Of a stretch of 64,000 nt of DNA, positions 1-64,000 are shown piece by piece. The DNA lies in assembly GCA_020436085.1 (NCBI GenBank), contig JAGQYM010000011.1, forward strand, positions 32,665 through 96,664, in the 5' to 3' direction. The translations under genes were made by a program, and so were the position numbers. Position 1 is the first letter of the stretch; every line of letters begins with the position of its first letter. This DNA is from Cyclobacteriaceae bacterium. GTDB lineage: Bacteria; Bacteroidota; Bacteroidia; Cytophagales; Cyclobacteriaceae. The notes beneath the pieces are model-generated. The model worked only from the letters and a program-made list of their open reading frames with translations, made no database searches and was not told where the DNA came from.

Positions 1-405
1 ATTCTACCTCATTTCAATACAGAGTTCACGGACAACAATATGCCAAATGAAGTTGTGAAATTCAGAGAGGCGGTTATCAGTGCTGATGGTGTACTGATTT
101 GTACTCCGGAATATGTGTTCAGCATACCCAGCCGACTAAAGAACGCAATTGAATGGTGTGTGTCGACTGTTGTGTTTTCAGATAAACCGACCGGAATCAT
201 TACCGCATCTGCAAGCGGAATGAAAGGACACGAAGAACTACAGCTTATCATGAGAACAGTTCAGGCTGACTTTAATGACGAGACAACTTTACTTATCCAG
301 GGGATAAAAGGTAAGATCAACGGTGAAGGAGAGGTTACTCATCAAGCCACACGAGAGTCATTGGATCATTTTGCTCAATCTTTCGTACAACTGGTATCCA
401 AGTGA
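1..405 (+). CDS. NAD(P)H-dependent FMN reductase, 5' end outside window
   Basis: The reading frame is open from the first base, and the 13 codons before the first ATG (position 40) continue the protein sensibly (LPHFN stretch), so the gene begins upstream and about 134 codons are seen. The fold is flavodoxin-like: the CTPEY motif followed by SIPSRLKNAIEW is the FMN-binding loop typical of the NADPH-dependent FMN reductase family (known examples reduce FMN, quinones or azo compounds with NAD(P)H). It is expected to be cytoplasmic. The stop overlaps the next start (TGATG), so it is probably translationally coupled to the DUF1801 gene. The substrate cannot be told from the sequence. Confidence 0.85.
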   Translation: MLPHFNTEFTDNNMPNEVVKFREAVISADGVLICTPEYVFSIPSRLKNAIEWCVSTVVFSDKPTGIITASASGMKGHEELQLIMRTVQADFNDETTLLIQGIKGKINGEGEVTHQATRESLDHFAQSFVQLVSK

Positions 406-770
406 TGACGGATTTAGATCACTACTATTTAAATAAAGAAGAACCCAACAAGAGTTGCTTGCTTGCCTTACGGGAATTGATTCTATCTCAGGACGAGAAT
501 ATATCGGAGACCAGAAAGTACGGTATGCCTTGTTTTTGTTATAAAAAGAAAATGTTCTGCTACCTCTGGACGGATAAGAAGACAGACGAGCCTTACATAC
601 TGATGGTCGAAGGCACTCATCTCTCACATGCTAAGTTAGAAACCGGTGATCGCTCGCGTATGAAAATATTTCGTGTGAACCCAACAAAGGACATTCCGGT
701 TAAGACCATCAAGTCCATACTCAAGCAAGCCTTGGATTTATATAGAATGGGAGTGATCAAGGTTAAATAA
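405..770 (+). CDS. DUF1801 (YdhG-like) domain protein
   Basis: This 121-aa cytoplasmic protein fits the DUF1801 family: an N-terminal helical part, then ETRKYGMPCFCYKKKMFCYLW, where the conserved YGMP-F-Y-K core lies near residues 38-50, and a C-terminal helix. The family has no settled function. A GTG at 402 is also in frame, but the ATG at 405, which overlaps the preceding stop as TGATG, is the better start. The last codons (GVIKVK and stop) and the bases after them are found again 96 bp downstream as an isolated vestige (see the repeat at 741-903). Confidence 0.8.
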   Translation: MTDLDHYYLNKEEPNKSCLLALRELILSQDENISETRKYGMPCFCYKKKMFCYLWTDKKTDEPYILMVEGTHLSHAKLETGDRSRMKIFRVNPTKDIPVKTIKSILKQALDLYRMGVIKVK

Positions 771-903
771 CGTTCGACCTCGGAGTGTTCGACCCGGATC
801 GGTTCGTGAGGACACGAACCTATGCTGGTATCCCTATACAGAAATGGAGTGATCAAGGTTAAATAGAGCTCGACCTCGGACTGTTCGGCCCGGATCGGTT
901 CGT
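741..903 (+). repeat. Imperfect direct repeat (about 67 bp, period 96) carrying a gene-tail vestige
   Basis: Bases 741-807 recur at 837-903 with an offset of exactly 96 and only about ten differences. The first copy contains the final codons of the DUF1801 gene. The second copy keeps the same frame and reads R-N-G-V-I-K-V-K-stop, although no gene leads into it. Each copy is followed by a hairpin with a GGTTCGTG arm (801-820 and 919-938). Nothing else in the window resembles this unit. Confidence 0.8.
801..820 (+). repeat. Palindrome GGTTCGTG-N4-CACGAACC, copy 1
   Basis: A perfect 8-bp stem (801-808 with 813-820) with a 4-nt loop, 30 nt after the DUF1801 stop. It is not followed by a T run, so it is more like a REP-type palindrome than a standard terminator. 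A second, nearly identical hairpin lies at 919-938. Confidence 0.7.
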
Positions 904-918
904 ATCCCCCTTAGTCAA

Positions 919-938
919 GGTTCGTGTCCCCACGAGCC
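919..938 (+). repeat. Palindrome GGTTCGTG-N4-CACGAGCC, copy 2
   Basis: An 8-bp stem with one G-T pair (919-926 with 931-938) and loop TCCC. Read on the minus strand it resembles the first hairpin (GTG-GGGA-CACGAACC against GTG-AGGA-CACGAACC), so the two copies are in opposite orientation, as in REP doublets. Confidence 0.65.
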
Positions 939-962
939 TGGCAATCAATTAAACAAATACCA

Positions 963-970
963 TATCTTTG
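963..970 (+). promoter_or_regulatory. Candidate -7 element TATCTTTG
   Basis: It matches the Bacteroidota -7 consensus TAnnTTTG exactly and lies 7 bp before the ATG at 977, so a transcript starting at the usual distance would have almost no leader. No clear -33 TTG is seen 20 bp upstream, which lowers confidence. Confidence 0.3.
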
Positions 971-976
971 ACTCTC

Positions 977-1348
977 ATGTACCCCGCAAACCATATCCCA
1001 GGAAAGCTCAAAGGATGTGCAATTTATGCAACCTTGTTGCTGAGCCTGATTTCTTTTTCAGGGTTGGGCAGTGTACAGGAAGGTCGTTCAGCAGATTCAA
1101 CGAAGATTGAATTGCATGAGAGAGCAGAAACAGTAACTAAGCGAACGGTCCGATACCAGGCAATCACACCTGTTTCCCCTCAGCTCACTTTTGATTCTAC
1201 TCACCGATCGCTCCACTTTTCCAGAATTGTTATCATTCTCTTCAAGCAGAGCGGTCAACTTAACACCTTCACTGATCTTCGAAGTAGAATGCAGGCCTTT
1301 CTGCTGCAATCCCATCGATCAACAGATCCCGATCTCCTCAGGGTATAG
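977..1348 (+). CDS. Hypothetical exported protein
   Basis: A 123-aa open frame with a hydrophobic segment at residues 15-33 (ATLLLSLISFSGLGS) that could be a signal peptide or a membrane anchor, followed by a polar Ser/Thr/Arg-rich region. I recognise no family. ATG at 977 is chosen over an in-frame TTG at 968. It is followed by another small membrane protein at 1428 with no terminator seen between them. It may be a real small gene or a chance frame; the hydrophobic N-terminus and the promoter-like TATCTTTG upstream favour a real gene. Confidence 0.45.
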   Translation: MYPANHIPGKLKGCAIYATLLLSLISFSGLGSVQEGRSADSTKIELHERAETVTKRTVRYQAITPVSPQLTFDSTHRSLHFSRIVIILFKQSGQLNTFTDLRSRMQAFLLQSHRSTDPDLLRV

Positions 1349-1427
1349 TCTCACTTAGTCCTGCTTAAGGACACCTCAATTTATTACTTCTCACACAACA
1401 GGTCTACAGACCTGATAATCATTACGG

Positions 1428-1619
1428 ATGAAAAAGATACAACGCGTGCTGCGGTACGTGGCTCTCTCGCTGTTGATCGTATTGGCGGCAACGGGAATTG
1501 GCATTACCGGTGCGATATTCAATACCCGCGAACGCTATCGCGACAAGGAAATTACCATAGAGCAAGTTGATAGAAGGGAAGATGACACTGAGGAAGAGGA
1601 GGAGAATGCTAAAACATAA
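1428..1619 (+). CDS. Small single-pass membrane protein with acidic tail
   Basis: A 63-aa protein with a basic N-terminus (MKKIQRVLRY), one transmembrane segment at about residues 10-32, an NTRERYRDKEITIEQVD region, and a C-terminus made almost entirely of Glu and Asp (residues 50-60). The anchor-then-charged-tail design looks like a real membrane protein rather than a random frame. No function can be assigned. ATG at 1428 is the only suitable start. Confidence 0.6.
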   Translation: MKKIQRVLRYVALSLLIVLAATGIGITGAIFNTRERYRDKEITIEQVDRREDDTEEEEENAKT

Positions 1620-1672
1620 TTACCTTGATAAGTGATTAATTTGTATTTTCCTCTTTCCAAAAAGACAGCTGT

Positions 1673-2077
1673 ATGTTAAGACTATTTTCAACCCTTTGTT
1701 TAGTTCTCATGATTGTTTCATGTAAGCAAAAGGCATCAAATAATATAATCACCCAGGATAGTTTGATTGGAACCTGGGATATGGAACGCGTGATGGAGTA
1801 TGGTAAAGATGAATCTGAAAAACACAACCCTGCTCATGATCGCTGGGTTGAATTCAAAGCGGATGGCACATTCGTGAGTGATGGTACTCCGTTCGGGAGA
1901 AATCAAGGACGGTGGAAATTGGATCAAGGCCGTTCAATACTCATAATTGATAGCGATGTAGATGATGACGATAGTGAATGGAATGTGTCGCTTTTGGATG
2001 ATGTGATGACATGGACTGGTATCGGTCATCCCAGAAAAGAGAATACGACTTTGATTCACAGAAAACGGAATCCGTGA
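1673..2077 (+). CDS. Lipoprotein, lipocalin-like
   Basis: A 134-aa protein with a lipoprotein signal peptide (lipobox IVSC, Cys at residue 17). The mature part has the pattern SLIGTWDMER, then FKADGTF, then GRWKLDQGRSILII, which is the repeating GTW / DGTF / G-W layout of small lipocalin-like or META-type beta-barrels common in Bacteroidota. It should sit on an outer or inner membrane leaflet facing the periplasm. Its ligand is unknown. Confidence 0.7.
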   Translation: MLRLFSTLCLVLMIVSCKQKASNNIITQDSLIGTWDMERVMEYGKDESEKHNPAHDRWVEFKADGTFVSDGTPFGRNQGRWKLDQGRSILIIDSDVDDDDSEWNVSLLDDVMTWTGIGHPRKENTTLIHRKRNP

Positions 2078-2183
2078 CTCCAATTTGATTGAAGAATTAG
2101 ATTAACCAACCGCTCGCATCACACCCTTACCAATCCTTTCAAATATTCCATATCTTCATCGCACTCTACCGAATCTTAGTGAC

Positions 2184-4136
2184 ATGATTAATCGTCTAGT
2201 TCTATTTCTGATACTTTTGGTTTCTGCATTCTGCTCTTCTGCACAAAAGAAACCAAATGTCATTCTCATCTTTCCTGATAACCTTGGTATAGGAGAAGTA
2301 AGTTCCTATGGAGGGGCTAGGGGAGTTCCTACTCCAAATATTGATCGAATAGGAGAAGAAGGAATAAGGCTCACCAACTTTAACGTAGAGTATTCATGCA
2401 TTCCATCACGAGCTGCTATACTCACCGGTCGTTATGCTACACGAACAGGTGAAAACTATTTTAATGGCATCACCTTATGGGAAGTTACATTAGCTGAAGG
2501 ATTGAAATCTGTGGGATACGCTACTGGTATTTTTGGAAAGTGGGATGTAGGCGGTCCTGGCTGGGAAGGAAAGCGCGAACCCATGGATCAAGGGTTTGAC
2601 GAATGGTATGGCATACCGGGAACTAGTCACGTATCTCAGTTTACTTCATTCGAAGGATTTGATCCAAAGTCACAACCGACACCATATATATATGAAGGTG
2701 TGAAGGGTTCACCATCTAAGAAAGTGAAGGAGTTTAACCTTGAGTCGAGAAGAACCCTTGATAGAGAGGCTGCAGAACATGCCGTCACATTCATTGAGAA
2801 ACAAGCAAAGAGTAAGAACCCATTCTTTATCTATTACCCGATGACACAACTTCACTTTCCTGCATTACCACACCCTGATAAGGCAGGAACGACAGGAGCC
2901 GGAGACATGGGCGATGCAATGGCAGACGTGGATTACAATGTTGGCCTCATTATGAGCGCGCTCAAGCGAATGAAGATAGACAACAACACACTTGTAATTT
3001 GGTGTACCGACAATGGAGCTGAAATGAGACGCCCATGGAGAGGATCACCCGGCCCATGGAGAGGATATTACAATACAGCAATGGAAGGCGGCATACGCAC
3101 ACCATCTGTCATCCGTTGGCCTGGAAGGATAAAGCCCGGACAAGTGTCGAACGAAGTTGTTCACGAAGTAGATCTTTTTGCCACGATAGCCGCTGCAGTT
3201 GGAGCACCACAAATTGTTCCCACCGACAGAGCATTCGATGGGATCAACCAGCTTCCTTTCCTGGAAGCAAAGCAAAGCGATTCAAATAGAGAGAGTGTAG
3301 TTTATATGAACTGGACCGGCAATGTAATGGCGGTGAAGTGGAACAACTGGAAGATTTGGTACAACTTCTTAACGGAGATGCCAGATCCTAATCCCGACAA
3401 CCGCTTCCGGGTTTTTGACCTTGGTGCGGACCCGACAGAAGAAACAGATGTGAAAGATTACTTTCCATGGGTTGTGAGTATTGCAGATGGAATTGTAAAA
3501 AAATATGAAGAGTCATTAGAAAAATACCCACGGGTACCTGCTAACCAAGCCGATCCTTATACGCCAGCAAATGCTGGGAAACCGGTGGCTATCTACAAAA
3601 GGACTGATCGCGTTACATTACCACCAAGACCTGATGCATTGCCCAATCCCAATTTCTCGGGCACATGGTCTACAGCCGTGTTGGAAACTCGTTCACCACT
3701 AGGTCGTGTCGATCCCGATCCGATACCAGACTTGGGAAGTGGCTGGGGTGATCGCATTTCAATTGTTCATAATGAAAAAAACTTCGATGTCGAAAGAGTT
3801 GAGTTTGTACCAAGAGAGCTACAACCCATCATTCGTTATCGCTATGCGCTTGATGGATCACAAACTTCTAATGCCGTAAACATGGGGCGCACAACCAAAG
3901 CACCTGTTTCAACCACCTCATGGGATGGCAACCGATTTGTAATTACAACTCAATATCCATTTCAAAATCCTGATGACGGAAAATGGATGAACCAGAAAGT
4001 CACTCAGACTTTATGGCTCAGTAATGCTACAGCACCACCGTGGGAGCCAGTGCTGATTATCGAGACAAATCGGGAAGCGGTATTAGACGGGTTGTCATCC
4101 ACAACACGAACAGTTTACACACGCGGCTATCGGTAA
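2184..4136 (+). CDS. Secreted type I sulfatase with extra C-terminal domain
   Basis: A 650-aa protein with a cleavable signal peptide (residues 1-20). The sulfatase catalytic core follows: KKPNVILIFPDNLG with metal ligands Asp32 and Asn33, and the C-x-P-S-R motif with Cys72 as the residue converted to formylglycine. A CTDNG motif supplies the distal metal ligands. Known relatives hydrolyse sulfate esters of carbohydrates or steroids in the periplasm. The core ends near residue 470; residues about 488-650 begin with PNFSGTWS and form an additional beta-rich domain not part of standard arylsulfatases. A sulfatase-maturing enzyme is not in the window. The neighbour is a GH97 glycosidase, but there is no SusC/SusD pair, so this is not a classical polysaccharide locus. 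Confidence 0.9.
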   Translation: MINRLVLFLILLVSAFCSSAQKKPNVILIFPDNLGIGEVSSYGGARGVPTPNIDRIGEEGIRLTNFNVEYSCIPSRAAILTGRYATRTGENYFNGITLWEVTLAEGLKSVGYATGIFGKWDVGGPGWEGKREPMDQGFDEWYGIPGTSHVSQFTSFEGFDPKSQPTPYIYEGVKGSPSKKVKEFNLESRRTLDREAAEHAVTFIEKQAKSKNPFFIYYPMTQLHFPALPHPDKAGTTGAGDMGDAMADVDYNVGLIMSALKRMKIDNNTLVIWCTDNGAEMRRPWRGSPGPWRGYYNTAMEGGIRTPSVIRWPGRIKPGQVSNEVVHEVDLFATIAAAVGAPQIVPTDRAFDGINQLPFLEAKQSDSNRESVVYMNWTGNVMAVKWNNWKIWYNFLTEMPDPNPDNRFRVFDLGADPTEETDVKDYFPWVVSIADGIVKKYEESLEKYPRVPANQADPYTPANAGKPVAIYKRTDRVTLPPRPDALPNPNFSGTWSTAVLETRSPLGRVDPDPIPDLGSGWGDRISIVHNEKNFDVERVEFVPRELQPIIRYRYALDGSQTSNAVNMGRTTKAPVSTTSWDGNRFVITTQYPFQNPDDGKWMNQKVTQTLWLSNATAPPWEPVLIIETNREAVLDGLSSTTRTVYTRGYR

Positions 4137-4255
4137 CAGCAACTATTCGTAGCAGACCCGTTCACATTTTCCATTACAAATCAAACCGCAAACGTTTTCG
4201 TTGTTTTGATCATCACAGTATTGAGTAAATCCTCAGTGATAATAGAGTGATAATC

Positions 4256-4265
4256 GCAATATTGC
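4256..4265 (+). promoter_or_regulatory. GCAATATTGC palindrome upstream of GH97 gene
   Basis: A perfect 10-bp palindrome 23 bp before the GH97 start, in the 152-bp gap after the sulfatase gene. It could be an operator; at this length chance is also possible. Confidence 0.25.
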
Positions 4266-4288
4266 ACTTGCGTTAAACCTCGTCATTT

Positions 4289-6400
4289 ATGAAAAGATCA
4301 CTTCTTGTTGTCACAGCAATAGCACTCATCTCGGCTTCTTGTTCAAATAATAATACAGCCAGCGTTGACTCACCGGGAGGAGTTAATAGCATTGAATTCC
4401 ATTTGTCACCCGAAGGTGTTCCGATTTATTCTGTGAAACATAAAGGAGAGACAGTCATTGGTGAATCTTCAATGGGGTTTGATTTCAAAGATCAGCCATC
4501 GCTTCATTCAGGACTTGAGATTGTGAAGACAACTACAAACACCAAGGATGAAACTTGGCCAATGCCATGGGGTGAACAACGCGAAGTTCGTGACAACCAC
4601 AACGAGCTTATCGTAGAGTTAAAAGAGAAAGCTAAACCCAATAGACTTATCAATATCTATTTCAAAGCATTTGATGACGGTATTGGCTTTAGATACGAGT
4701 TTCTCGCTCAACCCGGTGTCGATAGCCTGGTTATTATGGATGAGAATACAGAGTTTCAGTTGACGGGTGATCATACTGCATGGTGGGCCCCCGGAGATTG
4801 GGATATTTATGAACACTTATACAATACTACGCGTGTTTCACAAATCGATGCGATTTCAAAACGTAATCACCCTAACCTCGCTCAGACTTACATTCCTGAG
4901 AATGCAGTGAACACGCCTTTCACTTTACGAGCTGACAACGGAGTGCACATGACATTTCACGAAGCCAATCTCACCGACTACTCTGACATGACGTTGAAAG
5001 TTGATAACAGTACGTTCATGTTGACCAGCGAGTTAGTAGGTTCAGATCGTTTGGGATACAAAGTGAAAAGAGCCTTGCCCTTTAAGACTCCTTGGCGTGC
5101 TTTGATTATTGCTGACAAAGCAACCGAGCTGATTGATTCAAAAATGATTCTGAACCTGAACGAACCCAATAAACTAGGTGATGTATCATACTTTAAGCCT
5201 AAGAAGTATGTAGGCATTTGGTGGGAAATGCACATAGGCAAAAGCACATGGGATTACGCAGGTTCGCAGGATATGAATACTTGGTCTAACCTCGCAAATC
5301 TTAAGCCTACAGGAAAGCATGGAGCTACTACAGCAAATGCTAAACGATATATTGATTTCGCTTCGAAGAATAATATCACCGGCTTGCTGGTGGAAGGTTG
5401 GAATGTGGGTTGGGAACATTGGATTGGATTTGAAGACAGAGAAGGCGTTTTCGATTTTGTAACACCTTATCCAGACTACGACTTGAAAGAAGTAGTAAGG
5501 TATGGTAATGAAAAAGGAGTGGAGTTAATCATGCACCATGAAACTTCAGCAGCCCCACGAACTTATGATCAGCAGATGGACACCGCCTACAAACTGATGC
5601 AATCATTGGGAGTTCACGCAGTAAAGACCGGTTATGTTGGTAAGATCATTCCAAAAGGAGAATATCATCACGGCCAGTGGATGGTTCAACATTATAGAAG
5701 AGCGTTGGACGCAGGTGCGAAGTATCAGGTAGCTGTGAATGCACACGAGCCAATAAAAGCTACAGGGATAAGAAGAACTTATCCCAACGCAATAGCAAGA
5801 GAAGGACTTAGAGGACAAGAATTCAATGCGTGGGCAACTGATGGTGGAAATCCACCTGAGCATTTACCAATCATTGCGTTTACAAGAATGCTCGCAGGAC
5901 CGATTGACTTTACACCAGGCGTATTTGAAATCGGATTGCCAACCAAACCCAACAATCAAATCAATACCACACTTGCACAGCAACTGGCATTGTACGTTGT
6001 GATCTACAGTCCGGTGCAGATGGCCTGCGACCTGCCAGAGAATTATGAAGGGAAACCAGCTCTGCAATTTATCAGGGATGTAGGCGTGGACTGGGATAAA
6101 ACAGTAGTATTAAATGGGGAAGTCGGTGACTTTGTCACTATTGTTAGACAGGAGCGGGGAACTGGAAATTGGTTCCTTGGCAGCATAACCGATGAACAAG
6201 CCAGGGACATCACAGTTACTTTTGATTTTCTGGATGAAGGAAAGACTTACAAAGCATCAGTCTACAGAGATGGCACTGATGCCCATTTCAGAAACAACCC
6301 AACTTCAATTGAGATCGAGCAGATGGAGATTAAGAAGGGTGATTCAAAGACATTCCATCTTGCTGAAGGGGGAGGATTGGCTATAAGCTTGATCCAATAG
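4289..6400 (+). CDS. susB: Glycoside hydrolase family 97 alpha-glucosidase (SusB-like)
   Basis: A 703-aa protein with a lipoprotein-like signal (Cys at residue 18). The N-terminal beta-super-sandwich covers about residues 30-290, the catalytic TIM barrel about 300-590, and a C-terminal beta domain follows. The three glutamates of inverting GH97 enzymes are present: Glu418 in MHHETSAA, Glu487 in VNAHEP and Glu511 in RGQEF. Their spacing (69 and 24 residues) is the same as in the characterised SusB enzyme as I recall it, so an inverting alpha-glucosidase acting on maltooligosaccharides is likely, in the periplasm or at a membrane surface. No other starch-utilisation genes lie nearby, so the natural substrate may differ. 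Confidence 0.9.
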   Translation: MKRSLLVVTAIALISASCSNNNTASVDSPGGVNSIEFHLSPEGVPIYSVKHKGETVIGESSMGFDFKDQPSLHSGLEIVKTTTNTKDETWPMPWGEQREVRDNHNELIVELKEKAKPNRLINIYFKAFDDGIGFRYEFLAQPGVDSLVIMDENTEFQLTGDHTAWWAPGDWDIYEHLYNTTRVSQIDAISKRNHPNLAQTYIPENAVNTPFTLRADNGVHMTFHEANLTDYSDMTLKVDNSTFMLTSELVGSDRLGYKVKRALPFKTPWRALIIADKATELIDSKMILNLNEPNKLGDVSYFKPKKYVGIWWEMHIGKSTWDYAGSQDMNTWSNLANLKPTGKHGATTANAKRYIDFASKNNITGLLVEGWNVGWEHWIGFEDREGVFDFVTPYPDYDLKEVVRYGNEKGVELIMHHETSAAPRTYDQQMDTAYKLMQSLGVHAVKTGYVGKIIPKGEYHHGQWMVQHYRRALDAGAKYQVAVNAHEPIKATGIRRTYPNAIAREGLRGQEFNAWATDGGNPPEHLPIIAFTRMLAGPIDFTPGVFEIGLPTKPNNQINTTLAQQLALYVVIYSPVQMACDLPENYEGKPALQFIRDVGVDWDKTVVLNGEVGDFVTIVRQERGTGNWFLGSITDEQARDITVTFDFLDEGKTYKASVYRDGTDAHFRNNPTSIEIEQMEIKKGDSKTFHLAEGGGLAISLIQ

Positions 6401-6493
6401 ATATTTAGTATTATTCTGAAAAGGGTCTAATTTACTAATACAGTGATCCAATTTAAACAGCTGTAAAACAGTACGTTAATACCTATACATTCT

Positions 6494-6511
6494 TTTAGTA
6501 TATATACTAAA
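6494..6511 (+). promoter_or_regulatory. 18-bp palindrome TTTAGTATATATACTAAA, probable SOS operator
   Basis: A perfect 18-bp inverted repeat 32 bp before imuA. Half-site-like TTTAGTAT copies also occur at 6404-6411 and 6516-6523, and a TTTACTAAT at 6431-6439. imuA-imuB-dnaE2 cassettes are usually LexA-controlled, and Bacteroidota have their own LexA types with non-classical motifs, so this is a candidate operator. The binding protein is inferred. Confidence 0.55.
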
Positions 6512-6529
6512 TAATTTAGTATTTAGGAT

Positions 6530-6537
6530 TATATTTG
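6530..6537 (+). promoter_or_regulatory. Candidate -7 element TATATTTG of imuA
   Basis: An exact match to TAnnTTTG, ending 5 bp before the imuA ATG at 6543. Transcription would start at or very near the ATG, implying a leaderless or nearly leaderless mRNA. The 18-bp palindrome lies about where the -33 element would be. Confidence 0.45.
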
Positions 6538-6542
6538 AGCTT

Positions 6543-7283
6543 ATGGAATCAGCTTCCAAGGCTCAGATTTTATCTCGATTACAATCAGATATCCTTCGAT
6601 TTCAAGGCTTCAAGCCAGCCGATCATTTGGATCATAGCGCCTGGTTAGGAGCCATTAATCAATCCTTTCCCAACGCCACCTTTCCCACTGGTGCAGTTCA
6701 TGAATTTATTGCACCTGGTATGGAGGAGATGGCAGCAACTTCAGGTTTTGTGTCCGCAGTTGCTTCCCATTTGATGAAGAGTCATGGAGTCGCCATGTGG
6801 ATAAGCCAGAGGCAATGGATGTTTCCCCCATCATTCAAATCATTTGGCCTGGATCCCGACCGAATCTTGTTTGTAAAGACTTCCAAGGAAAAGGAGTCGC
6901 TGTGGGTAATGGAGGAAGCCTTAAAGTGCGGTGCACTTACTGTTGTTGTAAGTGAGCTATGTGACCTGACGTTTACGGCATCAAGAAGATTGCAGCTAGC
7001 CGTTGAACAGTCGAGAGTCACAGGTTTTGTTCTTCGTCATAGATACAAAAAGCTTTCAACCAACGCCTGCGTCTCACGCTGGCAAGTATCCTCCCTTCCA
7101 ACCGATTCAATTGATGATCTTCCTGGTATTGGTTTTCCAAAATGGAAGGTTGAGCTATTAAGAATTCGTAATGGATATCCAAATACATGGAATGTGCAAT
7201 GGAATAATGGTGAATTCAATATTTCATCTCGACAAACTGAGCCAATTTCAATTGAAACAGAAGCACAGATCAAATTTGGATAA
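6543..7283 (+). CDS. imuA: ImuA-type SOS mutagenesis protein
   Basis: A 246-aa protein of the ImuA/SulA-like RecA-fold family: an N-terminal helix (ILSRLQSDILRFQGFKP), then PTGAVHEFIAPGMEEMAATSGFVSAV where RecA has its P-loop, without a true Walker A Lys. In known systems ImuA works with RecA and ImuB to deliver DnaE2 to damaged DNA. The position at the head of an imuA-imuB-dnaE2 operon confirms the assignment. The stop is 3 nt from the imuB start. Translation is assumed to begin at the ATG at 6543, five bases after a -7-like element. Confidence 0.88.
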   Translation: MESASKAQILSRLQSDILRFQGFKPADHLDHSAWLGAINQSFPNATFPTGAVHEFIAPGMEEMAATSGFVSAVASHLMKSHGVAMWISQRQWMFPPSFKSFGLDPDRILFVKTSKEKESLWVMEEALKCGALTVVVSELCDLTFTASRRLQLAVEQSRVTGFVLRHRYKKLSTNACVSRWQVSSLPTDSIDDLPGIGFPKWKVELLRIRNGYPNTWNVQWNNGEFNISSRQTEPISIETEAQIKFG

Positions 7284-7286
7284 TGC

Positions 7287-8780
7287 ATGGGTAGGTATGT
7301 GTCGATATGGTTTCGTCATCTCCATACAGATTGGTTTTCTATCAAGAACCCTCGGTTAAAAGAACTTCCATTCGTATTGCGAACTCCTGTTCATGGTAGA
7401 ATGGTGATTACTTCATTGAATGCAAAAGCAGCTTCACAAGGAATCTTTCAGGGAATGGTACTTGCAGATGCAAGAGCCATTGTTCCTGATCTCGAAGTAC
7501 AGGATGATCCACCAGAACTGACAAATAAGCTTTTGACAAGGCTTGCAGAATGGTGCATTCGCTTTTCTCCAGTAGTGTCAGTTGATCCTCCAGACGGAAT
7601 TATTATTGATGCGTCAGGATGTTCACACTTGTGGGGTGGCGATAATAGTTATCTCAAGACAATTACCGAAAGATTACACGCGATTGGATTTACATCGCGT
7701 GTGTCTGTTGCTGACACAGTCGGGCTTGCCTGGGGATTGGCAAGGTATGGACATTCACTGATCTCACTTCCAGGTCAAACGAGAGAATCCTTGCTTCCTT
7801 TACCTCCCGAAGCGCTGCGCCTCGAAACTGAAACAACAGAGCGACTTTATAAACTAGGCTTAAGAAAGGTTTCTCAGTTCATCCAGTTTCCCAGGACATC
7901 CTTGAGAAGACGCTTTGGTGATCATATCCTTCACCAAATAGACAAAGCTTGTGGCCAGGCAATGGAGTTGCTAGTTTCTGTTCAACAACCTGAACCTTAT
8001 CAGACACGATTGCCTTGCATGGAACCTATAGTAACAGCCCCCGGAATAGAATATGCACTGAATCTTTTACTGGAACAGCTATGCCTTAAACTTAGAGATG
8101 AACAAAAAGGACTGCGCGCTGCTGTATTGAAAGGATATAGAGTCGATGGAAAAGTAGAAGAGATAAGTATAGCCACCAATAAAGCTACACATCATGTAAG
8201 TCACCTCTTCAAACTCTTTGAAATTCATATTGCACACATTGAGCCGGCATTAGGTATCGAACTATTTGTGCTGGAAGCCACTGTGGTTGAAGATCACCTT
8301 CCTCAACAGGAAATGATGTGGGCAGGTGTTGGCGGATTTGAAGATATACGACTCACAGAGCTGGCTGACAATCTTTCAAATAAAATTGGCAGCAATGCGC
8401 TGCAACGCTATTTACCTGATGAGCATTATTGGCCAGAGCGTTCATTTCGCACCTCATTATCTCTGCTGGAAAAATTGACTACCCAGTGGCCACTAGATAA
8501 AATTCGCCCGACCCAGATTTTGAGTAGACCTGAGTTGATCGAAGTCACGGCCCCAATACCGGATTATCCACCTATGCTATTCAGGTACAAGGGGAAGATT
8601 CATCAGATCGTGAAAGCTGATGGCCCAGAACGCATTGAACAGGAGTGGTGGATACAACAAGGTCAGCATCGTGACTACTACAGAGTTGAAGACGATCAGG
8701 GAAAACGATATTGGTTGTTTCGCCTCGGCCATTACCATGATAAAAGCTTCAAGTGGTTTTTACACGGCTTCTTTGCGTGA
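7287..8780 (+). CDS. imuB: ImuB, catalytically dead Y-family polymerase homologue
   Basis: A 497-aa protein with the Y-family polymerase fold. The N-terminal acidic catalytic segment of active members (D-x-D) is replaced by VSIWFRHLHTD, and the second acidic motif reads IDASGCSHLWGG, so it should not polymerise DNA. This is the usual state of ImuB, which acts as the scaffold linking DnaE2 to the sliding clamp and ImuA. The C-terminus (about residues 430-497, ending FKWFLHGFFA) is the conserved ImuB tail. It sits between imuA (3-nt gap) and dnaE2 (13-nt gap). Confidence 0.9.
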   Translation: MGRYVSIWFRHLHTDWFSIKNPRLKELPFVLRTPVHGRMVITSLNAKAASQGIFQGMVLADARAIVPDLEVQDDPPELTNKLLTRLAEWCIRFSPVVSVDPPDGIIIDASGCSHLWGGDNSYLKTITERLHAIGFTSRVSVADTVGLAWGLARYGHSLISLPGQTRESLLPLPPEALRLETETTERLYKLGLRKVSQFIQFPRTSLRRRFGDHILHQIDKACGQAMELLVSVQQPEPYQTRLPCMEPIVTAPGIEYALNLLLEQLCLKLRDEQKGLRAAVLKGYRVDGKVEEISIATNKATHHVSHLFKLFEIHIAHIEPALGIELFVLEATVVEDHLPQQEMMWAGVGGFEDIRLTELADNLSNKIGSNALQRYLPDEHYWPERSFRTSLSLLEKLTTQWPLDKIRPTQILSRPELIEVTAPIPDYPPMLFRYKGKIHQIVKADGPERIEQEWWIQQGQHRDYYRVEDDQGKRYWLFRLGHYHDKSFKWFLHGFFA

Positions 8781-8793
8781 ATAGAGTTTTAAA

Positions 8794-11700
8794 ATGAGAT
8801 ACGCAGAACTCCAGGTTACATCTAATTTCAGCTTTCTCAGAGGTGCTTCTCATCCGGAAGAACTAACAGAGCAAGCATTGCAATATGGGTATGATGCCAT
8901 AGCAATTACGGATCGAAATACATTGGCAGGAATTGTTCGCGCCCACACTTTCGCAAGAAAGAAAAACATAAAGTTTATTCCCGCGTGTAGGCTTGATCTT
9001 AAAGATGGTCCAGGTTTGTTAATGTATCCAACCGATAAGGCGGCCTATTCACAATTGTCAAATTTGTTAACCAAAGGCAATCTTCGAACTGAAAAAGGAA
9101 AATGCGATCTCTATAAACAAGATGTGTATGAATATTGTAAAGGATCACGCTTTATCGTAATACCACCATCCCTTAATGCAAAGTTTGATTTTGATGATGA
9201 ATTCAAGAGAGATCTAAAAGAGTATAAAGAGGTATTTGGTGATCAATTGTTTATAGCTGCTTCGAGAGTCTACTCAGGCGATGATGCCAAGAAACTGGCA
9301 AGGATTCATCAATTAGGTAAACAATTAGGTGTGCCGATGGTGGCGACCAATGATGTGTATTACCATCACCCTGAGCGTAGAGAACTTCAGGACGTAGTGA
9401 CCTGTGTTAGGGAGAAGTGCACTATTCACAATGCAGGTTACAAACTGTACCCCAATGCAGAGAGATACTTAAAGCAAGCAGAGGAGATGCACCGGCTTTT
9501 TCGTCAGTATCCGGTCGCGCTTGACAATGCCCTTGAAATCGCTGCCTCCTGTAATTTTTCATTAGATCAACTTAAGTATCGTTACCCTAAAGAGATAACC
9601 AGCGAGGGGAGGACTCCACAAGAAGAACTGATATATCTCACATGGCGAGGAGCTGATCAGATTTACAATTCATTCATCCCTGAAAAAGTAAAGGCGACAA
9701 TACATTATGAACTCACCTTTATTGGCCAGATGAACTACGCAGAATATTTTCTCACAGTCTATGATGTAGTGCGGTATGCACGTGAGCAAGGAATACTTTG
9801 TCAAGGTAGGGGTTCAGCTGCTAATTCCACAGTTTGCTACTGTCTGGGAATTACGTCAGTAGATCCTTCAAAGTTTGATTTACTATTTGAACGCTTCATT
9901 TCATCAGCGAGAAATGAGCCGCCTGACATCGATGTTGACTTTGAGCATGAACGAAGGGAAGAAGTGATGCAATACATCTACAACAAATATGGACGCGACC
10001 GCGCTGGTGTCGTAGCTACCGTCACTCAATTACATCACAAAGGAGCAATCAGAGATGTTGGTAAAGTGATGGGGTTGTCTGTTGATACCATAACAAGATT
10101 GTCTTCATTGATATGGGATTTTTCGGAAGATGGTTTTGATCGCAACCGAATCTTGTCACAGGGAATTAATCCAGATGATCATACAATAAAAAAAGTACTC
10201 GATCTCACCACCCAATACATGGGCTTTCCTCGACAGTTGGGCCAGCATACAGGTGGCTTTGTAATCACGGAAGGCAACCTGGCGGACTTGTGCCCAATTC
10301 TCAACGCGCGAATGGAAGACCGCACAAACATTGAATGGAACAAGGATGATATTGAATCATTAGGTTTTTTAAAAGTAGATGTGCTGGCACTCGGCATGCT
10401 CACCTGCATTCGAAAAGCTTTTGATTTGGCAAAGCTCCATTACAACCTTGATTTGACGCTGGCAAATATTCCGCAGGACGATCCGGGAGTGTACGAAATG
10501 GTAAGTCACGCTGATACGATTGGCGTTTTTCAAATTGAAAGCAGAGCGCAGATGTCAATGTTGCCAAGGCTTAAGCCAAAATGTTTTTATGACCTGGTAA
10601 TTGAGGTGGCTATTGTTCGACCTGGACCAATTCAGGGAGACATGGTGCATCCCTATTTGCGGAGGAGGAACGGTGAAGAGGATGTTGTATATCCATCCAA
10701 TGAATTGAAAGAGATACTGGAGAGGACATTAGGAGTTCCGTTGTTTCAGGAGCAGGCGATGAAGATCGCAATCGTAGCAGCTGGCTTCACACCAGCAGAG
10801 GCTGATGATCTGAGAAGGAGCATGGCAACCTTTAAAGCAAAGGGACAGGTATCTCATTTTAAAAAGAAACTGATCGATGGGATGACAAAGAATGGATACG
10901 ATCTCGAATATGCCGAACGTGTGTTTCGCCAGTTGGAAGGATTTGGAAGTTATGGGTTCCCGGAAAGTCATGCCGTCAGTTTTGCTTTGCTGGTTTACGT
11001 ATCGTGCTGGCTTAAGTGCTATTATCCAGATGTATTCTCTTGTGCATTGTTGAATAGTCAACCCATGGGTTTTTATCAACCTGCTCAAATCATTTCAGAC
11101 GCTCGTAATCATGGCGTTGAAATTAGGCCAGTGGATATAAATTATTCATACTGGGATAATACGCTTGAAGAAAAAGTGGGAAAGTATTGTGCTGTAAGGT
11201 TAGGGTTTCGACAGGTGAAAGGTCTTAAAGAAGATGACATCAAAGTTTTAGTGCAAGCACGAGGAGATGGATTTAAAAATCTACACGAAGTAAGAGATGT
11301 TGGGTTAGGCGAATCGGTACTGGAAACATTGGCCAATGCCGATGCGTTCAGATCAGTCAACAAAGACAGACGCAATGCTCTATGGGACGTATCAGCAAAA
11401 GGGAAGATTGAAGGAATGTTTAAAAGCAAGCATCATCAAAACGAGGCAGACAACTCAATTCAATTGCCCGACATGTCACCATCAGAGCATGTTATTCAGG
11501 ATTATGCAGCTACAAGCTTATCCTTAAAAGCTCATCCCGTAAGCTTTGTGCGTGAAGAACTTTCACAATTGAGGTCTATCCCGATTTCAAAACTTTTAGA
11601 ATGTAAAGATGGGATGGAAGTGAAGATCGCAGGTTTGATATTGGTACGCCAACGGCCAGGAACAGCAAAAGGAATTTGCTTTATAACTTTGGAAGACGAG

Positions 11701-12000
11701 ACCGGAACCGCAAATCTGTTAGTATTTCAAAAATTGTTCGATCGATACAGAAAAGAAATCATTCAGAGCCGATTGTTAATGGTAGAAGGCAAACTTCAGG
11801 TAGAAGGAGAAGTGATTCATGTTATTGTAAAGAGATGTTTCAATCTTAATAAACTGCTTTCAAAATTAACTCCACTTCAAGATGACACCTCAATGCCACT
11901 ATCACGTGCAGATGAGCGAACGTCAACACCCGATGTCAGAACTCAAAAGGACAACTCTCCCCAAAAGAAAATTTTTTACAAGGGGAGAAATTTTAGGTGA
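8794..12000 (+). CDS. dnaE2: Error-prone DNA polymerase DnaE2
   Basis: A 1068-aa C-family polymerase. The PHP domain covers about residues 4-210, the polymerase palm about 275-560 with the PDIDVDFEHE catalytic motif (Asp378, Asp380, Asp382), then the thumb/fingers, a helix-hairpin-helix region around 750-850, and an OB-fold near 935-1015 (VKIAGLILVRQRP). Length and the absence of a C-terminal tau-binding extension fit DnaE2, not the replicative DnaE1. It performs translesion synthesis with ImuA and ImuB during the SOS response. The final residues 1030-1068 are low in conservation and rich in Ser, Lys and Arg. Confidence 0.93.
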   Translation: MRYAELQVTSNFSFLRGASHPEELTEQALQYGYDAIAITDRNTLAGIVRAHTFARKKNIKFIPACRLDLKDGPGLLMYPTDKAAYSQLSNLLTKGNLRTEKGKCDLYKQDVYEYCKGSRFIVIPPSLNAKFDFDDEFKRDLKEYKEVFGDQLFIAASRVYSGDDAKKLARIHQLGKQLGVPMVATNDVYYHHPERRELQDVVTCVREKCTIHNAGYKLYPNAERYLKQAEEMHRLFRQYPVALDNALEIAASCNFSLDQLKYRYPKEITSEGRTPQEELIYLTWRGADQIYNSFIPEKVKATIHYELTFIGQMNYAEYFLTVYDVVRYAREQGILCQGRGSAANSTVCYCLGITSVDPSKFDLLFERFISSARNEPPDIDVDFEHERREEVMQYIYNKYGRDRAGVVATVTQLHHKGAIRDVGKVMGLSVDTITRLSSLIWDFSEDGFDRNRILSQGINPDDHTIKKVLDLTTQYMGFPRQLGQHTGGFVITEGNLADLCPILNARMEDRTNIEWNKDDIESLGFLKVDVLALGMLTCIRKAFDLAKLHYNLDLTLANIPQDDPGVYEMVSHADTIGVFQIESRAQMSMLPRLKPKCFYDLVIEVAIVRPGPIQGDMVHPYLRRRNGEEDVVYPSNELKEILERTLGVPLFQEQAMKIAIVAAGFTPAEADDLRRSMATFKAKGQVSHFKKKLIDGMTKNGYDLEYAERVFRQLEGFGSYGFPESHAVSFALLVYVSCWLKCYYPDVFSCALLNSQPMGFYQPAQIISDARNHGVEIRPVDINYSYWDNTLEEKVGKYCAVRLGFRQVKGLKEDDIKVLVQARGDGFKNLHEVRDVGLGESVLETLANADAFRSVNKDRRNALWDVSAKGKIEGMFKSKHHQNEADNSIQLPDMSPSEHVIQDYAATSLSLKAHPVSFVREELSQLRSIPISKLLECKDGMEVKIAGLILVRQRPGTAKGICFITLEDETGTANLLVFQKLFDRYRKEIIQSRLLMVEGKLQVEGEVIHVIVKRCFNLNKLLSKLTPLQDDTSMPLSRADERTSTPDVRTQKDNSPQKKIFYKGRNFR

Positions 12001-12035
12001 TGAATTATAGGTCTATACAAACTGGAAAATTACTC

Positions 12036-12533
12036 TTATTGATAACTCGTTGCCTTCGGCCCTTGGTTGGTAAATTTGGTATCTACTGTTAGACGTTGAC
12101 GCGTGTAATCTAGCGTCACCATCTTTATCACCTTTCCTTTTTCGATTGTTACGATAATTTCCTTTTCAAACCTTGAGTTGTAACTGTTGTGCTCATACAT
12201 CGTCATGTTTCCATCTGGAATGCGAAGTTTTCCGGAAAACCAATTGGCGAGAATAGAACGTGATTTCGATTTTGGAAATAGACGACCAATAGTGATTTGC
12301 CTTTCTCTTTTCCCAAAGAGGCTTGCCCGAGAGTAGATGCCCGTGATATCAGTTAGCACAAGGTTGCTACCCTCAATCGACCAAGAGGCAATGTAACCTC
12401 TGTTGCAGTTCTGCTGTGTTTTGAAGTCGGGACGTTTTCGCCCCGCTTTTTCCCAATATGATTCGAGTGGGTTGGAATACAGATCCCGCACTTCACCGCT
12501 GAGCAATATGATATCTGGAAGTTGTGCTGCCAT
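12036..12533 (-). CDS. Conserved hypothetical protein
   Basis: A 165-aa protein with no signal peptide, no membrane segment and no catalytic motif that I can name. The pattern YSNPLESYWE ... RRPDF ... RGYIASWSIEGSNLVLTDI ... ANWFSGKLRIPDG looks like a widespread uncharacterised family of small beta-rich proteins, judged from memory only. The ATG at 12533 is the first in frame. It converges on dnaE2 with a 35-bp gap and is divergent from the serine-hydrolase gene. Confidence 0.75.
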   Translation of the reverse strand: MAAQLPDIILLSGEVRDLYSNPLESYWEKAGRKRPDFKTQQNCNRGYIASWSIEGSNLVLTDITGIYSRASLFGKRERQITIGRLFPKSKSRSILANWFSGKLRIPDGNMTMYEHNSYNSRFEKEIIVTIEKGKVIKMVTLDYTRQRLTVDTKFTNQGPKATSYQ

Positions 12534-12662
12534 CTTCTCGTTTGTTCATAAGCCAACTTCTAATCGAACATACTTTGACTTATAAAAACTACAAACTAGT
12601 TGTCTGTGATCAGCCATCAGGGCGGACAAACTGACTTTATCGATGGTGAAGCATTTCCGCTC

Positions 12663-12687
12663 CTTCAATAACTGTTTTTTATTGAAG
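12663..12687 (+). promoter_or_regulatory. Hairpin with 9-bp perfect stem upstream of serine hydrolase
   Basis: CTTCAATAA (12663-12671) pairs perfectly with TTATTGAAG (12679-12687) around a 7-nt T-rich loop, 33 bp before the ATG at 12721. A TACTTTTTG that resembles a -7 element follows at 12698-12706. It could be an operator or leader hairpin; function unknown. Confidence 0.35.
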
Positions 12688-12720
12688 TTGAAATGCGTAC
12701 TTTTTGATAAAGCCTAAACC

Positions 12721-14259
12721 ATGAAAATGCTAAACCTGAAACTGAAGTCGCAATGGGTACCATTGATTCTACTAGTCATAGGTATCAGTTGTCAACCTAC
12801 GACAAAAGAAGAGCAGCCCGTAGATGAAGCAGCAGCTCGTAAAGCGAAAATGCTGGCGCGCGCTGACTCGCTGGAACTGGACACTCCATACGAGGCGCCT
12901 CCAGGTGATCCGCTCGAGCATCATACCTCCGGATATGCTAAGGTGGTGTGTTCTGCCGTCTTCATTATGGGACTCGATCCTGAATTTGCTGCGGAAAACA
13001 CCGGAGGATTTTCAAGCCCATTTGAAGAGAGAGCGAAAGTTGGTAAGCCGGTCGTGGACTATGAGAAAAAAACGGTTTCAATTACGATGCCTAATGGTGT
13101 TGTAAGAACTGCCGTGTATCTAGGTGATCAGAGTCAGGGATGTGTAACGCTGCCAGTGGGAATGGACAAAGTATTTTACGAACCAAAAAAGATAATGCGA
13201 AACTTACCGGATGCAACCAAGACACCGTGGCCAATGGGTGACGTTCTATCAAAGGATGCTATGCCTGCGGAAGTGGATATGGAGAAAGTAAACCAGGCGG
13301 TAGATGCTGCATTTGAAGGCGATGGAATGACCGCTGCATTTGTAGTGACTTACAAAGGAAGAATAATAGGCGAGCGATATGGCGAAGGCATCACGAAAGA
13401 TACCCCACTTGAAAGTTGGTCGATGGGCAAGAGTTTAACAGCAACCATGATGGGTGTACTCATTCAGCAAGGTGTTTATCAATTGGATCAGCCAGCACCC
13501 ATTCCTGAGTGGCAGAAGGAACCAAGCGATCCGAGAGCTAAAATCAGGATTAAAGATATTCTACATATGTCGAGCGGACTCCGCTTTAGAGCTCCTCAAG
13601 ATCCAGACTTTGATCCGACACTTGGATACCCCGATCATCTTTATGTTTACACAGGCAGTATTAACTCATTTCAGTGGGCGGCAACACGTCCGCAGCAATG
13701 GCCACCCAACTCAGTAGGTCGGTATCGCAACTCGGATCCTGTTCTTACCAACTATCTCATTCGACTTGCAGTAGAAGCAAGGGGTGAGGACTATCATGAG
13801 TTTCCGCAGCGCGCATTGTTTGACAAAATCGGAGTGCGTTCGATGATCATGGAGGCTGATCCTTATGGAAACTTTCTAACACAAGGATATGAGTATGCCT
13901 CAGGACGCGATTGGGCACGGCTTGGTAATCTGTATTTACAAGATGGTGTATGGAATGGTGAAAGAATTCTTCCGGAAGGGTTTGTTGACTTTGTGAGTAC
14001 CCTTGCAGAACCATGGGTAAAGGACGGACGACCAATCTACGGAGGTTTCTTCTGGATCAACGGAGATGGTGGGAGACCAATTCCTAAAGATGCCTATATG
14101 ATGTTGGGTGCGGGAGGCCAGTCAACAACCATGATCCCTTCTCACGACCTTGTAGTTGTGAGATTGGGTCATTACAAAGGTGCGCGTGCTGGAGGGGACG
14201 CACTGGATAATGCCTATACGTTGCTAATGGAGGCTGTACCAGCGAAAGTAAATCAATAG
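12721..14259 (+). CDS. Serine hydrolase lipoprotein, beta-lactamase fold
   Basis: A 512-aa protein with a lipobox (GISC, Cys at residue 24). The catalytic half has the class C beta-lactamase/DD-peptidase signature: Ser234-Met-Gly-Lys237 (the S-x-x-K nucleophile motif) and Tyr335-Arg-Asn337 (Y-x-N). Residues about 55-170 form an N-terminal part (YAKVVCSAVFIMGLDPE ... QGCVTLP) seen in a subgroup of these hydrolases. It is periplasm-facing and may act as an esterase or peptidase; the substrate cannot be read from the sequence. A shared terminator follows at 14270-14298. Confidence 0.88.
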   Translation: MKMLNLKLKSQWVPLILLVIGISCQPTTKEEQPVDEAAARKAKMLARADSLELDTPYEAPPGDPLEHHTSGYAKVVCSAVFIMGLDPEFAAENTGGFSSPFEERAKVGKPVVDYEKKTVSITMPNGVVRTAVYLGDQSQGCVTLPVGMDKVFYEPKKIMRNLPDATKTPWPMGDVLSKDAMPAEVDMEKVNQAVDAAFEGDGMTAAFVVTYKGRIIGERYGEGITKDTPLESWSMGKSLTATMMGVLIQQGVYQLDQPAPIPEWQKEPSDPRAKIRIKDILHMSSGLRFRAPQDPDFDPTLGYPDHLYVYTGSINSFQWAATRPQQWPPNSVGRYRNSDPVLTNYLIRLAVEARGEDYHEFPQRALFDKIGVRSMIMEADPYGNFLTQGYEYASGRDWARLGNLYLQDGVWNGERILPEGFVDFVSTLAEPWVKDGRPIYGGFFWINGDGGRPIPKDAYMMLGAGGQSTTMIPSHDLVVVRLGHYKGARAGGDALDNAYTLLMEAVPAKVNQ

Positions 14260-14269
14260 AGATCAGAAG

Positions 14270-14298
14270 AGTTGCGCCTGCATTAGACAGGCGCAACT
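14270..14298 (+). terminator. Bidirectional intrinsic terminator
   Basis: A perfect 11-bp stem (AGTTGCGCCTG at 14270-14280 with CAGGCGCAACT at 14288-14298) and 7-nt loop sit exactly between two convergent stop codons (14259 and 14303). The downstream bases are only partly T-rich, but the stem strength and placement support a terminator used from both sides. Confidence 0.8.
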
Positions 14299-14302
14299 TG
14301 CT

Positions 14303-15199
14303 CTACTTCTTCTCTTCAAAATTTTTAAATGTGTAGGCAAACCCGATAGTCATCAGCTGACTTAACTGTACGCTTGTATCCTGGTCGTAATCGTAAAGAA
14401 GGATTCCTCCCAGGCCTACGTTGATAAACTTGTTGACTTTTGCAGTCAAGTTAAGGTCAAGGCGATGGTCAATTTTTTTGCCTTCCAGTGTTTCGTAGTT
14501 GGCAAACATCACATACCTCCATTTTAGATTTATGTTCTCAGCAATGTCTTTGTTGAATTCGGCCAGCATTTGAAATGCGAGCACCTCAACGCGTGTTTCA
14601 TCTGGTGGCTCGACACCATAGGGAGTTGGGCTGACAGTCGTGATAAATCTTGTTGGATCTTTTACAATAGTAAAACGTGGAGCAAAAGGTGCAAGTCGAA
14701 CTTTGAAGTAATCAACGGGATGATACTCAACACCCCAGGCTGACGTGATAAAGGCAGGAGCAAAGATGTCGGATATTAGATCCTTGGTATCATCATCATT
14801 GTATTTGTATCCTTTGGTAAACTGGCTTGTAAAGCTTAACGATGAAAAAAGTCCCCATTTATCATTGATATCTCGTCCGTACTTTGTGTCGAGGTAAATG
14901 CGGTCCAATGTTTTGCGGTAACCCTGGCCTTCATTATTCACAAAACCAAAAAGTAGATCAATCTCATTGTCCCAAGAGTGCACGTCTTTTTTGTAATTGG
15001 CTTTGTAATTAAAAAGGGTATTGAGGCCGATTGAATTAACGCCACCAGCTTTCCAATTGGAGGAAAATGATGCCTGGTTGAGGTTGATACCAAAGTTGAG
15101 ATTTTTTTTCCAGTGTGTGGTTGAGTCAATTTTGACGATCTGGCTTTGTGCCGCACTGGCAATCAAAATGGTAAGAGCGAGGGTAGAGATCAGTTTCAT
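14303..15199 (-). CDS. DUF3078 outer-membrane-associated protein
   Basis: A 298-aa protein with a signal peptide (residues 1-20, cut near QSQ). The mature part starts W-KKNLNFGINLNQASFSSNWKAGGVNSIGLN, the hallmark of DUF3078, and continues as alternating amphipathic strands with a final aromatic residue pair (FAYTF), as in outer-membrane beta-barrels. The family is restricted largely to Bacteroidota and lacks a known role. It is divergent from the sigma-factor gene, with 190 bp between. Confidence 0.85.
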   Translation of the reverse strand: MKLISTLALTILIASAAQSQIVKIDSTTHWKKNLNFGINLNQASFSSNWKAGGVNSIGLNTLFNYKANYKKDVHSWDNEIDLLFGFVNNEGQGYRKTLDRIYLDTKYGRDINDKWGLFSSLSFTSQFTKGYKYNDDDTKDLISDIFAPAFITSAWGVEYHPVDYFKVRLAPFAPRFTIVKDPTRFITTVSPTPYGVEPPDETRVEVLAFQMLAEFNKDIAENINLKWRYVMFANYETLEGKKIDHRLDLNLTAKVNKFINVGLGGILLYDYDQDTSVQLSQLMTIGFAYTFKNFEEKK

Positions 15200-15389
15200 A
15201 TTATGGGTTTAGAATCAAGTTCAATTTGACCGCGAATTTACATGATTGAAGAAAATCCTTAAATGACTTCTCTCATTTTTGCTAGTTAACAGGTGAGTGG
15301 CTGAAAGGTTCGGTAGGATGATGTCGTTTGTTGCGATTTTTCGGTTTTAGCACATTATTATACATTTAACGCCAGCAAACAACCGTAAG

Positions 15390-15929
15390 GTGGAGCACGA
15401 GTTCCGGGACATTTATTATAAATATCATTCGCGGCTTTTTCGGGTGGCGTACTATATCCTTAAGGAGAAGGATGCGGCCGAGGACGTATGCCAGGACGTT
15501 TTCCTCAAATTGTGGGATAGGAGAGGAAGTGCTGATGACATTGAATCGATGGAGGCGTACCTGATTCAAATGACCCGAAACATGGCCCTGAATCACCTTG
15601 AGTCGAGCAAACGAGAAGAGCGACTTCAGATGGAATTGACCTGGGATACTGTAAAAATTAATGAAACTGACCCTATTCCTGAAAACGATAAGTTAAGGCG
15701 AGTGCTGGAGAAAGCGGTATCACAGTTGAGCCCTCAGTGTCGCCTGGTCTTTTCACTTAGTCGGTTCGAAGGACTGACAAACGAAGAGATTGCTTCCTAT
15801 CTGGATATCTCCAAAAGAACCGTTGAGACCCAGATCTCACTTGCCCTGAAACGGTTCCGTACCGACCTCAAGCCACTGTTTGCGAGCCTGTTGGCCGCGA
15901 TCGCCATACTTTTTATTCTTTTCTTTTAA
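15390..15929 (+). CDS. ECF RNA polymerase sigma factor with hydrophobic C-terminus
   Basis: A 179-aa sigma-70 family member: region 2 at about residues 5-72 (AAEDVCQDVFLKLWDRR) and region 4 at about 107-158 (LSPQCRLVFSLSRFEGLTNEEIASYLDISKRTVETQI). It belongs to the Bacteroidota expansion group that works with FecR anti-sigma factors. The start appears to be GTG at 15390. Unusually, residues 160-179 form a strongly hydrophobic tail (FASLLAAIAILFILFF) that could anchor the protein in the inner membrane. The FecR gene follows 64 bp downstream. Confidence 0.9.
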   Translation: MEHEFRDIYYKYHSRLFRVAYYILKEKDAAEDVCQDVFLKLWDRRGSADDIESMEAYLIQMTRNMALNHLESSKREERLQMELTWDTVKINETDPIPENDKLRRVLEKAVSQLSPQCRLVFSLSRFEGLTNEEIASYLDISKRTVETQISLALKRFRTDLKPLFASLLAAIAILFILFF

Positions 15930-15993
15930 AAAAGTTGCAGAGATCTACGTGTGATGGTGTTTAGGCTTGTCTTTAAGTCAAAACCTATCCATC

Positions 15994-16965
15994 ATGGAAG
16001 AAGATGTTTTAATTGATTTGATCGCCAAAGAGCTGACAGGCGAGATCTTACCGAAAGAACGGGAGGAACTCCAGCGCTTAATTTCCGCTTCTCCGCAGAA
16101 CGAGGTCATTTACAGTGACTTGAAATCTAAGTGGGAAGCTGCAGGTAATCTTAAAGTGGCCATTGATCCCTCTACTGATAAATCGTGGGAAAGATTTCAA
16201 AACCGCAGAGTCAAGACTTTCCGCCTGCAGCCAACCCTCGTACGCATCGCTGCATTGTTGATCCTTGGGTTTGGTATCGGATATTACTTTTTTGGTCAAG
16301 TAGGCAATCATGAGACATCATTTGCTACAGCACAAGAGAGTAGAGAGATCAGCTTGCCTGATGGAACGGTGGTGACACTTAATGCAAACAGTCGTCTGGC
16401 TTATGAAGGTGACTTTACTGGTACGCCACGAAGTGTTTCGCTTGAAGGTGAAGCCTTCTTTGATGTAACCAGAAACCCCGATCGCCCTTTTGTAATCAAC
16501 GTATCGGAAGCTACCGTTGAAGTGTTAGGAACCTCTTTCAACGTGGACGCCTATTCCACCTCTGAAAATATCTCCGTTAGTGTTTCCACTGGTCGGGTTG
16601 CACTTAGAAAAAGAAATTCCACAGAAAAGGTAATACTGGAAAAAGGAATGTATGGACTCTTCAATCGTAAGACAAATGCTTTGAATAGTTATGCATCAGT
16701 TCCCGGTAACCCTGACTACTGGCGAACTGGTTATCTTAAATATAGCGACATGCCGCTCAGAGAAGTTGTGGCAGACCTGAACAACAATTTCAAATTGCAC
16801 ATTGAGATTGATGATAGCAAAATAGGAGGGTGTCGTTTCACGAGCTCCTTTGAACATCCGCAACTTGATGAAGTGTTGGAGATATTATCGCTGACCATGA
16901 ATCTGACATTGGAAAAGACCGGCAACGGCTATCGTCTTTCTGGAGAAGGCTGTAACCAATTTTAA
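15994..16965 (+). CDS. FecR-type anti-sigma factor
   Basis: A 323-aa protein, starting at the ATG at 15994 rather than an in-frame TTG at 15967. The order is a cytoplasmic N-terminal anti-sigma part (residues 1-75), one transmembrane helix (about 80-100, VRIAALLILGFGIGYYFFG), a periplasmic FecR domain (about 105-210, with EISLPDGTVVTLNANS) and a DUF4974 domain at the C-terminus. Family members hold an ECF sigma factor until a TonB receptor signals that its ligand is present. The next gene is such a receptor, 11 bp downstream. Confidence 0.92.
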   Translation: MEEDVLIDLIAKELTGEILPKEREELQRLISASPQNEVIYSDLKSKWEAAGNLKVAIDPSTDKSWERFQNRRVKTFRLQPTLVRIAALLILGFGIGYYFFGQVGNHETSFATAQESREISLPDGTVVTLNANSRLAYEGDFTGTPRSVSLEGEAFFDVTRNPDRPFVINVSEATVEVLGTSFNVDAYSTSENISVSVSTGRVALRKRNSTEKVILEKGMYGLFNRKTNALNSYASVPGNPDYWRTGYLKYSDMPLREVVADLNNNFKLHIEIDDSKIGGCRFTSSFEHPQLDEVLEILSLTMNLTLEKTGNGYRLSGEGCNQF

Positions 16966-16976
16966 ACTTCGGGCAG

Positions 16977-19538
16977 ATGAAATATTTTTTGGCTTTAGTG
17001 ATTTGTTTGACCGGCCATGCTGGGTTCGCTCAACAAAGTGAAGTGAGATTCACAAGATCATTCGCTGAAGCTCCACTGAAAGAGGTGATCAAATTCATGG
17101 AAGAAACACTTGGCGAGCAGTTTTCGTATAGCAATAGCACGATTCCGTTGGACGAGCCGGTCACGATCAGTTTTTACAACAACACACTCACAGAATCCCT
17201 TGACAAGCTTACGGAGGTGATGCCTCTGAAGTACAGGATTGTGAATAAGAAAGTGGTGTTGATGTATAACACGCTGAAGCAGACCATAAGAGGAAGTGTA
17301 TTGGATGAAGCCACGCAGGTGCCCGTGATCGGAGCCACGGTAACTGTTGTAGGTATTGAGCCGCTGTTGGGAGCTGCAACTGATGTGGATGGGAGTTTTA
17401 AAATCGAAAATGTGCCATTGGGAAGGCGCAGCTTGAAAGTGACTTATGTTGGATATGACGAGCGAATAATGCCCAACATCCTTATTGGCAGCGGGAAGGA
17501 AGCCGTGGTGAACATTGAGATAACCGAATCGGTAACCCAAATGGAAGAGTTGGTGGTGGTCGATGACGGTGTTGTCTCTTTGCCAGTGAATCAAATGGCT
17601 CAGGTAAGTGCTCGCTCTTTTACTGTAGAGGAGACAAAGCGATTCCCAATAGGGTTGGGCGATCCCCTTCGGCTCGCATCTTCATTTGCGGGTGTAGTGA
17701 GCCAGAATGATCCAAATAACGAAATTGTAATTCGTGGAAACACACCAAGAGGTATCCTTTGGAAACTGGACGGTATTGAAATACCAAGTCCCAATCACTT
17801 TTCATCGGAAGGCACTTCGAGTGGGGGTATAAGCATGTTCAGCACACAGGTGATCAGTCGCTCCGATTTTTACACCGGAGCGTTCGCCCCGGAATATGGC
17901 AACGCAACCGCTGGCGTCTTTGATATTCACCTTCGCAATGGAAACAATACTAAGATTGAGAACACGGTACAGGCAGGACTGCTAGGATTGGATGTCTCCT
18001 CCGAAGGGCCAATCGGATTGGGAAAATCGTCCTACCTTTTTAACTACAGATACTCAACGCTGGCTATGCTTCAGGGCCTCGGCCTTGATATCCTGGACGA
18101 TGATGAGAAAATTACATTTCAGGATTTGTCATTTAAGTTGAACTTCCCCACACGGTCACTAGGTACGTTTTCGGTATTTGGTTTGGGGGGCAAGAGTAGC
18201 ACCTTGAATGAATTCTTTCCTGAGTCAGGAGAAGAAACGTATGATATGGGGGTAGTCGGAGTTTCGAATCAATTCTATCCGGATCGTAAGACATCAATTA
18301 AAACAACTCTGGCAGTTTCGGGAACTCAAGTGATTGACGACTTTATGAGACAGGACGATGCCCTATTTGTAGAGACGCAAAACTTCACAAAGACATTTAA
18401 GCGGGCTTTCATCAGGGTTAATCGAAAGTTTAGCGCTCATCATACACTTGAGTCGGGTTTCACTTATAGCCTATTAGATTTTAGTTTTGAAGATCACGTT
18501 CAAAATCCACAGGCACCAGCGCCTTTTGATAATTATACTCCCTTTGACGATTCTGGAAATACCGGTTCGAAGCAGGCTTATTTGTCCTGGCAATTCAGGG
18601 TGAGCAACAAACTGAGTTTGGTAAACGGGGTGCACTTTTTACACTTTAATCTTAATGGTGAATCCTCCTATGAGCCTCGCTCGAGTCTGCGATGGCAGAT
18701 CGAGGATGATAAAGCATTAACCGCGGGATTCGGTGTGCATAGCCGCATTGAGTCGCTGGAATACTATTTCGGGAATTTTATCGCTGATAATGGCGCCATA
18801 CTTCAATACAATAGGAATCTCGGTTTAACCAAGGCGAACCACTATGTAATTGGGTACGAAAAATCGTTTAATGAGAAAGCATATTTTCGAACGGAAGTAT
18901 ACTACCAGTACCTCTACAACGTCCCGGTATTTTTAGATTCGGACCGCAATGCTTTTTCTACACTTAATCTAACGGACGGCTATACACCACAGCAGTTGAT
19001 TAACGCTGGCACCGGGAAAAATTATGGCATGGAGTTCACATTGGAAAGAACTTTTGCGGATAGCTACTATTATCTAGCAAACCTTACTTTTTATGAATCT
19101 AAATACAGAGCAAGGGATGGGGCAGAGTGGGATACGAGATTCAATGGCAACACAGCTAGCAACTTTCTTGTGGGTAAGGAATTTAATGTTGGTAAGAACG
19201 CACGCAATAATATTCTAGGCGTGAGCCTTAAAATGACCTGGGCAGGAAACAAAAGGTACACACCCATTAGTGTGCAGGCTTCTCGACAACTTGACAGGGA
19301 GGTTCGTCCACTTATTGGAACATATAAGGTAAAGTACCCAGATTATACTCGAACCGACCTTCAGATCAGCTTTAGAAAAAATACAAAAAGGACGACCAGT
19401 GAATGGCGTCTTGATATTCAGAATCTTTTCGGAAAAGAAAATGTCCTCTACGATTTCTACAGCGTTGCTGGGCAACGTGTGGTGCAGGAAAAATCAGTTG
19501 GTTTTGTTCCGGTGTTGAGCTACCGTATCGAGTTCTGA
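16977..19538 (+). CDS. STN-type TonB-dependent receptor (signal transducer)
   Basis: An 853-aa outer-membrane receptor. Signal peptide residues 1-18, STN/secretin-like domain about 25-100 (the part that contacts FecR), carboxypeptidase-regulatory-like domain about 105-190, plug about 205-310 with NEIVIRGNTPRGILWKLDGIEIP, and a 22-strand-type barrel ending in Phe (SYRIEF). With the ECF sigma and FecR genes it forms a complete trans-envelope signalling unit. There is no SusD partner, so ligand uptake does not use a lid protein here. The ligand is unknown. Its last 19 bp overlap the end of the convergent amidohydrolase gene. Confidence 0.93.
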   Translation: MKYFLALVICLTGHAGFAQQSEVRFTRSFAEAPLKEVIKFMEETLGEQFSYSNSTIPLDEPVTISFYNNTLTESLDKLTEVMPLKYRIVNKKVVLMYNTLKQTIRGSVLDEATQVPVIGATVTVVGIEPLLGAATDVDGSFKIENVPLGRRSLKVTYVGYDERIMPNILIGSGKEAVVNIEITESVTQMEELVVVDDGVVSLPVNQMAQVSARSFTVEETKRFPIGLGDPLRLASSFAGVVSQNDPNNEIVIRGNTPRGILWKLDGIEIPSPNHFSSEGTSSGGISMFSTQVISRSDFYTGAFAPEYGNATAGVFDIHLRNGNNTKIENTVQAGLLGLDVSSEGPIGLGKSSYLFNYRYSTLAMLQGLGLDILDDDEKITFQDLSFKLNFPTRSLGTFSVFGLGGKSSTLNEFFPESGEETYDMGVVGVSNQFYPDRKTSIKTTLAVSGTQVIDDFMRQDDALFVETQNFTKTFKRAFIRVNRKFSAHHTLESGFTYSLLDFSFEDHVQNPQAPAPFDNYTPFDDSGNTGSKQAYLSWQFRVSNKLSLVNGVHFLHFNLNGESSYEPRSSLRWQIEDDKALTAGFGVHSRIESLEYYFGNFIADNGAILQYNRNLGLTKANHYVIGYEKSFNEKAYFRTEVYYQYLYNVPVFLDSDRNAFSTLNLTDGYTPQQLINAGTGKNYGMEFTLERTFADSYYYLANLTFYESKYRARDGAEWDTRFNGNTASNFLVGKEFNVGKNARNNILGVSLKMTWAGNKRYTPISVQASRQLDREVRPLIGTYKVKYPDYTRTDLQISFRKNTKRTTSEWRLDIQNLFGKENVLYDFYSVAGQRVVQEKSVGFVPVLSYRIEF

Positions 19539-20818
19539 TCTACCTGATGACCGCCAATCCATACTGACTCGATACCCCTGGCATTCTTAACGTCTTCCAG
19601 CGGATTTTGATTTAGAATCAGGAAGTCAGCCTTGTTCCCAGCTTTGAGAGTTCCCAGTTCAGAATGACCGATTGCCTCTGCGGCTGTTTTTGTCGAGGCT
19701 TTAAGAATGTCATTAGCAGATAAACCTGCGTCAGCCATCTGTTCCAATTCCAGATGCTCAAAATAACCCTGAAATCTTGCGGGTGGTCCCGTGTCAGTTC
19801 CCATGGCGATCAACACGCCCTGATCTGCGAGCGTTTTAAGATTGAGTTTTGCAATACGCAGTGCTTCCTTATATGCCTGGGCAGATTTGCTTTCCTTTAT
19901 GCGTTGCTGTCTGTCAGCTTGTTTCAGTTGGCTGAGAACGGTTGTATCAGCCTCCTTTAAGAAAAAAGGATCATCGAAAAATGTCGGAGTCGATTCGTAT
20001 ACAAAAGTTGATACCTCGCGCATCAGCGTAGGGCAGTAGTAAACTTTGTTCACGATCATCAACTGAACAAATTCATCATCAACTTCTTTATCGCGCACAC
20101 TGTGAGCGATCATGCGTACTCCAAGTTTTACCAACGCCTTCGCATCTTCGAGATAGAAGATGTGAGCGGCAACAGGAAGATTGTGTTTCTTAGCTTGGTC
20201 AATGACTGCTGCGTATACCTCCGGGCTCATTTTTTCGGTTGTGCCGAGGTTGTCATCCACTCTTATCTTAATTACGTCTACATTGTTTGCTGCATTCTTA
20301 TCCACCGCCAGGCGAGCTTCTTCAGGGGTATTTCCCATCACCACATCTCCAGCCAAATACAGCCGACTTCTGTCTAATGCTACCGTGTCCTGTTTGTCCC
20401 GAATTGAAACGGAAGGCAGTTCATCACCACCAAGACTAAAGACCGTGGTAATTCCATAAACAGCAGACAGGCGTAAATCACGAATCACGTTTTCGGCAGA
20501 ATACTCCGCAGCAAGCCCGTTGGTTCCTCCAATGTGCCCGTGAGCGTTGATAAGGCCAGGCATTACAAATTTGCCTGAGGCATCGACCACAGCTGCACCA
20601 TCAGGAATCTCTAATGAGTTGGAATCACCAATGGATTGGATCGTGCCATCCTGAATTACAATTGTGGTATTGGACGTGGCAGGCGCCCCGGTCCCGTCAA
20701 TTAATGTGGCACCCTTGATTACCAAAACATCATTTTTTTCTTGCGTTGGTGATGCACATTGAAGACAGGCGAGTGCAAGTGCCAACATGGAAATCGTAAA
20801 CTTCATTTTATTGAACAT
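19520..20818 (-). CDS. Amidohydrolase-superfamily lipoprotein
   Basis: A 432-aa metal-dependent hydrolase with lipobox (CLQC, Cys about residue 22). The imidazolonepropionase-like layout is clear: VIKGATLIDGTG beta-sandwich start, NAHGH metal motif, VIKIRV with a Lys in the bridging-carbamate position, AAHIF and IAHS metal-binding His, and GTDTG with the catalytic Asp. Family members hydrolyse cyclic amides or dipeptide-like C-N bonds. Substrate is not predictable. The start could be either the ATG at 20818 or the one at 20806. The 3' end overlaps the TonB receptor gene tail to tail by 19 bp. Confidence 0.9.
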   Translation of the reverse strand: MFNKMKFTISMLALALACLQCASPTQEKNDVLVIKGATLIDGTGAPATSNTTIVIQDGTIQSIGDSNSLEIPDGAAVVDASGKFVMPGLINAHGHIGGTNGLAAEYSAENVIRDLRLSAVYGITTVFSLGGDELPSVSIRDKQDTVALDRSRLYLAGDVVMGNTPEEARLAVDKNAANNVDVIKIRVDDNLGTTEKMSPEVYAAVIDQAKKHNLPVAAHIFYLEDAKALVKLGVRMIAHSVRDKEVDDEFVQLMIVNKVYYCPTLMREVSTFVYESTPTFFDDPFFLKEADTTVLSQLKQADRQQRIKESKSAQAYKEALRIAKLNLKTLADQGVLIAMGTDTGPPARFQGYFEHLELEQMADAGLSANDILKASTKTAAEAIGHSELGTLKAGNKADFLILNQNPLEDVKNARGIESVWIGGHQVDQNSIR

Positions 20819-20878
20819 AATTACTTGTCGGGTGAATTTAGGGGTTTTTGACGTGGCGTGCGCCCCATCCGCAGGCTA

Positions 20879-20909
20879 TTGTGACTTAAGGTCAAATCGT
20901 TTATATTTA
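20879..20909 (+). promoter_or_regulatory. Bacteroidota-type promoter of the CBS gene
   Basis: A -33 TTG (20879-20881) and a -7 TATATTTA (20902-20909, one mismatch to TAnnTTTG) are separated by 20 nt. This would give a leader of about 38 nt before the ATG at 20953. Confidence 0.4.
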
Positions 20910-20952
20910 ATGAACTGCAACCTTTCTAATCTGTAACCAATCCACCCTTACT

Positions 20953-21420
20953 ATGAATTTCAAGCCTAATTTCAAGACCAAGGAGGATATCAAAGCCGAG
21001 CAACCAAAGTACGAGCCCGTGACCAACTACATGGTCAACGTGGCCGATTTGGTCACGTTCAAACCCGCCCAAACCATTCAGGAGGCCATTGACATCATCA
21101 TTGAAAAGAGGATTTCTGGCGCGCCTGTTTTAGACGACAATGGCAAACTGGTAGGAATGTTATCGGAAAAGGATTGCTTACGGATAATAGTCGATCAGGC
21201 CTATCACAATCTTCCAATCGAGTCCAAGAAAGTTTCTGACTATATGACCGCTGAGGTGAAAACCGTTTCACCCGAGCACGATGTTGTCTCCGCTGCTAAT
21301 TTGTTTTTGCACACACCCATTCGCAGGATGCCAGTTGTAGAGAACGGTGTGCTTAAAGGCCAGATCAGTAGGAGAGATATTCTAAGGGCGGCCAAGAACT
21401 TCAAAGTCACCACCTGGTAA
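20953..21420 (+). CDS. CBS-pair protein
   Basis: A 155-aa cytoplasmic protein made of two CBS domains (about residues 27-85 and 92-150): TIQEAIDIIIEKRISGAPVLDDNGKLVGMLSEKDCLR, then VSDYMTAEVKTVSPEHDVVSAANLFLHTPIRRMPVV. Such Bateman modules bind adenine nucleotides. There is no attached enzyme domain, so it may be a stand-alone sensor. A candidate promoter (TTG, 20-nt spacer, TATATTTA) lies upstream. The following MsrA gene starts 91 bp on. Confidence 0.9.
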   Translation: MNFKPNFKTKEDIKAEQPKYEPVTNYMVNVADLVTFKPAQTIQEAIDIIIEKRISGAPVLDDNGKLVGMLSEKDCLRIIVDQAYHNLPIESKKVSDYMTAEVKTVSPEHDVVSAANLFLHTPIRRMPVVENGVLKGQISRRDILRAAKNFKVTTW

Positions 21421-21511
21421 TCCCATTTTTGTCGCCTTCACAACGTTTACACGATTGGATGTGAACCACTTCGTGTTAAGGTTCGTTATTGCACCAGTTA
21501 AGAGAAATTTT

Positions 21512-22174
21512 ATGAAGCATATTGGCTACATAGTACTTGTTGCCGTAGCTCTGTTAATGAGCTGCGCAGGCGCAAAAAAAGAGAATGGAAGTGCTGACGA
21601 ACAAAAGACCGATGTATATAAAGTCAAGCTGGAAGCTCCGGAAGGTAGGGCAATAGCAGCGTTTGCCGAAGGATGTTTTTGGTGCTCAGAACATATTTTC
21701 GAAGCGGTGGTAGGAGTAGACTCAGCAGTCTCCGGCTATGCAGGTGGAATGACCACCGACCCCACTTACGAGCGCGTGAATACGGAAACCACAGGGCACG
21801 CGGAAACCGTCCTGGTGTATTATGATCCCAGTGTCATCGACTACGCGGAGCTTACGAAAGTTTTTTTTACTTCGCATGACCCCACCACACCCGATCAGCA
21901 AGGGCCCGATCGAGGTAATTCATATCGCTCTATTTTGTTCTATACCACACCTCAGGAACTGGATGTTGCCGTAAAGGCAAAAGAAGAGTTTAACAACTCG
22001 GGCATGTACAGTAATCCGATTGTCACTGAGATCAAACCTTTGGATGCTTTCTATCGGGCTGAGCAATACCATCAGGATTACATCGAACACAATCCATACA
22101 GTCCTTATGTTCTCGGGGTTTCTTTACCCAGGTTTGAAAAATTCAAGCGGGCTTATAAAGGTCAGCTGAAGTAG
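21512..22174 (+). CDS. msrA: Peptide-methionine (S)-S-oxide reductase, lipoprotein form
   Basis: A 220-aa MsrA. The ATG at 21512 gives a proper lipoprotein signal (lipobox LMSC, Cys18), while an in-frame start at 21455 would bury it. The catalytic motif FAEGCFWCSE has the nucleophile Cys55. GYAGG, HAETV and EQYHQDYIEHNP complete the family signature. It repairs oxidised Met residues, here probably in periplasmic or outer-membrane proteins because of the lipid anchor. Thioredoxin-type reducing partners are not nearby. Confidence 0.93.
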   Translation: MKHIGYIVLVAVALLMSCAGAKKENGSADEQKTDVYKVKLEAPEGRAIAAFAEGCFWCSEHIFEAVVGVDSAVSGYAGGMTTDPTYERVNTETTGHAETVLVYYDPSVIDYAELTKVFFTSHDPTTPDQQGPDRGNSYRSILFYTTPQELDVAVKAKEEFNNSGMYSNPIVTEIKPLDAFYRAEQYHQDYIEHNPYSPYVLGVSLPRFEKFKRAYKGQLK

Positions 22175-22414
22175 ACTGAGAAAATCCATAATTTACTTTT
22201 TGGAAATAGGAGAGGGATATCCTGTATTACCTTACATGTTCTTTCCTATTTATGAAGACCTTGTTATTGATTGGCGGAGAAAACGTTTAAAAAAACCAAA
22301 AAACTTACATCGTTCACTCAGATTCTTGTTTATGCTTTAAAAAATAATATTCGATAAATGTTGGACATTGGCTGAAATTGTAATGTAAATTAGTCACTGT
22401 ACCTTTTTTTTGAC

Positions 22415-23911
22415 ATGACTGCAAATCGGAAAGTCACACGGACTAAGGACAATCCTAATCAGTCAAAGCTTTTTAAGATTGTATTTGAATCGGCACCTAA
22501 TGCGATGCTCCTGGTGAATGAGCATGGAGAAATCGAGATCGTTAATACACAAGCGGAACAGCTTTTTGGTTACACTCGTGCGGAGTTGGTTGGCAAGAGC
22601 GTGGAGATGCTACTTCCACAAAGATATGGTAAAGGACATCCTGACTTTAGAAATAAGTTTTTGAGCGAACCTACGACCCGAGCCATGGGAGCAGGCCGTG
22701 AGTTGTACGCGAGGAAGAAGAACAACAGCGAGTTTCCGGTCGAGATAGGACTGAACCCTGTGGATACACCTAATGGTATAATGGTGTTGGCAGCGATCAT
22801 TGATATCAGCGAACGGAAGAGAGCAGCGGAAAGATTTAGATTGGTGGTGGAGTCAGCTCCCAATGCCATGGTGCTGGTTAATAAAGAAGGAATCGTAACT
22901 CTTGTGAACAGTATGACGGAGAAGTTGTTTGGATACACGAGAGACGAGATCGTAGGAATGAATGTTGAACAACTACTTCCTGCGAGGTATAGGCTAGATC
23001 ACGCCCAGTTTCGCAATTCATTCTTTGGGAAACCTCAGAACAGGGAAATGGGAGCCGGCCGCGATCTTTTTGCCCGCAGAAAAGATGGAAGTGAATTCCC
23101 AGTTGAAATTGGCTTGAATCCTATCGAAGCACTCGAGGGGAGTTTGGTCTTAGCCTCTATAATCGACATCACAGAGAGAAAGCTCCTTGAGGCCAATCGA
23201 TTGAAAAGTGATTTTCTTGCGAACATGTCCCATGAGTTGAGAACGCCTTTGAATGCGATTCTTGGGTTCTCTGAGCTTTTGGCAGACAGGAGAGTAGGCC
23301 CGTTAAATGAAAGGCAGTTGGAATATCTCAACGACATTCATTCTGGAGGCACTCATCTCCTTCAATTGATTAATAACATTCTGGACCTCTCAAAGATTGA
23401 GGCTGGGAAAACAGAGCTTAGTACCGAGAAATTTGATTTGGCTGAAGTGGTCGAAGGGGTGATGAGTGTTCTTCAGCCGCTTGCTTCAAAAGGCGCGTTG
23501 AAACTCACTCAGCAAATCAATGGGGAGCTTCCGTTTGCCAGGTTGGACAAGAGCAAGTTCCGTCAGATACTTTTCAACCTGATGTCTAATGCGATAAAAT
23601 TTAATCAGGTCGGTGGCTACGTGAAGGTGGATCTTAAGATGATAAATGAGGATCAATTTTGCCTTACGGTGGAAGACTCCGGAAAGGGTATCGCGAAAGT
23701 AGATATCAAAAAACTTTTCATCCCTTTTGTACAACTAGATTCAGGAACCAATCGCGAGCATGAAGGTTCGGGTCTGGGCCTTGCGCTTACCAAGAATTTA
23801 GTCGAACTGCATCACGGTTCTATTGAAGTAAAAAGTGAGCTAGGGAAAGGTAGTGTTTTTACTGTCGTGATGCCGTTGCGTATTGAAAGTGAGCATTTAG
23901 ACCAGGACTGA
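22415..23911 (+). CDS. Sensor histidine kinase with two duplicated PAS domains
   Basis: A 498-aa soluble kinase without membrane segments. Two PAS domains (about residues 18-135 and 141-258) are clearly copies of each other: each has ESAPNAM, LFGYTR, LLP-RY, the GAGR motif and SEFPVEIGLNP. HisKA follows with His273 in NMSHELRTPLN, then the HATPase with N, G1 (DSGKGI) and G2 (EGSGLGLALT) boxes. It probably senses a cytoplasmic signal. It begins a three-gene unit with two receiver-containing proteins; the stop is 4 bp before the next ATG. No promoter could be fixed in the 240-bp AT-rich gap upstream. Confidence 0.93.
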   Translation: MTANRKVTRTKDNPNQSKLFKIVFESAPNAMLLVNEHGEIEIVNTQAEQLFGYTRAELVGKSVEMLLPQRYGKGHPDFRNKFLSEPTTRAMGAGRELYARKKNNSEFPVEIGLNPVDTPNGIMVLAAIIDISERKRAAERFRLVVESAPNAMVLVNKEGIVTLVNSMTEKLFGYTRDEIVGMNVEQLLPARYRLDHAQFRNSFFGKPQNREMGAGRDLFARRKDGSEFPVEIGLNPIEALEGSLVLASIIDITERKLLEANRLKSDFLANMSHELRTPLNAILGFSELLADRRVGPLNERQLEYLNDIHSGGTHLLQLINNILDLSKIEAGKTELSTEKFDLAEVVEGVMSVLQPLASKGALKLTQQINGELPFARLDKSKFRQILFNLMSNAIKFNQVGGYVKVDLKMINEDQFCLTVEDSGKGIAKVDIKKLFIPFVQLDSGTNREHEGSGLGLALTKNLVELHHGSIEVKSELGKGSVFTVVMPLRIESEHLDQD

Positions 23912-23915
23912 GTTG

Positions 23916-24284
23916 ATGGCCGATAAGATTATGGTAGTTGATGATAACCCTGCGAATCTTAAGTTGGCAAGTGACATCCTTGATTTGGAAGGATTCGATG
24001 TGTGCCGATGCCAGGATGCGGAGTCTGCGATTATCGCTCTGGGTGAATTTTATCCTCGATTGATTCTAATGGATGTGGCACTACCCGGTATGGATGGGAT
24101 TCAGCTAACACGGAAACTAAAAGCTGATCCAAAAACAAGCAAGATTACCATTGTTGCCCTTACAGCCTTCGCTATGAAGGATGATAAAGATCGACTGCTA
24201 TCAGAAGGATTTGATGGGTATATCACAAAGCCCATTGAAATGAAATCATTTTTAAAGCAGGTACAATTTTATCTGAAGTTATGA
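23916..24284 (+). CDS. Single-domain response regulator (DivK/CheY-like)
   Basis: A 122-aa stand-alone receiver: acidic pocket Asp9-Asp10, phosphoacceptor Asp53 in LILMDV, switch Thr in VALTAF, and Lys in YITKP. There is no output domain, so it should pass phosphate on or bind a target. The ATG at 23916 is preferred over TTG at 23913. Its stop overlaps the next start (ATGA), so it is coupled to the hybrid kinase at 24281. Confidence 0.93.
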   Translation: MADKIMVVDDNPANLKLASDILDLEGFDVCRCQDAESAIIALGEFYPRLILMDVALPGMDGIQLTRKLKADPKTSKITIVALTAFAMKDDKDRLLSEGFDGYITKPIEMKSFLKQVQFYLKL

Positions 24285-25843
24285 GTGCCCGTACACTATT
24301 GTTGGCGGATGACCATCCAGCATCTTTGAAGTTGTTGAAGGGGATTTTTGTATCTGAAGGATTCAATGTTCTTACAGCTAGTGATGGGCAGGAGGCCTAT
24401 CACCAATTACTAAACAATGAGGTTGATCTAGTCATCACTGATGTATTGATGCCCAACGTGGATGGGTATTATTTGTGCTACAAAATACGAACTCATCAGA
24501 AACTGAGAGCGACACCCATCATCATCTATACCGCTACGTTCACATCTCAAACTGAGGAGCGGATGGCCAGGGATATCGGTGCAGATTTGTTCATCAGGAA
24601 GCCTGCCCCGTTGAACGTTTTGATTAGCTCTGTAAAAGAAGTTCTTGAAAAACCTGTTCAGGTGTCGAAAGCCGTCACGGTTCCAAGTGCTAACATTGAA
24701 GTTATTCACCAGTATAGCTCAAACCTGGTGAATAAACTTGAGCAAAGAAACATTGAGTTGGAGGATGCGTTGAGTTCATTACAAAGGACGGTGTCTCGTT
24801 TCGCGCAGGCGCAGCAGATCGGTCATCTGGGGCATTGGGACTATGACTTCAAAACAAAAAGGTCTATCTGGTCTGAGGAGATGTATGCAATCTTTGGACT
24901 AAATGAAAAAACGACAACGCCCTCGCTTGAGCTATTGATCAGGAGTATTTATAGGGAAGATAGAAAGATGATGAGGGATGTGATTAGTAAGTCTTTAGTA
25001 AGCTTCAAGCCATTTTCTGAAAAACACCGGATAAAGCAAAAAGATGGAACGTTAAAGACTATTCTTTCTGTGGGGCAGTTTGAATTTGGTGAATCATTAA
25101 AGCCATTGAGACTTTATGGAATCTCGTTGGACATTACGGACCTTACGGATAAGGAAAAGAAACTTCAACTCGCCAACAAGGAGCTGGAGACATTTATCTA
25201 TAAGGCTTACCACGATCTGAGGAGTCCAATTGTTACTGTGCAGGGTCTTGTGAATGTAGCACAGCTTGATGTGAAGGACCAGGTAGCACTTCATTACTTC
25301 AAGTCGATTGGCGCCATAGCTGAGAGACAAAATTCAATGCTGCTCAAGCTCATGAAAGTGATGAATATCCGAAGTCAGGAACCCAACATTACCCAATTTT
25401 ATTTGAAAGAGGTGTTCGAAGATGTTCTGAAAGCGCTAATGGTCATAGAAAATATTGATCAGGTCAAAATAGATGTTAAAGATAGCGTCACCTCTAGTAT
25501 CAAGTCAGATAAGGACATAGTGTTTGACATTGTCTACAATCTGATGGAAAATTCGGTTGTGTATGGTGACTCCGGGAAGAGAAAGCCTCAGGTTGTGCTC
25601 TCGGGAGAGAAAGACTCAGACAATCGCGTCACTATCGAGGTAAAGGACAACGGAACAGGAATTACTGACGAGGTTCGTGGCCATGTTTACGATATGTTCT
25701 TTAAAGGGACTCCCGCATCAAAAGGCACAGGCCTTGGACTGTATCTGGTTCGAAATGCGGTTGAAAGTCTTGGCGCCTCAATAACCTTTGCAACACATGA
25801 AGGGGAGGGAACGACTTTCACCGTCACCCTTCCCGTAGGTTGA
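24281..25843 (+). CDS. Receiver-PAS-histidine kinase
   Basis: A 520-aa protein with receiver first: residues 1-125 with Asp54 in LVITDVLMP. A short coiled linker (about 145-185) leads to a PAS_3-type domain (about 185-295, with IGHLGHWDYDF and YREDR), then a HisKA-like domain with His311 in KAYHDLRSP and an HATPase domain (ENSVVYGDSG, DNGTGI, GTGLGLYL). The receiver at the N-terminus suggests that phosphorylation by the kinase at 22415 controls this kinase. It is translated in the ATGA-coupled unit. The stop codon directly abuts the stop of the convergent M20 gene with no base between. Confidence 0.9.
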   Translation: MSARTLLLADDHPASLKLLKGIFVSEGFNVLTASDGQEAYHQLLNNEVDLVITDVLMPNVDGYYLCYKIRTHQKLRATPIIIYTATFTSQTEERMARDIGADLFIRKPAPLNVLISSVKEVLEKPVQVSKAVTVPSANIEVIHQYSSNLVNKLEQRNIELEDALSSLQRTVSRFAQAQQIGHLGHWDYDFKTKRSIWSEEMYAIFGLNEKTTTPSLELLIRSIYREDRKMMRDVISKSLVSFKPFSEKHRIKQKDGTLKTILSVGQFEFGESLKPLRLYGISLDITDLTDKEKKLQLANKELETFIYKAYHDLRSPIVTVQGLVNVAQLDVKDQVALHYFKSIGAIAERQNSMLLKLMKVMNIRSQEPNITQFYLKEVFEDVLKALMVIENIDQVKIDVKDSVTSSIKSDKDIVFDIVYNLMENSVVYGDSGKRKPQVVLSGEKDSDNRVTIEVKDNGTGITDEVRGHVYDMFFKGTPASKGTGLGLYLVRNAVESLGASITFATHEGEGTTFTVTLPVG

Positions 25844-27268
25844 TTACTTTCGATAATCCAGCGCAGGTTTTCTGTTGCCTAGTAGAGCCTCGTATTTGAA
25901 GCCCGGCCCTCTGCGTTCATTGAACTCCTTAGTAGCAGCATCGATCAGCTTAGGGTCATTCATCAAGTCAACTGCCGTGAGTGCAAGCGTCTTTGCGGCA
26001 ACCATCATTCCTTTATAACCGATCGGAGTTCCTCCTGAGGCAACAGCTTGCCAGCTATGTGCAGGTGTTCCCGGCACCCATGTAGCCGCACGCATAGCCG
26101 CCAGCGGAACATTCCAGCTTACATCACCCGTATCAGCTGATGCTTTTCCATCTTCAGCTTTCATGGGTTCCACAACACCAGCCTCTGAGATAGGAGGTGG
26201 CGTTCCTGCAAGCGTCTTTTGTATTTTCTCTGCAAAGACCTTGTCAGCATCCGTATAGCTGACACCGCCTACCTTCATAAGGTTGGCATGCATTGCTTTT
26301 TGAAGCGTTTCATTTGGCAGGCGATCATAGGTGCCGCCAATGATCTCATATTCCATTTTTGTTTCCGTTCCTATCGCTGCACCTTCTGCACATTTCACTA
26401 CCCGATTCCACATGGAGCGAACTTCCTCCCTGTTTTGATGACGGATGACATAATACACCTCAGCGTTGTTCGGAACAATGTTAGGCGCATCTCCACCTTT
26501 GGTAATCACATAATGGATGCGACTTCCTTCCGTAGTGTGCTCACGCATCATGTTCACCATGTCGTCCATAGCCTCCACACCATCAAGAGCTGATCGTCCT
26601 TGCTCAGGAGCAGCAGCTGCGTGTGACGATGTGCCGTTGAATCTGAACTTACCTGAAATGGTTGCAAGGTTCGTGCTCGGATTTGCAGCGTTGGCATCGC
26701 CCGCGTGCCAGCTCACAATCGCATCCACATCATTGAACAACCCTTCTCTCACCATGTACACCTTTCCTGATCCACCTTCTTCAGCAGGAGTGCCATAAAA
26801 GCGAATGGTTCCACTCTTCTTGCTTGACGCAAGCCAATCTTTTACAGCAATGGCCGCTGCCATCGAACCTGTACCAAACAAATGATGACCGCAGGCTTGA
26901 CCAGGGGCACCAGCAACCCGTGGCTTTCTTTCGGGTGACGCCTCCTGAGACATTCCCGGCAAAGCATCAAACTCACCAAGTATGCCGATCACCGGTTTAC
27001 CCGAACCGTAACTCGCAACAAATGCAGTGGGTATACCGGCAACACCTTTTTCAACTTTGAATCCTGCTTTCTGCAATTCACCCTGCAGCAAAGCAGAGCT
27101 CTTTTCCTCGAGGTATCCTAACTCAGGGTTTTCCCAAATCTGTCGGGCAACATCGGTATAATTATCTGCCTTAGCATCAAGTGACTTAATGATCGCGTCT
27201 TTTTCCTTCTGTGCAAACACCGCAAGTGGCGCAAACACCGCAATCATTATTAATTTCTGAAACTTCAT
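25844..27268 (-). CDS. Secreted M20D amidohydrolase (AbgB-like), copy 2
   Basis: A 474-aa protein with a signal peptide (cut after VFA). It is an M20 metallopeptidase-like aminoacylase: GEFDALPG, the Cys-Gly-His metal motif (GQACGHHLFGTG), PAEEGG, the dimerisation-domain SHAAAAPEQGRSALDG, and a final GTPAHSWQ. It most resembles AbgB, which cleaves p-aminobenzoyl-glutamate, but related enzymes act on N-acyl amino acids and indole conjugates. It is over 60% similar by eye to the gene at 28509 and lies in the same leftward operon. CGHH and PAHSW differ from the CGHN and PGHSW of its paralogue. Start at 27268 gives the better signal peptide. Confidence 0.9.
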   Translation of the reverse strand: MKFQKLIMIAVFAPLAVFAQKEKDAIIKSLDAKADNYTDVARQIWENPELGYLEEKSSALLQGELQKAGFKVEKGVAGIPTAFVASYGSGKPVIGILGEFDALPGMSQEASPERKPRVAGAPGQACGHHLFGTGSMAAAIAVKDWLASSKKSGTIRFYGTPAEEGGSGKVYMVREGLFNDVDAIVSWHAGDANAANPSTNLATISGKFRFNGTSSHAAAAPEQGRSALDGVEAMDDMVNMMREHTTEGSRIHYVITKGGDAPNIVPNNAEVYYVIRHQNREEVRSMWNRVVKCAEGAAIGTETKMEYEIIGGTYDRLPNETLQKAMHANLMKVGGVSYTDADKVFAEKIQKTLAGTPPPISEAGVVEPMKAEDGKASADTGDVSWNVPLAAMRAATWVPGTPAHSWQAVASGGTPIGYKGMMVAAKTLALTAVDLMNDPKLIDAATKEFNERRGPGFKYEALLGNRKPALDYRK

Positions 27269-27297
27269 TATCGGTTGGTTTAGGTTTACTTCTCTCT

Positions 27298-28503
27298 TTA
27301 TTTCCAAAACTTATAAATCTTCCCTTCCTTCATTACGAATTGTACATCCAACATCGTCCTGATGTCCTTCAATGGGTTTCCTTCAACCGCAATAATGTCA
27401 GCAGACAAACCAGGAGAAATGCTCCCGGTTATTTTGTCTAGATTAATGGACTTCGCAGCGGTGGTCGACATCGACACAATGGCATCCATAGGGTCCTGAC
27501 CACCTTTCAATACCCGTGCTACGAGCTCCTCAAGATTATGTCCGTGCGCACCAGCAACAGCGTCAGTTCCGTAAACAATTTGTAAACCCCTAGTCTTTAG
27601 TGCAAGCTTAAACGTGGCTACCGCTTTGCCCACTGCTTGCTCCATCTGATTGAATCCTTCTTCAGTAAATCCTGCAGCCCCGATGTAGTTCTTCCGGTGA
27701 GCAAAGTAGTTGTCGAAGATAAGGCCAATGTGCGGATCATAATATGTTCCGGTTTTAGCCAACAGCTCCAATGTTTCCTTATCGAGTAGAGATCCGTGTT
27801 CAATAGCAGTGCATCCTGCTGCAATGGCTCGCCTTGCACTTTCAGAACCATGAGCATGCACAACAGTGCGCAATCCACGCTTCTTCGCTTCACCACAGGC
27901 AACATCCAATTGTTCCTGTGATAGGGTAGGCGTGCCACCAACGCGAATGCTTGCCGAGGCAAAAATCTTAATTACATCCGCTCCGGCATCTGCTAATTTA
28001 TTTACAGCAACTCTGATGCTATCTGCGTTTCCCGTCCACTCACCGATGGCACCCATTGACGTCAATATTCTTGGGCCAGGAAGTACACCACGATTAATCG
28101 CATCGCGTACATCACCTTCTGGAGCAGCTCCGAGACATTGCACCGCAGTAACACCAGCCATCAGCGTTTGATAAGCATTCTCTGCATTGTACAATACACG
28201 CTGAGCTGACGACTCCTCTTCGGGCCTGGCATCATGAAGTTTTCCATCGGGATCGAAGTGCCAGTCAAGGTGTACGTGAGTGTCGATTACACCCGGCAGC
28301 AGCGTATAACCTTTTAGGTCATACACTTTTCCCACTGTGTTGCTGGAGACCTCTTTGATCTTTCCATTTTCAACAATCACATTTTTACCCTCGATCGTTG
28401 CACCCTTGCCATCAAGTATTCGATCAGGCTTAAGCGTGATGACACCTTCTTGCGCGAATACAAGTGTTGAAAGGAAGACAAAAGAAAGAAGCAGGTATTT
28501 CAC
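27298..28503 (-). CDS. Secreted amidohydrolase (imidazolonepropionase-like)
   Basis: A 401-aa protein with signal peptide (residues 1-17). Metal-site residues are in DTHVHLDWH, VIKIFAS (possible carboxylated Lys), VVHAHGSES, IEHGS and GTDAVAGAHGHN. This is the aryldialkylphosphatase/Xaa-Pro dipeptidase-like branch of the amidohydrolase superfamily. It lies between two M20 paralogues: 5 bp after the upstream gene and 29 bp before the downstream one. All three are exported, so they probably break down a shared class of extracellular amide compounds. The compound is not known. Confidence 0.9.
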   Translation of the reverse strand: MKYLLLSFVFLSTLVFAQEGVITLKPDRILDGKGATIEGKNVIVENGKIKEVSSNTVGKVYDLKGYTLLPGVIDTHVHLDWHFDPDGKLHDARPEEESSAQRVLYNAENAYQTLMAGVTAVQCLGAAPEGDVRDAINRGVLPGPRILTSMGAIGEWTGNADSIRVAVNKLADAGADVIKIFASASIRVGGTPTLSQEQLDVACGEAKKRGLRTVVHAHGSESARRAIAAGCTAIEHGSLLDKETLELLAKTGTYYDPHIGLIFDNYFAHRKNYIGAAGFTEEGFNQMEQAVGKAVATFKLALKTRGLQIVYGTDAVAGAHGHNLEELVARVLKGGQDPMDAIVSMSTTAAKSINLDKITGSISPGLSADIIAVEGNPLKDIRTMLDVQFVMKEGKIYKFWK

Positions 28504-28508
28504 GTTCC

Positions 28509-29945
28509 TTATTTTGACTTTCTGATATCAAGTGGGGGAGGAATGTCTCCTACAAGAGATTCATACTTGAAATTTGCCCCGCGTTTTTGATCAAACTCTT
28601 TCTTGGAAGCTTCTAACAACTTCGGATCAGTAAACAAGTCAATCGCTGTCATCGTTAAAGTCTTGGCAGCTACCAGCATACCTTTGAAGCCGATAGTCGA
28701 GCCAGTACAAGAGACCGCTTGCCAACTATGACCAGGAGTTCCAGGCACATAGGTAGCTGCCGTCATACTAGCTGTAGGCACCACCCAACTTACATCGCCA
28801 GTATCAGCCGATGCATTGGTGTGACTGTATTTAAAAGGTTGAATCTGATTTGCGCTTTCCAGCGGCACACTTCTGTCTCCAAAACTCTTGCTCAGCTTCT
28901 CAGCAAACGCTTTCTCTTCTGGTGTATAACTCACTCCTCCAACCTTTTCCAGGTTCTTGTACATCGCCATTGACAACGCTTCAATAGGTAGGCGATCAAA
29001 CGTACCGCCTTCTACTTGTACTTCCACGGTAGTCTCAGTTCCATGAGCCGCGCCTTCAGCACACTTCACAATGCGATCCCATATTCTTCTTACTTCTTCA
29101 CGATCGCGATGACGCACCAGGTATTCCACCTCAGCGTAAGCCGGCACCACGTTCGCAGCTTCACCGCCTCTTCTGATCACATAGTGAATGCGGGTAGGCT
29201 CAGTAGTATGCTCTCTCATCATATTCACCATACTGTTCATAGCTTCAACACCATCGAGTGCAGATCGACCGCGCTCTGGTGCGGCAGCAGCATGTGACGC
29301 AATACCCTTAAACTTAAACACACCCGCCTTAGTAGCAAGATTCGTGTTTGGTCCCGCATTGTTTCTGTCACCCGCATGCCACGTGATCACGGCATCCACG
29401 TCATTGAAGAGTCCTTCGCGTACCATGAATACTTTTGCATCACCAGCTTCTTCTGCTGGCGTACCGTAAAACTTAACTGTTCCAGTCTTCTTATTTTTTG
29501 CTAGCCACTCTTTGGTTTCTATGGCAGCAGCAAGTGATCCTGTTCCAAAGAGATTGTGACCACAACCATGCCCTGGTGCGCCCTCCACTTTGATCTTTCT
29601 CTCCGGATAGAATGCCTCTTGCGACAATCCCGGTAAGGCATCGAACTCACCAAGCACACCAATCACCGGTTTGCCTGAACCGTAGGTTGCAACAAATGCT
29701 GTAGGAATGCCAGCAACTCCTTTCTCTACTTTGAACCCCGCCTTCTCCAGTTCGCTCGCAAGCAGCGCAGAGCTCTTGTCTTCAAGGTAGCCCGGTTCAG
29801 CAAACTCCCAGATTTGTTTGGCCACACTCGAGTAGTGATCATACTTTGAGTCCAAAGATTTTATTACGGCATCCTTGTCCTTCTGACAATAGGCAGCAAG
29901 CGGCAATGCCAAAATCGCAATAACTGCTAGTCGATGTTTAAGCAT
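28509..29945 (-). CDS. Secreted M20D amidohydrolase (AbgB-like), copy 1
   Basis: A 478-aa protein, first gene of the leftward operon. The signal peptide ends near AYCQ; the ATG at 29945 is preferred to one at 29987. Motifs are those of M20D: GEFDALPG, GHGCGHNLFGTG, PAEEAGDAK, SHAAAAPERGRSALDGVEAMN and GTPGHSWQAV. Long identical stretches with the gene at 25844 show a gene duplication with the smaller amidohydrolase left in between. The 5' side faces the serine hydrolase gene (divergent, 182 bp). Confidence 0.9.
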   Translation of the reverse strand: MLKHRLAVIAILALPLAAYCQKDKDAVIKSLDSKYDHYSSVAKQIWEFAEPGYLEDKSSALLASELEKAGFKVEKGVAGIPTAFVATYGSGKPVIGVLGEFDALPGLSQEAFYPERKIKVEGAPGHGCGHNLFGTGSLAAAIETKEWLAKNKKTGTVKFYGTPAEEAGDAKVFMVREGLFNDVDAVITWHAGDRNNAGPNTNLATKAGVFKFKGIASHAAAAPERGRSALDGVEAMNSMVNMMREHTTEPTRIHYVIRRGGEAANVVPAYAEVEYLVRHRDREEVRRIWDRIVKCAEGAAHGTETTVEVQVEGGTFDRLPIEALSMAMYKNLEKVGGVSYTPEEKAFAEKLSKSFGDRSVPLESANQIQPFKYSHTNASADTGDVSWVVPTASMTAATYVPGTPGHSWQAVSCTGSTIGFKGMLVAAKTLTMTAIDLFTDPKLLEASKKEFDQKRGANFKYESLVGDIPPPLDIRKSK

Positions 29946-30127
29946 AGAATTCAGGTTTAAGTCAATGAATGTATTTAAAAAGGCCATGAACGAAAAGAGT
30001 TCTTATAAGATCGGCTGAACACTCACCTTCAAAGGGGGTGCATTGATTGTTTTTAAAACCCCTCACTGTTCGGGATGGTTTCTTATCGATCAAAAATCTA
30101 ATGTTGTCTGTTGTTTGGCTGGTCTGT

Positions 30128-31207
30128 ATGAAGGTAACAAAAGCAAATTTCATAGCCGTAATGTCATGCGCGGTACTGCTTGCCTGCAGCGAGGATGATG
30201 AGCCCGCTATTGCACCAGCAGAAGGATGGGAACTTGCCTCACCATCTTCACAAAATATAGAGGACTTAAGTGGTCTTGATGCGAAAGCATCCGCACTTGC
30301 GAGGCTTACCAGCGTTGCAGTTGTACGCAATGGCAAACTTGTCTACCATTCATATCACAACGGGTACAAGCAGGACAGCCTTCACGATGTTAGGTCGGTA
30401 ACCAAAAGTGTGGTGGGATTGCTAGTGGGTAAGGCGTTGGAGGACGGAGCTATCGGGAGTATCGATGACCCAATTGATTTCTACCTTCCCGATGAGTTTT
30501 CGTTAAATGAAAAGCAAAAGGAGATTACGATTCATCATCTCTTGAATATGTCAGGAGGATTCCAGTGGAACGAAACGAATGGAAATGCTTACAACGAATG
30601 GGTGTTGTCGGAAGATCCAATGCAATTTTTATTAGACAAGCCAATAGTTAATACTCCAGGAAGCACATACAATTACAATTCAGCGGCCGTACATCTCCTT
30701 GGTGTCGTACTTGCCAACGCAACCGGGTCCAATCTTAAAGATTATGCTCAGTCTGTTTTGTTTGATAAAATTGAAATTCCGCAAACGCAGTGGGAAAGTG
30801 TGGATGAGACTTATTTTAATGGAGGATCTGGCATCCGATTAAGAACGCTGGACCTGGCGCGAATAGGACAGTTGGTTCTTAACGGAGGTACATTCAAAGG
30901 TGAATCGGTAGTGCCAGTGGAGTGGGTTAACTTTATGACCACCCCAGCCTATAGTTGGACGCTTGACTACGGCTTCTTTCGCGATTATACCTATGGTAAT
31001 CTCTTTTGGGTTCATGAATATGAGGGAGAGACTAATTATCTGGCATGGGGATATGGTGGTCAATTCATTTACATCAGCCCACCCAAAAACCTGGTGATTG
31101 TCACCACAACCAACTGGATCGCTTTAAGTGAAATAGGCGGACCAGGCGTTTCCGAACAGCAGGCCTTCGACCTGATCCTGAACTACATCCTTCCACGAGT
31201 CAAATAG
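30128..31207 (+). CDS. Serine hydrolase lipoprotein, beta-lactamase fold
   Basis: A 359-aa protein. The ATG at 30128 gives a lipoprotein signal peptide (lipobox LLAC, Cys about residue 20); an earlier TTG at 30047 is unlikely. S-x-x-K motif: Ser90-Val-Thr-Lys93. The Tyr motif lies in TYNYNSAA (Tyr183). The C-terminal WGYGGQFIYISP replaces the KTG triad with a GGQ segment, as is common in class C-like esterases. It is only distantly like the hydrolase at 12721. Role: periplasmic hydrolysis of an ester or amide; substrate unknown. Confidence 0.88.
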   Translation: MKVTKANFIAVMSCAVLLACSEDDEPAIAPAEGWELASPSSQNIEDLSGLDAKASALARLTSVAVVRNGKLVYHSYHNGYKQDSLHDVRSVTKSVVGLLVGKALEDGAIGSIDDPIDFYLPDEFSLNEKQKEITIHHLLNMSGGFQWNETNGNAYNEWVLSEDPMQFLLDKPIVNTPGSTYNYNSAAVHLLGVVLANATGSNLKDYAQSVLFDKIEIPQTQWESVDETYFNGGSGIRLRTLDLARIGQLVLNGGTFKGESVVPVEWVNFMTTPAYSWTLDYGFFRDYTYGNLFWVHEYEGETNYLAWGYGGQFIYISPPKNLVIVTTTNWIALSEIGGPGVSEQQAFDLILNYILPRVK

Positions 31208-31275
31208 CAAAGCCTCTGCCGAAAAGGCATTTACCACCGTTTATCAGAGGTGTTGGCCATATTTGTAATCAATGC

Positions 31276-31445
31276 TTAAACCCGGAATATGCAATAGAGA
31301 TTTTGTTCGCTTCGAGCAAAATATTTTATCGCATATTGACGAATGCTGATGGTAACATCGGCATTGTCAGGGTTTAACCCAGACAAAGCGTAGCTTTCGT
31401 CTGCTCTCCGGGCAAATTATGCTCGAATGCATAATTTGGGTTAAA
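31276..31445 (+). ncRNA. Highly structured two-module element upstream of lactate genes
   Basis: Nearly every base can pair. Module A: outer stem 31276-31283 with 31370-31377 (TTAAACCC/GGGTTTAA) encloses two arms. Arm 1 is 31286-31292 with 31331-31337 around 31300-31309 with 31313-31322; arm 2 is 31338-31340 plus 31342-31351 with 31356-31368. Module B: outer stem 31373-31380 with 31438-31445 (TTTAACCC/GGGTTAAA) encloses 31380-31389 with 31393-31403 and the perfect 10-bp stem 31413-31422 with 31429-31438. The two outer stems share the palindrome GGGTTTAACCC, so they exclude each other. The element ends 19 nt before the dehydrogenase ATG. It could be a leader RNA or a REP/MITE-like DNA element; I match it to no known family. 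Confidence 0.55.
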
Positions 31446-31464
31446 TTGATTTATTAATCTTCGT

Positions 31465-34377
31465 ATGTCCGTGACCTCAACTCCTACATCTTCCGATACA
31501 ACGTCCAAATCGTTCGCTAATCTTTTACGTCAGGCGCTGACATGTGAAGTCCTTGATGACGCCTATTCACTTGGTATGTATTCCACTGATGCGAGTATCT
31601 ACCAGGTACAACCAGTCGCGGTAGTGATCCCAAAGGATGAATCGGATGTGCGAAAGGCTGTGGAGCTTGCTAACCAACATAACGTATCAATTTTACCCAG
31701 AGGTGGTGGAACGAGCCTCGCAGGTCAGAGCGTAGGGAGATCGATGATTCTTGATTTCTCGAAACATCTTGACAAGGTGATAGAAATTAATGCCGAGGAA
31801 CAATGGGTGAGAGTTCAGCCGGGAAAGATCAGAGACGAACTCAACGCAGAACTCAAGAAATACAATCTGCACTTTGCACCAGACCCCGCCACAAGCAGCC
31901 GCGCAAATGTTGGTGGCATGGTGGGCAACAACAGTTCCGGGATGAAAAGCATCCTCTATGGAAAGACCGTTGACCATGTGTTGGAAGCGCGTGTACTACT
32001 TGCAGATGGCACTCAAATGCATTTGAAGAAAACTTCACCAGAGGAGTATTCACAAATTGAAAACAAGAATGATCGCGAGGGGCAGATATATAAAAAGTTC
32101 AGATCCCTGGTAAAGGAACAGGCAGAGGAGGTTGAAAAACGCTTCCCAAAAGTGATGCGAAGAGTGGGCGGCTACAATTTAGACGAGTTCACAAATACCC
32201 CCGATTGGAACCTCGCCAAACTCATCACCGGAAGTGAAGGGACTTTGGCCGTAACACTTGAATTAAAACTAAACCTCGAACCGCTCCCCAAACATAAATC
32301 TGTTTGTGCGCTTCACTTCAAAACCTTTTTGGATGCGATAGGTACCGTCTCCGATATCTTGAAATATAAACCCGCTGCCGTTGAGATCATTGACGAGACC
32401 GTGATCAAGTTGAGCAGAGAGAATCTTACAACCAAACAGTACTGCCATTTCATTCATGGTGATCCCGGAGCAATTCTCCTCGTTGAGTTTTATGACGATG
32501 ATGCGCAAAAGGTGCTTGATCGGCCAAAGCAAATGGCCGATGACCTTCAGCACTTGGGCAAAGGATATGCCTATCCTATCTATGGTGAGGGAAGAGAATA
32601 TGATGAAGTATTGTTAGTGCGCAAGAAAGGTCTCGGACTAATGATGGGAATGACGGGCGGGCCGAAACCACTTGCTTTTATTGAAGATGCAGCAGTACCC
32701 ATAGAACACTTGCCCGAATACATAGACTCCGTTGTTAAAGTGTGTGAGAAACATGGCACGTTTCCCGCGATGTATGCCCATGCCAGCGTGGGGTTGATAC
32801 ACGTACGCCCGATTCTGGATTTGCGCAAGCAGGAAGACATTGAGAAACTGAAGGGAATAGCCAATGATACCTTCGATCTTGTGGTGAAATACAAAGGTGC
32901 ATGGAGTGGTGAGCATGGTGATGGCATGGTGCGCAGCCCGTTCAATGAGAAGTTCTTCGGCAAACAATTGTATGATGCATTCAAAGAAGTGAAGCGTCTG
33001 TTTGATCCAAAGAATCTCATGAACCCGGGAAAGATCGTTGATGCTGAACCGATTGACAGCAACCTGAAATATGGTTCCAGCTATCGAGATTCAGATGTAG
33101 CTGCTCAGTTTCACTATCGCAAGGAGGGAAACTTCAGCGAATCAGTGCACATGTGTACTGGTGTGGGTGAGTGTCGCAAGACAATGGGTGGCACAATGTG
33201 TCCAAGTTTCCGTGCCACAAGGGATGAGGAACATTCAACTCGTGGTCGCGCCAATGCCCTTCGCATGGCGATGTCCAATCAACTCGATGACATGGGGCTG
33301 ACAAGCCCACGACTGCATCAGGCCCTAGATCTTTGTCTGTCCTGTAAAGCATGCAAGTCAGAGTGTCCCAGCAATGTGGATATGGCCAAGATGAAGAGCG
33401 ATGTGCAACAACTCTATTATGAAAAGCATGGCACCACATTGCGCGATCGATTGATACGCGACTCAGCGAAAGCATCAAAACAATTTTCAGGTGGATTGGC
33501 AAAGTTGGTTAACAGTATCCAGCGCAGCGGTCTCTTTCGATCTGCGATGGATAGCCTCGCAGGCTTCGACAAGAAAAGGGTGTTGCCAGACCATGCCTCT
33601 GAGCCTTTCTATAAATGGTTTGAGAAAAATGGTAAGAACCAGCCCGAAGAAAACAAGCAGGTTGTACTCTTTGCCGACACTTATCTCAACTACCACGAAC
33701 CCAACATTGGTATCTCAGCCTATGAGCTGCTCTCATCTTGTGGGTATGAAGTTATTCTTGCCAATGTAGGTTGTTGTCAGCGCCCGAAGATATCCCATGG
33801 CTTTTTGAAAGAAGCGAAGGAACATGGCCAGAAAACCTTGGATGGCTTGAAAGTATACCTGAGTAAGGGATTGAAAGTAGTGGTATGTGAACCCAGCTGT
33901 GCATCAGCATTGAATGACGACCTTCCTGACCTGATCGATGACCAGGCCTTGGGAGCGCAACTGAAGGAAGGAGTAATGATGATTGATGTGTTCCTCCAAA
34001 AGGAAATGGATAATGGAAATTTGGATAAGAAACTGACCTCGATAGCAGGCAATATCTCCATACATGGTCATTGTCATCAAAAGGCCCTATACGGCACAGC
34101 CGCTATGAAGAAAACAATTCATGCCAACGGGCATACCATTAGCGAGATACCTTCCGGTTGCTGCGGCATGGCAGGATCGTTTGGTTATGAAAAGGAACAT
34201 TATGATCTGTCCGAAAAGATAGGAGAGAGTGTTCTTTTCCCACAGGTGAGAACAATGAAAGATGGAACGACATTAGTAGCCAACGGATTTAGCTGTCGCC
34301 ACCAGATAGAACATTTTACAGGAGTAAAACCGAAACACTGGGTTGAAGTAGTGAGACCCATTTCCGATAATGATTAA
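31465..34377 (+). CDS. FAD-linked oxidase / Fe-S / CCG fusion, probable D-lactate or D-2-hydroxyacid dehydrogenase
   Basis: A 970-aa fusion. The FAD-binding domain covers about residues 45-190 (ILPRGGGTSLAGQ), the FAD-oxidase C-terminal domain about 225-530, a two-cluster ferredoxin region starts at Cys564 with CLSCKACKSECP from Cys624, and two CCG segments lie at Cys770-Cys771 and Cys899-Cys900. This is the GlcD+GlcF arrangement in one chain, as in YdiJ-type D-2-hydroxyacid dehydrogenases. The lactate permease gene 125 bp downstream makes D-lactate (or a related 2-hydroxy acid) the likely substrate, with electrons passed to the quinone pool. Known YdiJ-like proteins are about 1000 aa, so it is complete. 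Confidence 0.88.
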   Translation: MSVTSTPTSSDTTSKSFANLLRQALTCEVLDDAYSLGMYSTDASIYQVQPVAVVIPKDESDVRKAVELANQHNVSILPRGGGTSLAGQSVGRSMILDFSKHLDKVIEINAEEQWVRVQPGKIRDELNAELKKYNLHFAPDPATSSRANVGGMVGNNSSGMKSILYGKTVDHVLEARVLLADGTQMHLKKTSPEEYSQIENKNDREGQIYKKFRSLVKEQAEEVEKRFPKVMRRVGGYNLDEFTNTPDWNLAKLITGSEGTLAVTLELKLNLEPLPKHKSVCALHFKTFLDAIGTVSDILKYKPAAVEIIDETVIKLSRENLTTKQYCHFIHGDPGAILLVEFYDDDAQKVLDRPKQMADDLQHLGKGYAYPIYGEGREYDEVLLVRKKGLGLMMGMTGGPKPLAFIEDAAVPIEHLPEYIDSVVKVCEKHGTFPAMYAHASVGLIHVRPILDLRKQEDIEKLKGIANDTFDLVVKYKGAWSGEHGDGMVRSPFNEKFFGKQLYDAFKEVKRLFDPKNLMNPGKIVDAEPIDSNLKYGSSYRDSDVAAQFHYRKEGNFSESVHMCTGVGECRKTMGGTMCPSFRATRDEEHSTRGRANALRMAMSNQLDDMGLTSPRLHQALDLCLSCKACKSECPSNVDMAKMKSDVQQLYYEKHGTTLRDRLIRDSAKASKQFSGGLAKLVNSIQRSGLFRSAMDSLAGFDKKRVLPDHASEPFYKWFEKNGKNQPEENKQVVLFADTYLNYHEPNIGISAYELLSSCGYEVILANVGCCQRPKISHGFLKEAKEHGQKTLDGLKVYLSKGLKVVVCEPSCASALNDDLPDLIDDQALGAQLKEGVMMIDVFLQKEMDNGNLDKKLTSIAGNISIHGHCHQKALYGTAAMKKTIHANGHTISEIPSGCCGMAGSFGYEKEHYDLSEKIGESVLFPQVRTMKDGTTLVANGFSCRHQIEHFTGVKPKHWVEVVRPISDND

Positions 34378-34502
34378 CTCAGCCATTTTCTTATGGAGTA
34401 TATAAAAGGAGTTGGCGCAATTTACTATGGGCTGTTGACCATTGACTTATTGAGGTTCGGTAGATGGCCAACTGTCCATAACTTGAAACTCTCTCTTCTC
34501 CC

Positions 34503-36167
34503 ATGACGCTTAGCTCCCTCGCATTCTTCGCCATCCTCCCAATCCTCACAGCAGGAGTGATGCTCGTTGGATTCAAGTTGCCTGCGAAGACTACCATGCC
34601 AGTAGCATTTGTGATGACTGCGTTGATTGGTTTTTTCATCTGGGGCATTCCGTTCATTGACCTTATCGCGAGTTGCGTTCAAAGTGTGTTCATCACCTTT
34701 GATATCCTCTACATCATCTTTGCAGCTATCCTACTACTAAACCTCCTTACTCAGTCCGGAGCAATGACAGTCATAAGGAATGGCTTTTCGACTATTAGTA
34801 ATGATAGGCGCATTCAAGTAGTAATTATCGTGTGGCTTTTTGGATCGTTCATCGAAGGAGCCTCAGGCTTTGGAACTCCAGCAGCCATTGTAGCACCATT
34901 GCTCTTGGCGCTTGGTTTTCCTGCGCTGACTTCCGTGATGTTAGGCATGATGGTGCAGAGCACGGCCGTGACGTTCGGAGCGGTTGGAACACCAGTATTG
35001 GTAGGAATAAGAGGTGGATTATTGAGTCCTGGACTGGAAGCGCAGTTGGCCACACACGGTCTTACTTTCATGGATTACATCCAAAAGGTGACAGTGAACG
35101 TGGCGTATATGCATGCAATTGCCGGAACGATTATGCCAACATTGATGGTATGTATGATGACCCGATTCTTTGGGAAAAGTAAAAGTTGGAGAGAAGGTTT
35201 TAAAGTGTTGCCTTTCACGCTGTTAGGTGGATTGGCCTTCACTGTTCCTTATTTGATTACGGGCATTGTACTGGGGCCCGAATTTCCCTCGCTGTTGGGC
35301 TCAATGACCGGAATGGTGATTATGGTGTCTGTCGCTCGAGCTGGAATACTCCAACCAAAGGAGCCATGGGACTTCGAGTCCAAAGATCAATGGCCGGAAT
35401 CTTGGATGGGAAAACTTGATCCCAAAGATGATCAGTCTCACGCCCAGTCCCTGTCGCTGTTCAGATCCTGGACCCCTTATATAGTGGTCGTGGTTTTACT
35501 TGTAATTACCAGGCTCCCGCAATGGCCGTTGAAAGGTTTGTTGTCAACCGCAACAATCGAATGGAATAATATTCTAGGTTCTTCAATCAACGCTTCCAGC
35601 GCTCCGCTGTACCTGCCCGCCACGGTATTATTTGTAGTCGCCCTCATCACTATATGGTTACATAAGATGAGAGCTGAGCAAGTTTCCTCTGCATTCAAAA
35701 GTAGCTTCAGTATGATCTTCGGAGCCGGCTTTGTATTGCTGTTTGCCGTACCCATGGTACGAATCTATATCAACTCAGATGTTAACTTCAACGACTACAT
35801 GGGCATGCCTATCGCTATGGCCGAGTGGGTGGCCGTCAATGTGGGTAATGTCTATCCGTTGTTTGCACCCTCCGTAGGAGCGTTGGGTGCATTCATTGCC
35901 GGCAGCAACACAGTAAGTAATTTGATGCTAAGCCTTTTTCAATTTGGCGTGGCCGAACGCCTTATGATGTCCACCACTTTAATTGTAGCGTTGCAAGCCG
36001 TGGGCGCTGCTGCAGGCAACATGGTTGCCATTCACAATGTTGTGGCTGCCTCCGCCACAGTCGGGTATCTTGGCAACGAAGGCATTGTACTTCGAAAAAC
36101 AGTGCTACCCACCATCTACTATTTGACAATCGTTGGATTAATGGGATTGATTGCAGTTTCCCTTTAG
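34503..36167 (+). CDS. lctP: L-lactate permease family transporter
   Basis: A 554-aa inner-membrane transporter with about 12-14 hydrophobic segments. Family marks: FGSFIEGASGFGTPAAIVAPLLLALGF, with the G-F-GTP motif near residue 120, and GAIVGAFIAGSNTVS-like GALGAFIAGSNTVSNLM near 460. LctP members import lactate or glycolate with protons. It follows the 2-hydroxyacid dehydrogenase, so the two form an uptake-and-oxidation pair. Confidence 0.92.
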   Translation: MTLSSLAFFAILPILTAGVMLVGFKLPAKTTMPVAFVMTALIGFFIWGIPFIDLIASCVQSVFITFDILYIIFAAILLLNLLTQSGAMTVIRNGFSTISNDRRIQVVIIVWLFGSFIEGASGFGTPAAIVAPLLLALGFPALTSVMLGMMVQSTAVTFGAVGTPVLVGIRGGLLSPGLEAQLATHGLTFMDYIQKVTVNVAYMHAIAGTIMPTLMVCMMTRFFGKSKSWREGFKVLPFTLLGGLAFTVPYLITGIVLGPEFPSLLGSMTGMVIMVSVARAGILQPKEPWDFESKDQWPESWMGKLDPKDDQSHAQSLSLFRSWTPYIVVVVLLVITRLPQWPLKGLLSTATIEWNNILGSSINASSAPLYLPATVLFVVALITIWLHKMRAEQVSSAFKSSFSMIFGAGFVLLFAVPMVRIYINSDVNFNDYMGMPIAMAEWVAVNVGNVYPLFAPSVGALGAFIAGSNTVSNLMLSLFQFGVAERLMMSTTLIVALQAVGAAAGNMVAIHNVVAASATVGYLGNEGIVLRKTVLPTIYYLTIVGLMGLIAVSL

Positions 36168-36270
36168 TAGTCCAAATTTCCTCTTTCAGGTCAGTTTTAG
36201 CACTCATAACTATTCTCAAGGACAACGTAATGATTCCTTATTTTTCTTAAATTCATTACAAAGAAAGGCT

Positions 36271-36699
36271 ATGGACAAGCCGATTTGCATCGTAGTGTTT
36301 GCTTTGGTCGTGAGTTCGTGCACGACACCTCGCGAGGAAACCCATTGGAATGGTCTAATAAGCCAGGACGATAATTTTGGCATATCCAATTCTTACAAAA
36401 GCGATCTCAGGTGGACTCGAGTCGGAGATGAGATAACAGGAACCGGGTATTATGTGGCGCCTCAAGATACTGCAAGCCACGTACTGTACTCATTTGAGGG
36501 AAGAGTGGAAGGAGATACAATTCGCCTCAGAGAAACCGGAATTATCTATGGAACGGAAATCAAAGGTGAGTGGGTAACCAAAGACATAATATTGTGGTAT
36601 GCGAAAAACAGTAAAGACGAACTTTTAGGAACGTGGGTGGCCCAGAAAATACGGAGCATCGGTGGAAAGATGAAGTATACTCGGGTCACAGAAGATTAA
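36271..36699 (+). CDS. Small lipoprotein, unknown function
   Basis: A 142-aa protein starting at the ATG at 36271, with a lipobox (VSSC, Cys about residue 17). The mature part reads DLRWTRVGDEITGTGYYV ... LYSFEGRVEGDTIRLRETG, a simple beta-strand repeat that suggests a small barrel or sandwich. No family recognised. Its 3' end overlaps the only conventional start of the kinase gene by 67 bp, in another frame. Confidence 0.7.
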   Translation: MDKPICIVVFALVVSSCTTPREETHWNGLISQDDNFGISNSYKSDLRWTRVGDEITGTGYYVAPQDTASHVLYSFEGRVEGDTIRLRETGIIYGTEIKGEWVTKDIILWYAKNSKDELLGTWVAQKIRSIGGKMKYTRVTED

Positions 36700-38582
36700 T
36701 TGGAGTAATATTCATTACTCTCATTTTTATTTCTTCAGTAAATGCCCAGGGTATATCTTCAGACCAACTTACCTCTCTAGTCACCCTGATGCGAAGGGCT
36801 GCGAATTCAGGAAGCCCTGACTCTGTTCACTTTTTTGGGCAACGGGCAATCAAGATATGCAATGAGGTGGGAGACTCAGTGCAACTTGCTCAGACTTTTC
36901 AAAACATGGGTAACTCGTACTTCATCGCGAGCCAGTTTGACAGTTCTTATCGATATTACCAGCTATCTGCAGAAACGTTTGAGAGGCTTCAAAGGCGCAG
37001 AGACGCAGCATTTGTCTATAGACGATTAGGCACCAACTACAAAGGTGAATTACTCTTCACCGAAGCGTTACAAGCATTTCATAACTCACTTGAACTGTTC
37101 TATGAGCTTGGTGATTCTTTGGAAATGTCTTATTCCTACTCTTTTTTAGCTTCACTCAATAGATCTCAAGGGAACTACGATCTTTCCATTGAACAAGCAC
37201 AAATCGCCCACGGGATTGCCAGGTCAATGAAAGATGATGCTTTGATCGGTATGTCGCTATTGGAATCCGGATTGACCTATACAACCATAGGGATTTATGA
37301 TAGCGCACTGACCCAGGGAGAGACTGCGCTTAAGATTTTTGAAACTGGGAAGTATGGATTTGGAAAAGTGGAGTCGCAGCTATTGATTATCAAAGCCTAT
37401 ATCGGACTCAATAATTACACCAAAGCGGAACAGCTGGCCCTAAAGTATTTAAGTACAGCGGAGAACTCGGGCAATTTAGGGAGTCAATCAGATGGAAGAC
37501 TCTTCCTTGGAAAGGCGATGGTCCTGAATGGAAAATATGAGGAAGGGCTTAGGGAACTGAACAACGCTATTGTTCTTGCCAGAAGAATGAACTACACAGA
37601 AAAGATAATGGAAGCGGAACGACTGCTCTCTATTTGTTACGAACGCCTTGAGATGCCGAAGGAAGCATTTGATCACTTGTCAAACTATGTGACCCTGCGC
37701 GATTCTGTGTTCTATACAGAGAAGTCCAGGGAGATTGAAAAACTGCAAGCTCAGTTTTCACTAAAGAACAAACAAAGAGAGATTGAACAGCTTAGGGTGG
37801 CATCAGAGCTTAAGGACTTGCGATTGCAACAGTCTAGAAACAGGATCTTACTCGTGATGGTAATGGCCATCGCGGTGATCGCCATCGTCCTGTTATTTTA
37901 CAATCGAAAAATACTGAAGCAACGTATCAGCTTTGCAGAAGAGCGAGAGAAACTACAGAAGAGCCGCTTTCAGGCTGTAATTGATGCTGAAGAAAAAGAG
38001 CGAAAGAGGATAGCCCGCGAACTACACGATGGCATTGGCCAACAATTGGGAGGACTGAGAATTAAACTTCAAAATATTGAAGCTAATATTACCGACAGCC
38101 CGGTAAAGACCAGCCTTGAGCAACTCAAAGGGATTGTAAACAACACAGCAACAGACGTGAGAACAATTTCACACCAAATGATGCCACGCGCCCTTACGGA
38201 AGTGGGTCTTGGACCGGCCATGAGAGACGTTTTAGAGAGCAGCCTTGGGGCAAGTAACATTAACTTTCAATTCGATAATTTAGCTGACGGTACCCGATAC
38301 TCAGAGCAGGTGGAAATATCAATTTACAGGATACTTCAGGAGTTGATCAATAATATTATCAAGCATTCGCAGGCTTCAGATGTTTCCGTACAACTATTTA
38401 GTCTGTCAGGTCGACTTGTAATGACTGTGCAAGACAATGGTATCGGGATGGAACAAAATGGATCTGACGGACAGGGGTTGTTGAATATCAAACAGCGATC
38501 AGAGATATTAGGTGGAAATGTGTTGTTTGAGTCGGGGAAAGAAGGCGGGGTTGTGTGCACCGTTAGCATACCCATTTCATGA
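36633..38582 (+). CDS. TPR-type membrane histidine kinase (HisKA_3)
   Basis: Up to 649 aa. Periplasmic TPR repeats fill about residues 60-400, a coiled coil follows (EIEKLQAQFSLKNKQREIEQL), then one transmembrane helix (about 412-433, ILLVMVMAIAVIAIVLLFY), a HisKA_3 domain with His465 in ARELHDGIGQQLGG, and an HATPase domain. The kinase is paired with the NarL-type regulator that starts inside its stop (ATGA). The start is uncertain: the signal peptide begins about residue 20 (RRLIGVIFITLIFISSVNA), and the only in-frame conventional start codon is GTG at 36633, deep inside the preceding lipoprotein gene. An ATT or ATA start near 36699-36708 is possible. Confidence 0.9.
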   Translation: MGGPENTEHRWKDEVYSGHRRLIGVIFITLIFISSVNAQGISSDQLTSLVTLMRRAANSGSPDSVHFFGQRAIKICNEVGDSVQLAQTFQNMGNSYFIASQFDSSYRYYQLSAETFERLQRRRDAAFVYRRLGTNYKGELLFTEALQAFHNSLELFYELGDSLEMSYSYSFLASLNRSQGNYDLSIEQAQIAHGIARSMKDDALIGMSLLESGLTYTTIGIYDSALTQGETALKIFETGKYGFGKVESQLLIIKAYIGLNNYTKAEQLALKYLSTAENSGNLGSQSDGRLFLGKAMVLNGKYEEGLRELNNAIVLARRMNYTEKIMEAERLLSICYERLEMPKEAFDHLSNYVTLRDSVFYTEKSREIEKLQAQFSLKNKQREIEQLRVASELKDLRLQQSRNRILLVMVMAIAVIAIVLLFYNRKILKQRISFAEEREKLQKSRFQAVIDAEEKERKRIARELHDGIGQQLGGLRIKLQNIEANITDSPVKTSLEQLKGIVNNTATDVRTISHQMMPRALTEVGLGPAMRDVLESSLGASNINFQFDNLADGTRYSEQVEISIYRILQELINNIIKHSQASDVSVQLFSLSGRLVMTVQDNGIGMEQNGSDGQGLLNIKQRSEILGGNVLFESGKEGGVVCTVSIPIS

Positions 38583-39217
38583 TTAAGGTATTCATTGTTG
38601 ATGACCATCAACTCATTATTGATGGCCTGATGGAAATGCTGGCCACAGAGAGTGATATAGAAGTCTTAAGCACAGCGAGAGATGGTAACGAAGCGATCAT
38701 CAAAATCCCCATTATTAGACCCGATGTCGTGTTGCTTGATCTTGACATGCCTGGAAAAAATGGATTTGAGGTGCTGGAAGTACTGCGAGAACGACACCAG
38801 GAGATCTGCTTCGTAATCTTGAGTATGCACCTCGAGAAAGCGCTGATGGAGAAAGCAATACGCCTTGGAATCCATGGGTACCTACCCAAGACGGTAGACA
38901 AGAGTGAGTTGGTACAGGCCATTAGAAAAACCCATTCAGGAGGGAGACACTTCTCGGCAGATGTAACGCTTGGGCTGGCCCACGAATCTAATCTTCCATC
39001 CACAGCCTCTCCATTTTTACTAGCCGATCTCTCCGATCGGGAAAGAGAGATATTAAAGGAGCTTGCACTTGGTCATAGCAGTAAGGTAGTATCTGATAAC
39101 CTGAACATTTCTCATTACACGGTAGAAACGCATCGAAAGAACATCATGCGGAAACTTGACGCACATAGCGTGGCAGATCTCGTTCGGATTGCCTTTAAAA
39201 GTGGACTAATCAGCTAA
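38579..39217 (+). CDS. NarL/LuxR-family response regulator
   Basis: A 212-aa protein with receiver at residues 1-120 (Asp8-Asp9, phosphoacceptor Asp54 in VVLLDLDMPG, Lys in YLPKTV) and a LuxR-type helix-turn-helix at about 147-207 (LSDREREILKELALGHSSKVVSDNLNISHYTVETH). It overlaps the kinase gene by 4 bp (ATGA), so the pair is co-translated. A perfect 18-bp palindrome 11 bp after its stop (39229-39246) is a possible target. Confidence 0.94.
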   Translation: MIKVFIVDDHQLIIDGLMEMLATESDIEVLSTARDGNEAIIKIPIIRPDVVLLDLDMPGKNGFEVLEVLRERHQEICFVILSMHLEKALMEKAIRLGIHGYLPKTVDKSELVQAIRKTHSGGRHFSADVTLGLAHESNLPSTASPFLLADLSDREREILKELALGHSSKVVSDNLNISHYTVETHRKNIMRKLDAHSVADLVRIAFKSGLIS

Positions 39218-39228
39218 CATCTTCAAAA

Positions 39229-39246
39229 ATACCCTGATCAGGGTAT
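39229..39246 (+). promoter_or_regulatory. 18-bp perfect palindrome ATACCCTGATCAGGGTAT
   Basis: It lies in the 236-bp gap between the NarL-type regulator and the ankyrin gene. It can be read as a dimeric protein-binding site, or as a 7-bp stem with a 4-nt loop. It lacks a T run afterwards, so an operator is preferred over a terminator. Confidence 0.45.
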
Positions 39247-39402
39247 CAAAATGGCCGAAGGAGTGTATTCCTCAGCGCCATGTCTATCAACACCTTTACA
39301 TCGCACAAATCATTAAAAGGGAAAACACTGTCCACCTTCTGAACTGGGTGTGCCTTGTACAAACGCTATTGCAAGGAACCTGATGGTGATTTGTGCGCCA
39401 TC

Positions 39403-39426
39403 GCCCCCGCTCGTTAGAGTGGGGGC
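39403..39426 (+). terminator. GC-rich hairpin, terminator or leader structure
   Basis: A 10-bp stem (GCCCCCGCTC with GAGTGGGGGC, one G-T pair) and GTTA loop, 28 bp before the ankyrin gene. Position after the kinase/regulator pair suggests a terminator, though only TTACTT follows; it could also be a 5' leader hairpin of the ankyrin gene. Confidence 0.45.
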
Positions 39427-39453
39427 TTACTTAAACCAAAAAATAATACACCC

Positions 39454-40908
39454 ATGAAAAAGCATTTCAACCTCAAAATGGTAACTGGGTTAGCTGTTCT
39501 AATCCTATTACCACACCTGTCCGTATTTGCCGGACCCAACGAAGATTTGTTTTCTGCTTGTAAGAGTGGAAACCTTAGCGGAGTTGAGTCTGCACTTAAG
39601 GCGGGGGCGGATGCCAACGCCATTGATGCATCTGGAAACTCTGTTCTTGCCAATGCATTCTTTTGGCCTGAGATTACCAAACTATTGCTGAGCAAGGGAG
39701 CAAATCCAAATGGTGGAAAATATCCAGCGATAATCCAGGCGGCAAATAATTATTCGGTCGAAGTAATGGATCTGCTATTGGCAGCTGGTGCAGACCCAAA
39801 TGCACCGGGAGAAATAGCAAGCCCTGCGATGAAAGCTGTTTATGACCAGATCAAAAACCTGGAGGATCAGGCAAAAAGTGCTAAAGGAAAATCCAAGAAG
39901 ATATTTGAAGATGCGGTTGCCAATCTGAAAGCGCAGTATGGTGATGGAACCACCGGAGGCGTGAAAGTGTATGCAATTAACCAGGCCGTTCAGCAAAGCA
40001 ATTGTGCTCCTTGTATTGAAAAACTCTTGACCAAAGGTGCAAAGATGGACCTGGCTGCAGGTCAGCCTCTCATTCACATCTGGGCGAGCTTCGCTATGAC
40101 GGCAGCAGAACGAAAGGATGCGTTTGCAAAAGGAAAGGCTGTGATAGAGGGTACCTATGGCATTAAGACACCAGATTGGTATGGCAACTTGCCCTCCGAT
40201 AGAAACAAAGAATCAGAAGATATTTTAAGATTGTTAATTGTGGCAGGCTCTGATGTAAATCAGCTCAACGCCCAAGGCAAAACACCACTGCATGTGGCGT
40301 TGGCCGGAGGCATAGGAGTTAAGGACCATGCGATGACAGCACTGCTAAAGAATGGTGCCGATATATCAATAGAAGATCCTGAGTTTGGAAAGTGTTTTAC
40401 AATGGCTGCGCGTACCGGACTTGTTGAAGTCGCCAAGTTAATGGTGTCTAAAGGTGCTGACATCGGGGAGACGTCAAAAATTATGGACATGACGCAAGGG
40501 CAACGCTTGAATGGCGCGACTCCGCTGATCGCAGCTACTATTAACAATCATCTCGATATGGTGAAGTATTTAGTGGCCATCGGTGCAAGCATTAAAGAGG
40601 ATGCCGAAGGTTTTAGCTATAATATTTACACAGGATGCGCAACTGGCGTGAAGAATAAATCTGCTATTTATTTTGCTGTGGACAACAGGAATATGGACAT
40701 CATAAAATTTATGGTGGAAGAAAGCGGCCTTAAGTGGTACAGACCAATGAAAATCAATCAGCTCAAGCAGGAGTTTGTTTCGCAAGCCGGAAATCTCAAG
40801 ATCACGACAACCAAATGTTATAGTGACGGTGAGTACAAGCCAAGCGCCTACGCGAAGAAAATGGAGTTGAAGGATATCGCAGGTTATCTGAAGGACCATG
40901 ACCTATAG
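39454..40908 (+). CDS. Exported ankyrin-repeat protein
   Basis: A 484-aa protein with a signal peptide (cut near VFAGP, residue 25). Ankyrin repeats are visible at about residues 28-120 (NLSGVESALKAGADANAIDASGNSVLANAF) and 235-390 (GKTPLHVALAGGIGV, LMVSKGADIGE, GATPLIAATINNHLDMVKYLVAIGA). It presumably acts as a periplasmic binding scaffold. It is 21 bp upstream of an outer-membrane protein gene, and the two may be one operon. Confidence 0.88.
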   Translation: MKKHFNLKMVTGLAVLILLPHLSVFAGPNEDLFSACKSGNLSGVESALKAGADANAIDASGNSVLANAFFWPEITKLLLSKGANPNGGKYPAIIQAANNYSVEVMDLLLAAGADPNAPGEIASPAMKAVYDQIKNLEDQAKSAKGKSKKIFEDAVANLKAQYGDGTTGGVKVYAINQAVQQSNCAPCIEKLLTKGAKMDLAAGQPLIHIWASFAMTAAERKDAFAKGKAVIEGTYGIKTPDWYGNLPSDRNKESEDILRLLIVAGSDVNQLNAQGKTPLHVALAGGIGVKDHAMTALLKNGADISIEDPEFGKCFTMAARTGLVEVAKLMVSKGADIGETSKIMDMTQGQRLNGATPLIAATINNHLDMVKYLVAIGASIKEDAEGFSYNIYTGCATGVKNKSAIYFAVDNRNMDIIKFMVEESGLKWYRPMKINQLKQEFVSQAGNLKITTTKCYSDGEYKPSAYAKKMELKDIAGYLKDHDL

Positions 40909-40929
40909 CAAACAACAACACCCAAGAAA

Positions 40930-41763
40930 ATGAGAACTTTACATATCAAGCTTCTTCTGGTGATGTTTATTCTCTTGTTCACCACGAATGCAATTGCTCA
41001 ACTTGATGAAATCATTAATCGGGAACATAGCTTTGGTATTTTCATGTATACCACAAATCAAAGTCAAAAGGCTTATGAGATTGAACAGCAAACTGACCCG
41101 GCATACGCACTAGATCAAAACAACAAATACAAAGTAAGCCGAATTGGTCTGGGTTTTAATTTTCAACGATACCGGGGTGGAAAGGGAGAGAGAAATGTTT
41201 GGTACGGCAACAGACTGGCTTTCGACCTTCTGACAAGTGTTTGGGCACATATCATTAACAGAGAAAATAAAATTGATGCCCTCAATGATTTCGTAATCAC
41301 AAGCGGCTTCCTCGGTAACTTCGGTATGGGCTGGAATATTTTGTCAGTTGACGATAAATACCGAGTCATGTTGGGCGGACATCTTGCAGATTACGCTATT
41401 TCTTCCAAATACTATGTCACAGCAAATGAAGGATTCTCAGATCAAATAGATTTTGGAGACGGTTTGGCAGGAACCTATGTCGGTGTTGGACCAGACATTA
41501 TTATCTCATACGCCTTAAATAATAAATTCGCCATCAACGTTCCTTTTTCATACACATTTTCTCTCGCCCCCTATAGTCAGGGCAATAGGGATTTATTGCC
41601 ATCATATTTTCAAGAGATCAAACCCGGCATTTTGAATTGTGGCATCGAGGTGATGAGCAAGTGGGGCATTTTTCTGGGACTGGATTATATCAAGCCACTA
41701 ACGAGTCACCCGTCAAAACTTTCTCGACTTGATTTTCAACTGGGTTATCGTGCACGGAGGTAA
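40930..41763 (+). CDS. Outer-membrane beta-barrel protein, unknown function
   Basis: A 277-aa protein with a signal peptide (residues 1-23, cut after NAIA). The mature sequence is made of alternating amphipathic strands (VSRIGLGFNFQRY, YRVMLGGHLADYA, INVPFSYTFSLAP, LDFQLGYRARR). No domain recognised. It is followed by a strong terminator, so the ankyrin/beta-barrel pair ends here. Confidence 0.75.
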   Translation: MRTLHIKLLLVMFILLFTTNAIAQLDEIINREHSFGIFMYTTNQSQKAYEIEQQTDPAYALDQNNKYKVSRIGLGFNFQRYRGGKGERNVWYGNRLAFDLLTSVWAHIINRENKIDALNDFVITSGFLGNFGMGWNILSVDDKYRVMLGGHLADYAISSKYYVTANEGFSDQIDFGDGLAGTYVGVGPDIIISYALNNKFAINVPFSYTFSLAPYSQGNRDLLPSYFQEIKPGILNCGIEVMSKWGIFLGLDYIKPLTSHPSKLSRLDFQLGYRARR

Positions 41764-41795
41764 TCATTTGCTGACTTGACGAAGTCAAATTGAAG

Positions 41796-41829
41796 ATGAG
41801 CAGTCAACGCAAGGTGGCTGCTCATTTTT
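41796..41829 (+). terminator. Intrinsic terminator
   Basis: An 11-bp stem (41796-41806 with 41815-41825, one G-T pair; core ATGAGCAG/CTGCTCAT) followed by TTTT, 33 bp after the stop of the outer-membrane protein gene. Confidence 0.8.
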
Positions 41830-41888
41830 CTACCAATGGTCAGGGTTAACTAATTTGTTTTGCCAACTTTGAACAAATTGTTAACCCA

Positions 41889-43283
41889 ATGAAAAGGAAT
41901 CTCGCACTCTTTGCTCTTTTGTGCATCTTTCAAGCCACATTAGCCCAACTCAACCAGCAGCTCTTTGATCAATACGATAAGTACAACGAGAAGTCTATCA
42001 CCACCAGGCGTTTCAAACATGATGATATCATGGCACAACTGGATAGGTTAGGAAGTGCCTTCAGGGTGAAACAAGTGGGAACCTCAGTGGAGGGCAGAGC
42101 GATCAAGCTGGTGAGCTACGGTAATGGACCTGTTAATGTCTTAATGTGGTCGCAAATGCATGGTGATGAAACCACGGCTACCCGCTCGCTGCTCGATGTG
42201 TTTCACTGGCTGGCGGCTGATGATGAGTTCAATGCTGTGCGTAACAAGATCAAATCATCGATCACATGGCATTTCATTCCCATGCTCAACCCCGATGGTG
42301 CTTCGCGATTCACGAGAAGAAATCATTATGGCATAGATATTAATAGAGATGCACTGCGTCAGCAAACACCAGAAGGCAGAACACTGAAACGCGTGCGTGA
42401 CAGTCTCAATGCCGACTGGGGTTTCAACTTGCATGATCAGGGAAGAGGCACATCGGTGGAAGGCAAAGCCCCCGGCACGATCAGCTTGCTGGCACCTGCC
42501 TACGATCACGAGAAAACTGTAAATGAAAAGCGTGGCGATGCCATGCAACTTACCCGCCACATGTTCAACCAGATCACGAGCTATATTCCTGGTCAAATTG
42601 GTATCTATGACGATACCTTCGAACCACGTGCCTTTGGTGACAACATCCAAAAGTGGGGTACCCGCACTATCCTCATCGAGTCGGGGGGATTTGAAGACGA
42701 CTGGGAAAAACAATTCATACGGAAACTGAATTTCATATTGCTGGTCACAGCGGCAGATGCTATTGCCAACAAAACCTATGAGAAGACACTCGTAAAAGAC
42801 TATAATAAAATTCCGCGCAACGGTGAAGGTCGCATCCGGGATATCATTTTGCGCAGGGTTAACTTCGAAGGACTTGTACGCGATGTGGCCCTCGACAGGA
42901 GAGAGACCGACTGTCCAGACTACCGACATTATTATGCCACCGCTTTCGTACAGGACCTTGGTGACCTGAGTACCTCCAACGCCTACGTGGATTTTGATAC
43001 CGAAGGTTATGAGATCAGGCCAGGTAAGGTATACGAACAGGAGCTTGCCCACCTGGGGCAGTTACAGTCACTCGACACCGACAAACTTTGGAAGGAAGGC
43101 TACACAGATTTCATCGTAAGGGAAGGCTTCGATCCGTTTGAGTCGAAGTATCCATTTAGCGTTCATGAAAGACGCCCTCAGTCTAACACCGAAATAAGAA
43201 TGGGAGGGAACCCGTCTTTGTTATTGATCAAGGATGGTAAGATTGCCTACATGTTGGTGAATGGGATCTTGCGTAAGATGTGA
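41889..43283 (+). CDS. Secreted M14 zinc carboxypeptidase
   Basis: A 464-aa protein with signal peptide (cut near LAQ, residue 19). The zinc motif is HGDE (H-x-x-E) in SQMHGDETTATRSLL, the third ligand is the His of GFNLHDQG, and the catalytic Glu is in ILIESGG. The catalytic domain covers about residues 40-320; the remaining 140 residues form an accessory beta domain. Family enzymes remove C-terminal residues from peptides or cell-wall fragments. A 650-bp gene-poor region follows. Confidence 0.9.
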   Translation: MKRNLALFALLCIFQATLAQLNQQLFDQYDKYNEKSITTRRFKHDDIMAQLDRLGSAFRVKQVGTSVEGRAIKLVSYGNGPVNVLMWSQMHGDETTATRSLLDVFHWLAADDEFNAVRNKIKSSITWHFIPMLNPDGASRFTRRNHYGIDINRDALRQQTPEGRTLKRVRDSLNADWGFNLHDQGRGTSVEGKAPGTISLLAPAYDHEKTVNEKRGDAMQLTRHMFNQITSYIPGQIGIYDDTFEPRAFGDNIQKWGTRTILIESGGFEDDWEKQFIRKLNFILLVTAADAIANKTYEKTLVKDYNKIPRNGEGRIRDIILRRVNFEGLVRDVALDRRETDCPDYRHYYATAFVQDLGDLSTSNAYVDFDTEGYEIRPGKVYEQELAHLGQLQSLDTDKLWKEGYTDFIVREGFDPFESKYPFSVHERRPQSNTEIRMGGNPSLLLIKDGKIAYMLVNGILRKM

Positions 43284-43398
43284 GAACGGTAAGCGGTGGG
43301 CCGTAAGCGGTTACCCGGTGGTACCGGCCAAGTACCAAGGCGCTGTCTCGTTCCTACATTCGCTCCTGCGGAAGTCACAAGAGCAGCGATCAACGCTG

Positions 43399-43652
43399 AC
43401 ATTGCCCTGCATGACACTCACATTGGAGTGTGTGACGCTCACATTGGTGTGGATGTCGCTCACCATCGTGGTGTGTGACATTGATATCGCAGTGAATAAC
43501 GTTGGAACGCTGGTGTGTGACACTCACATCGGTGTGGATGTCGCCCACCATCGCGGTGTATGACATTGATATCGCAGTATATGACGCTGCAAGCGTAGTG
43601 TGCGACACTCACATCTTAGTGGATGCCGTTCATATTGGAGTGTACGGGAGTC
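43399..43652 (+). repeat. Degenerate 21/22-bp minisatellite, 12 units
   Basis: Twelve units tile this stretch without gaps: ten of 21 bp and two of 22 bp (43462-43483 and 43547-43568). A typical unit is ACATTGGAGTGTGTGACGCTC. Units pair into a higher-order repeat: 43428-43512 matches 43513-43597 with an 85-bp offset at about 80-85% identity. Differences often fall at every third base (ATT/ATC, GCT/GCC, CGT/CGC, GTG/GTA), which hints at a coding past, but the 22-bp units break the frame and stop codons follow. Translated, the units give a heptapeptide like H-I-G-V-C-D-A. Confidence 0.85.
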
Positions 43653-43935
43653 GAATTGGACTAATTTTTTATGAGTTGGATGGGTCCGGCAACAACCCTG
43701 ACTTCCAAGCAAGGCGAACTTTAGGTGCAGTCAAGTTTTCTAACCTGAAGAGGGCCTGTGTGGCCTATTTGGGCACTCGGGGTATCTCCGAATGACAATT
43801 TCCAAACAACTTTGATCATACCAACAAAATTATGGGTTTATCGTTTGTCCAATCCATGTAGACCATCTAAGTAATTAGATATTTCATAATTTTAGTTTGT
43901 CTGGTTGGTTCATCTAGTTGCAAAATAACGTCTCT
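43653..43935 (+). other. Gene-free remainder of the 43284-43935 interval
   Basis: After the minisatellite an open frame in the repeat runs on to a stop at 43795 but has no family features and no credible start, so it is not called as a gene. The rest is AT-rich, with one small hairpin (ATCTAA-GTAA-TTAGAT, 43865-43880) shortly before the permease gene. The left flank, 43284-43398, has two GTAAGCGGT copies and nothing else that I can name. Confidence 0.5.
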
Positions 43936-46356
43936 ATGCTGTTCAGTTACATCCGTATTGCCTACCGGAACCTTGTGAAGACCCGCGTCTATTCTGGTGT
44001 TAATATTTTTGGACTTGCCGTGGGTATTAGCAGCGTACTCCTGATTGCGCTGTACCTGATGTTTGAGCTGTCATTCGATAAACATTTTGTTGATGGTGAT
44101 AGAATCTACCGAGTCGCATTAGAAAGGTTGTACCCTGATAGAACGATGCTCTTTGGATCGTCACCAGCACCCATGGCATCTGCCCTTCAGGATCATTTTG
44201 AACAGGTAGAATCTGCCACCAGGTTTCACCGGCTGTTTTTTGGAAACGATGTACCCGTCACTATCGGGGATGTAACCTATAACGAGACTTTGTTCCGATT
44301 CGCAGACGAAAATTTCTTCTCGGTGTTCTCTTATGAATTCATACAGGGCAACCCTAAGTCTGCACTTGCAGAGCCTGCCAACGTAGTGATTACAGAATCC
44401 ATAGCCCGCAAATATTTTAATACCACTGACGCATTGAATAAAACATTTAAAGTAGATACAACGGAATTGGTGGTTAGCGGTGTGATCAAAGATTTACCCC
44501 CAAGCACTCACATGAAGTTCGATCTGTTGGGATCCATTCACCAGGTACCGCAGGTGGAGAGCGCCACCGAGAATAACAGTTGGACTACTTACTGGGTGTT
44601 TACTTACGTGAAGTTGAAAATGGGAACAGACGCATCCAGCTTTGAAAACCAGTTACCCAGCCTTGTTGAGAAATTTGGCAAAGGTAGCATTGCAGCAAAC
44701 CTTGGTGCCAACTACAAAGAGGAGGGTCACGCCTTCAATTACTTTCTTCAACCACTGCAGGACATACATTTGAGATCAAACCTGGCCGTAGAGTTAGGGC
44801 CAAACAACGAGATAAAGTATGTGTATATGCTCGCATTGGTTGCGGTTATTGTGTTGATTATATCGACTATCAATTTTGTAAACTTGTCGACTGCTCGTGC
44901 TACTGAGAGAGCAAAGGAAGTAGGAATCAGAAAAGTGATGGGCTCGTTTCGATCTGCATTGATCGGCCAGTTCCTTTCAGAATCAATTATCGTGACCATT
45001 GTAAGTGCAATTGTCGCAATGATAATAGTGTGGATCGTTCTGCCAACGTTTAATACCCTACTTGGATTGCCATTATCACTTAGTGCGTTCCTGAGTGCAT
45101 GGATGATTGCAGCCATTGTAGCATTTGTATTGGTTGTGGGTGTGATGGCAGGCCTGTATCCGGCTTCTGTAATAAGCGGACTGCGCCCTGCCGCTGTGCT
45201 GAAAGGAAAGTTTCAGTCCAGCAAAAGAGGAATGGTGGTTCGCAATGGATTGATAGGCTTGCAATTTTTCATTTCCATTACCATGATATCGGGGGCTATA
45301 CTTGTGCATGAGCAAATGGACTTCTTCAGTTCAAAGGATCTCGGCTTTCAAAAGTCGAATGTGGGCTTCGTGCGAGTAACACAACTGTTTGATACCAGTT
45401 GGGAAGCACTGCGCAATGACCTGCTTAGCGTAGACGGTGTTGAGGAAGTGGCCGGTAACTTCGGTATGCCGGGTGAGTTTATCGGCAGCTCCGTTGTGTC
45501 AGTAGCGGACAATCCTGATGTCGCAGATATTCGGGTTAACAACGCCAACTTTGACGACTATTTTTTTGACCTTATGGATTTTGAGATCGTGGAAGGAAGG
45601 GCCTTTAAAGAGGAGTTTAATGACTCGTTGTCGCTGATTGTCAATGAGTCGATGGCCCGGTTGATGGGTGACGGGCCAACAATTGGGAAGAAGATCATTT
45701 ATGACACCGGTGATGCGACTCCCTACACAGTGGTGGGTGTTGTTAAAGACTACCATTTTCAATCTCTTCATAATTCAATCTCTCCGCTAGCCATTGCCAA
45801 TGCGCCCACTATAGATTATACACCAGCTACTGTAGCATTTCGATTCAGGGGTGATAATATGCAAGAAACTTTGGAGGGAGTAGAGCGAGTGTGGAAGACG
45901 CATACAAGTCAGGATTTCTCAGTGAAGTTTCTCGATGATAGTCTTATGTCATTTTATAAGGCGGACATGGCCACAGGCAAATTGTTTGACATCTTCACCG
46001 CGGTAGCGATCGTAATGTCATGCATTGGGCTATTTGGTCTGGCTACCTATATGCTGAATCAAAGACTAAAGGAGATGGGCGTGCGAAAAGTGTTGGGGGC
46101 GTCCCTGTCGCATATTGTTCTTAAGTTTTCGCAAACATTCGTCACCCTTATTGCCATTTCATTTTTGACCGCCATTCCCATCACGTGGTACCTCGTGCAG
46201 CAGTGGCTCGATGGGTTTGCATATAGCATCGAAATTGGCGCGAGTGCGTTTGTGATCTCCGCAATAATTACCGTGTCGCTGGTAGTGCTTACCATCAGCT
46301 ATCAGGCGCTCAAGTTGGCCTGGCTAAACCCGGTGATTACGCTTAAGGACGATTGA
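43936..46356 (+). CDS. FtsX/MacB-type ABC transporter permease
   Basis: An 806-aa inner-membrane protein starting at the ATG at 43936. The layout is TM (about 18-42), periplasmic MacB core domain, three TM helices of the first FtsX domain (about 285-415, NFVNLSTARATERAKEVGIRKVMG), a fourth TM (about 440), a second periplasmic domain, and a second FtsX domain (about 680-800, NQRLKEMGVRKVLGASLSHIVLKF). This double-FtsX form without an attached ATPase is abundant in Cytophagales. No ATPase gene is adjacent, so it must recruit one from elsewhere. Substrate unknown. Confidence 0.9.
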   Translation: MLFSYIRIAYRNLVKTRVYSGVNIFGLAVGISSVLLIALYLMFELSFDKHFVDGDRIYRVALERLYPDRTMLFGSSPAPMASALQDHFEQVESATRFHRLFFGNDVPVTIGDVTYNETLFRFADENFFSVFSYEFIQGNPKSALAEPANVVITESIARKYFNTTDALNKTFKVDTTELVVSGVIKDLPPSTHMKFDLLGSIHQVPQVESATENNSWTTYWVFTYVKLKMGTDASSFENQLPSLVEKFGKGSIAANLGANYKEEGHAFNYFLQPLQDIHLRSNLAVELGPNNEIKYVYMLALVAVIVLIISTINFVNLSTARATERAKEVGIRKVMGSFRSALIGQFLSESIIVTIVSAIVAMIIVWIVLPTFNTLLGLPLSLSAFLSAWMIAAIVAFVLVVGVMAGLYPASVISGLRPAAVLKGKFQSSKRGMVVRNGLIGLQFFISITMISGAILVHEQMDFFSSKDLGFQKSNVGFVRVTQLFDTSWEALRNDLLSVDGVEEVAGNFGMPGEFIGSSVVSVADNPDVADIRVNNANFDDYFFDLMDFEIVEGRAFKEEFNDSLSLIVNESMARLMGDGPTIGKKIIYDTGDATPYTVVGVVKDYHFQSLHNSISPLAIANAPTIDYTPATVAFRFRGDNMQETLEGVERVWKTHTSQDFSVKFLDDSLMSFYKADMATGKLFDIFTAVAIVMSCIGLFGLATYMLNQRLKEMGVRKVLGASLSHIVLKFSQTFVTLIAISFLTAIPITWYLVQQWLDGFAYSIEIGASAFVISAIITVSLVVLTISYQALKLAWLNPVITLKDD

Positions 46357-46418
46357 GCATAGATTGTCAATTGCTAACGGGGATTTATCTAACTTAGGAC
46401 TTCCCATCCATATCCGTT

Positions 46419-47042
46419 ATGAGAACCCTTGTTACCGTATTGCTCCTTATTTTGGCAATCAACGTGGTACTTGCACAAAGCGCTAAGCCCAATCCACCCA
46501 ACCCGACATGGACCGAGGCCGACCGGCAGTTCCTCTTGCACAACCTGATTCGTTCCCGTGATGAATTGTTGGCAGCAACAAAAGATTTAACTCCGGAACA
46601 ATGGAACTTCAAACAAAGCCCTGATCGGTGGAGCATTAGTCAAAACGTGGAGCACCTCTGCTTGTGGGAGCTGATTCATATGAACGATATTTCCGTATCA
46701 CTTCAGATAGGGCCATTTCCGGATTTCACCCAATATCAGGCCGATGAGCTTTTTGCCAACGGCCCGAAAAGTGAGAAGAAGAACATCACAACCGATTACA
46801 CAAAGCCATTCACGTACAGCGTACCATTAGGAAATAACGAAGGGAAAGATAATGTGACATGGTTCCTTAAGATGAGAAACGAGTCCATCGACTACCTAAA
46901 GAGCGAAACCAAAAACCTTCGGGTGCACTACATACATTTTGGGGCCAATATTCATCAACAGTACATGATGATCTATGGACATAATTTTCGGCACCTGCGT
47001 CAGATAGCCGAGATCAAAACACATCCCGACTATCCAAGGTAA
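46419..47042 (+). CDS. DinB-like (DinB_2) protein with signal peptide
   Basis: A 207-aa protein with a signal peptide (cut near VLAQ, residue 20) and a four-helix DinB-like domain: LHNLIRSRDELLAATKDLTPEQWNFKQSPDRWSISQNVEHLCLWE, with metal-binding His candidates in VEHLC and in YGHNFRHLRQI. Such proteins are putative metal-dependent thiol transferases or of unknown role; export is unusual for the family. A copy of its final codons (K-x-HP-x-YP and stop) occurs after the next gene, at about 47903-47935. Confidence 0.8.
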   Translation: MRTLVTVLLLILAINVVLAQSAKPNPPNPTWTEADRQFLLHNLIRSRDELLAATKDLTPEQWNFKQSPDRWSISQNVEHLCLWELIHMNDISVSLQIGPFPDFTQYQADELFANGPKSEKKNITTDYTKPFTYSVPLGNNEGKDNVTWFLKMRNESIDYLKSETKNLRVHYIHFGANIHQQYMMIYGHNFRHLRQIAEIKTHPDYPR

Positions 47043-47114
47043 CTGTGCTTTGGAAGCAATGTTGCCAATGGGAAATTTTTTAAATTGAAGATCAATCACC
47101 CGGAGGGTAAGCTT

Positions 47115-47873
47115 ATGCACAAGCTCGGTTTGACTTTCTTATGCTTTGTTTTGTGCTCGTCATGCCAGCAGGCTGCCAGAACTGAGTCCGATACCGAAGA
47201 CAAGCGCCAGCAGACAGTTGCAGGGCAAGAGCCAGTGCATGATGTATCGCGTGATTCCATTTATAAGATAATTGATCCCCAAACGCTAGCCAAGGTTCCC
47301 AAACCATTAGACATTCAATCCTGCTTTCTGCTTTTTGAAGCCGACTATGATGAAGCGGCTGCAACTCTCGTGAGAAGCAAGGAAGCAGCTACCACTTCGA
47401 TGCCGCAGTGGTTCGTAAGCGTAAATAATACAAATGGTGGCTACCTCGAAATTCAGAAGATCGGAGAGGGAGAAAACAGTTATAAACAATATGCTTATTG
47501 GAATCTTTCTAACGGCAAAAAACTACTTGGTGTAAATGAAGTAATCGAAAGCCAGATGGTGAATGCGATTGACACCCGTCAATTTGAATTTGTGATTTTT
47601 GATGACGACAAATGGCTAAATGCAGATGTAGGTATTCTAAACTCGCTGAAAGGGAAGACTGGTAAAGCCAGGCGGGAGTCACTATTGTACAAGACTATTT
47701 TCGGGGGAGATGTTGAAGGTCTTGAGCAAAGTGGGGACTACGAGCTGACGTTGCCTGAAAAGGGCAAGGATATCATAATGAGAATTTATCGCTGGGATGA
47801 TGAATCCGAAGGTAATGCAATACTCAAAGAGGTAACGCTGAAATGGAACGATGGAAAATTTGATTTCCAATAA
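47115..47873 (+). CDS. Hypothetical lipoprotein
   Basis: A 252-aa protein; the ATG at 47115 gives a lipoprotein signal (lipobox CSSC, Cys about residue 17), whereas an in-frame TTG at 47085 would not. The mature protein contains FEADYDEAAATLVRSKEAATTSMPQWFVSVNN and later LPEKGKDIIMRIYRWDDES, with no recognised domain. It lies between a DinB-like gene and a vestige of a DinB-like gene end. Confidence 0.75.
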   Translation: MHKLGLTFLCFVLCSSCQQAARTESDTEDKRQQTVAGQEPVHDVSRDSIYKIIDPQTLAKVPKPLDIQSCFLLFEADYDEAAATLVRSKEAATTSMPQWFVSVNNTNGGYLEIQKIGEGENSYKQYAYWNLSNGKKLLGVNEVIESQMVNAIDTRQFEFVIFDDDKWLNADVGILNSLKGKTGKARRESLLYKTIFGGDVEGLEQSGDYELTLPEKGKDIIMRIYRWDDESEGNAILKEVTLKWNDGKFDFQ

Positions 47874-47902
47874 ATAGGCGTAGCCTCTTTGAGCCTGCCT
47901 AG

Positions 47903-47935
47903 GTCAAAGCACACCCGAACTATCCGAAGTAGTAA
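47903..47935 (+). pseudogene. Vestigial 3' end of a second DinB-like gene
   Basis: The stretch reads V-K-A-H-P-N-Y-P-K-stop in one frame and matches the last codons of the gene at 46419 (I-K-T-H-P-D-Y-P-R-stop) at 23 or so of 32 bases, with mostly conservative changes. No upstream part of a DinB gene is visible, since the lipoprotein gene ends 30 bp before. Confidence 0.5.
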
Positions 47936-48057
47936 TTGATAGGTGATCGTCCGACTTATTCGAAAGATCCAGTACAGAACTTAAGTTAAGCTGCGACTTG
48001 TAAAGACATCAGGAAACTTGTTTAAATTGGCACGTCACAATTGAAAACAGAGCAGCA

Positions 48058-48615
48058 GTGAACAGTAGCATTGAAAGTATCGCGGGTGCCCAACAAGAAA
48101 TGAGAACTAACTTTGCGAATGGTTCTCTGGGGGTGCTCGTATCCGGTTTAGCTTGGCTGGTCGCGTCATGCGTTGCATACTCGGTCGGAACCACACAAGC
48201 GATTTGGTCCCTTTTGATTGGCGGTGCTTTGATTTATCCTGTTAGTTTGCTACTGACCAAAGCTATTGGCCGTAGCGGTGGTTACAGTAAAGGAAACATT
48301 CTTGGAGGCCTGGCGCAAGAAGGGACTTTTTTTATGTTGCTAGCTATACCTCTTGCGGTCGTGATGTCTCTGCAGCATCACGAATGGTTCTTTCAAGGTA
48401 TGCTTTTGATTATCGGTGGGCGGTATTTGACTTTTCAAACTTTGTATGGTCGAAAGTACTATTGGGTATTGGGAGCACTGCTGGCGTTTACTGGTTTTTC
48501 ATTGTTCTTTCTCAAGGCGGATGCCTTTGCCTCGGCCCTCTCGGGATCACTTATTGAACTAGGTTTTGGGGCGTATATCCATCGACAATGGCGCAATGAA
48601 AATCGTCAATACTGA
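48058..48615 (+). CDS. Multi-pass membrane protein (DUF7010-like)
   Basis: A 185-aa protein with five or six hydrophobic segments (for example LGVLVSGLAWLVASCVAYSVG and WVLGALLAFTGFSLFFL). The NFANGSLGVLVSGL start and the RSGGYSKGNILGGLAQEG loop suggest the DUF7010 family, from memory. The start is GTG at 48058; the ATG at 48100 is an alternative. No function can be given. Confidence 0.65.
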   Translation: MNSSIESIAGAQQEMRTNFANGSLGVLVSGLAWLVASCVAYSVGTTQAIWSLLIGGALIYPVSLLLTKAIGRSGGYSKGNILGGLAQEGTFFMLLAIPLAVVMSLQHHEWFFQGMLLIIGGRYLTFQTLYGRKYYWVLGALLAFTGFSLFFLKADAFASALSGSLIELGFGAYIHRQWRNENRQY

Positions 48616-48656
48616 ACGTGTAACTTTCGTTGCCGATAATAAATATTTTAGCAAGC

Positions 48657-49001
48657 ATGGCCTTTGATGAATATTTAGTTGAACGAATCCGGCAGCGTCT
48701 TCCCAAAAGAAAGATTGCAGGCAAGAAGATGATGGGTGGATGGCTCTTTATGGTAAATGATAAGATGTGCATCGGTGTGGATAAGGATAAGAAATCAGGA
48801 AAAGACAGAATGATGTTGAGGGTAGGGAAAGAAGCCTATGAGAAACTGCTGAAGAAGAAAGGTGCAAGAGAGATGGACTTTACAGGCAGATCAATGAAAG
48901 GATTTTTATTTGTGTATCCTGAGGGCTTCGATGCCGATAAGGATCTTGACTTTTGGGTGAAGCAAGCGTTGACATTCAACGAAGAGATTAAAGAAAAGTA
49001 A
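48657..49001 (+). CDS. TfoX N-terminal domain protein
   Basis: A 114-aa cytoplasmic protein with the TfoX_N pattern: MAFDEYLVERIRQRL, then KIAGKKMMGGWLFMVNDKMCIGV, and FVYPEGFDADKDLDFWV. Stand-alone TfoX_N proteins have no proven function. The ATG at 48657 is preferred to an in-frame TTG at 48630. Its stop overlaps the next start (TAATG), so it is coupled to the lipoprotein gene. Confidence 0.85.
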   Translation: MAFDEYLVERIRQRLPKRKIAGKKMMGGWLFMVNDKMCIGVDKDKKSGKDRMMLRVGKEAYEKLLKKKGAREMDFTGRSMKGFLFVYPEGFDADKDLDFWVKQALTFNEEIKEK

Positions 49002-49579
49002 TGGATCCGATGAAGGGGGCCTGGTGGTTTTGCTTAATACTAATACTGGGAAGTTGTGGTCCTTCATCCTCAAACCGTTCTGATTCAAGATCAGCGAATG
49101 AAATGTTGGCAAGTCAATTCATAGATGCCTTCTATTCTTTCAATAGCGATTCACTTGAAAGTATTTTGACGACTGCAAAGGACTCACAACCCAACTTATT
49201 ATACTATCAGAAGTGGGCGGAGTGTGGTCATTATCAAATTGTCAAGAGAGGAGAGATCATTCACAAATCTGATACGCTGGTATTAGTACCGGTAACCGTG
49301 AAAGACGATCTGATGAGTGCGCTTAAGATAAACTTCAATGTCACGGACACATTTCGCATCGTCATTGTCAGTGAGAAAATTCGCTCAGTAGATACTTCTT
49401 CCAATGATCCAGATTCATACTACGAAGCGAAGGAATGGGTGAAGAATAACATGCCAGAACTAATAGATACTGAATGTGAAGGAATTTGGAATGGCGGACC
49501 AACCCCCTGCGGATGCATCAATGGTTACATTGAGGGTTTCCATTACTATGTAAAAGCCATGAGGGCAGAACCTCTGTAG
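49001..49579 (+). CDS. Hypothetical lipoprotein
   Basis: A 192-aa protein (189 if the second Met is used) with a lipobox (LGSC, Cys about residue 19). The mature part contains FIDAFYSFNSDSLESIL and a C-terminal NGGPTPCGCINGYIEGFHYYVKAM with three conserved-looking Cys. No family recognised. Translational coupling to the TfoX_N gene is likely. Confidence 0.75.
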   Translation: MDPMKGAWWFCLILILGSCGPSSSNRSDSRSANEMLASQFIDAFYSFNSDSLESILTTAKDSQPNLLYYQKWAECGHYQIVKRGEIIHKSDTLVLVPVTVKDDLMSALKINFNVTDTFRIVIVSEKIRSVDTSSNDPDSYYEAKEWVKNNMPELIDTECEGIWNGGPTPCGCINGYIEGFHYYVKAMRAEPL

Positions 49580-49695
49580 CGGATCTTTCAGCGTGCAATC
49601 CTCAAAATCAGAATTTATTCAGAATGGCTATTTACTCTTAGAGTCGGTACTTTTTGGCTGCCGTTGTGATTATTTTTGACGTTGAAACACTGCAC

Positions 49696-52098
49696 ATGTT
49701 CACGAGATTTTTTTCTGTATTGATGATTGGCTTCCTCAGCATAACTCCTCTTGTTGCTCAAACATCGGTTACGCTCTCTGGGGTAGTCAAGTCTTCAGGC
49801 AATGAGGCGTTGCCTTTTGTTAACGTAGTATTAAAAAGTAAGGACTCCACTTTCGTATCCGGCACAATCACAAACGAGAACGGATTGTTTACAATCAACA
49901 ATATCGCACCTGCGGACTATGTCCTTGAAGCATCATTCATCGGCTACAAAAGGTTTAGAACTCCGTTATTCGTTGGATCCAACTCAAGTTTCCTTGATTT
50001 TGGTGTGTTGCGACTAGAGGATGATGTGAAACAACTGGATGAAATTGTTATTGAGGGGAAACAAGATGCCGTGAACACCACCATGGATAAGAAAACTTAT
50101 ACGCTGGATGACAATACAACACAGTTGGGTGGCAGTGTCCTGCAATCCATGCAAAACCTGCCAGGAGTTACCATACAGGATGGACAGGTGCAATTAAGAG
50201 GAAATAACCGGGTAATGATTTTGATTGATGGTAAGCAAACGGCTGTCACAGGTTTTGGAAACCAAAATGCGATGGAGAACATTCCAGCTTCGGCAGTCGA
50301 AAAAATCGAGATCATCAATAACCCTTCGGCCCGATACGATGCCAACGGCAATGCAGGTATCATCAATATCATAATGAGAAAAGAAACCGATGAGGGCGTT
50401 AACGGCACCGCGGGATTTTCGACAGGCTGGGGAGCTCTCTGGGTACGCAAACAAAACCTTCCGGGGATAAGGCCACAGTACGATATGACACCAAAGATAA
50501 ATCCCTCGATCTCGCTCAACTATCGAAGAAAGAAAACCAATCTTTTCCTTCAGGCAGACAACCTTTATACAGAAACATTAAACAAAAATGAGTTTGTAAC
50601 CCGCACCTATAGTGACGGCACCGTGATCAACCAGCAATTAAAGCGCAACCGCGATACGAATTTCTTTACGTCAAAGGGAGGCTTTGATTGGTTTGCCAAC
50701 GATAGAAATTCGCTAACCGTTTTCGGATTTTTTAGCCAGGAGTCGATCAAAGACAGGGGAGACGAGCCTTTTTTCAATGAAGATCTAACTACCAGAAATC
50801 GCTTGTGGCAGTTTCTCGAGGATGAAGTGCTCACCGCCATCATGGGGTCAGCCACTTACCACCACAAGTTTAGTCAACCAGGTCATGAGCTGACGGTTGG
50901 ATTTAATTACACATTCGATCGTGAGGATGAGAAATACTTTTTCGTCAACACCCTTCCAACATATACCAGCAACGAGTCATTTGCTTTGATAGCTGACCAA
51001 AAGGTAGCCGATGTCAATGTTGACTATGTACGTCCCTTAAGACATGGAGTTTTCGAAACAGGATTGAAGTTTCGCAGACGAACGATCCCAACCAATATGC
51101 AATTCTTCCCAGGATTTAATTCGCCACTTGATCCCGGAGCAGCAGGAATTGCAGCATACAAAGAAACCATCCCCGCAGTGTATGGTAACTACCGATACGA
51201 AGTCAGAAAACTGGAGGCTGAACTTGGACTTCGTGTTGAGTATGTGCACCTGCAATATGATGTGGATCCAAACCACAACACTTACAGTAGCGATGGATAT
51301 GATTATTTTCAACCCTTCCCAAATTTCCGACTAACATTCAGTCTTGACGATCAGAATAAATTGTCAGCATTCTTCAACAGAAGAGTAGACCGGCCAGATG
51401 AAGTGGATATCAGGATTTTTCCAAAGTATGATGATGCAGAAATCATCAAAGTGGGTAACCCCGGCCTGAGCCCGCAGTTCACCAATACTATTGAACTGGG
51501 CTATAAGCACGAACGCGATCACGGCTATTACTACGGAGCCGTCTACCACAAAATGTCGGATGGCACGATCACTCGCATCGCAACCACAGACGGAACATCG
51601 AACTTGATTTATAATGTTTCCCAAAATGCTGGCAAGAGCTATAATACAGGAGTCGAGGTAGTGCTTGCTGGCCAGCTCTCTAATAGAGTCTCAGTCAATC
51701 TCAACCTCAATGGGTACTATAATCAGATTGACCGTTTCACAGTGCTAAACCAGTATCCCACCAGCACACTGTTTACCGCAGAAAAACAGGATATTTTTTC
51801 CGGAAGTGTGAAGTTGAATGCAAAATTTGACTTCACGAATAAATTCAGCATGCAGCTAACCACAATTTACCTCGCGCCAGATATCATCCCCCAGGGAAAA
51901 ATTAAAGAAAGATTTTCAGTAGACGCTGGTGCGCGCCAAAGCATCCAAAAAGGTAGAGGGGAATTGTTTGCCAATGCCTCAGACCTCTTTAATACCATGA
52001 TCATTAGAAAGAGCATTGAGGGAGCCTCATTTTCGTATACCAGCAGTGACTACTATGAAACACAAGTCGTAAGGCTCGGCTATCAATATAAGTTCTGA
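49696..52098 (+). CDS. Outer-membrane receptor, TonB-like beta-barrel family
   Basis: An 800-aa protein; the ATG at 49696 gives a signal peptide (cut near VAQ). A carboxypeptidase-regulatory-like domain (about 25-105), a plug domain (about 125-225, LQSMQNLPGVTIQDGQVQLRGNNRVMILIDGKQT) and a beta-barrel ending in YQYKF follow. It matches the OMP_b-brl_3 group, which often lacks a TonB box partner system. No SusD-like gene, sigma factor or FecR lies beside it. Ligand unknown. Confidence 0.9.
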   Translation: MFTRFFSVLMIGFLSITPLVAQTSVTLSGVVKSSGNEALPFVNVVLKSKDSTFVSGTITNENGLFTINNIAPADYVLEASFIGYKRFRTPLFVGSNSSFLDFGVLRLEDDVKQLDEIVIEGKQDAVNTTMDKKTYTLDDNTTQLGGSVLQSMQNLPGVTIQDGQVQLRGNNRVMILIDGKQTAVTGFGNQNAMENIPASAVEKIEIINNPSARYDANGNAGIINIIMRKETDEGVNGTAGFSTGWGALWVRKQNLPGIRPQYDMTPKINPSISLNYRRKKTNLFLQADNLYTETLNKNEFVTRTYSDGTVINQQLKRNRDTNFFTSKGGFDWFANDRNSLTVFGFFSQESIKDRGDEPFFNEDLTTRNRLWQFLEDEVLTAIMGSATYHHKFSQPGHELTVGFNYTFDREDEKYFFVNTLPTYTSNESFALIADQKVADVNVDYVRPLRHGVFETGLKFRRRTIPTNMQFFPGFNSPLDPGAAGIAAYKETIPAVYGNYRYEVRKLEAELGLRVEYVHLQYDVDPNHNTYSSDGYDYFQPFPNFRLTFSLDDQNKLSAFFNRRVDRPDEVDIRIFPKYDDAEIIKVGNPGLSPQFTNTIELGYKHERDHGYYYGAVYHKMSDGTITRIATTDGTSNLIYNVSQNAGKSYNTGVEVVLAGQLSNRVSVNLNLNGYYNQIDRFTVLNQYPTSTLFTAEKQDIFSGSVKLNAKFDFTNKFSMQLTTIYLAPDIIPQGKIKERFSVDAGARQSIQKGRGELFANASDLFNTMIIRKSIEGASFSYTSSDYYETQVVRLGYQYKF

Positions 52099-52140
52099 TG
52101 TGATTGAATATATTTCTATATTCGACATAAAGAGATAAAC

Positions 52141-52365
52141 ATGGAAAAGAGAGAATATTCTAATGGAGAGCTAACCGTAGTTTGGCAAGCATCCAAATGT
52201 CAACATTCCGGGATCTGTGTAAAAACATTGCCCAAGGTTTATCACCCTAAGGATCAGCCGTGGATCAAACCAGAAAACGCAACGACTGAAGAACTGAAAG
52301 CTCAAATCAATAAGTGTCCATCCGGAGCATTGAGCTTTTACATGAACCAGGATAAGAAAGCTTGA
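52141..52365 (+). CDS. YjdI-like mono-cluster ferredoxin
   Basis: A 74-aa protein of the Fer4_19/YjdI family: four Cys in C-x5-C, KTLP and NKCPSGAL positions (CQHSGICV and KCPSGALSF). It should bind one Fe-S cluster and work as a small electron carrier in the cytoplasm. An N-acetyltransferase usually found beside yjdI in other genomes is absent here. Confidence 0.88.
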   Translation: MEKREYSNGELTVVWQASKCQHSGICVKTLPKVYHPKDQPWIKPENATTEELKAQINKCPSGALSFYMNQDKKA

Positions 52366-52495
52366 TTGACCATCAAGAGATGCTTTATACTGATAAAATC
52401 CTTAGTTCACCATTCAACACTATTTTGCTGCGGGTGCCTGTATAGAAGATACCTTTGACGCGCATTTTTATCTGTGTTGATGAACTGTTTAGTTC

Positions 52496-52509
52496 ATTAC
52501 TGCAGTAAT
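52496..52509 (+). promoter_or_regulatory. 14-bp palindrome ATTACTGCAGTAAT before trkH
   Basis: A perfect inverted repeat ending 3 bp before the trkH ATG at 52513. A bound protein would block initiation, or the hairpin would cover the start region of the mRNA. No regulator gene is adjacent. Confidence 0.35.
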
Positions 52510-52512
52510 TGA

Positions 52513-53862
52513 ATGAAAAAGAATTTTTATGAAAAATTTACCTACTGGTACCGAAAGTTTCGGGTAGGTAAGTCGCCCCAGATGAATCTTGTTTGGGGAT
52601 TTTTTATTTATACAATTCTTGGCTTTTGTTTACTGTCGATACCACTATTCCACAAGGGTAGTGTAAGCTTGCTTGATAATTTATTTATCTCCACCTCCGC
52701 TATATCGACTACCGGTTTAGTGACCGTCAGTGTTTTTGATTCTTATAATTTCCTTGGCCAGTTTATCGTCATGTCGCTATTCCAATTTGGAGGCATTGGA
52801 TACATGACATTGACTACCTATTATTTATTATTCACAACGAATAGAATCACACGCTGGCACACCAAGGTAATTGGGGCTGAGTTCACATTACCGAATACCA
52901 TACAAACCAACGATTTTATCAAAAGCGTCATCGTATTTACACTCATAATGGAGTTTTTGGGGGCCATTGGGTTCTTTATTGCTTTTACCCGCGAGGGGAT
53001 GGGCTTTTTTCACGCGGTTTGGTTTGCCGTGTTTCATAGCGTGTCAGCGTTCTGCACAGCCGGGTTTGCACTTTTTAACAACAGCTTTGAAGGGTATCAG
53101 GATAACACTTTGATCAATGTAGTTGTGTCTGTACTTGCGATAGCTGGATCCCTTGGCTTTATCGTGATAACCGACTTGTGGTATCGGTTGCGAGGGAAAT
53201 CAAAGGAAATATCATTTACTACAAAAATTGTGTTCTATGGGTTCGTAATTCTTTTAGCCTTTGGGACCTGCTTGATTTATGGAACCGAACCGCATGTATT
53301 GGAAGGAGATCATGCCATGATGAAATCGTTTTTCCAGGCCATGACAGCCATGACCACTGTTGGGTTCAATACCATATCTATGAATTCGCTGTCGCTGCCC
53401 ACCCTTTTGCTCGTTGTCTTTCTCATGTACGTTGGAGCTTCTCCATCGGGTACTGCGGGCGGTATGAAGATTACAACTCTTACTGCCATGATCTCTGTAT
53501 TAAAGAGTCGAGTATTCGGTCAGCGTAAGATCACTTTTATGCACAGGGTCATTCCTTTTGAAAGACTTTACGTTGCCACATCTACTTTTATGCTATACAC
53601 TTCTCTCATTTTCCTGTTTACATTTCTTCTGTCCATGAGTGAAAATTTTTCTTTCGACAGGATATTGTTTGAAGTGGCTTCAGCCCTGGGAACGGTTGGC
53701 CTTAGTACAGGAATAACAGCTGACCTCACACCTTTCGGGAAGCTATTGATCATCATACTCATGTTCATCGGACGGGTAGGAGTGCTTACTTTCGGCTTCG
53801 CTTTGCTTCATCGAAAAGACAAGGAAGTAAAGAAGCTATTAGTTGATGATCTTGCGGTCTAA
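52513..53862 (+). CDS. TrkH/KtrB-type potassium uptake channel
   Basis: A 449-aa inner-membrane protein with four M1-P-M2 units. Selectivity-filter-like turns are TTGL (ISTTGLVTV), TAGF (FCTAGFALF), TVGF (MTTVGFNTI) and TVGL (LGTVGLSTG). The short N-terminus and length fit KtrB more than TrkH. The regulatory subunit (KtrA/TrkA) is not beside it. Potassium uptake is relevant because an osmolyte pathway is present 7 kb downstream, although no direct link can be shown. Confidence 0.92.
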   Translation: MKKNFYEKFTYWYRKFRVGKSPQMNLVWGFFIYTILGFCLLSIPLFHKGSVSLLDNLFISTSAISTTGLVTVSVFDSYNFLGQFIVMSLFQFGGIGYMTLTTYYLLFTTNRITRWHTKVIGAEFTLPNTIQTNDFIKSVIVFTLIMEFLGAIGFFIAFTREGMGFFHAVWFAVFHSVSAFCTAGFALFNNSFEGYQDNTLINVVVSVLAIAGSLGFIVITDLWYRLRGKSKEISFTTKIVFYGFVILLAFGTCLIYGTEPHVLEGDHAMMKSFFQAMTAMTTVGFNTISMNSLSLPTLLLVVFLMYVGASPSGTAGGMKITTLTAMISVLKSRVFGQRKITFMHRVIPFERLYVATSTFMLYTSLIFLFTFLLSMSENFSFDRILFEVASALGTVGLSTGITADLTPFGKLLIIILMFIGRVGVLTFGFALLHRKDKEVKKLLVDDLAV

Positions 53863-54013
53863 ACAAGCTGCCCTGATTTGCCTTTAAGCTCATCAATGAT
53901 CTTTTATTGCTTTATCGTTTGGTATAGAAAATGTGCGTATTCGCATAAATATTGATTAAGGTGATAGCTCAAAGAATTAGATACTCGTACCCTAAGGGAG
54001 ATATTTACTTGAT

Positions 54014-54472
54014 ATGAAAATAACAATCTACCTGTTGGCGCTTACGGTGATCGTTCAAGCCTGTCTTCCGCGCGAGGATGGAAAGCAAAATTTGGTATCC
54101 GATAAGGACATCGAATTGCTTCGTTACCTGAAAGAGGTGGAGTGGGCGAAGGCTTATCGTGAGCAGGACACCGTGCTCCTCGATCGTATTCTTGGTGATG
54201 ACTTTCAAATGATCGATGACGGAGGGGTGTGGTCGAACAAAGAAGGAGAGCTGGAATGGATAAGACACAACGCTATGGTCAATGATACTTTCTACTATGA
54301 GATCAAAAGGCTAGACGTGTTAGACAATGGCACCGCCATGGTCTGTGGCACTGGCCATATTTGGTCTGATTCAATTGAGACGGTGTATCAATCAAGTAAC
54401 GTGCTTGTGAAGCGAGATGGCATTTGGAAGGCGATAAGCTCCCATGTTTCCGGAGTGAAACAAGTGGAATAG
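54014..54472 (+). CDS. SnoaL/DUF4440-like lipoprotein
   Basis: A 152-aa protein with lipobox (VQAC, Cys17) and a DUF4440 cystatin-like fold: EVEWAKAYREQDTVLLDRILGDDFQMIDDGGVWSNKEGELEW, then TAMVCGTGHIW and VLVKRDGIWKAISSH. These NTF2-like proteins bind small ligands or act as simple enzymes; no active site is obvious. The gene is followed by tRNA-Val on the other strand. Confidence 0.85.
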   Translation: MKITIYLLALTVIVQACLPREDGKQNLVSDKDIELLRYLKEVEWAKAYREQDTVLLDRILGDDFQMIDDGGVWSNKEGELEWIRHNAMVNDTFYYEIKRLDVLDNGTAMVCGTGHIWSDSIETVYQSSNVLVKRDGIWKAISSHVSGVKQVE

Positions 54473-54485
54473 CCTGAGATGGTAG

Positions 54486-54563
54486 TGGTGGGATGTACTG
54501 GATTCGAACCAGTGACCTCTTGCCTGTCAAGCAAGCGCTCTAAACCAGCTGAGCTAACACCCC
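54486..54563 (-). tRNA. tRNA-Val (anticodon GAC)
   Basis: On the minus strand the sequence folds as a full cloverleaf: acceptor GGGGTGT with ACATCCC, D arm GCTC...GAGC, anticodon stem CTTGC/GCAAG with loop TTGACAG (anticodon GAC), and T arm ACTGG-TTCGAAT-CCAGT. The CCA end is encoded (54486-54488 on the plus strand as TGG). Confidence 0.95.
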
Positions 54564-54575
54564 ATGATGAGCATC

Positions 54576-56228
<1,653 letters not shown>

Positions 56229-56346
56229 CTAGACAATTAGCAGGGTGCACCTCCAAAATACCCAATGGCCCAAAGGCTGAGCTTCGTACCATTTGAGTTG
56301 TTCTATTAGCGCGCCTTTACTACTATTATCATTCTAACCCAGCACC

Positions 56347-57981
56347 ATGAAAAAAGTTGTCATCATTCTATTGTTAATGATTCCCGGCATTCAGTCCCAA
56401 GCAACCGACACCTATCCCAAGAATCCAAACATCGACATCATACACTACTCGTTCTCCCTTACACTGTCCGATCAGGATGATGTCATCCGCGGATTGACCC
56501 GAATCCACTTCGTTAGTAAGAAAGAAGGGATCAACCAGTTGCGATTAGACTTGATCAACAAGACAGCCGAATCAGACGGAAAGGGAATGGAAGTCGAAGG
56601 CGTTTTTGAAAATGGTAGGTCACTGAGCTTCAAGCATGAAAATGATGCGCTCTGGATAACGCTTAGCCCAACACCTGAATTGAATAGCTCTACCACAATA
56701 GAAGTACGGTACAAAGGTGTTCCCGCCACCGGCCTCAAGATCGCCCCAAACAAATACAACGAAAGAACTTTCTTCAGCGACAACTGGCCCAACAAAGCAA
56801 GAAACTGGTTGCCCACTGTCGATCACCCTTATGATAAAGCAACCAGCGAAATGTTGATCACCGCACCCGCACACTATCAGGTAATATCAAACGGACTGCT
56901 GGTAGAGGAAAGCGTTTTAGACAATGGAATGAAACTCACACATTGGAAACAATCCGTGCCCATTGCTACATGGCTCTATGTTTTGGGTGTAGCAAAGTTT
57001 GCCGTGCAGTATGTAGATGATTTTCAGGGCAAGTCAATTCAAACTTGGGTGTATCATCAGGATCGTGATGCCGGATTCTATGACTTTGCCGTGCCAACAA
57101 AAGATGCGATGCAATTCTACACGGAGTATGTCGGCCCCTATGCATATGAAAAGCTCGCCAACGTTCAGTCAAACAGTGTAGGAGGAGGGATGGAAGCCGC
57201 CACAGCAATTTTTTATGACGCAAGATCAGTGACGGGTGAAAGAACAGAGAGATGGCAAAATGTGATCATTCATGAAGTGGCTCACCAATGGTTTGGAAAT
57301 GCAGTCACTGAATACGATTGGGATGATGTGTGGCTCAGTGAAGGTTTCGCGACTTACTTTACTTCACTGTTTATCGAGCATGCTTATGGAAAAGAGAAGT
57401 TTGTTGCTACCATGAAGGACTCGCGGGATAAGGTGTACAATTTTTACAAGGATAACCCCAACTATCGTATCGTTCATGATAATCTGAACGACATGAGTAA
57501 GGTGACCACTATTCAGACCTATCAGAAGGGTGCGTGGATACTTCACATGTTAAGACACAAAATTGGCGATCAGGCATTTCAAAAAGGAATTCAGAGTTAC
57601 TACAAGAAGTATTTCAACAGCAATGCAGTCACTTCAGATTTCATTCGCGAAATGGAGACAGCCTCAGGAGTGGAGCTGGATGATTTTTTCAAGCAGTGGC
57701 TGTATCAGGGAGGCAACATCGAGTTGAAAGGAAACTGGAAATACGATGCCAAGAAAAAGAAAGTGACATTGTCGATTGCTCAGGCACAGAAGAACTATCG
57801 GTTCTCGTTTCCCCTGGAGGTAGCTATCTATAGTGCATCAGGAGACCAATCAAAAATTGAGAAGGTTGACATGACCAACGCCAGCGAAAAATTTGAATTC
57901 GATGTCGCAGATAAACCAGCCCGTATTGATTTTGATCCAAACACCAAACTACTAGCTACCTGGGATGTAAAGGGGCGATGA
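56347..57981 (+). CDS. Secreted M1-family aminopeptidase
   Basis: A 544-aa protein with a signal peptide (residues 1-20). Zinc site: HEVAH (His309, Glu310, His313) with Glu332 in WLSEGFA. The substrate-binding motif is GGGMEAA, where most aminopeptidases have G-x-M-E-N, so the Asn is replaced by Ala. N-terminal beta domain about residues 25-190, catalytic domain about 195-440, then a short C-terminal part, as in cold-active and short bacterial M1 enzymes. It likely trims N-terminal residues in the periplasm or outside the cell. The 3' end is 10 bp from a convergent gene. Confidence 0.92.
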   Translation: MKKVVIILLLMIPGIQSQATDTYPKNPNIDIIHYSFSLTLSDQDDVIRGLTRIHFVSKKEGINQLRLDLINKTAESDGKGMEVEGVFENGRSLSFKHENDALWITLSPTPELNSSTTIEVRYKGVPATGLKIAPNKYNERTFFSDNWPNKARNWLPTVDHPYDKATSEMLITAPAHYQVISNGLLVEESVLDNGMKLTHWKQSVPIATWLYVLGVAKFAVQYVDDFQGKSIQTWVYHQDRDAGFYDFAVPTKDAMQFYTEYVGPYAYEKLANVQSNSVGGGMEAATAIFYDARSVTGERTERWQNVIIHEVAHQWFGNAVTEYDWDDVWLSEGFATYFTSLFIEHAYGKEKFVATMKDSRDKVYNFYKDNPNYRIVHDNLNDMSKVTTIQTYQKGAWILHMLRHKIGDQAFQKGIQSYYKKYFNSNAVTSDFIREMETASGVELDDFFKQWLYQGGNIELKGNWKYDAKKKKVTLSIAQAQKNYRFSFPLEVAIYSASGDQSKIEKVDMTNASEKFEFDVADKPARIDFDPNTKLLATWDVKGR

Positions 57982-57991
57982 CTTCGTTTGA

Positions 57992-59677
57992 CTAGTCCGC
58001 AAGCAAAGCCTCTCGCATCAGTGAGGGCGGCATGTTTCCGATCTTCAGCAGTCGTTCGTGAAAATCGCGTAGTGAAAAATCGTTGCCCATTTTCTTTTTG
58101 TATTCATCACGCATTTTCAGGATCTCACTCATACCCATAAAGTATCCGATAAAGTAGCCAGGGCGAGCCGATGACGCATCTACTTCCAGTTGTGCAGCCC
58201 AACGAAGAAAGCCCACCTGATCCGTCATAATGTTAATCGCCTTGTCATAAGTCAATCGGCCGGTGTGCATACCCACATCGTAGATCACCCTTGCGTTTCT
58301 CCAAAGCCTCAGCTGCAACTGTCTCAAATGAATGCGTTCATTGGGAAAGAATCCGGTTTCCTGCATCAGCTGTTCGTTGTAAAGACCCCAGCCCTCACTG
58401 AAAATAGATATACCGTTATCTCGTCTCAACTTCCTGGGATTATGCAATTGATACAACCCTTGCACGTGATGGCCACCATAGGTTTCATGGGGTGCCGTCA
58501 CGATTATAACACCCCAGTCATGTTCCACAAGATATTCGTCCTTTCGCTGCTGATCCCATTGCTCTTCAAATGGATTGATCATCCACTCTGAAGTGAAGAT
58601 GCTGTCTTTGTCCAACCCCTTTGCACTTGAGAAGTTTCCGTAGTAAGATGTCTTGCGCAAGTATTCAACTCTGGGCACTACATATACTCTTTCTGGCCAG
58701 GGGATGGGAATGAGATCGTTTGACTTGATATGTTCACCCGCTTTATCAACCCATTGCTGATGTGCTTCAATCATTTTTTCAGGATCGGGGTATTCTCGCT
58801 TGATCTCGTAGGCCAGTTGCTTCCAATGTTTGTTTGGATCAATCTCCTTTGCCACTTCTACTAGTTCGGACAGCGTGGTATTGAATCTTTCCCATCCAAA
58901 TTTCCAAAGACTATCAGCGTCATAGTCTGCAAGGAATTGGTGCTTGAGCATCTCATTGTAACTGGCCTCACCGATGGCAAATGTTCCTTGTGGCTTGGTG
59001 GGGAGATCATCTTTCAAGAATCGAATAAAAGACTTCAATGAGTCGTATGCGACTGTGTTCAAACTACTAAGGTGAGCCGCATTCTCACCCGCATTGGCAA
59101 TAAACGCTGGCAGTTCAGTTTCAAATAACACTCGTCCATTCTCTGCCATAAACAAACTTAACTCCTGGAACCTTGGCACATATTCTTCAATTTGTTTGGT
59201 TCCATTTTCAAGCTGAATAGGTACTAATTTCAAACGTGTTTCAATTTCCTTGATCTTGTCTTCGACTTTGCCTGGACGATCAATGACATTAGATATCCTT
59301 GTGAACTCCATATATAGCCGTGGATTCTTTTTCCAGGGCTGCATCTTCTCTAGTTCCAATTCTCGACCTGCCAGTATGCTTTGCGCAAACTTCCAGTCGA
59401 TGAGTTCATCATCTGACAATCGTTCAGAACTAATTGACCTTAGTTGTGAGAGCCGTGACTTTGTTTTCTGGAGCTCCTCACCAAAGTGGCTATTGCTCAA
59501 GTCGCTTACCACGGGTCCAATATCATCATCGGATGAAAACTCGTTGATAAATGCATTGAGCTGGTTTATTGCCTCTTCGTCTTTTGCATTTGGTGAGCTA
59601 CACTGAAGAAATGTGCAGGCTGTGATAGCGAGAACAATCTTTTGGCTATTTCGTATTAATGGCTTGACTGTCAACAT
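57992..59677 (-). CDS. DUF885 family putative metallopeptidase lipoprotein
   Basis: A 561-aa protein; the ATG at 59677 gives a lipobox (FLQC, Cys about residue 26), and an upstream ATG at 59716 is the alternative. The DUF885 signature is HETYGGHHVQ (compare HEGYPGHH in relatives) and FSEGWGLYNEQLM, a zinc-metallopeptidase-type pair of motifs. These proteins are placed near gluzincin peptidases and are mostly exported. The gene is divergent from the MarR regulator. Confidence 0.88.
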   Translation of the reverse strand: MLTVKPLIRNSQKIVLAITACTFLQCSSPNAKDEEAINQLNAFINEFSSDDDIGPVVSDLSNSHFGEELQKTKSRLSQLRSISSERLSDDELIDWKFAQSILAGRELELEKMQPWKKNPRLYMEFTRISNVIDRPGKVEDKIKEIETRLKLVPIQLENGTKQIEEYVPRFQELSLFMAENGRVLFETELPAFIANAGENAAHLSSLNTVAYDSLKSFIRFLKDDLPTKPQGTFAIGEASYNEMLKHQFLADYDADSLWKFGWERFNTTLSELVEVAKEIDPNKHWKQLAYEIKREYPDPEKMIEAHQQWVDKAGEHIKSNDLIPIPWPERVYVVPRVEYLRKTSYYGNFSSAKGLDKDSIFTSEWMINPFEEQWDQQRKDEYLVEHDWGVIIVTAPHETYGGHHVQGLYQLHNPRKLRRDNGISIFSEGWGLYNEQLMQETGFFPNERIHLRQLQLRLWRNARVIYDVGMHTGRLTYDKAINIMTDQVGFLRWAAQLEVDASSARPGYFIGYFMGMSEILKMRDEYKKKMGNDFSLRDFHERLLKIGNMPPSLMREALLAD

Positions 59678-59753
59678 CAGGGAGTTTAGGTTTATCAGTA
59701 ATTTAGACACATTCATTGATTTTGAAAATGAATTTTACTGATAGGGTGGAATA

Positions 59754-60242
59754 ATGGAAACACTCGATATTCTAATTGACATACGGAAAATAGTGCGGTC
59801 CATCAACCTGGAATCAAAACGGGTGCAACGGGATTTCGGAATTAGTATACCACAACTTCTATGTCTCGGCCATATTAATAGGGCAGAAGGAAAAGTAGCA
59901 ACGCACAGTGAACTTATGCAATTGCTTAGCCTCAACTCAAGCACCGTCACCGGCATCGTAAATCGCCTGGAGAAAAAGAGACTGCTAAAACGCTTACCGA
60001 AATCAGGAGACAAGAGAGTGACTTACATTGGAATTACCCAAGAGGGGAGTACTATTGTTGAGAAGTCACCGGATATTCTCCACGATCAATTGGCGAAAAA
60101 GATCAAATCGTTGCCTATTGCTACACAACAGAAAGTAAAGGATGCCCTAAGCATTATTGTACAAGCCATGGAGATAGAAAAGATTGATGCGGCTCCTGTA
60201 ATTACCATAAATGAGCCGATCGAGCCCTCGGGTGACGCCTGA
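59754..60242 (+). CDS. MarR-family transcriptional regulator
   Basis: A 162-aa protein with the winged helix of MarR at about residues 35-105: IPQLLCLGHINRAEGKVATHSELMQLLSLNSSTVTGIVNRLEKKRLLKRLPKSGDKRVTYIGITQEG. It probably dimerises through N- and C-terminal helices. It sits 117 bp upstream of kamA and is transcribed in the same direction; a palindrome in that gap is a candidate target. The gene it controls is inferred from position. Confidence 0.92.
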   Translation: METLDILIDIRKIVRSINLESKRVQRDFGISIPQLLCLGHINRAEGKVATHSELMQLLSLNSSTVTGIVNRLEKKRLLKRLPKSGDKRVTYIGITQEGSTIVEKSPDILHDQLAKKIKSLPIATQQKVKDALSIIVQAMEIEKIDAAPVITINEPIEPSGDA

Positions 60243-60265
60243 GAGGTAAATAATGCCGAAATTAC

Positions 60266-60296
60266 TTGAATTTGGCCTTTTTTTACCATATGTTTG
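60266..60296 (+). promoter_or_regulatory. Promoter of kamA operon (TTG, 20 nt, TATGTTTG)
   Basis: A -33 TTG (60266-60268), a 20-nt spacer, and an exact -7 TAnnTTTG (TATGTTTG, 60289-60296). This is the best Bacteroidota promoter in the window. Transcription should start near 60302-60304, giving a leader of about 57 nt before the ATG at 60360. Confidence 0.65.
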
Positions 60297-60298
60297 CA

Positions 60299-60318
60299 AT
60301 GTGTTCTATAGAACATAT
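60299..60318 (+). promoter_or_regulatory. 20-bp near-palindrome, candidate MarR operator
   Basis: ATGTGTTCTATAGAACATAT is palindromic but for one pair, with a perfect 14-bp core (60302-60315, TGTTCTATAGAACA). It covers the predicted transcription start just after the -7 element, the classic place for repression, and a MarR gene lies directly upstream. Confidence 0.6.
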
Positions 60319-60359
60319 CTCTATTTTTCAATATTTCTTTTCAAGAATCCCTATCAGTA

Positions 60360-61835
60360 ATGAATTATTCTACCGATGAGATTTCGCTTATTCAAGAGGC
60401 GAATAAAGTAGCCGATTTGCCGCCAAAAATAGCTGAAGCCAAGCACCTTGGGGCGCTGGCAGAAATTGATATCCCTGATCCAAACAAAGACGTGGTTTCC
60501 GCAGATGATCTGCAGCACCGCCAGTTTGTCACGGGTGAGTTCTGGAAAAAAATTCCGGCATTCAAGAACATATCAACAGAAGAGTTTCTCGACACGAAAT
60601 GGCAAAACAAAAATACAATCCACAAAATCGCCAAGCTGGAGGAATTTCTTAAGGATCTTACCTCACAAGAGTTTATTAATGATGCCGTGAAGGGAATGGA
60701 TGAGGCTCCGATGAACCTTCGCTTGTCACCGTACATCCTCAGCCTGATCAATTGGGACGATCCCTATATTGATCCCCTTAGAATACAATTTATTCCGTTG
60801 GGCGCTTCACGCGAACCTGATCATCCAAAGTTGACTTTGGATTCACTTAGCGAACAGGATGACTCACCAGTTCCTGGTTTGGTTCATCGCTATTTTGATA
60901 AGGCACTGTTCCTACCTCTTGATGTTTGCCCTGTGTATTGTCGCTTTTGTACCCGAAGCTACGCCATCGGGAGTGACACAGACACAATAGACAAAGTGAG
61001 CTTCAAGCCAGTACCGGATAATTGGAACAAAGCGTTTGCATACATCGCATCTCGTCCGGAGATTGAAGACATCGTTATCTCAGGTGGCGATGCCTATATG
61101 TTGGTGCCCGATCGCATCCGACAAATAGGAGAGGTCTTGCTCGACATACCACATATCCGCAGACTTCGCTTTGCGACAAAAGGGCCTGCAGTGATGCCGA
61201 TGAAAATACTAACTGATACGGCCTGGACGGATGCCCTCGTTGATATGGTAGATCTCGGTCGTAGCAAAAGCAAAGAAGTTGTACTTCATACACACTTTAA
61301 CAGTGCCAACGAGATTACACAGATCACCCGCGATGCCATGGACCTGCTGTTCAAGCGTGGAGTAACGGTACGCAATCAAAGCGTGCTCATTCGCGGAGTT
61401 AACGATACAGCAGAAGAGATGATCCATCTGGTTCGCAAGCTCTCCTACATGAATGTGCAACCTTATTACGTCTATCAGCACGACATGGTGCAGGGTACAG
61501 AGGAGATGCGCACCAGCGTGGCACAAACTGAAGAGGTGGAACGTGCAGTTCGCGGAGTAACAGCAGGATTCAATACTCCTTTGTTTGTAACCGATGCGCC
61601 TGGTGGTGGCGGTAAACGTGACGTTCACAGCTACGATTATTATGATCGCGTGACGGGCATCAGCGTGTACCGAAGCCCAAGTGTGGATGAAAATAAACTT
61701 TATCTCTACTTCGACCCGATTAGTTCTTTGCCCGAGAAAGGCAAGAAGCTATGGGAAGACGAGTCTTTACATGATGATCTGATTAACAATGCGATCAAAG
61801 CATCCGGATTCGCTAACTTGAGTCCGGCCCTGTAA
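60360..61835 (+). CDS. ablA: KamA-family radical SAM lysine 2,3-aminomutase
   Basis: A 491-aa radical SAM enzyme. The cluster motif is Cys190-x3-Cys194-x2-Cys197 (CPVYCRFC). The region RSYAIG, the VISGGDAYML loop and DAPGGGGKRDV near residue 415 match the KamA family, which converts L-lysine to L-beta-lysine using PLP and SAM. The neighbour AblB-like acetyltransferase indicates formation of N-epsilon-acetyl-beta-lysine rather than lysine fermentation. The N-terminal 130 residues are longer than in clostridial enzymes. The symporter gene starts 11 bp later. Confidence 0.88.
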   Translation: MNYSTDEISLIQEANKVADLPPKIAEAKHLGALAEIDIPDPNKDVVSADDLQHRQFVTGEFWKKIPAFKNISTEEFLDTKWQNKNTIHKIAKLEEFLKDLTSQEFINDAVKGMDEAPMNLRLSPYILSLINWDDPYIDPLRIQFIPLGASREPDHPKLTLDSLSEQDDSPVPGLVHRYFDKALFLPLDVCPVYCRFCTRSYAIGSDTDTIDKVSFKPVPDNWNKAFAYIASRPEIEDIVISGGDAYMLVPDRIRQIGEVLLDIPHIRRLRFATKGPAVMPMKILTDTAWTDALVDMVDLGRSKSKEVVLHTHFNSANEITQITRDAMDLLFKRGVTVRNQSVLIRGVNDTAEEMIHLVRKLSYMNVQPYYVYQHDMVQGTEEMRTSVAQTEEVERAVRGVTAGFNTPLFVTDAPGGGGKRDVHSYDYYDRVTGISVYRSPSVDENKLYLYFDPISSLPEKGKKLWEDESLHDDLINNAIKASGFANLSPAL

Positions 61836-61846
61836 ACGAAAGCGCA

Positions 61847-63253
61847 TTGCATCTTATAGACTTCATCATTTTTGCCATCTACTTCCTTGGCGTACTTGGA
61901 GTAGGTGTGTACTTTTTTCTTAAGAACACGGATCACGAAGACTACTTTGTCGGAGGTAGATCCATCTCATCCTTTCACGTGGGCTTGTCCATCGTGGCCA
62001 CAGACGTGGGGGGTGGTTTTTCGATTGGACTCGGAGGCCTTGGTTTTGCCATGGGCATCTCCGGTAGTTGGCTGCTCTTTACAGGCCTTATCGGTGCCTG
62101 GCTTGCAGCAGTGTTTACAGTACCAAAATTGAAAAAGCTAGACATGGAGTCAGGGTATCTAACCTATCCGGATTTTCTCAGAGTAAAATATGGTGAAAAG
62201 GTAGCCATGTTTGCCGCTATTATCTCCGGTATAGGTTATCTGGGATTCACAGGAGGACAAATACTGGCCGGAGCAAAACTCGCAGCAGGAAGTATCTTCG
62301 TTAACGTAACTGCGTTCGATCCGCTTACACTTTCACTCGTTGTCATAGCCGCAGTGATACTTCTTTACACCGTGCTGGGTGGGATCAAAGCGGTAATTTA
62401 TACGGACACGATTCAGTGGATCGTTCTTCTTTCAGGGCTGATGTTCCTCGGGTTTCCGATTGCCTTATATAAGTTGGGCGGATGGGAATCAGTCAGGGCA
62501 CAGTTGCCGGCCTCACATTTTAGTTTCACGAATGTGTCAGTGACGACCCTGGTCAACTGGGCTTTTACCATAATTCCAATTTGGTTTATCGCGATGACGC
62601 TCTACCAGCGAGTGTACGCAAGCCCAAACGTCAAAGAAGCGAAGCGGGCTTTCTTCATCGCAGGTTTTTTTGAATATCCACTCATGGCATTCGTTGGCGT
62701 GGGATTAGGGATGCTTGCACGCATCGCACACCCCGAAAGTGAAGCGGAGATGGCATTGCCACTCATGCTCAACACAATCCTGCCCGTTGGAGTCTCCGGC
62801 TTTTTGCTGGCCTCTTATTTCTCAGCCGTCATGTCTACCGCTGATAGTTGTTTGATCGCATCTTCAGGAAACCTCACCGGAGACATGATCATCCGGATTT
62901 TTAAACGCAACTGGAGCAGCAAGGCGATTATACGACTATCACAAATCGTCACACTGGTCGTTGGTGTATTGGCGCTTGTACTTGCCAGTAGTTTCCAATC
63001 GGTGCTCGATATTGTTCTGCAGGCGTATGGTTTTATGGTATCAGGGTTGTTGGTGCCAACCCTCGTTGCTTATTTCTCAAAGAAGACTGACGCAGTAGCT
63101 GCAGGAGTGAGTATGGTAGGAGGTGGGAGCTTCACACTGATATCCATCCTTGCAAAAGTGAGTTTGCCGTTTGGGCTTGATCCAACAGTTTATGGATTGA
63201 CCCTCTCTGCATTATTATATCTAATAACTTTTCAAATCAGAAAACATGTTTGA
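61847..63253 (+). CDS. Sodium:solute symporter (SSS family)
   Basis: A 468-aa inner-membrane protein with about 13 TM segments. Family marks: DYFVGGRSISSFHVGLSIVATDVGGGFSIG at the N-terminus and SAVMSTADSCLIASSGNLTGD near residue 325. The start appears to be TTG at 61847, which gives the usual LIDFIIFAIYFLGVLGVG opening; no ATG is suitable. It lies between kamA and ablB with an 8-bp overlap to the latter, so it belongs to the same unit. Likely cargo is an amino acid, betaine or beta-lysine derivative; not proven. Confidence 0.88.
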   Translation: MHLIDFIIFAIYFLGVLGVGVYFFLKNTDHEDYFVGGRSISSFHVGLSIVATDVGGGFSIGLGGLGFAMGISGSWLLFTGLIGAWLAAVFTVPKLKKLDMESGYLTYPDFLRVKYGEKVAMFAAIISGIGYLGFTGGQILAGAKLAAGSIFVNVTAFDPLTLSLVVIAAVILLYTVLGGIKAVIYTDTIQWIVLLSGLMFLGFPIALYKLGGWESVRAQLPASHFSFTNVSVTTLVNWAFTIIPIWFIAMTLYQRVYASPNVKEAKRAFFIAGFFEYPLMAFVGVGLGMLARIAHPESEAEMALPLMLNTILPVGVSGFLLASYFSAVMSTADSCLIASSGNLTGDMIIRIFKRNWSSKAIIRLSQIVTLVVGVLALVLASSFQSVLDIVLQAYGFMVSGLLVPTLVAYFSKKTDAVAAGVSMVGGGSFTLISILAKVSLPFGLDPTVYGLTLSALLYLITFQIRKHV

Positions 63254-64000
63254 TAAAATAGAAAAGATAGATCATTCAGTGATACAACACGGTCCCAACA
63301 ACGACCGCGTGTACCTTATGAAACTCTCAGAGAAAGATACCCCTGAAATCATTGACAAGCTCCATGATCTTTCAGTGATGAAAAGATACACGAAGATATT
63401 TGCCAAGGTGCCCGCAGGCATGATCGATGACTTCATCGACAATGACTTTAAAAAAGAGGCGACCATCCCCGGCTTCTTCAAAGGAAAAGAGTCTGCACAT
63501 TTTATGTCTCGATTTATTGGAGCTGCCAGGTCTTTTATTTCCGCAGCGAAGCGACTTAAAATCAAGAAGACCATTGAGATTGCCATGAAGAAGAAAGAGA
63601 AGGCAAAGTCGCTCGTTAAACCCGATGCGTCATTTCGCGTGTTAGAACCTAGCGATGCCCCTCAACTTGCAAAACTTTACGACAAAACATTTAAGGTCTA
63701 TCCCTTTCCAATTTTTGAACCCGACTATCTCAAACAGACAATGGAAGAGAATATCGAGTACTACGGGGCATTTGAGGATGACAAACTAATTGCGGCCTCA
63801 TCTGCTGAAAAGGATGAAGAAAACAGAAATGCAGAGATGACAGACTTTGCTACACATCCCGATCATCGTGGCCGAAACCTGTCATTCTTCCTGCTGAAAG
63901 AAATGGAAAAAGAGTTGGGAAATCAGGATTTCAAAACCCTCTTCACCATAGCACGCGCAGAGTCAATCGGAATGAACACAACGTTTGCAAGACGCGATTA
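63246..64000 (+). CDS. ablB: AblB-like beta-lysine N6-acetyltransferase, 3' end outside window
   Basis: An open frame from ATG 63246 to the window end, 251 codons without a stop, not closed here. The N-terminal half has VIQHGPNNDRVYLMKLSEKDTPEIIDKLHDLSVMKRYTKIFAKVPAG. The C-terminal half is a GNAT fold, with RVLEPSDAPQLAKLYDKTF and the acetyl-CoA loop HPDHRGRNL, followed by ARAESIGMNTTFAR. This is the AblB/YodP pattern as I know it. The enzyme acetylates the epsilon-amino group of beta-lysine to make the compatible solute. It overlaps the symporter gene by 8 bp. Confidence 0.85.
   Translation, partial: MFDKIEKIDHSVIQHGPNNDRVYLMKLSEKDTPEIIDKLHDLSVMKRYTKIFAKVPAGMIDDFIDNDFKKEATIPGFFKGKESAHFMSRFIGAARSFISAAKRLKIKKTIEIAMKKKEKAKSLVKPDASFRVLEPSDAPQLAKLYDKTFKVYPFPIFEPDYLKQTMEENIEYYGAFEDDKLIAASSAEKDEENRNAEMTDFATHPDHRGRNLSFFLLKEMEKELGNQDFKTLFTIARAESIGMNTTFARRD

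Follow-up and report, generated by a model that had tools for sequence, protein, structure and literature searches.

A probable two-module MITE with IS1380-type ends in front of a 2-hydroxyacid dehydrogenase-like gene of a Cyclobacteriaceae bacterium

The locus and its folded element

The window, that is, the whole stretch of 64,000 nucleotides analysed here, carries a strongly folded element at positions 31276-31445, in the gap between two plus-strand genes. The upstream gene (30047-31207) encodes a beta-lactamase-family protein (PF00144), and the downstream gene (31465-34377) encodes an FAD/Fe-S 2-hydroxyacid dehydrogenase-like protein of 970 aa; a lactate permease-like gene (34503-36167) comes next. 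The nearest profile to the dehydrogenase-like gene was that of a YdiJ-type D-2-hydroxyglutarate dehydrogenase, with a score far under the cut-off of that profile.

Judged from its sequence, the element is most likely a MITE of 160 bp (31281-31440), which runs from CCC to GGG with IS1380-type ends and lies between two copies of a 5-bp TTAAA duplication. The left copy (31276-31280), which begins 68 nt after the end of the upstream gene, is identical to the right copy (31441-31445). The putative left terminal inverted repeat CCCGGAATATGCAATAGAG (31281-31299, plus strand) is diverged and can be compared with CCCAGATTATGCATTAG, found at one end of an IS1380 element (L221), and the right one (31424-31440, minus strand) reads CCCAAATTATGCATTCG on the minus strand. 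Folding predicts two modules between these ends. Module 1 is composed of a long hairpin, arm A (31286-31337), and a GAC-hairpin-GTC structure, arm B (31338-31368), and module 2 of two hairpins, arm C (31381-31402) and arm D (31414-31437), with a small 4-bp hairpin between them (31403-31413). Arm D, which is placed by the fold and by the covariation alignment, overlaps the right terminal repeat. The modules meet at a central junction, GGG-TTTAA-CCC (31370-31380), where two transposon-like ends surround a single TTNAA, an arrangement also seen in the family copies described below.

The preliminary description had placed two outer stems at this locus, and their coordinates were right: 31276-31283 (TTAAACCC) pairs with 31370-31377 (GGGTTTAA), and 31373-31380 (TTTAACCC) pairs with 31438-31445 (GGGTTAAA). 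The palindrome GGGTTTAACCC (31370-31380) is common to both stems, as had been noticed, and the second stem ends at 31445, 19 nt before the ATG at position 31465. The layout of two arms within each outer stem holds for the overall geometry, except that module 2 has the extra 4-bp hairpin. The region 31260-31465 had a folding energy of -75.3 kcal/mol, compared with -43.7 +/- 4.1 for 200 shuffles (z -7.75), none of which was as good, and of 300 stretches of 170 nt drawn at random from the window, none matched the folding strength of the element. As a small departure from the statement that nearly every base is paired, 76% of the bases are paired at the free minimum. Likewise, the outer stems are mutually exclusive by sequence, but the free minimum (-72.8 kcal/mol) forms neither of them in full; imposing outer stem 1 or 2 gave about equal energies of -68.2 and -67.9 kcal/mol, respectively. 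The Rfam search at gathering scores gave no match within the element, the sole match in the window being a tRNA, and the element was still without a match at E values up to 1.

Copies of the element and anatomy of the family

According to the preliminary description, copies scattered between unrelated genes would mean a mobile or REP-type element. The genome of the window (G000; 4.42 Mb in 191 contigs, 98.93% complete) gave nine matches at E <= 10, the significant ones being the window and three others at E <= 3.2e-5, on contigs C113 (83% over 156 bp), C33 and C107. The genes that follow these further copies are methylmalonyl-CoA mutase-like, AraC-like and thiolase-like, names read from the translations alone, and are unrelated to the dehydrogenase. 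The copies are thus scattered before unrelated genes, as for a mobile element. The C113 copy (L013:2948-3117) sits between the methylmalonyl-CoA mutase-like gene and a minus-strand gene that is dnaA-like by its translation alone, the two genes being divergent; because the dnaA-like gene adjoins it, this copy is perhaps near the replication origin.

When 96 genomes of relatives were searched, scoring up to eight candidates per genome, 20 of them (the window's own included) matched at E <= 0.01. These comprised 19 of the 58 genomes of the same genus and one of the 38 outside it, where the match was a 31-bp stretch. Part of the 20 matching genomes showed end motifs only, and the matches L033 (G019) and L035 (G033) were, by eye, unlike the element. 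The terminal-repeat pattern AACCCAAATTATGCATTAG, with up to two mismatches, was found in 31 of the 62 genus genomes, with 301 matches against three for the reversed control, a count that includes the ends of coreless elements and of IS copies. Most matches were in G024 (at least 108, a lower bound because many contigs of this genome end inside copies), G033 (35), G043 (35) and G032 (30), and G029 has 12. Another type of MITE, 164-168 bp long, has the same terminal repeats without the central junction and was found in G034 (L030/L220) and G041 (L031/L218).

In the named genome collection, 77 stretches contained the exact core pattern TTGTCARGGTTWAACCYWGAC; by their titles, 63 of them are from Bacteroidota and 14 from other groups (13 candidate phyla and one cyanobacterium). 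A 21-bp perfect palindrome, TGTCAAGGTTWAACCTTGACA, accounts for ten of the 77 (one Lloydbacteria assembly), and at L117:6701-7424 and L133:1786-2513 (Lloydbacteria and Gottesmanbacteria) it immediately precedes genes with kinship to REP-associated (Y1) transposases. A kinship between the MITE core and this palindrome was rejected, as in none of the 14 non-Bacteroidota stretches does a MITE-like end lie closer than 200 bp to the core; for this reason the likeness is treated as unproven and possibly convergent. A phage or plasmid origin of the element was also rejected: neither collection matched at E <= 0.01, and no viral contig carried the exact core pattern.

Placed side by side, 49 distinct cores, some of them cut by contig ends, follow one grammar that is readable in either direction: TTNAA-CCC-armA-TTGACGA-armB-GTCA-GGG-TTWAA-CCC-TGAC-armC-GTCA-armD-GGG-TTNAA. 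The outer ends of the copies are terminal repeats of type CCCARATTATGCATTAG. The inner motif TTNAACCYTGAC, counted together with its form that has TT before GAC, was preceded by GG in 149 of 162 occurrences, deduplicated by context only so that overlapping fetches may count twice, and the junction is therefore nearly always internal. A few of the 13 exceptions (L004, L088, L091 and L126) are elements with an outer end of that type, and the others are mutated junctions or chance; the junction variant of the window, CCCAGAC, falls outside the TTNAACCYTGAC pattern.

The element is built of two modules in inverted arrangement, CCC-armA-armB-GGG and CCC-armC-armD-GGG, which have a single internal TTWAA in common. 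The composite appears to move as one unit, because the outermost TTNAA varies between copies while the centre stays. The junction may go back to the insertion of one element into another's target duplication, or to two ends that came to abut. A site shared by G010 and G024 (L193:1503-1678 and L321:1500-1725) has flanks 96-98% identical over 500 bp and the same TTAAA duplication, but holds MITEs of 176 and 226 bp, respectively, which differ by arm changes and an insertion at the junction. This could be explained either by conversion by another copy or by repeated use of one site. The layout is unusual in its two inverted modules, its fixed end-target-end junction (GG-TTWAA-CC) and its exchangeable arms; the element is of an ordinary kind with an unusual body plan. 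No such two-module family was found among the matches listed in the open-licence literature on IS1380, TTNAA transposases, Cytophagales MITEs and nested or tandem bacterial MITEs.

Target duplications, empty sites and the leader-RNA reading

The preliminary description offered two readings, a switching leader RNA that senses something like lactate, or a compound REP/MITE-like DNA element with TTAA-rich ends. The variable outer base separates them, since in TTNAACCC/GGGTTNAA an RNA stem demands a complementary N and a target duplication demands an identical N. A scripted scan, which detects only copies with ends within four mismatches, yielded 71 pairs of terminal repeats at a spacing of 60-260 bp, the window's included, and 56 of them carry the core. 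The scan omitted the Y1 loci (L142-L190), the 14 loci from outside Bacteroidota and 12 loci that were weak hits or duplicated regions of G000, and its 56 core rows correspond to 55 places because L077 was counted twice via two left ends. TTNAA is present on both sides of 29 core copies, and N is identical in 28 of these (expected 7.7; none of 10,000 shuffles reached 28) and complementary in none. The 15 coreless pairs gave few cases, with a comparable N in four, equal in three against 2.0 expected.

Over all the core copies, the outer 5-mers were identical in 37 of 56 and non-identical in 19. The four G000 copies all have identical outer 5-mers (TTAAA, TTCAA, TTAAA and TTTAA), the ends of L004 having been chosen by us. 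Loci L074 and L137 have a common left flank and different right flanks, as do L018 and L047, indicating rearranged loci, and the mismatched outer 5-mers are at least partly explained by such recombination between copies.

Empty sites were found for a copy in G024 with the duplication TTCAA (L325:1528-1710, contig C49 of G024). Its flanks abut in three of the nine other genomes searched (G043, G010 and G099), where the alignments overlap by 5-6 bases, and the empty site is TTCAT in G099 and a single TTCAA in the other two. An open frame spans the empty site, with 148 codons in G010 and G099 and 78 codons in G043, and the G024 frame stops within the element at 118 codons. These elements therefore insert and can break genes. 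For the insertion in the window no empty site was found, as the region 30047-31900 matched itself, copies of the element and one dehydrogenase stretch in G021. Regarding gene context, the neighbouring genes are tandem for 31 core copies, convergent for 11 and divergent for nine, five copies have one side uncalled, and none of the 56 lies wholly inside a frame; context here means open reading frames of at least 100 aa, not annotation, and L325 was called as lying between genes though a frame is interrupted.

The covariation check proposed in the preliminary description was done on ten copies of the window's subfamily, in an alignment (A2) whose left side places L003 and the long arm A poorly, arm A being outside the pair test. 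In arms B, C and D, 92.6% of the pairs are kept, and 9 of the 33 pairs are changed on both sides, compared with 4.5 in shuffled and 1-3 in slid alignments; arm B (helices 1 and 2) shows such pair-keeping changes, and helix 3, in arm C, has no pair changed on both sides. In outer stems 1 and 2, none of the eight pairs each was changed on both sides and pairing was not above that of shuffles. Compensatory changes occur in the arms and are absent from the outer stems on which the switching was supposed to depend. Covariation alone would mislead here, because arms are kept as palindromes in jumping elements.

A riboswitch-like leader RNA, sensing lactate or a related metabolite through mutually exclusive outer stems, is extremely improbable in light of these data. 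It could draw on the strong fold (z -7.75), on the covarying arms and on the gene start found on the right side of all four G000 copies, but these copies precede dehydrogenase-, mutase-, AraC- and thiolase-like genes, and the 56 core copies as a whole have 50 gene-start sides versus 57 gene-end sides. The outer stems lack covariation, their variable base is complementary in 0/29, and Rfam has no match. The element is also absent before the two closest dehydrogenase homologues, in G025 (78% identity) and G021 (67%), where the upstream sequence up to the contig end, about 1.4 kb and 0.7 kb, respectively, holds neither the core nor the terminal repeat; G021 has one chance-level core hit with four mismatches about 690 bp upstream of its homologue. 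Since the target duplications and empty sites contradict it as well, the claim of a lactate-sensing leader is not supported, and its outer 'stems' are target duplications and transposon ends.

A related proposal is that this copy of the MITE was co-opted as a regulatory leader (a structure, a processing site or a promoter) of the dehydrogenase-permease genes, which we regard as unlikely. The distance of 19 nt to the ATG and the very stable fold favour it, and outward promoters are reported on IS1380 elements elsewhere (PMC9330008). Against it, the placement is not conserved, both close homologues being without the element. A scan of 31201-31500 for a Bacteroidetes promoter consensus, with at most one mismatch, gave no hit, with 47 hits over the whole window on both strands. 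Near the dehydrogenase gene the MITE has most likely inserted as a bystander, and its transcription, if it occurs, would add a very stable folded leader.

An IS1380-type mover and comparison with known systems

The DNA-element reading of the preliminary description was upheld and can be made precise as a MITE with IS1380-type ends and a TTNAA duplication. The PF13701 transposase family was found over its cut-off in seven of the 62 genus genomes (G024, G033, G034, G035, G041, G043 and G099). Terminal-repeat matches occur in all seven and in 24 of the remaining 55. Both proteins tested passed the IS1380 transposase cut-off of NCBIfam, and no solved relative of the transposase was found at E <= 0.01. 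The IS1380 elements are about 1.4 kb long, with ends CCCAGATTATGCATTAG in L221 and CCCAGATTTTGCAGTAG in L236. Flanking 5-mers were identical in 18 of 22 two-ended IS copies (21 from G041 and one from G043) and non-identical in four, and 15 of the 18 identical ones are TTNAA. The ends and target of the MITE therefore match IS1380 elements that are present in sister genomes, a likeness that is confined, by eye, to roughly 17-25 bp at the ends. These genus elements (L221, L223, L224, L227 and L236) have the same CCCARATT..GCA.TAG-type terminal repeats as the MITE, and the copies in G041 also share the TTNAA target with its 5-bp duplication; unlike the MITE, they carry a transposase gene, and no two-module palindromic body was seen in them.

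Taken together, the element is very probably a MITE moved in trans by an IS1380-family transposase with duplication of TTNAA. The DDE transposase of this family would recognise ends of type CCCARATTATGCATTAG and insert the MITE at TTNAA, duplicating 5 bp; the IS1380 enzyme would be the mover, and cut and paste the mode of movement. At E <= 0.001, PF13701 was not detected in G000, in G032 (30 terminal-repeat matches, 100% complete) or in G029 (12 matches, 78% complete). As the latter two are rich in MITEs, the parent is not found everywhere the MITE abounds, so in these three genomes the parent has been lost, escaped the assembly or is another one. The family is linked to IS1380, but the copies in G000 look like fossils because that genome has no match to the transposase family; they would now be immobile, and we do not claim an active pair there.

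The many terminal-repeat matches of G032 and G029 without PF13701 would fit a MITE with TTNAA duplication whose mover is a transposase other than IS1380, to which we give little chance given that IS1380 copies of the genus have the same ends and target. A REP or REPIN-type element moved by a RAYT (Y1 tyrosine transposase) is extremely unlikely. It would account for a palindromic, extragenic element with modules as an inverted pair, G000 has one Y1_Tnp gene, and a similar palindrome precedes a gene related to REP-associated transposases, under the NCBIfam cut-off, at the two candidate-phylum loci mentioned above. Among the 31 Y1_Tnp loci examined, of 38 places, two (L178 and L186) have a coreless pair of MITE-like ends and four a single end-like motif, but none has the core (up to two mismatches, within at most 1.5 kb), so membership among REP elements, as the preliminary description had suggested, finds no backing there. 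The copy-rich G032 gave no match to Y1_Tnp at E <= 0.001, and the target duplication in 28/29 comparable copies also speaks against this origin; to our knowledge, IS200/IS605-type enzymes make no target duplication. Moreover, the sole Y1_Tnp match of G000 (L142; contig C33, ~37490-37705) is flanked by a different palindrome, by eye of type GAGCACGGAACTAAGTTCCGCGCTA, and the two are likely a REP/RAYT system of their own.

REPINs and REP elements also have palindromic modules as an inverted pair and lie outside genes. The MITE differs from REPINs in its target duplication, and no RAYT was found beside the core in the examined loci. Cardinium belongs to the same order as the organism of the window. 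Its element MITECca01 is similarly high-copy, IS-derived and mostly intergenic, but its parent is an IS982 element, and a two-module layout is not among the parts described in the accessible text (PMC9769881). TIMEs are miniature elements that build mosaic non-autonomous transposons, as here, but the accessible part of their description derives them from Tn3 (PMC4133298). IS1247 of Paracoccus is listed as an IS1380-family element of 1672 bp with 5-bp direct repeats (PMC3281130); it shares the repeats and the family with the MITE, but is autonomous and from another phylum.

IS1380 transposases have served as an outgroup to piggyBac, which has a TTAA target and ends often starting with CCC (PMC10813416). 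It differs from the MITE family in being eukaryotic and in its 4-bp TTAA, versus the 5-bp TTNAA here (PMC10813416, PMC7351741). A common mechanism may underlie both. If the junction is kept as the arms turn over, this would suggest that junction and hairpins work in transposition or replication and are not a relic. A piggyBac-related MITE family with a preserved GG-TTWAA-CC junction and arms swapped like cassettes, in which the junction and hairpins act in transposition or replication, is put forward as a tentative and rather doubtful proposal.

In summary, the structure of the element was confirmed, the riboswitch reading was rejected, and the MITE reading is supported, with a family assigned. 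An apparent riboswitch could be settled as mobile DNA without an experiment, by means of one variable position in its outer stems. Compensatory changes in arms can arise in jumping DNA palindromes, so that covariation alone is no proof of RNA. For mobile DNA, a MITE family is added that is linked to IS1380, targets TTNAA and has an unusual body of two modules.
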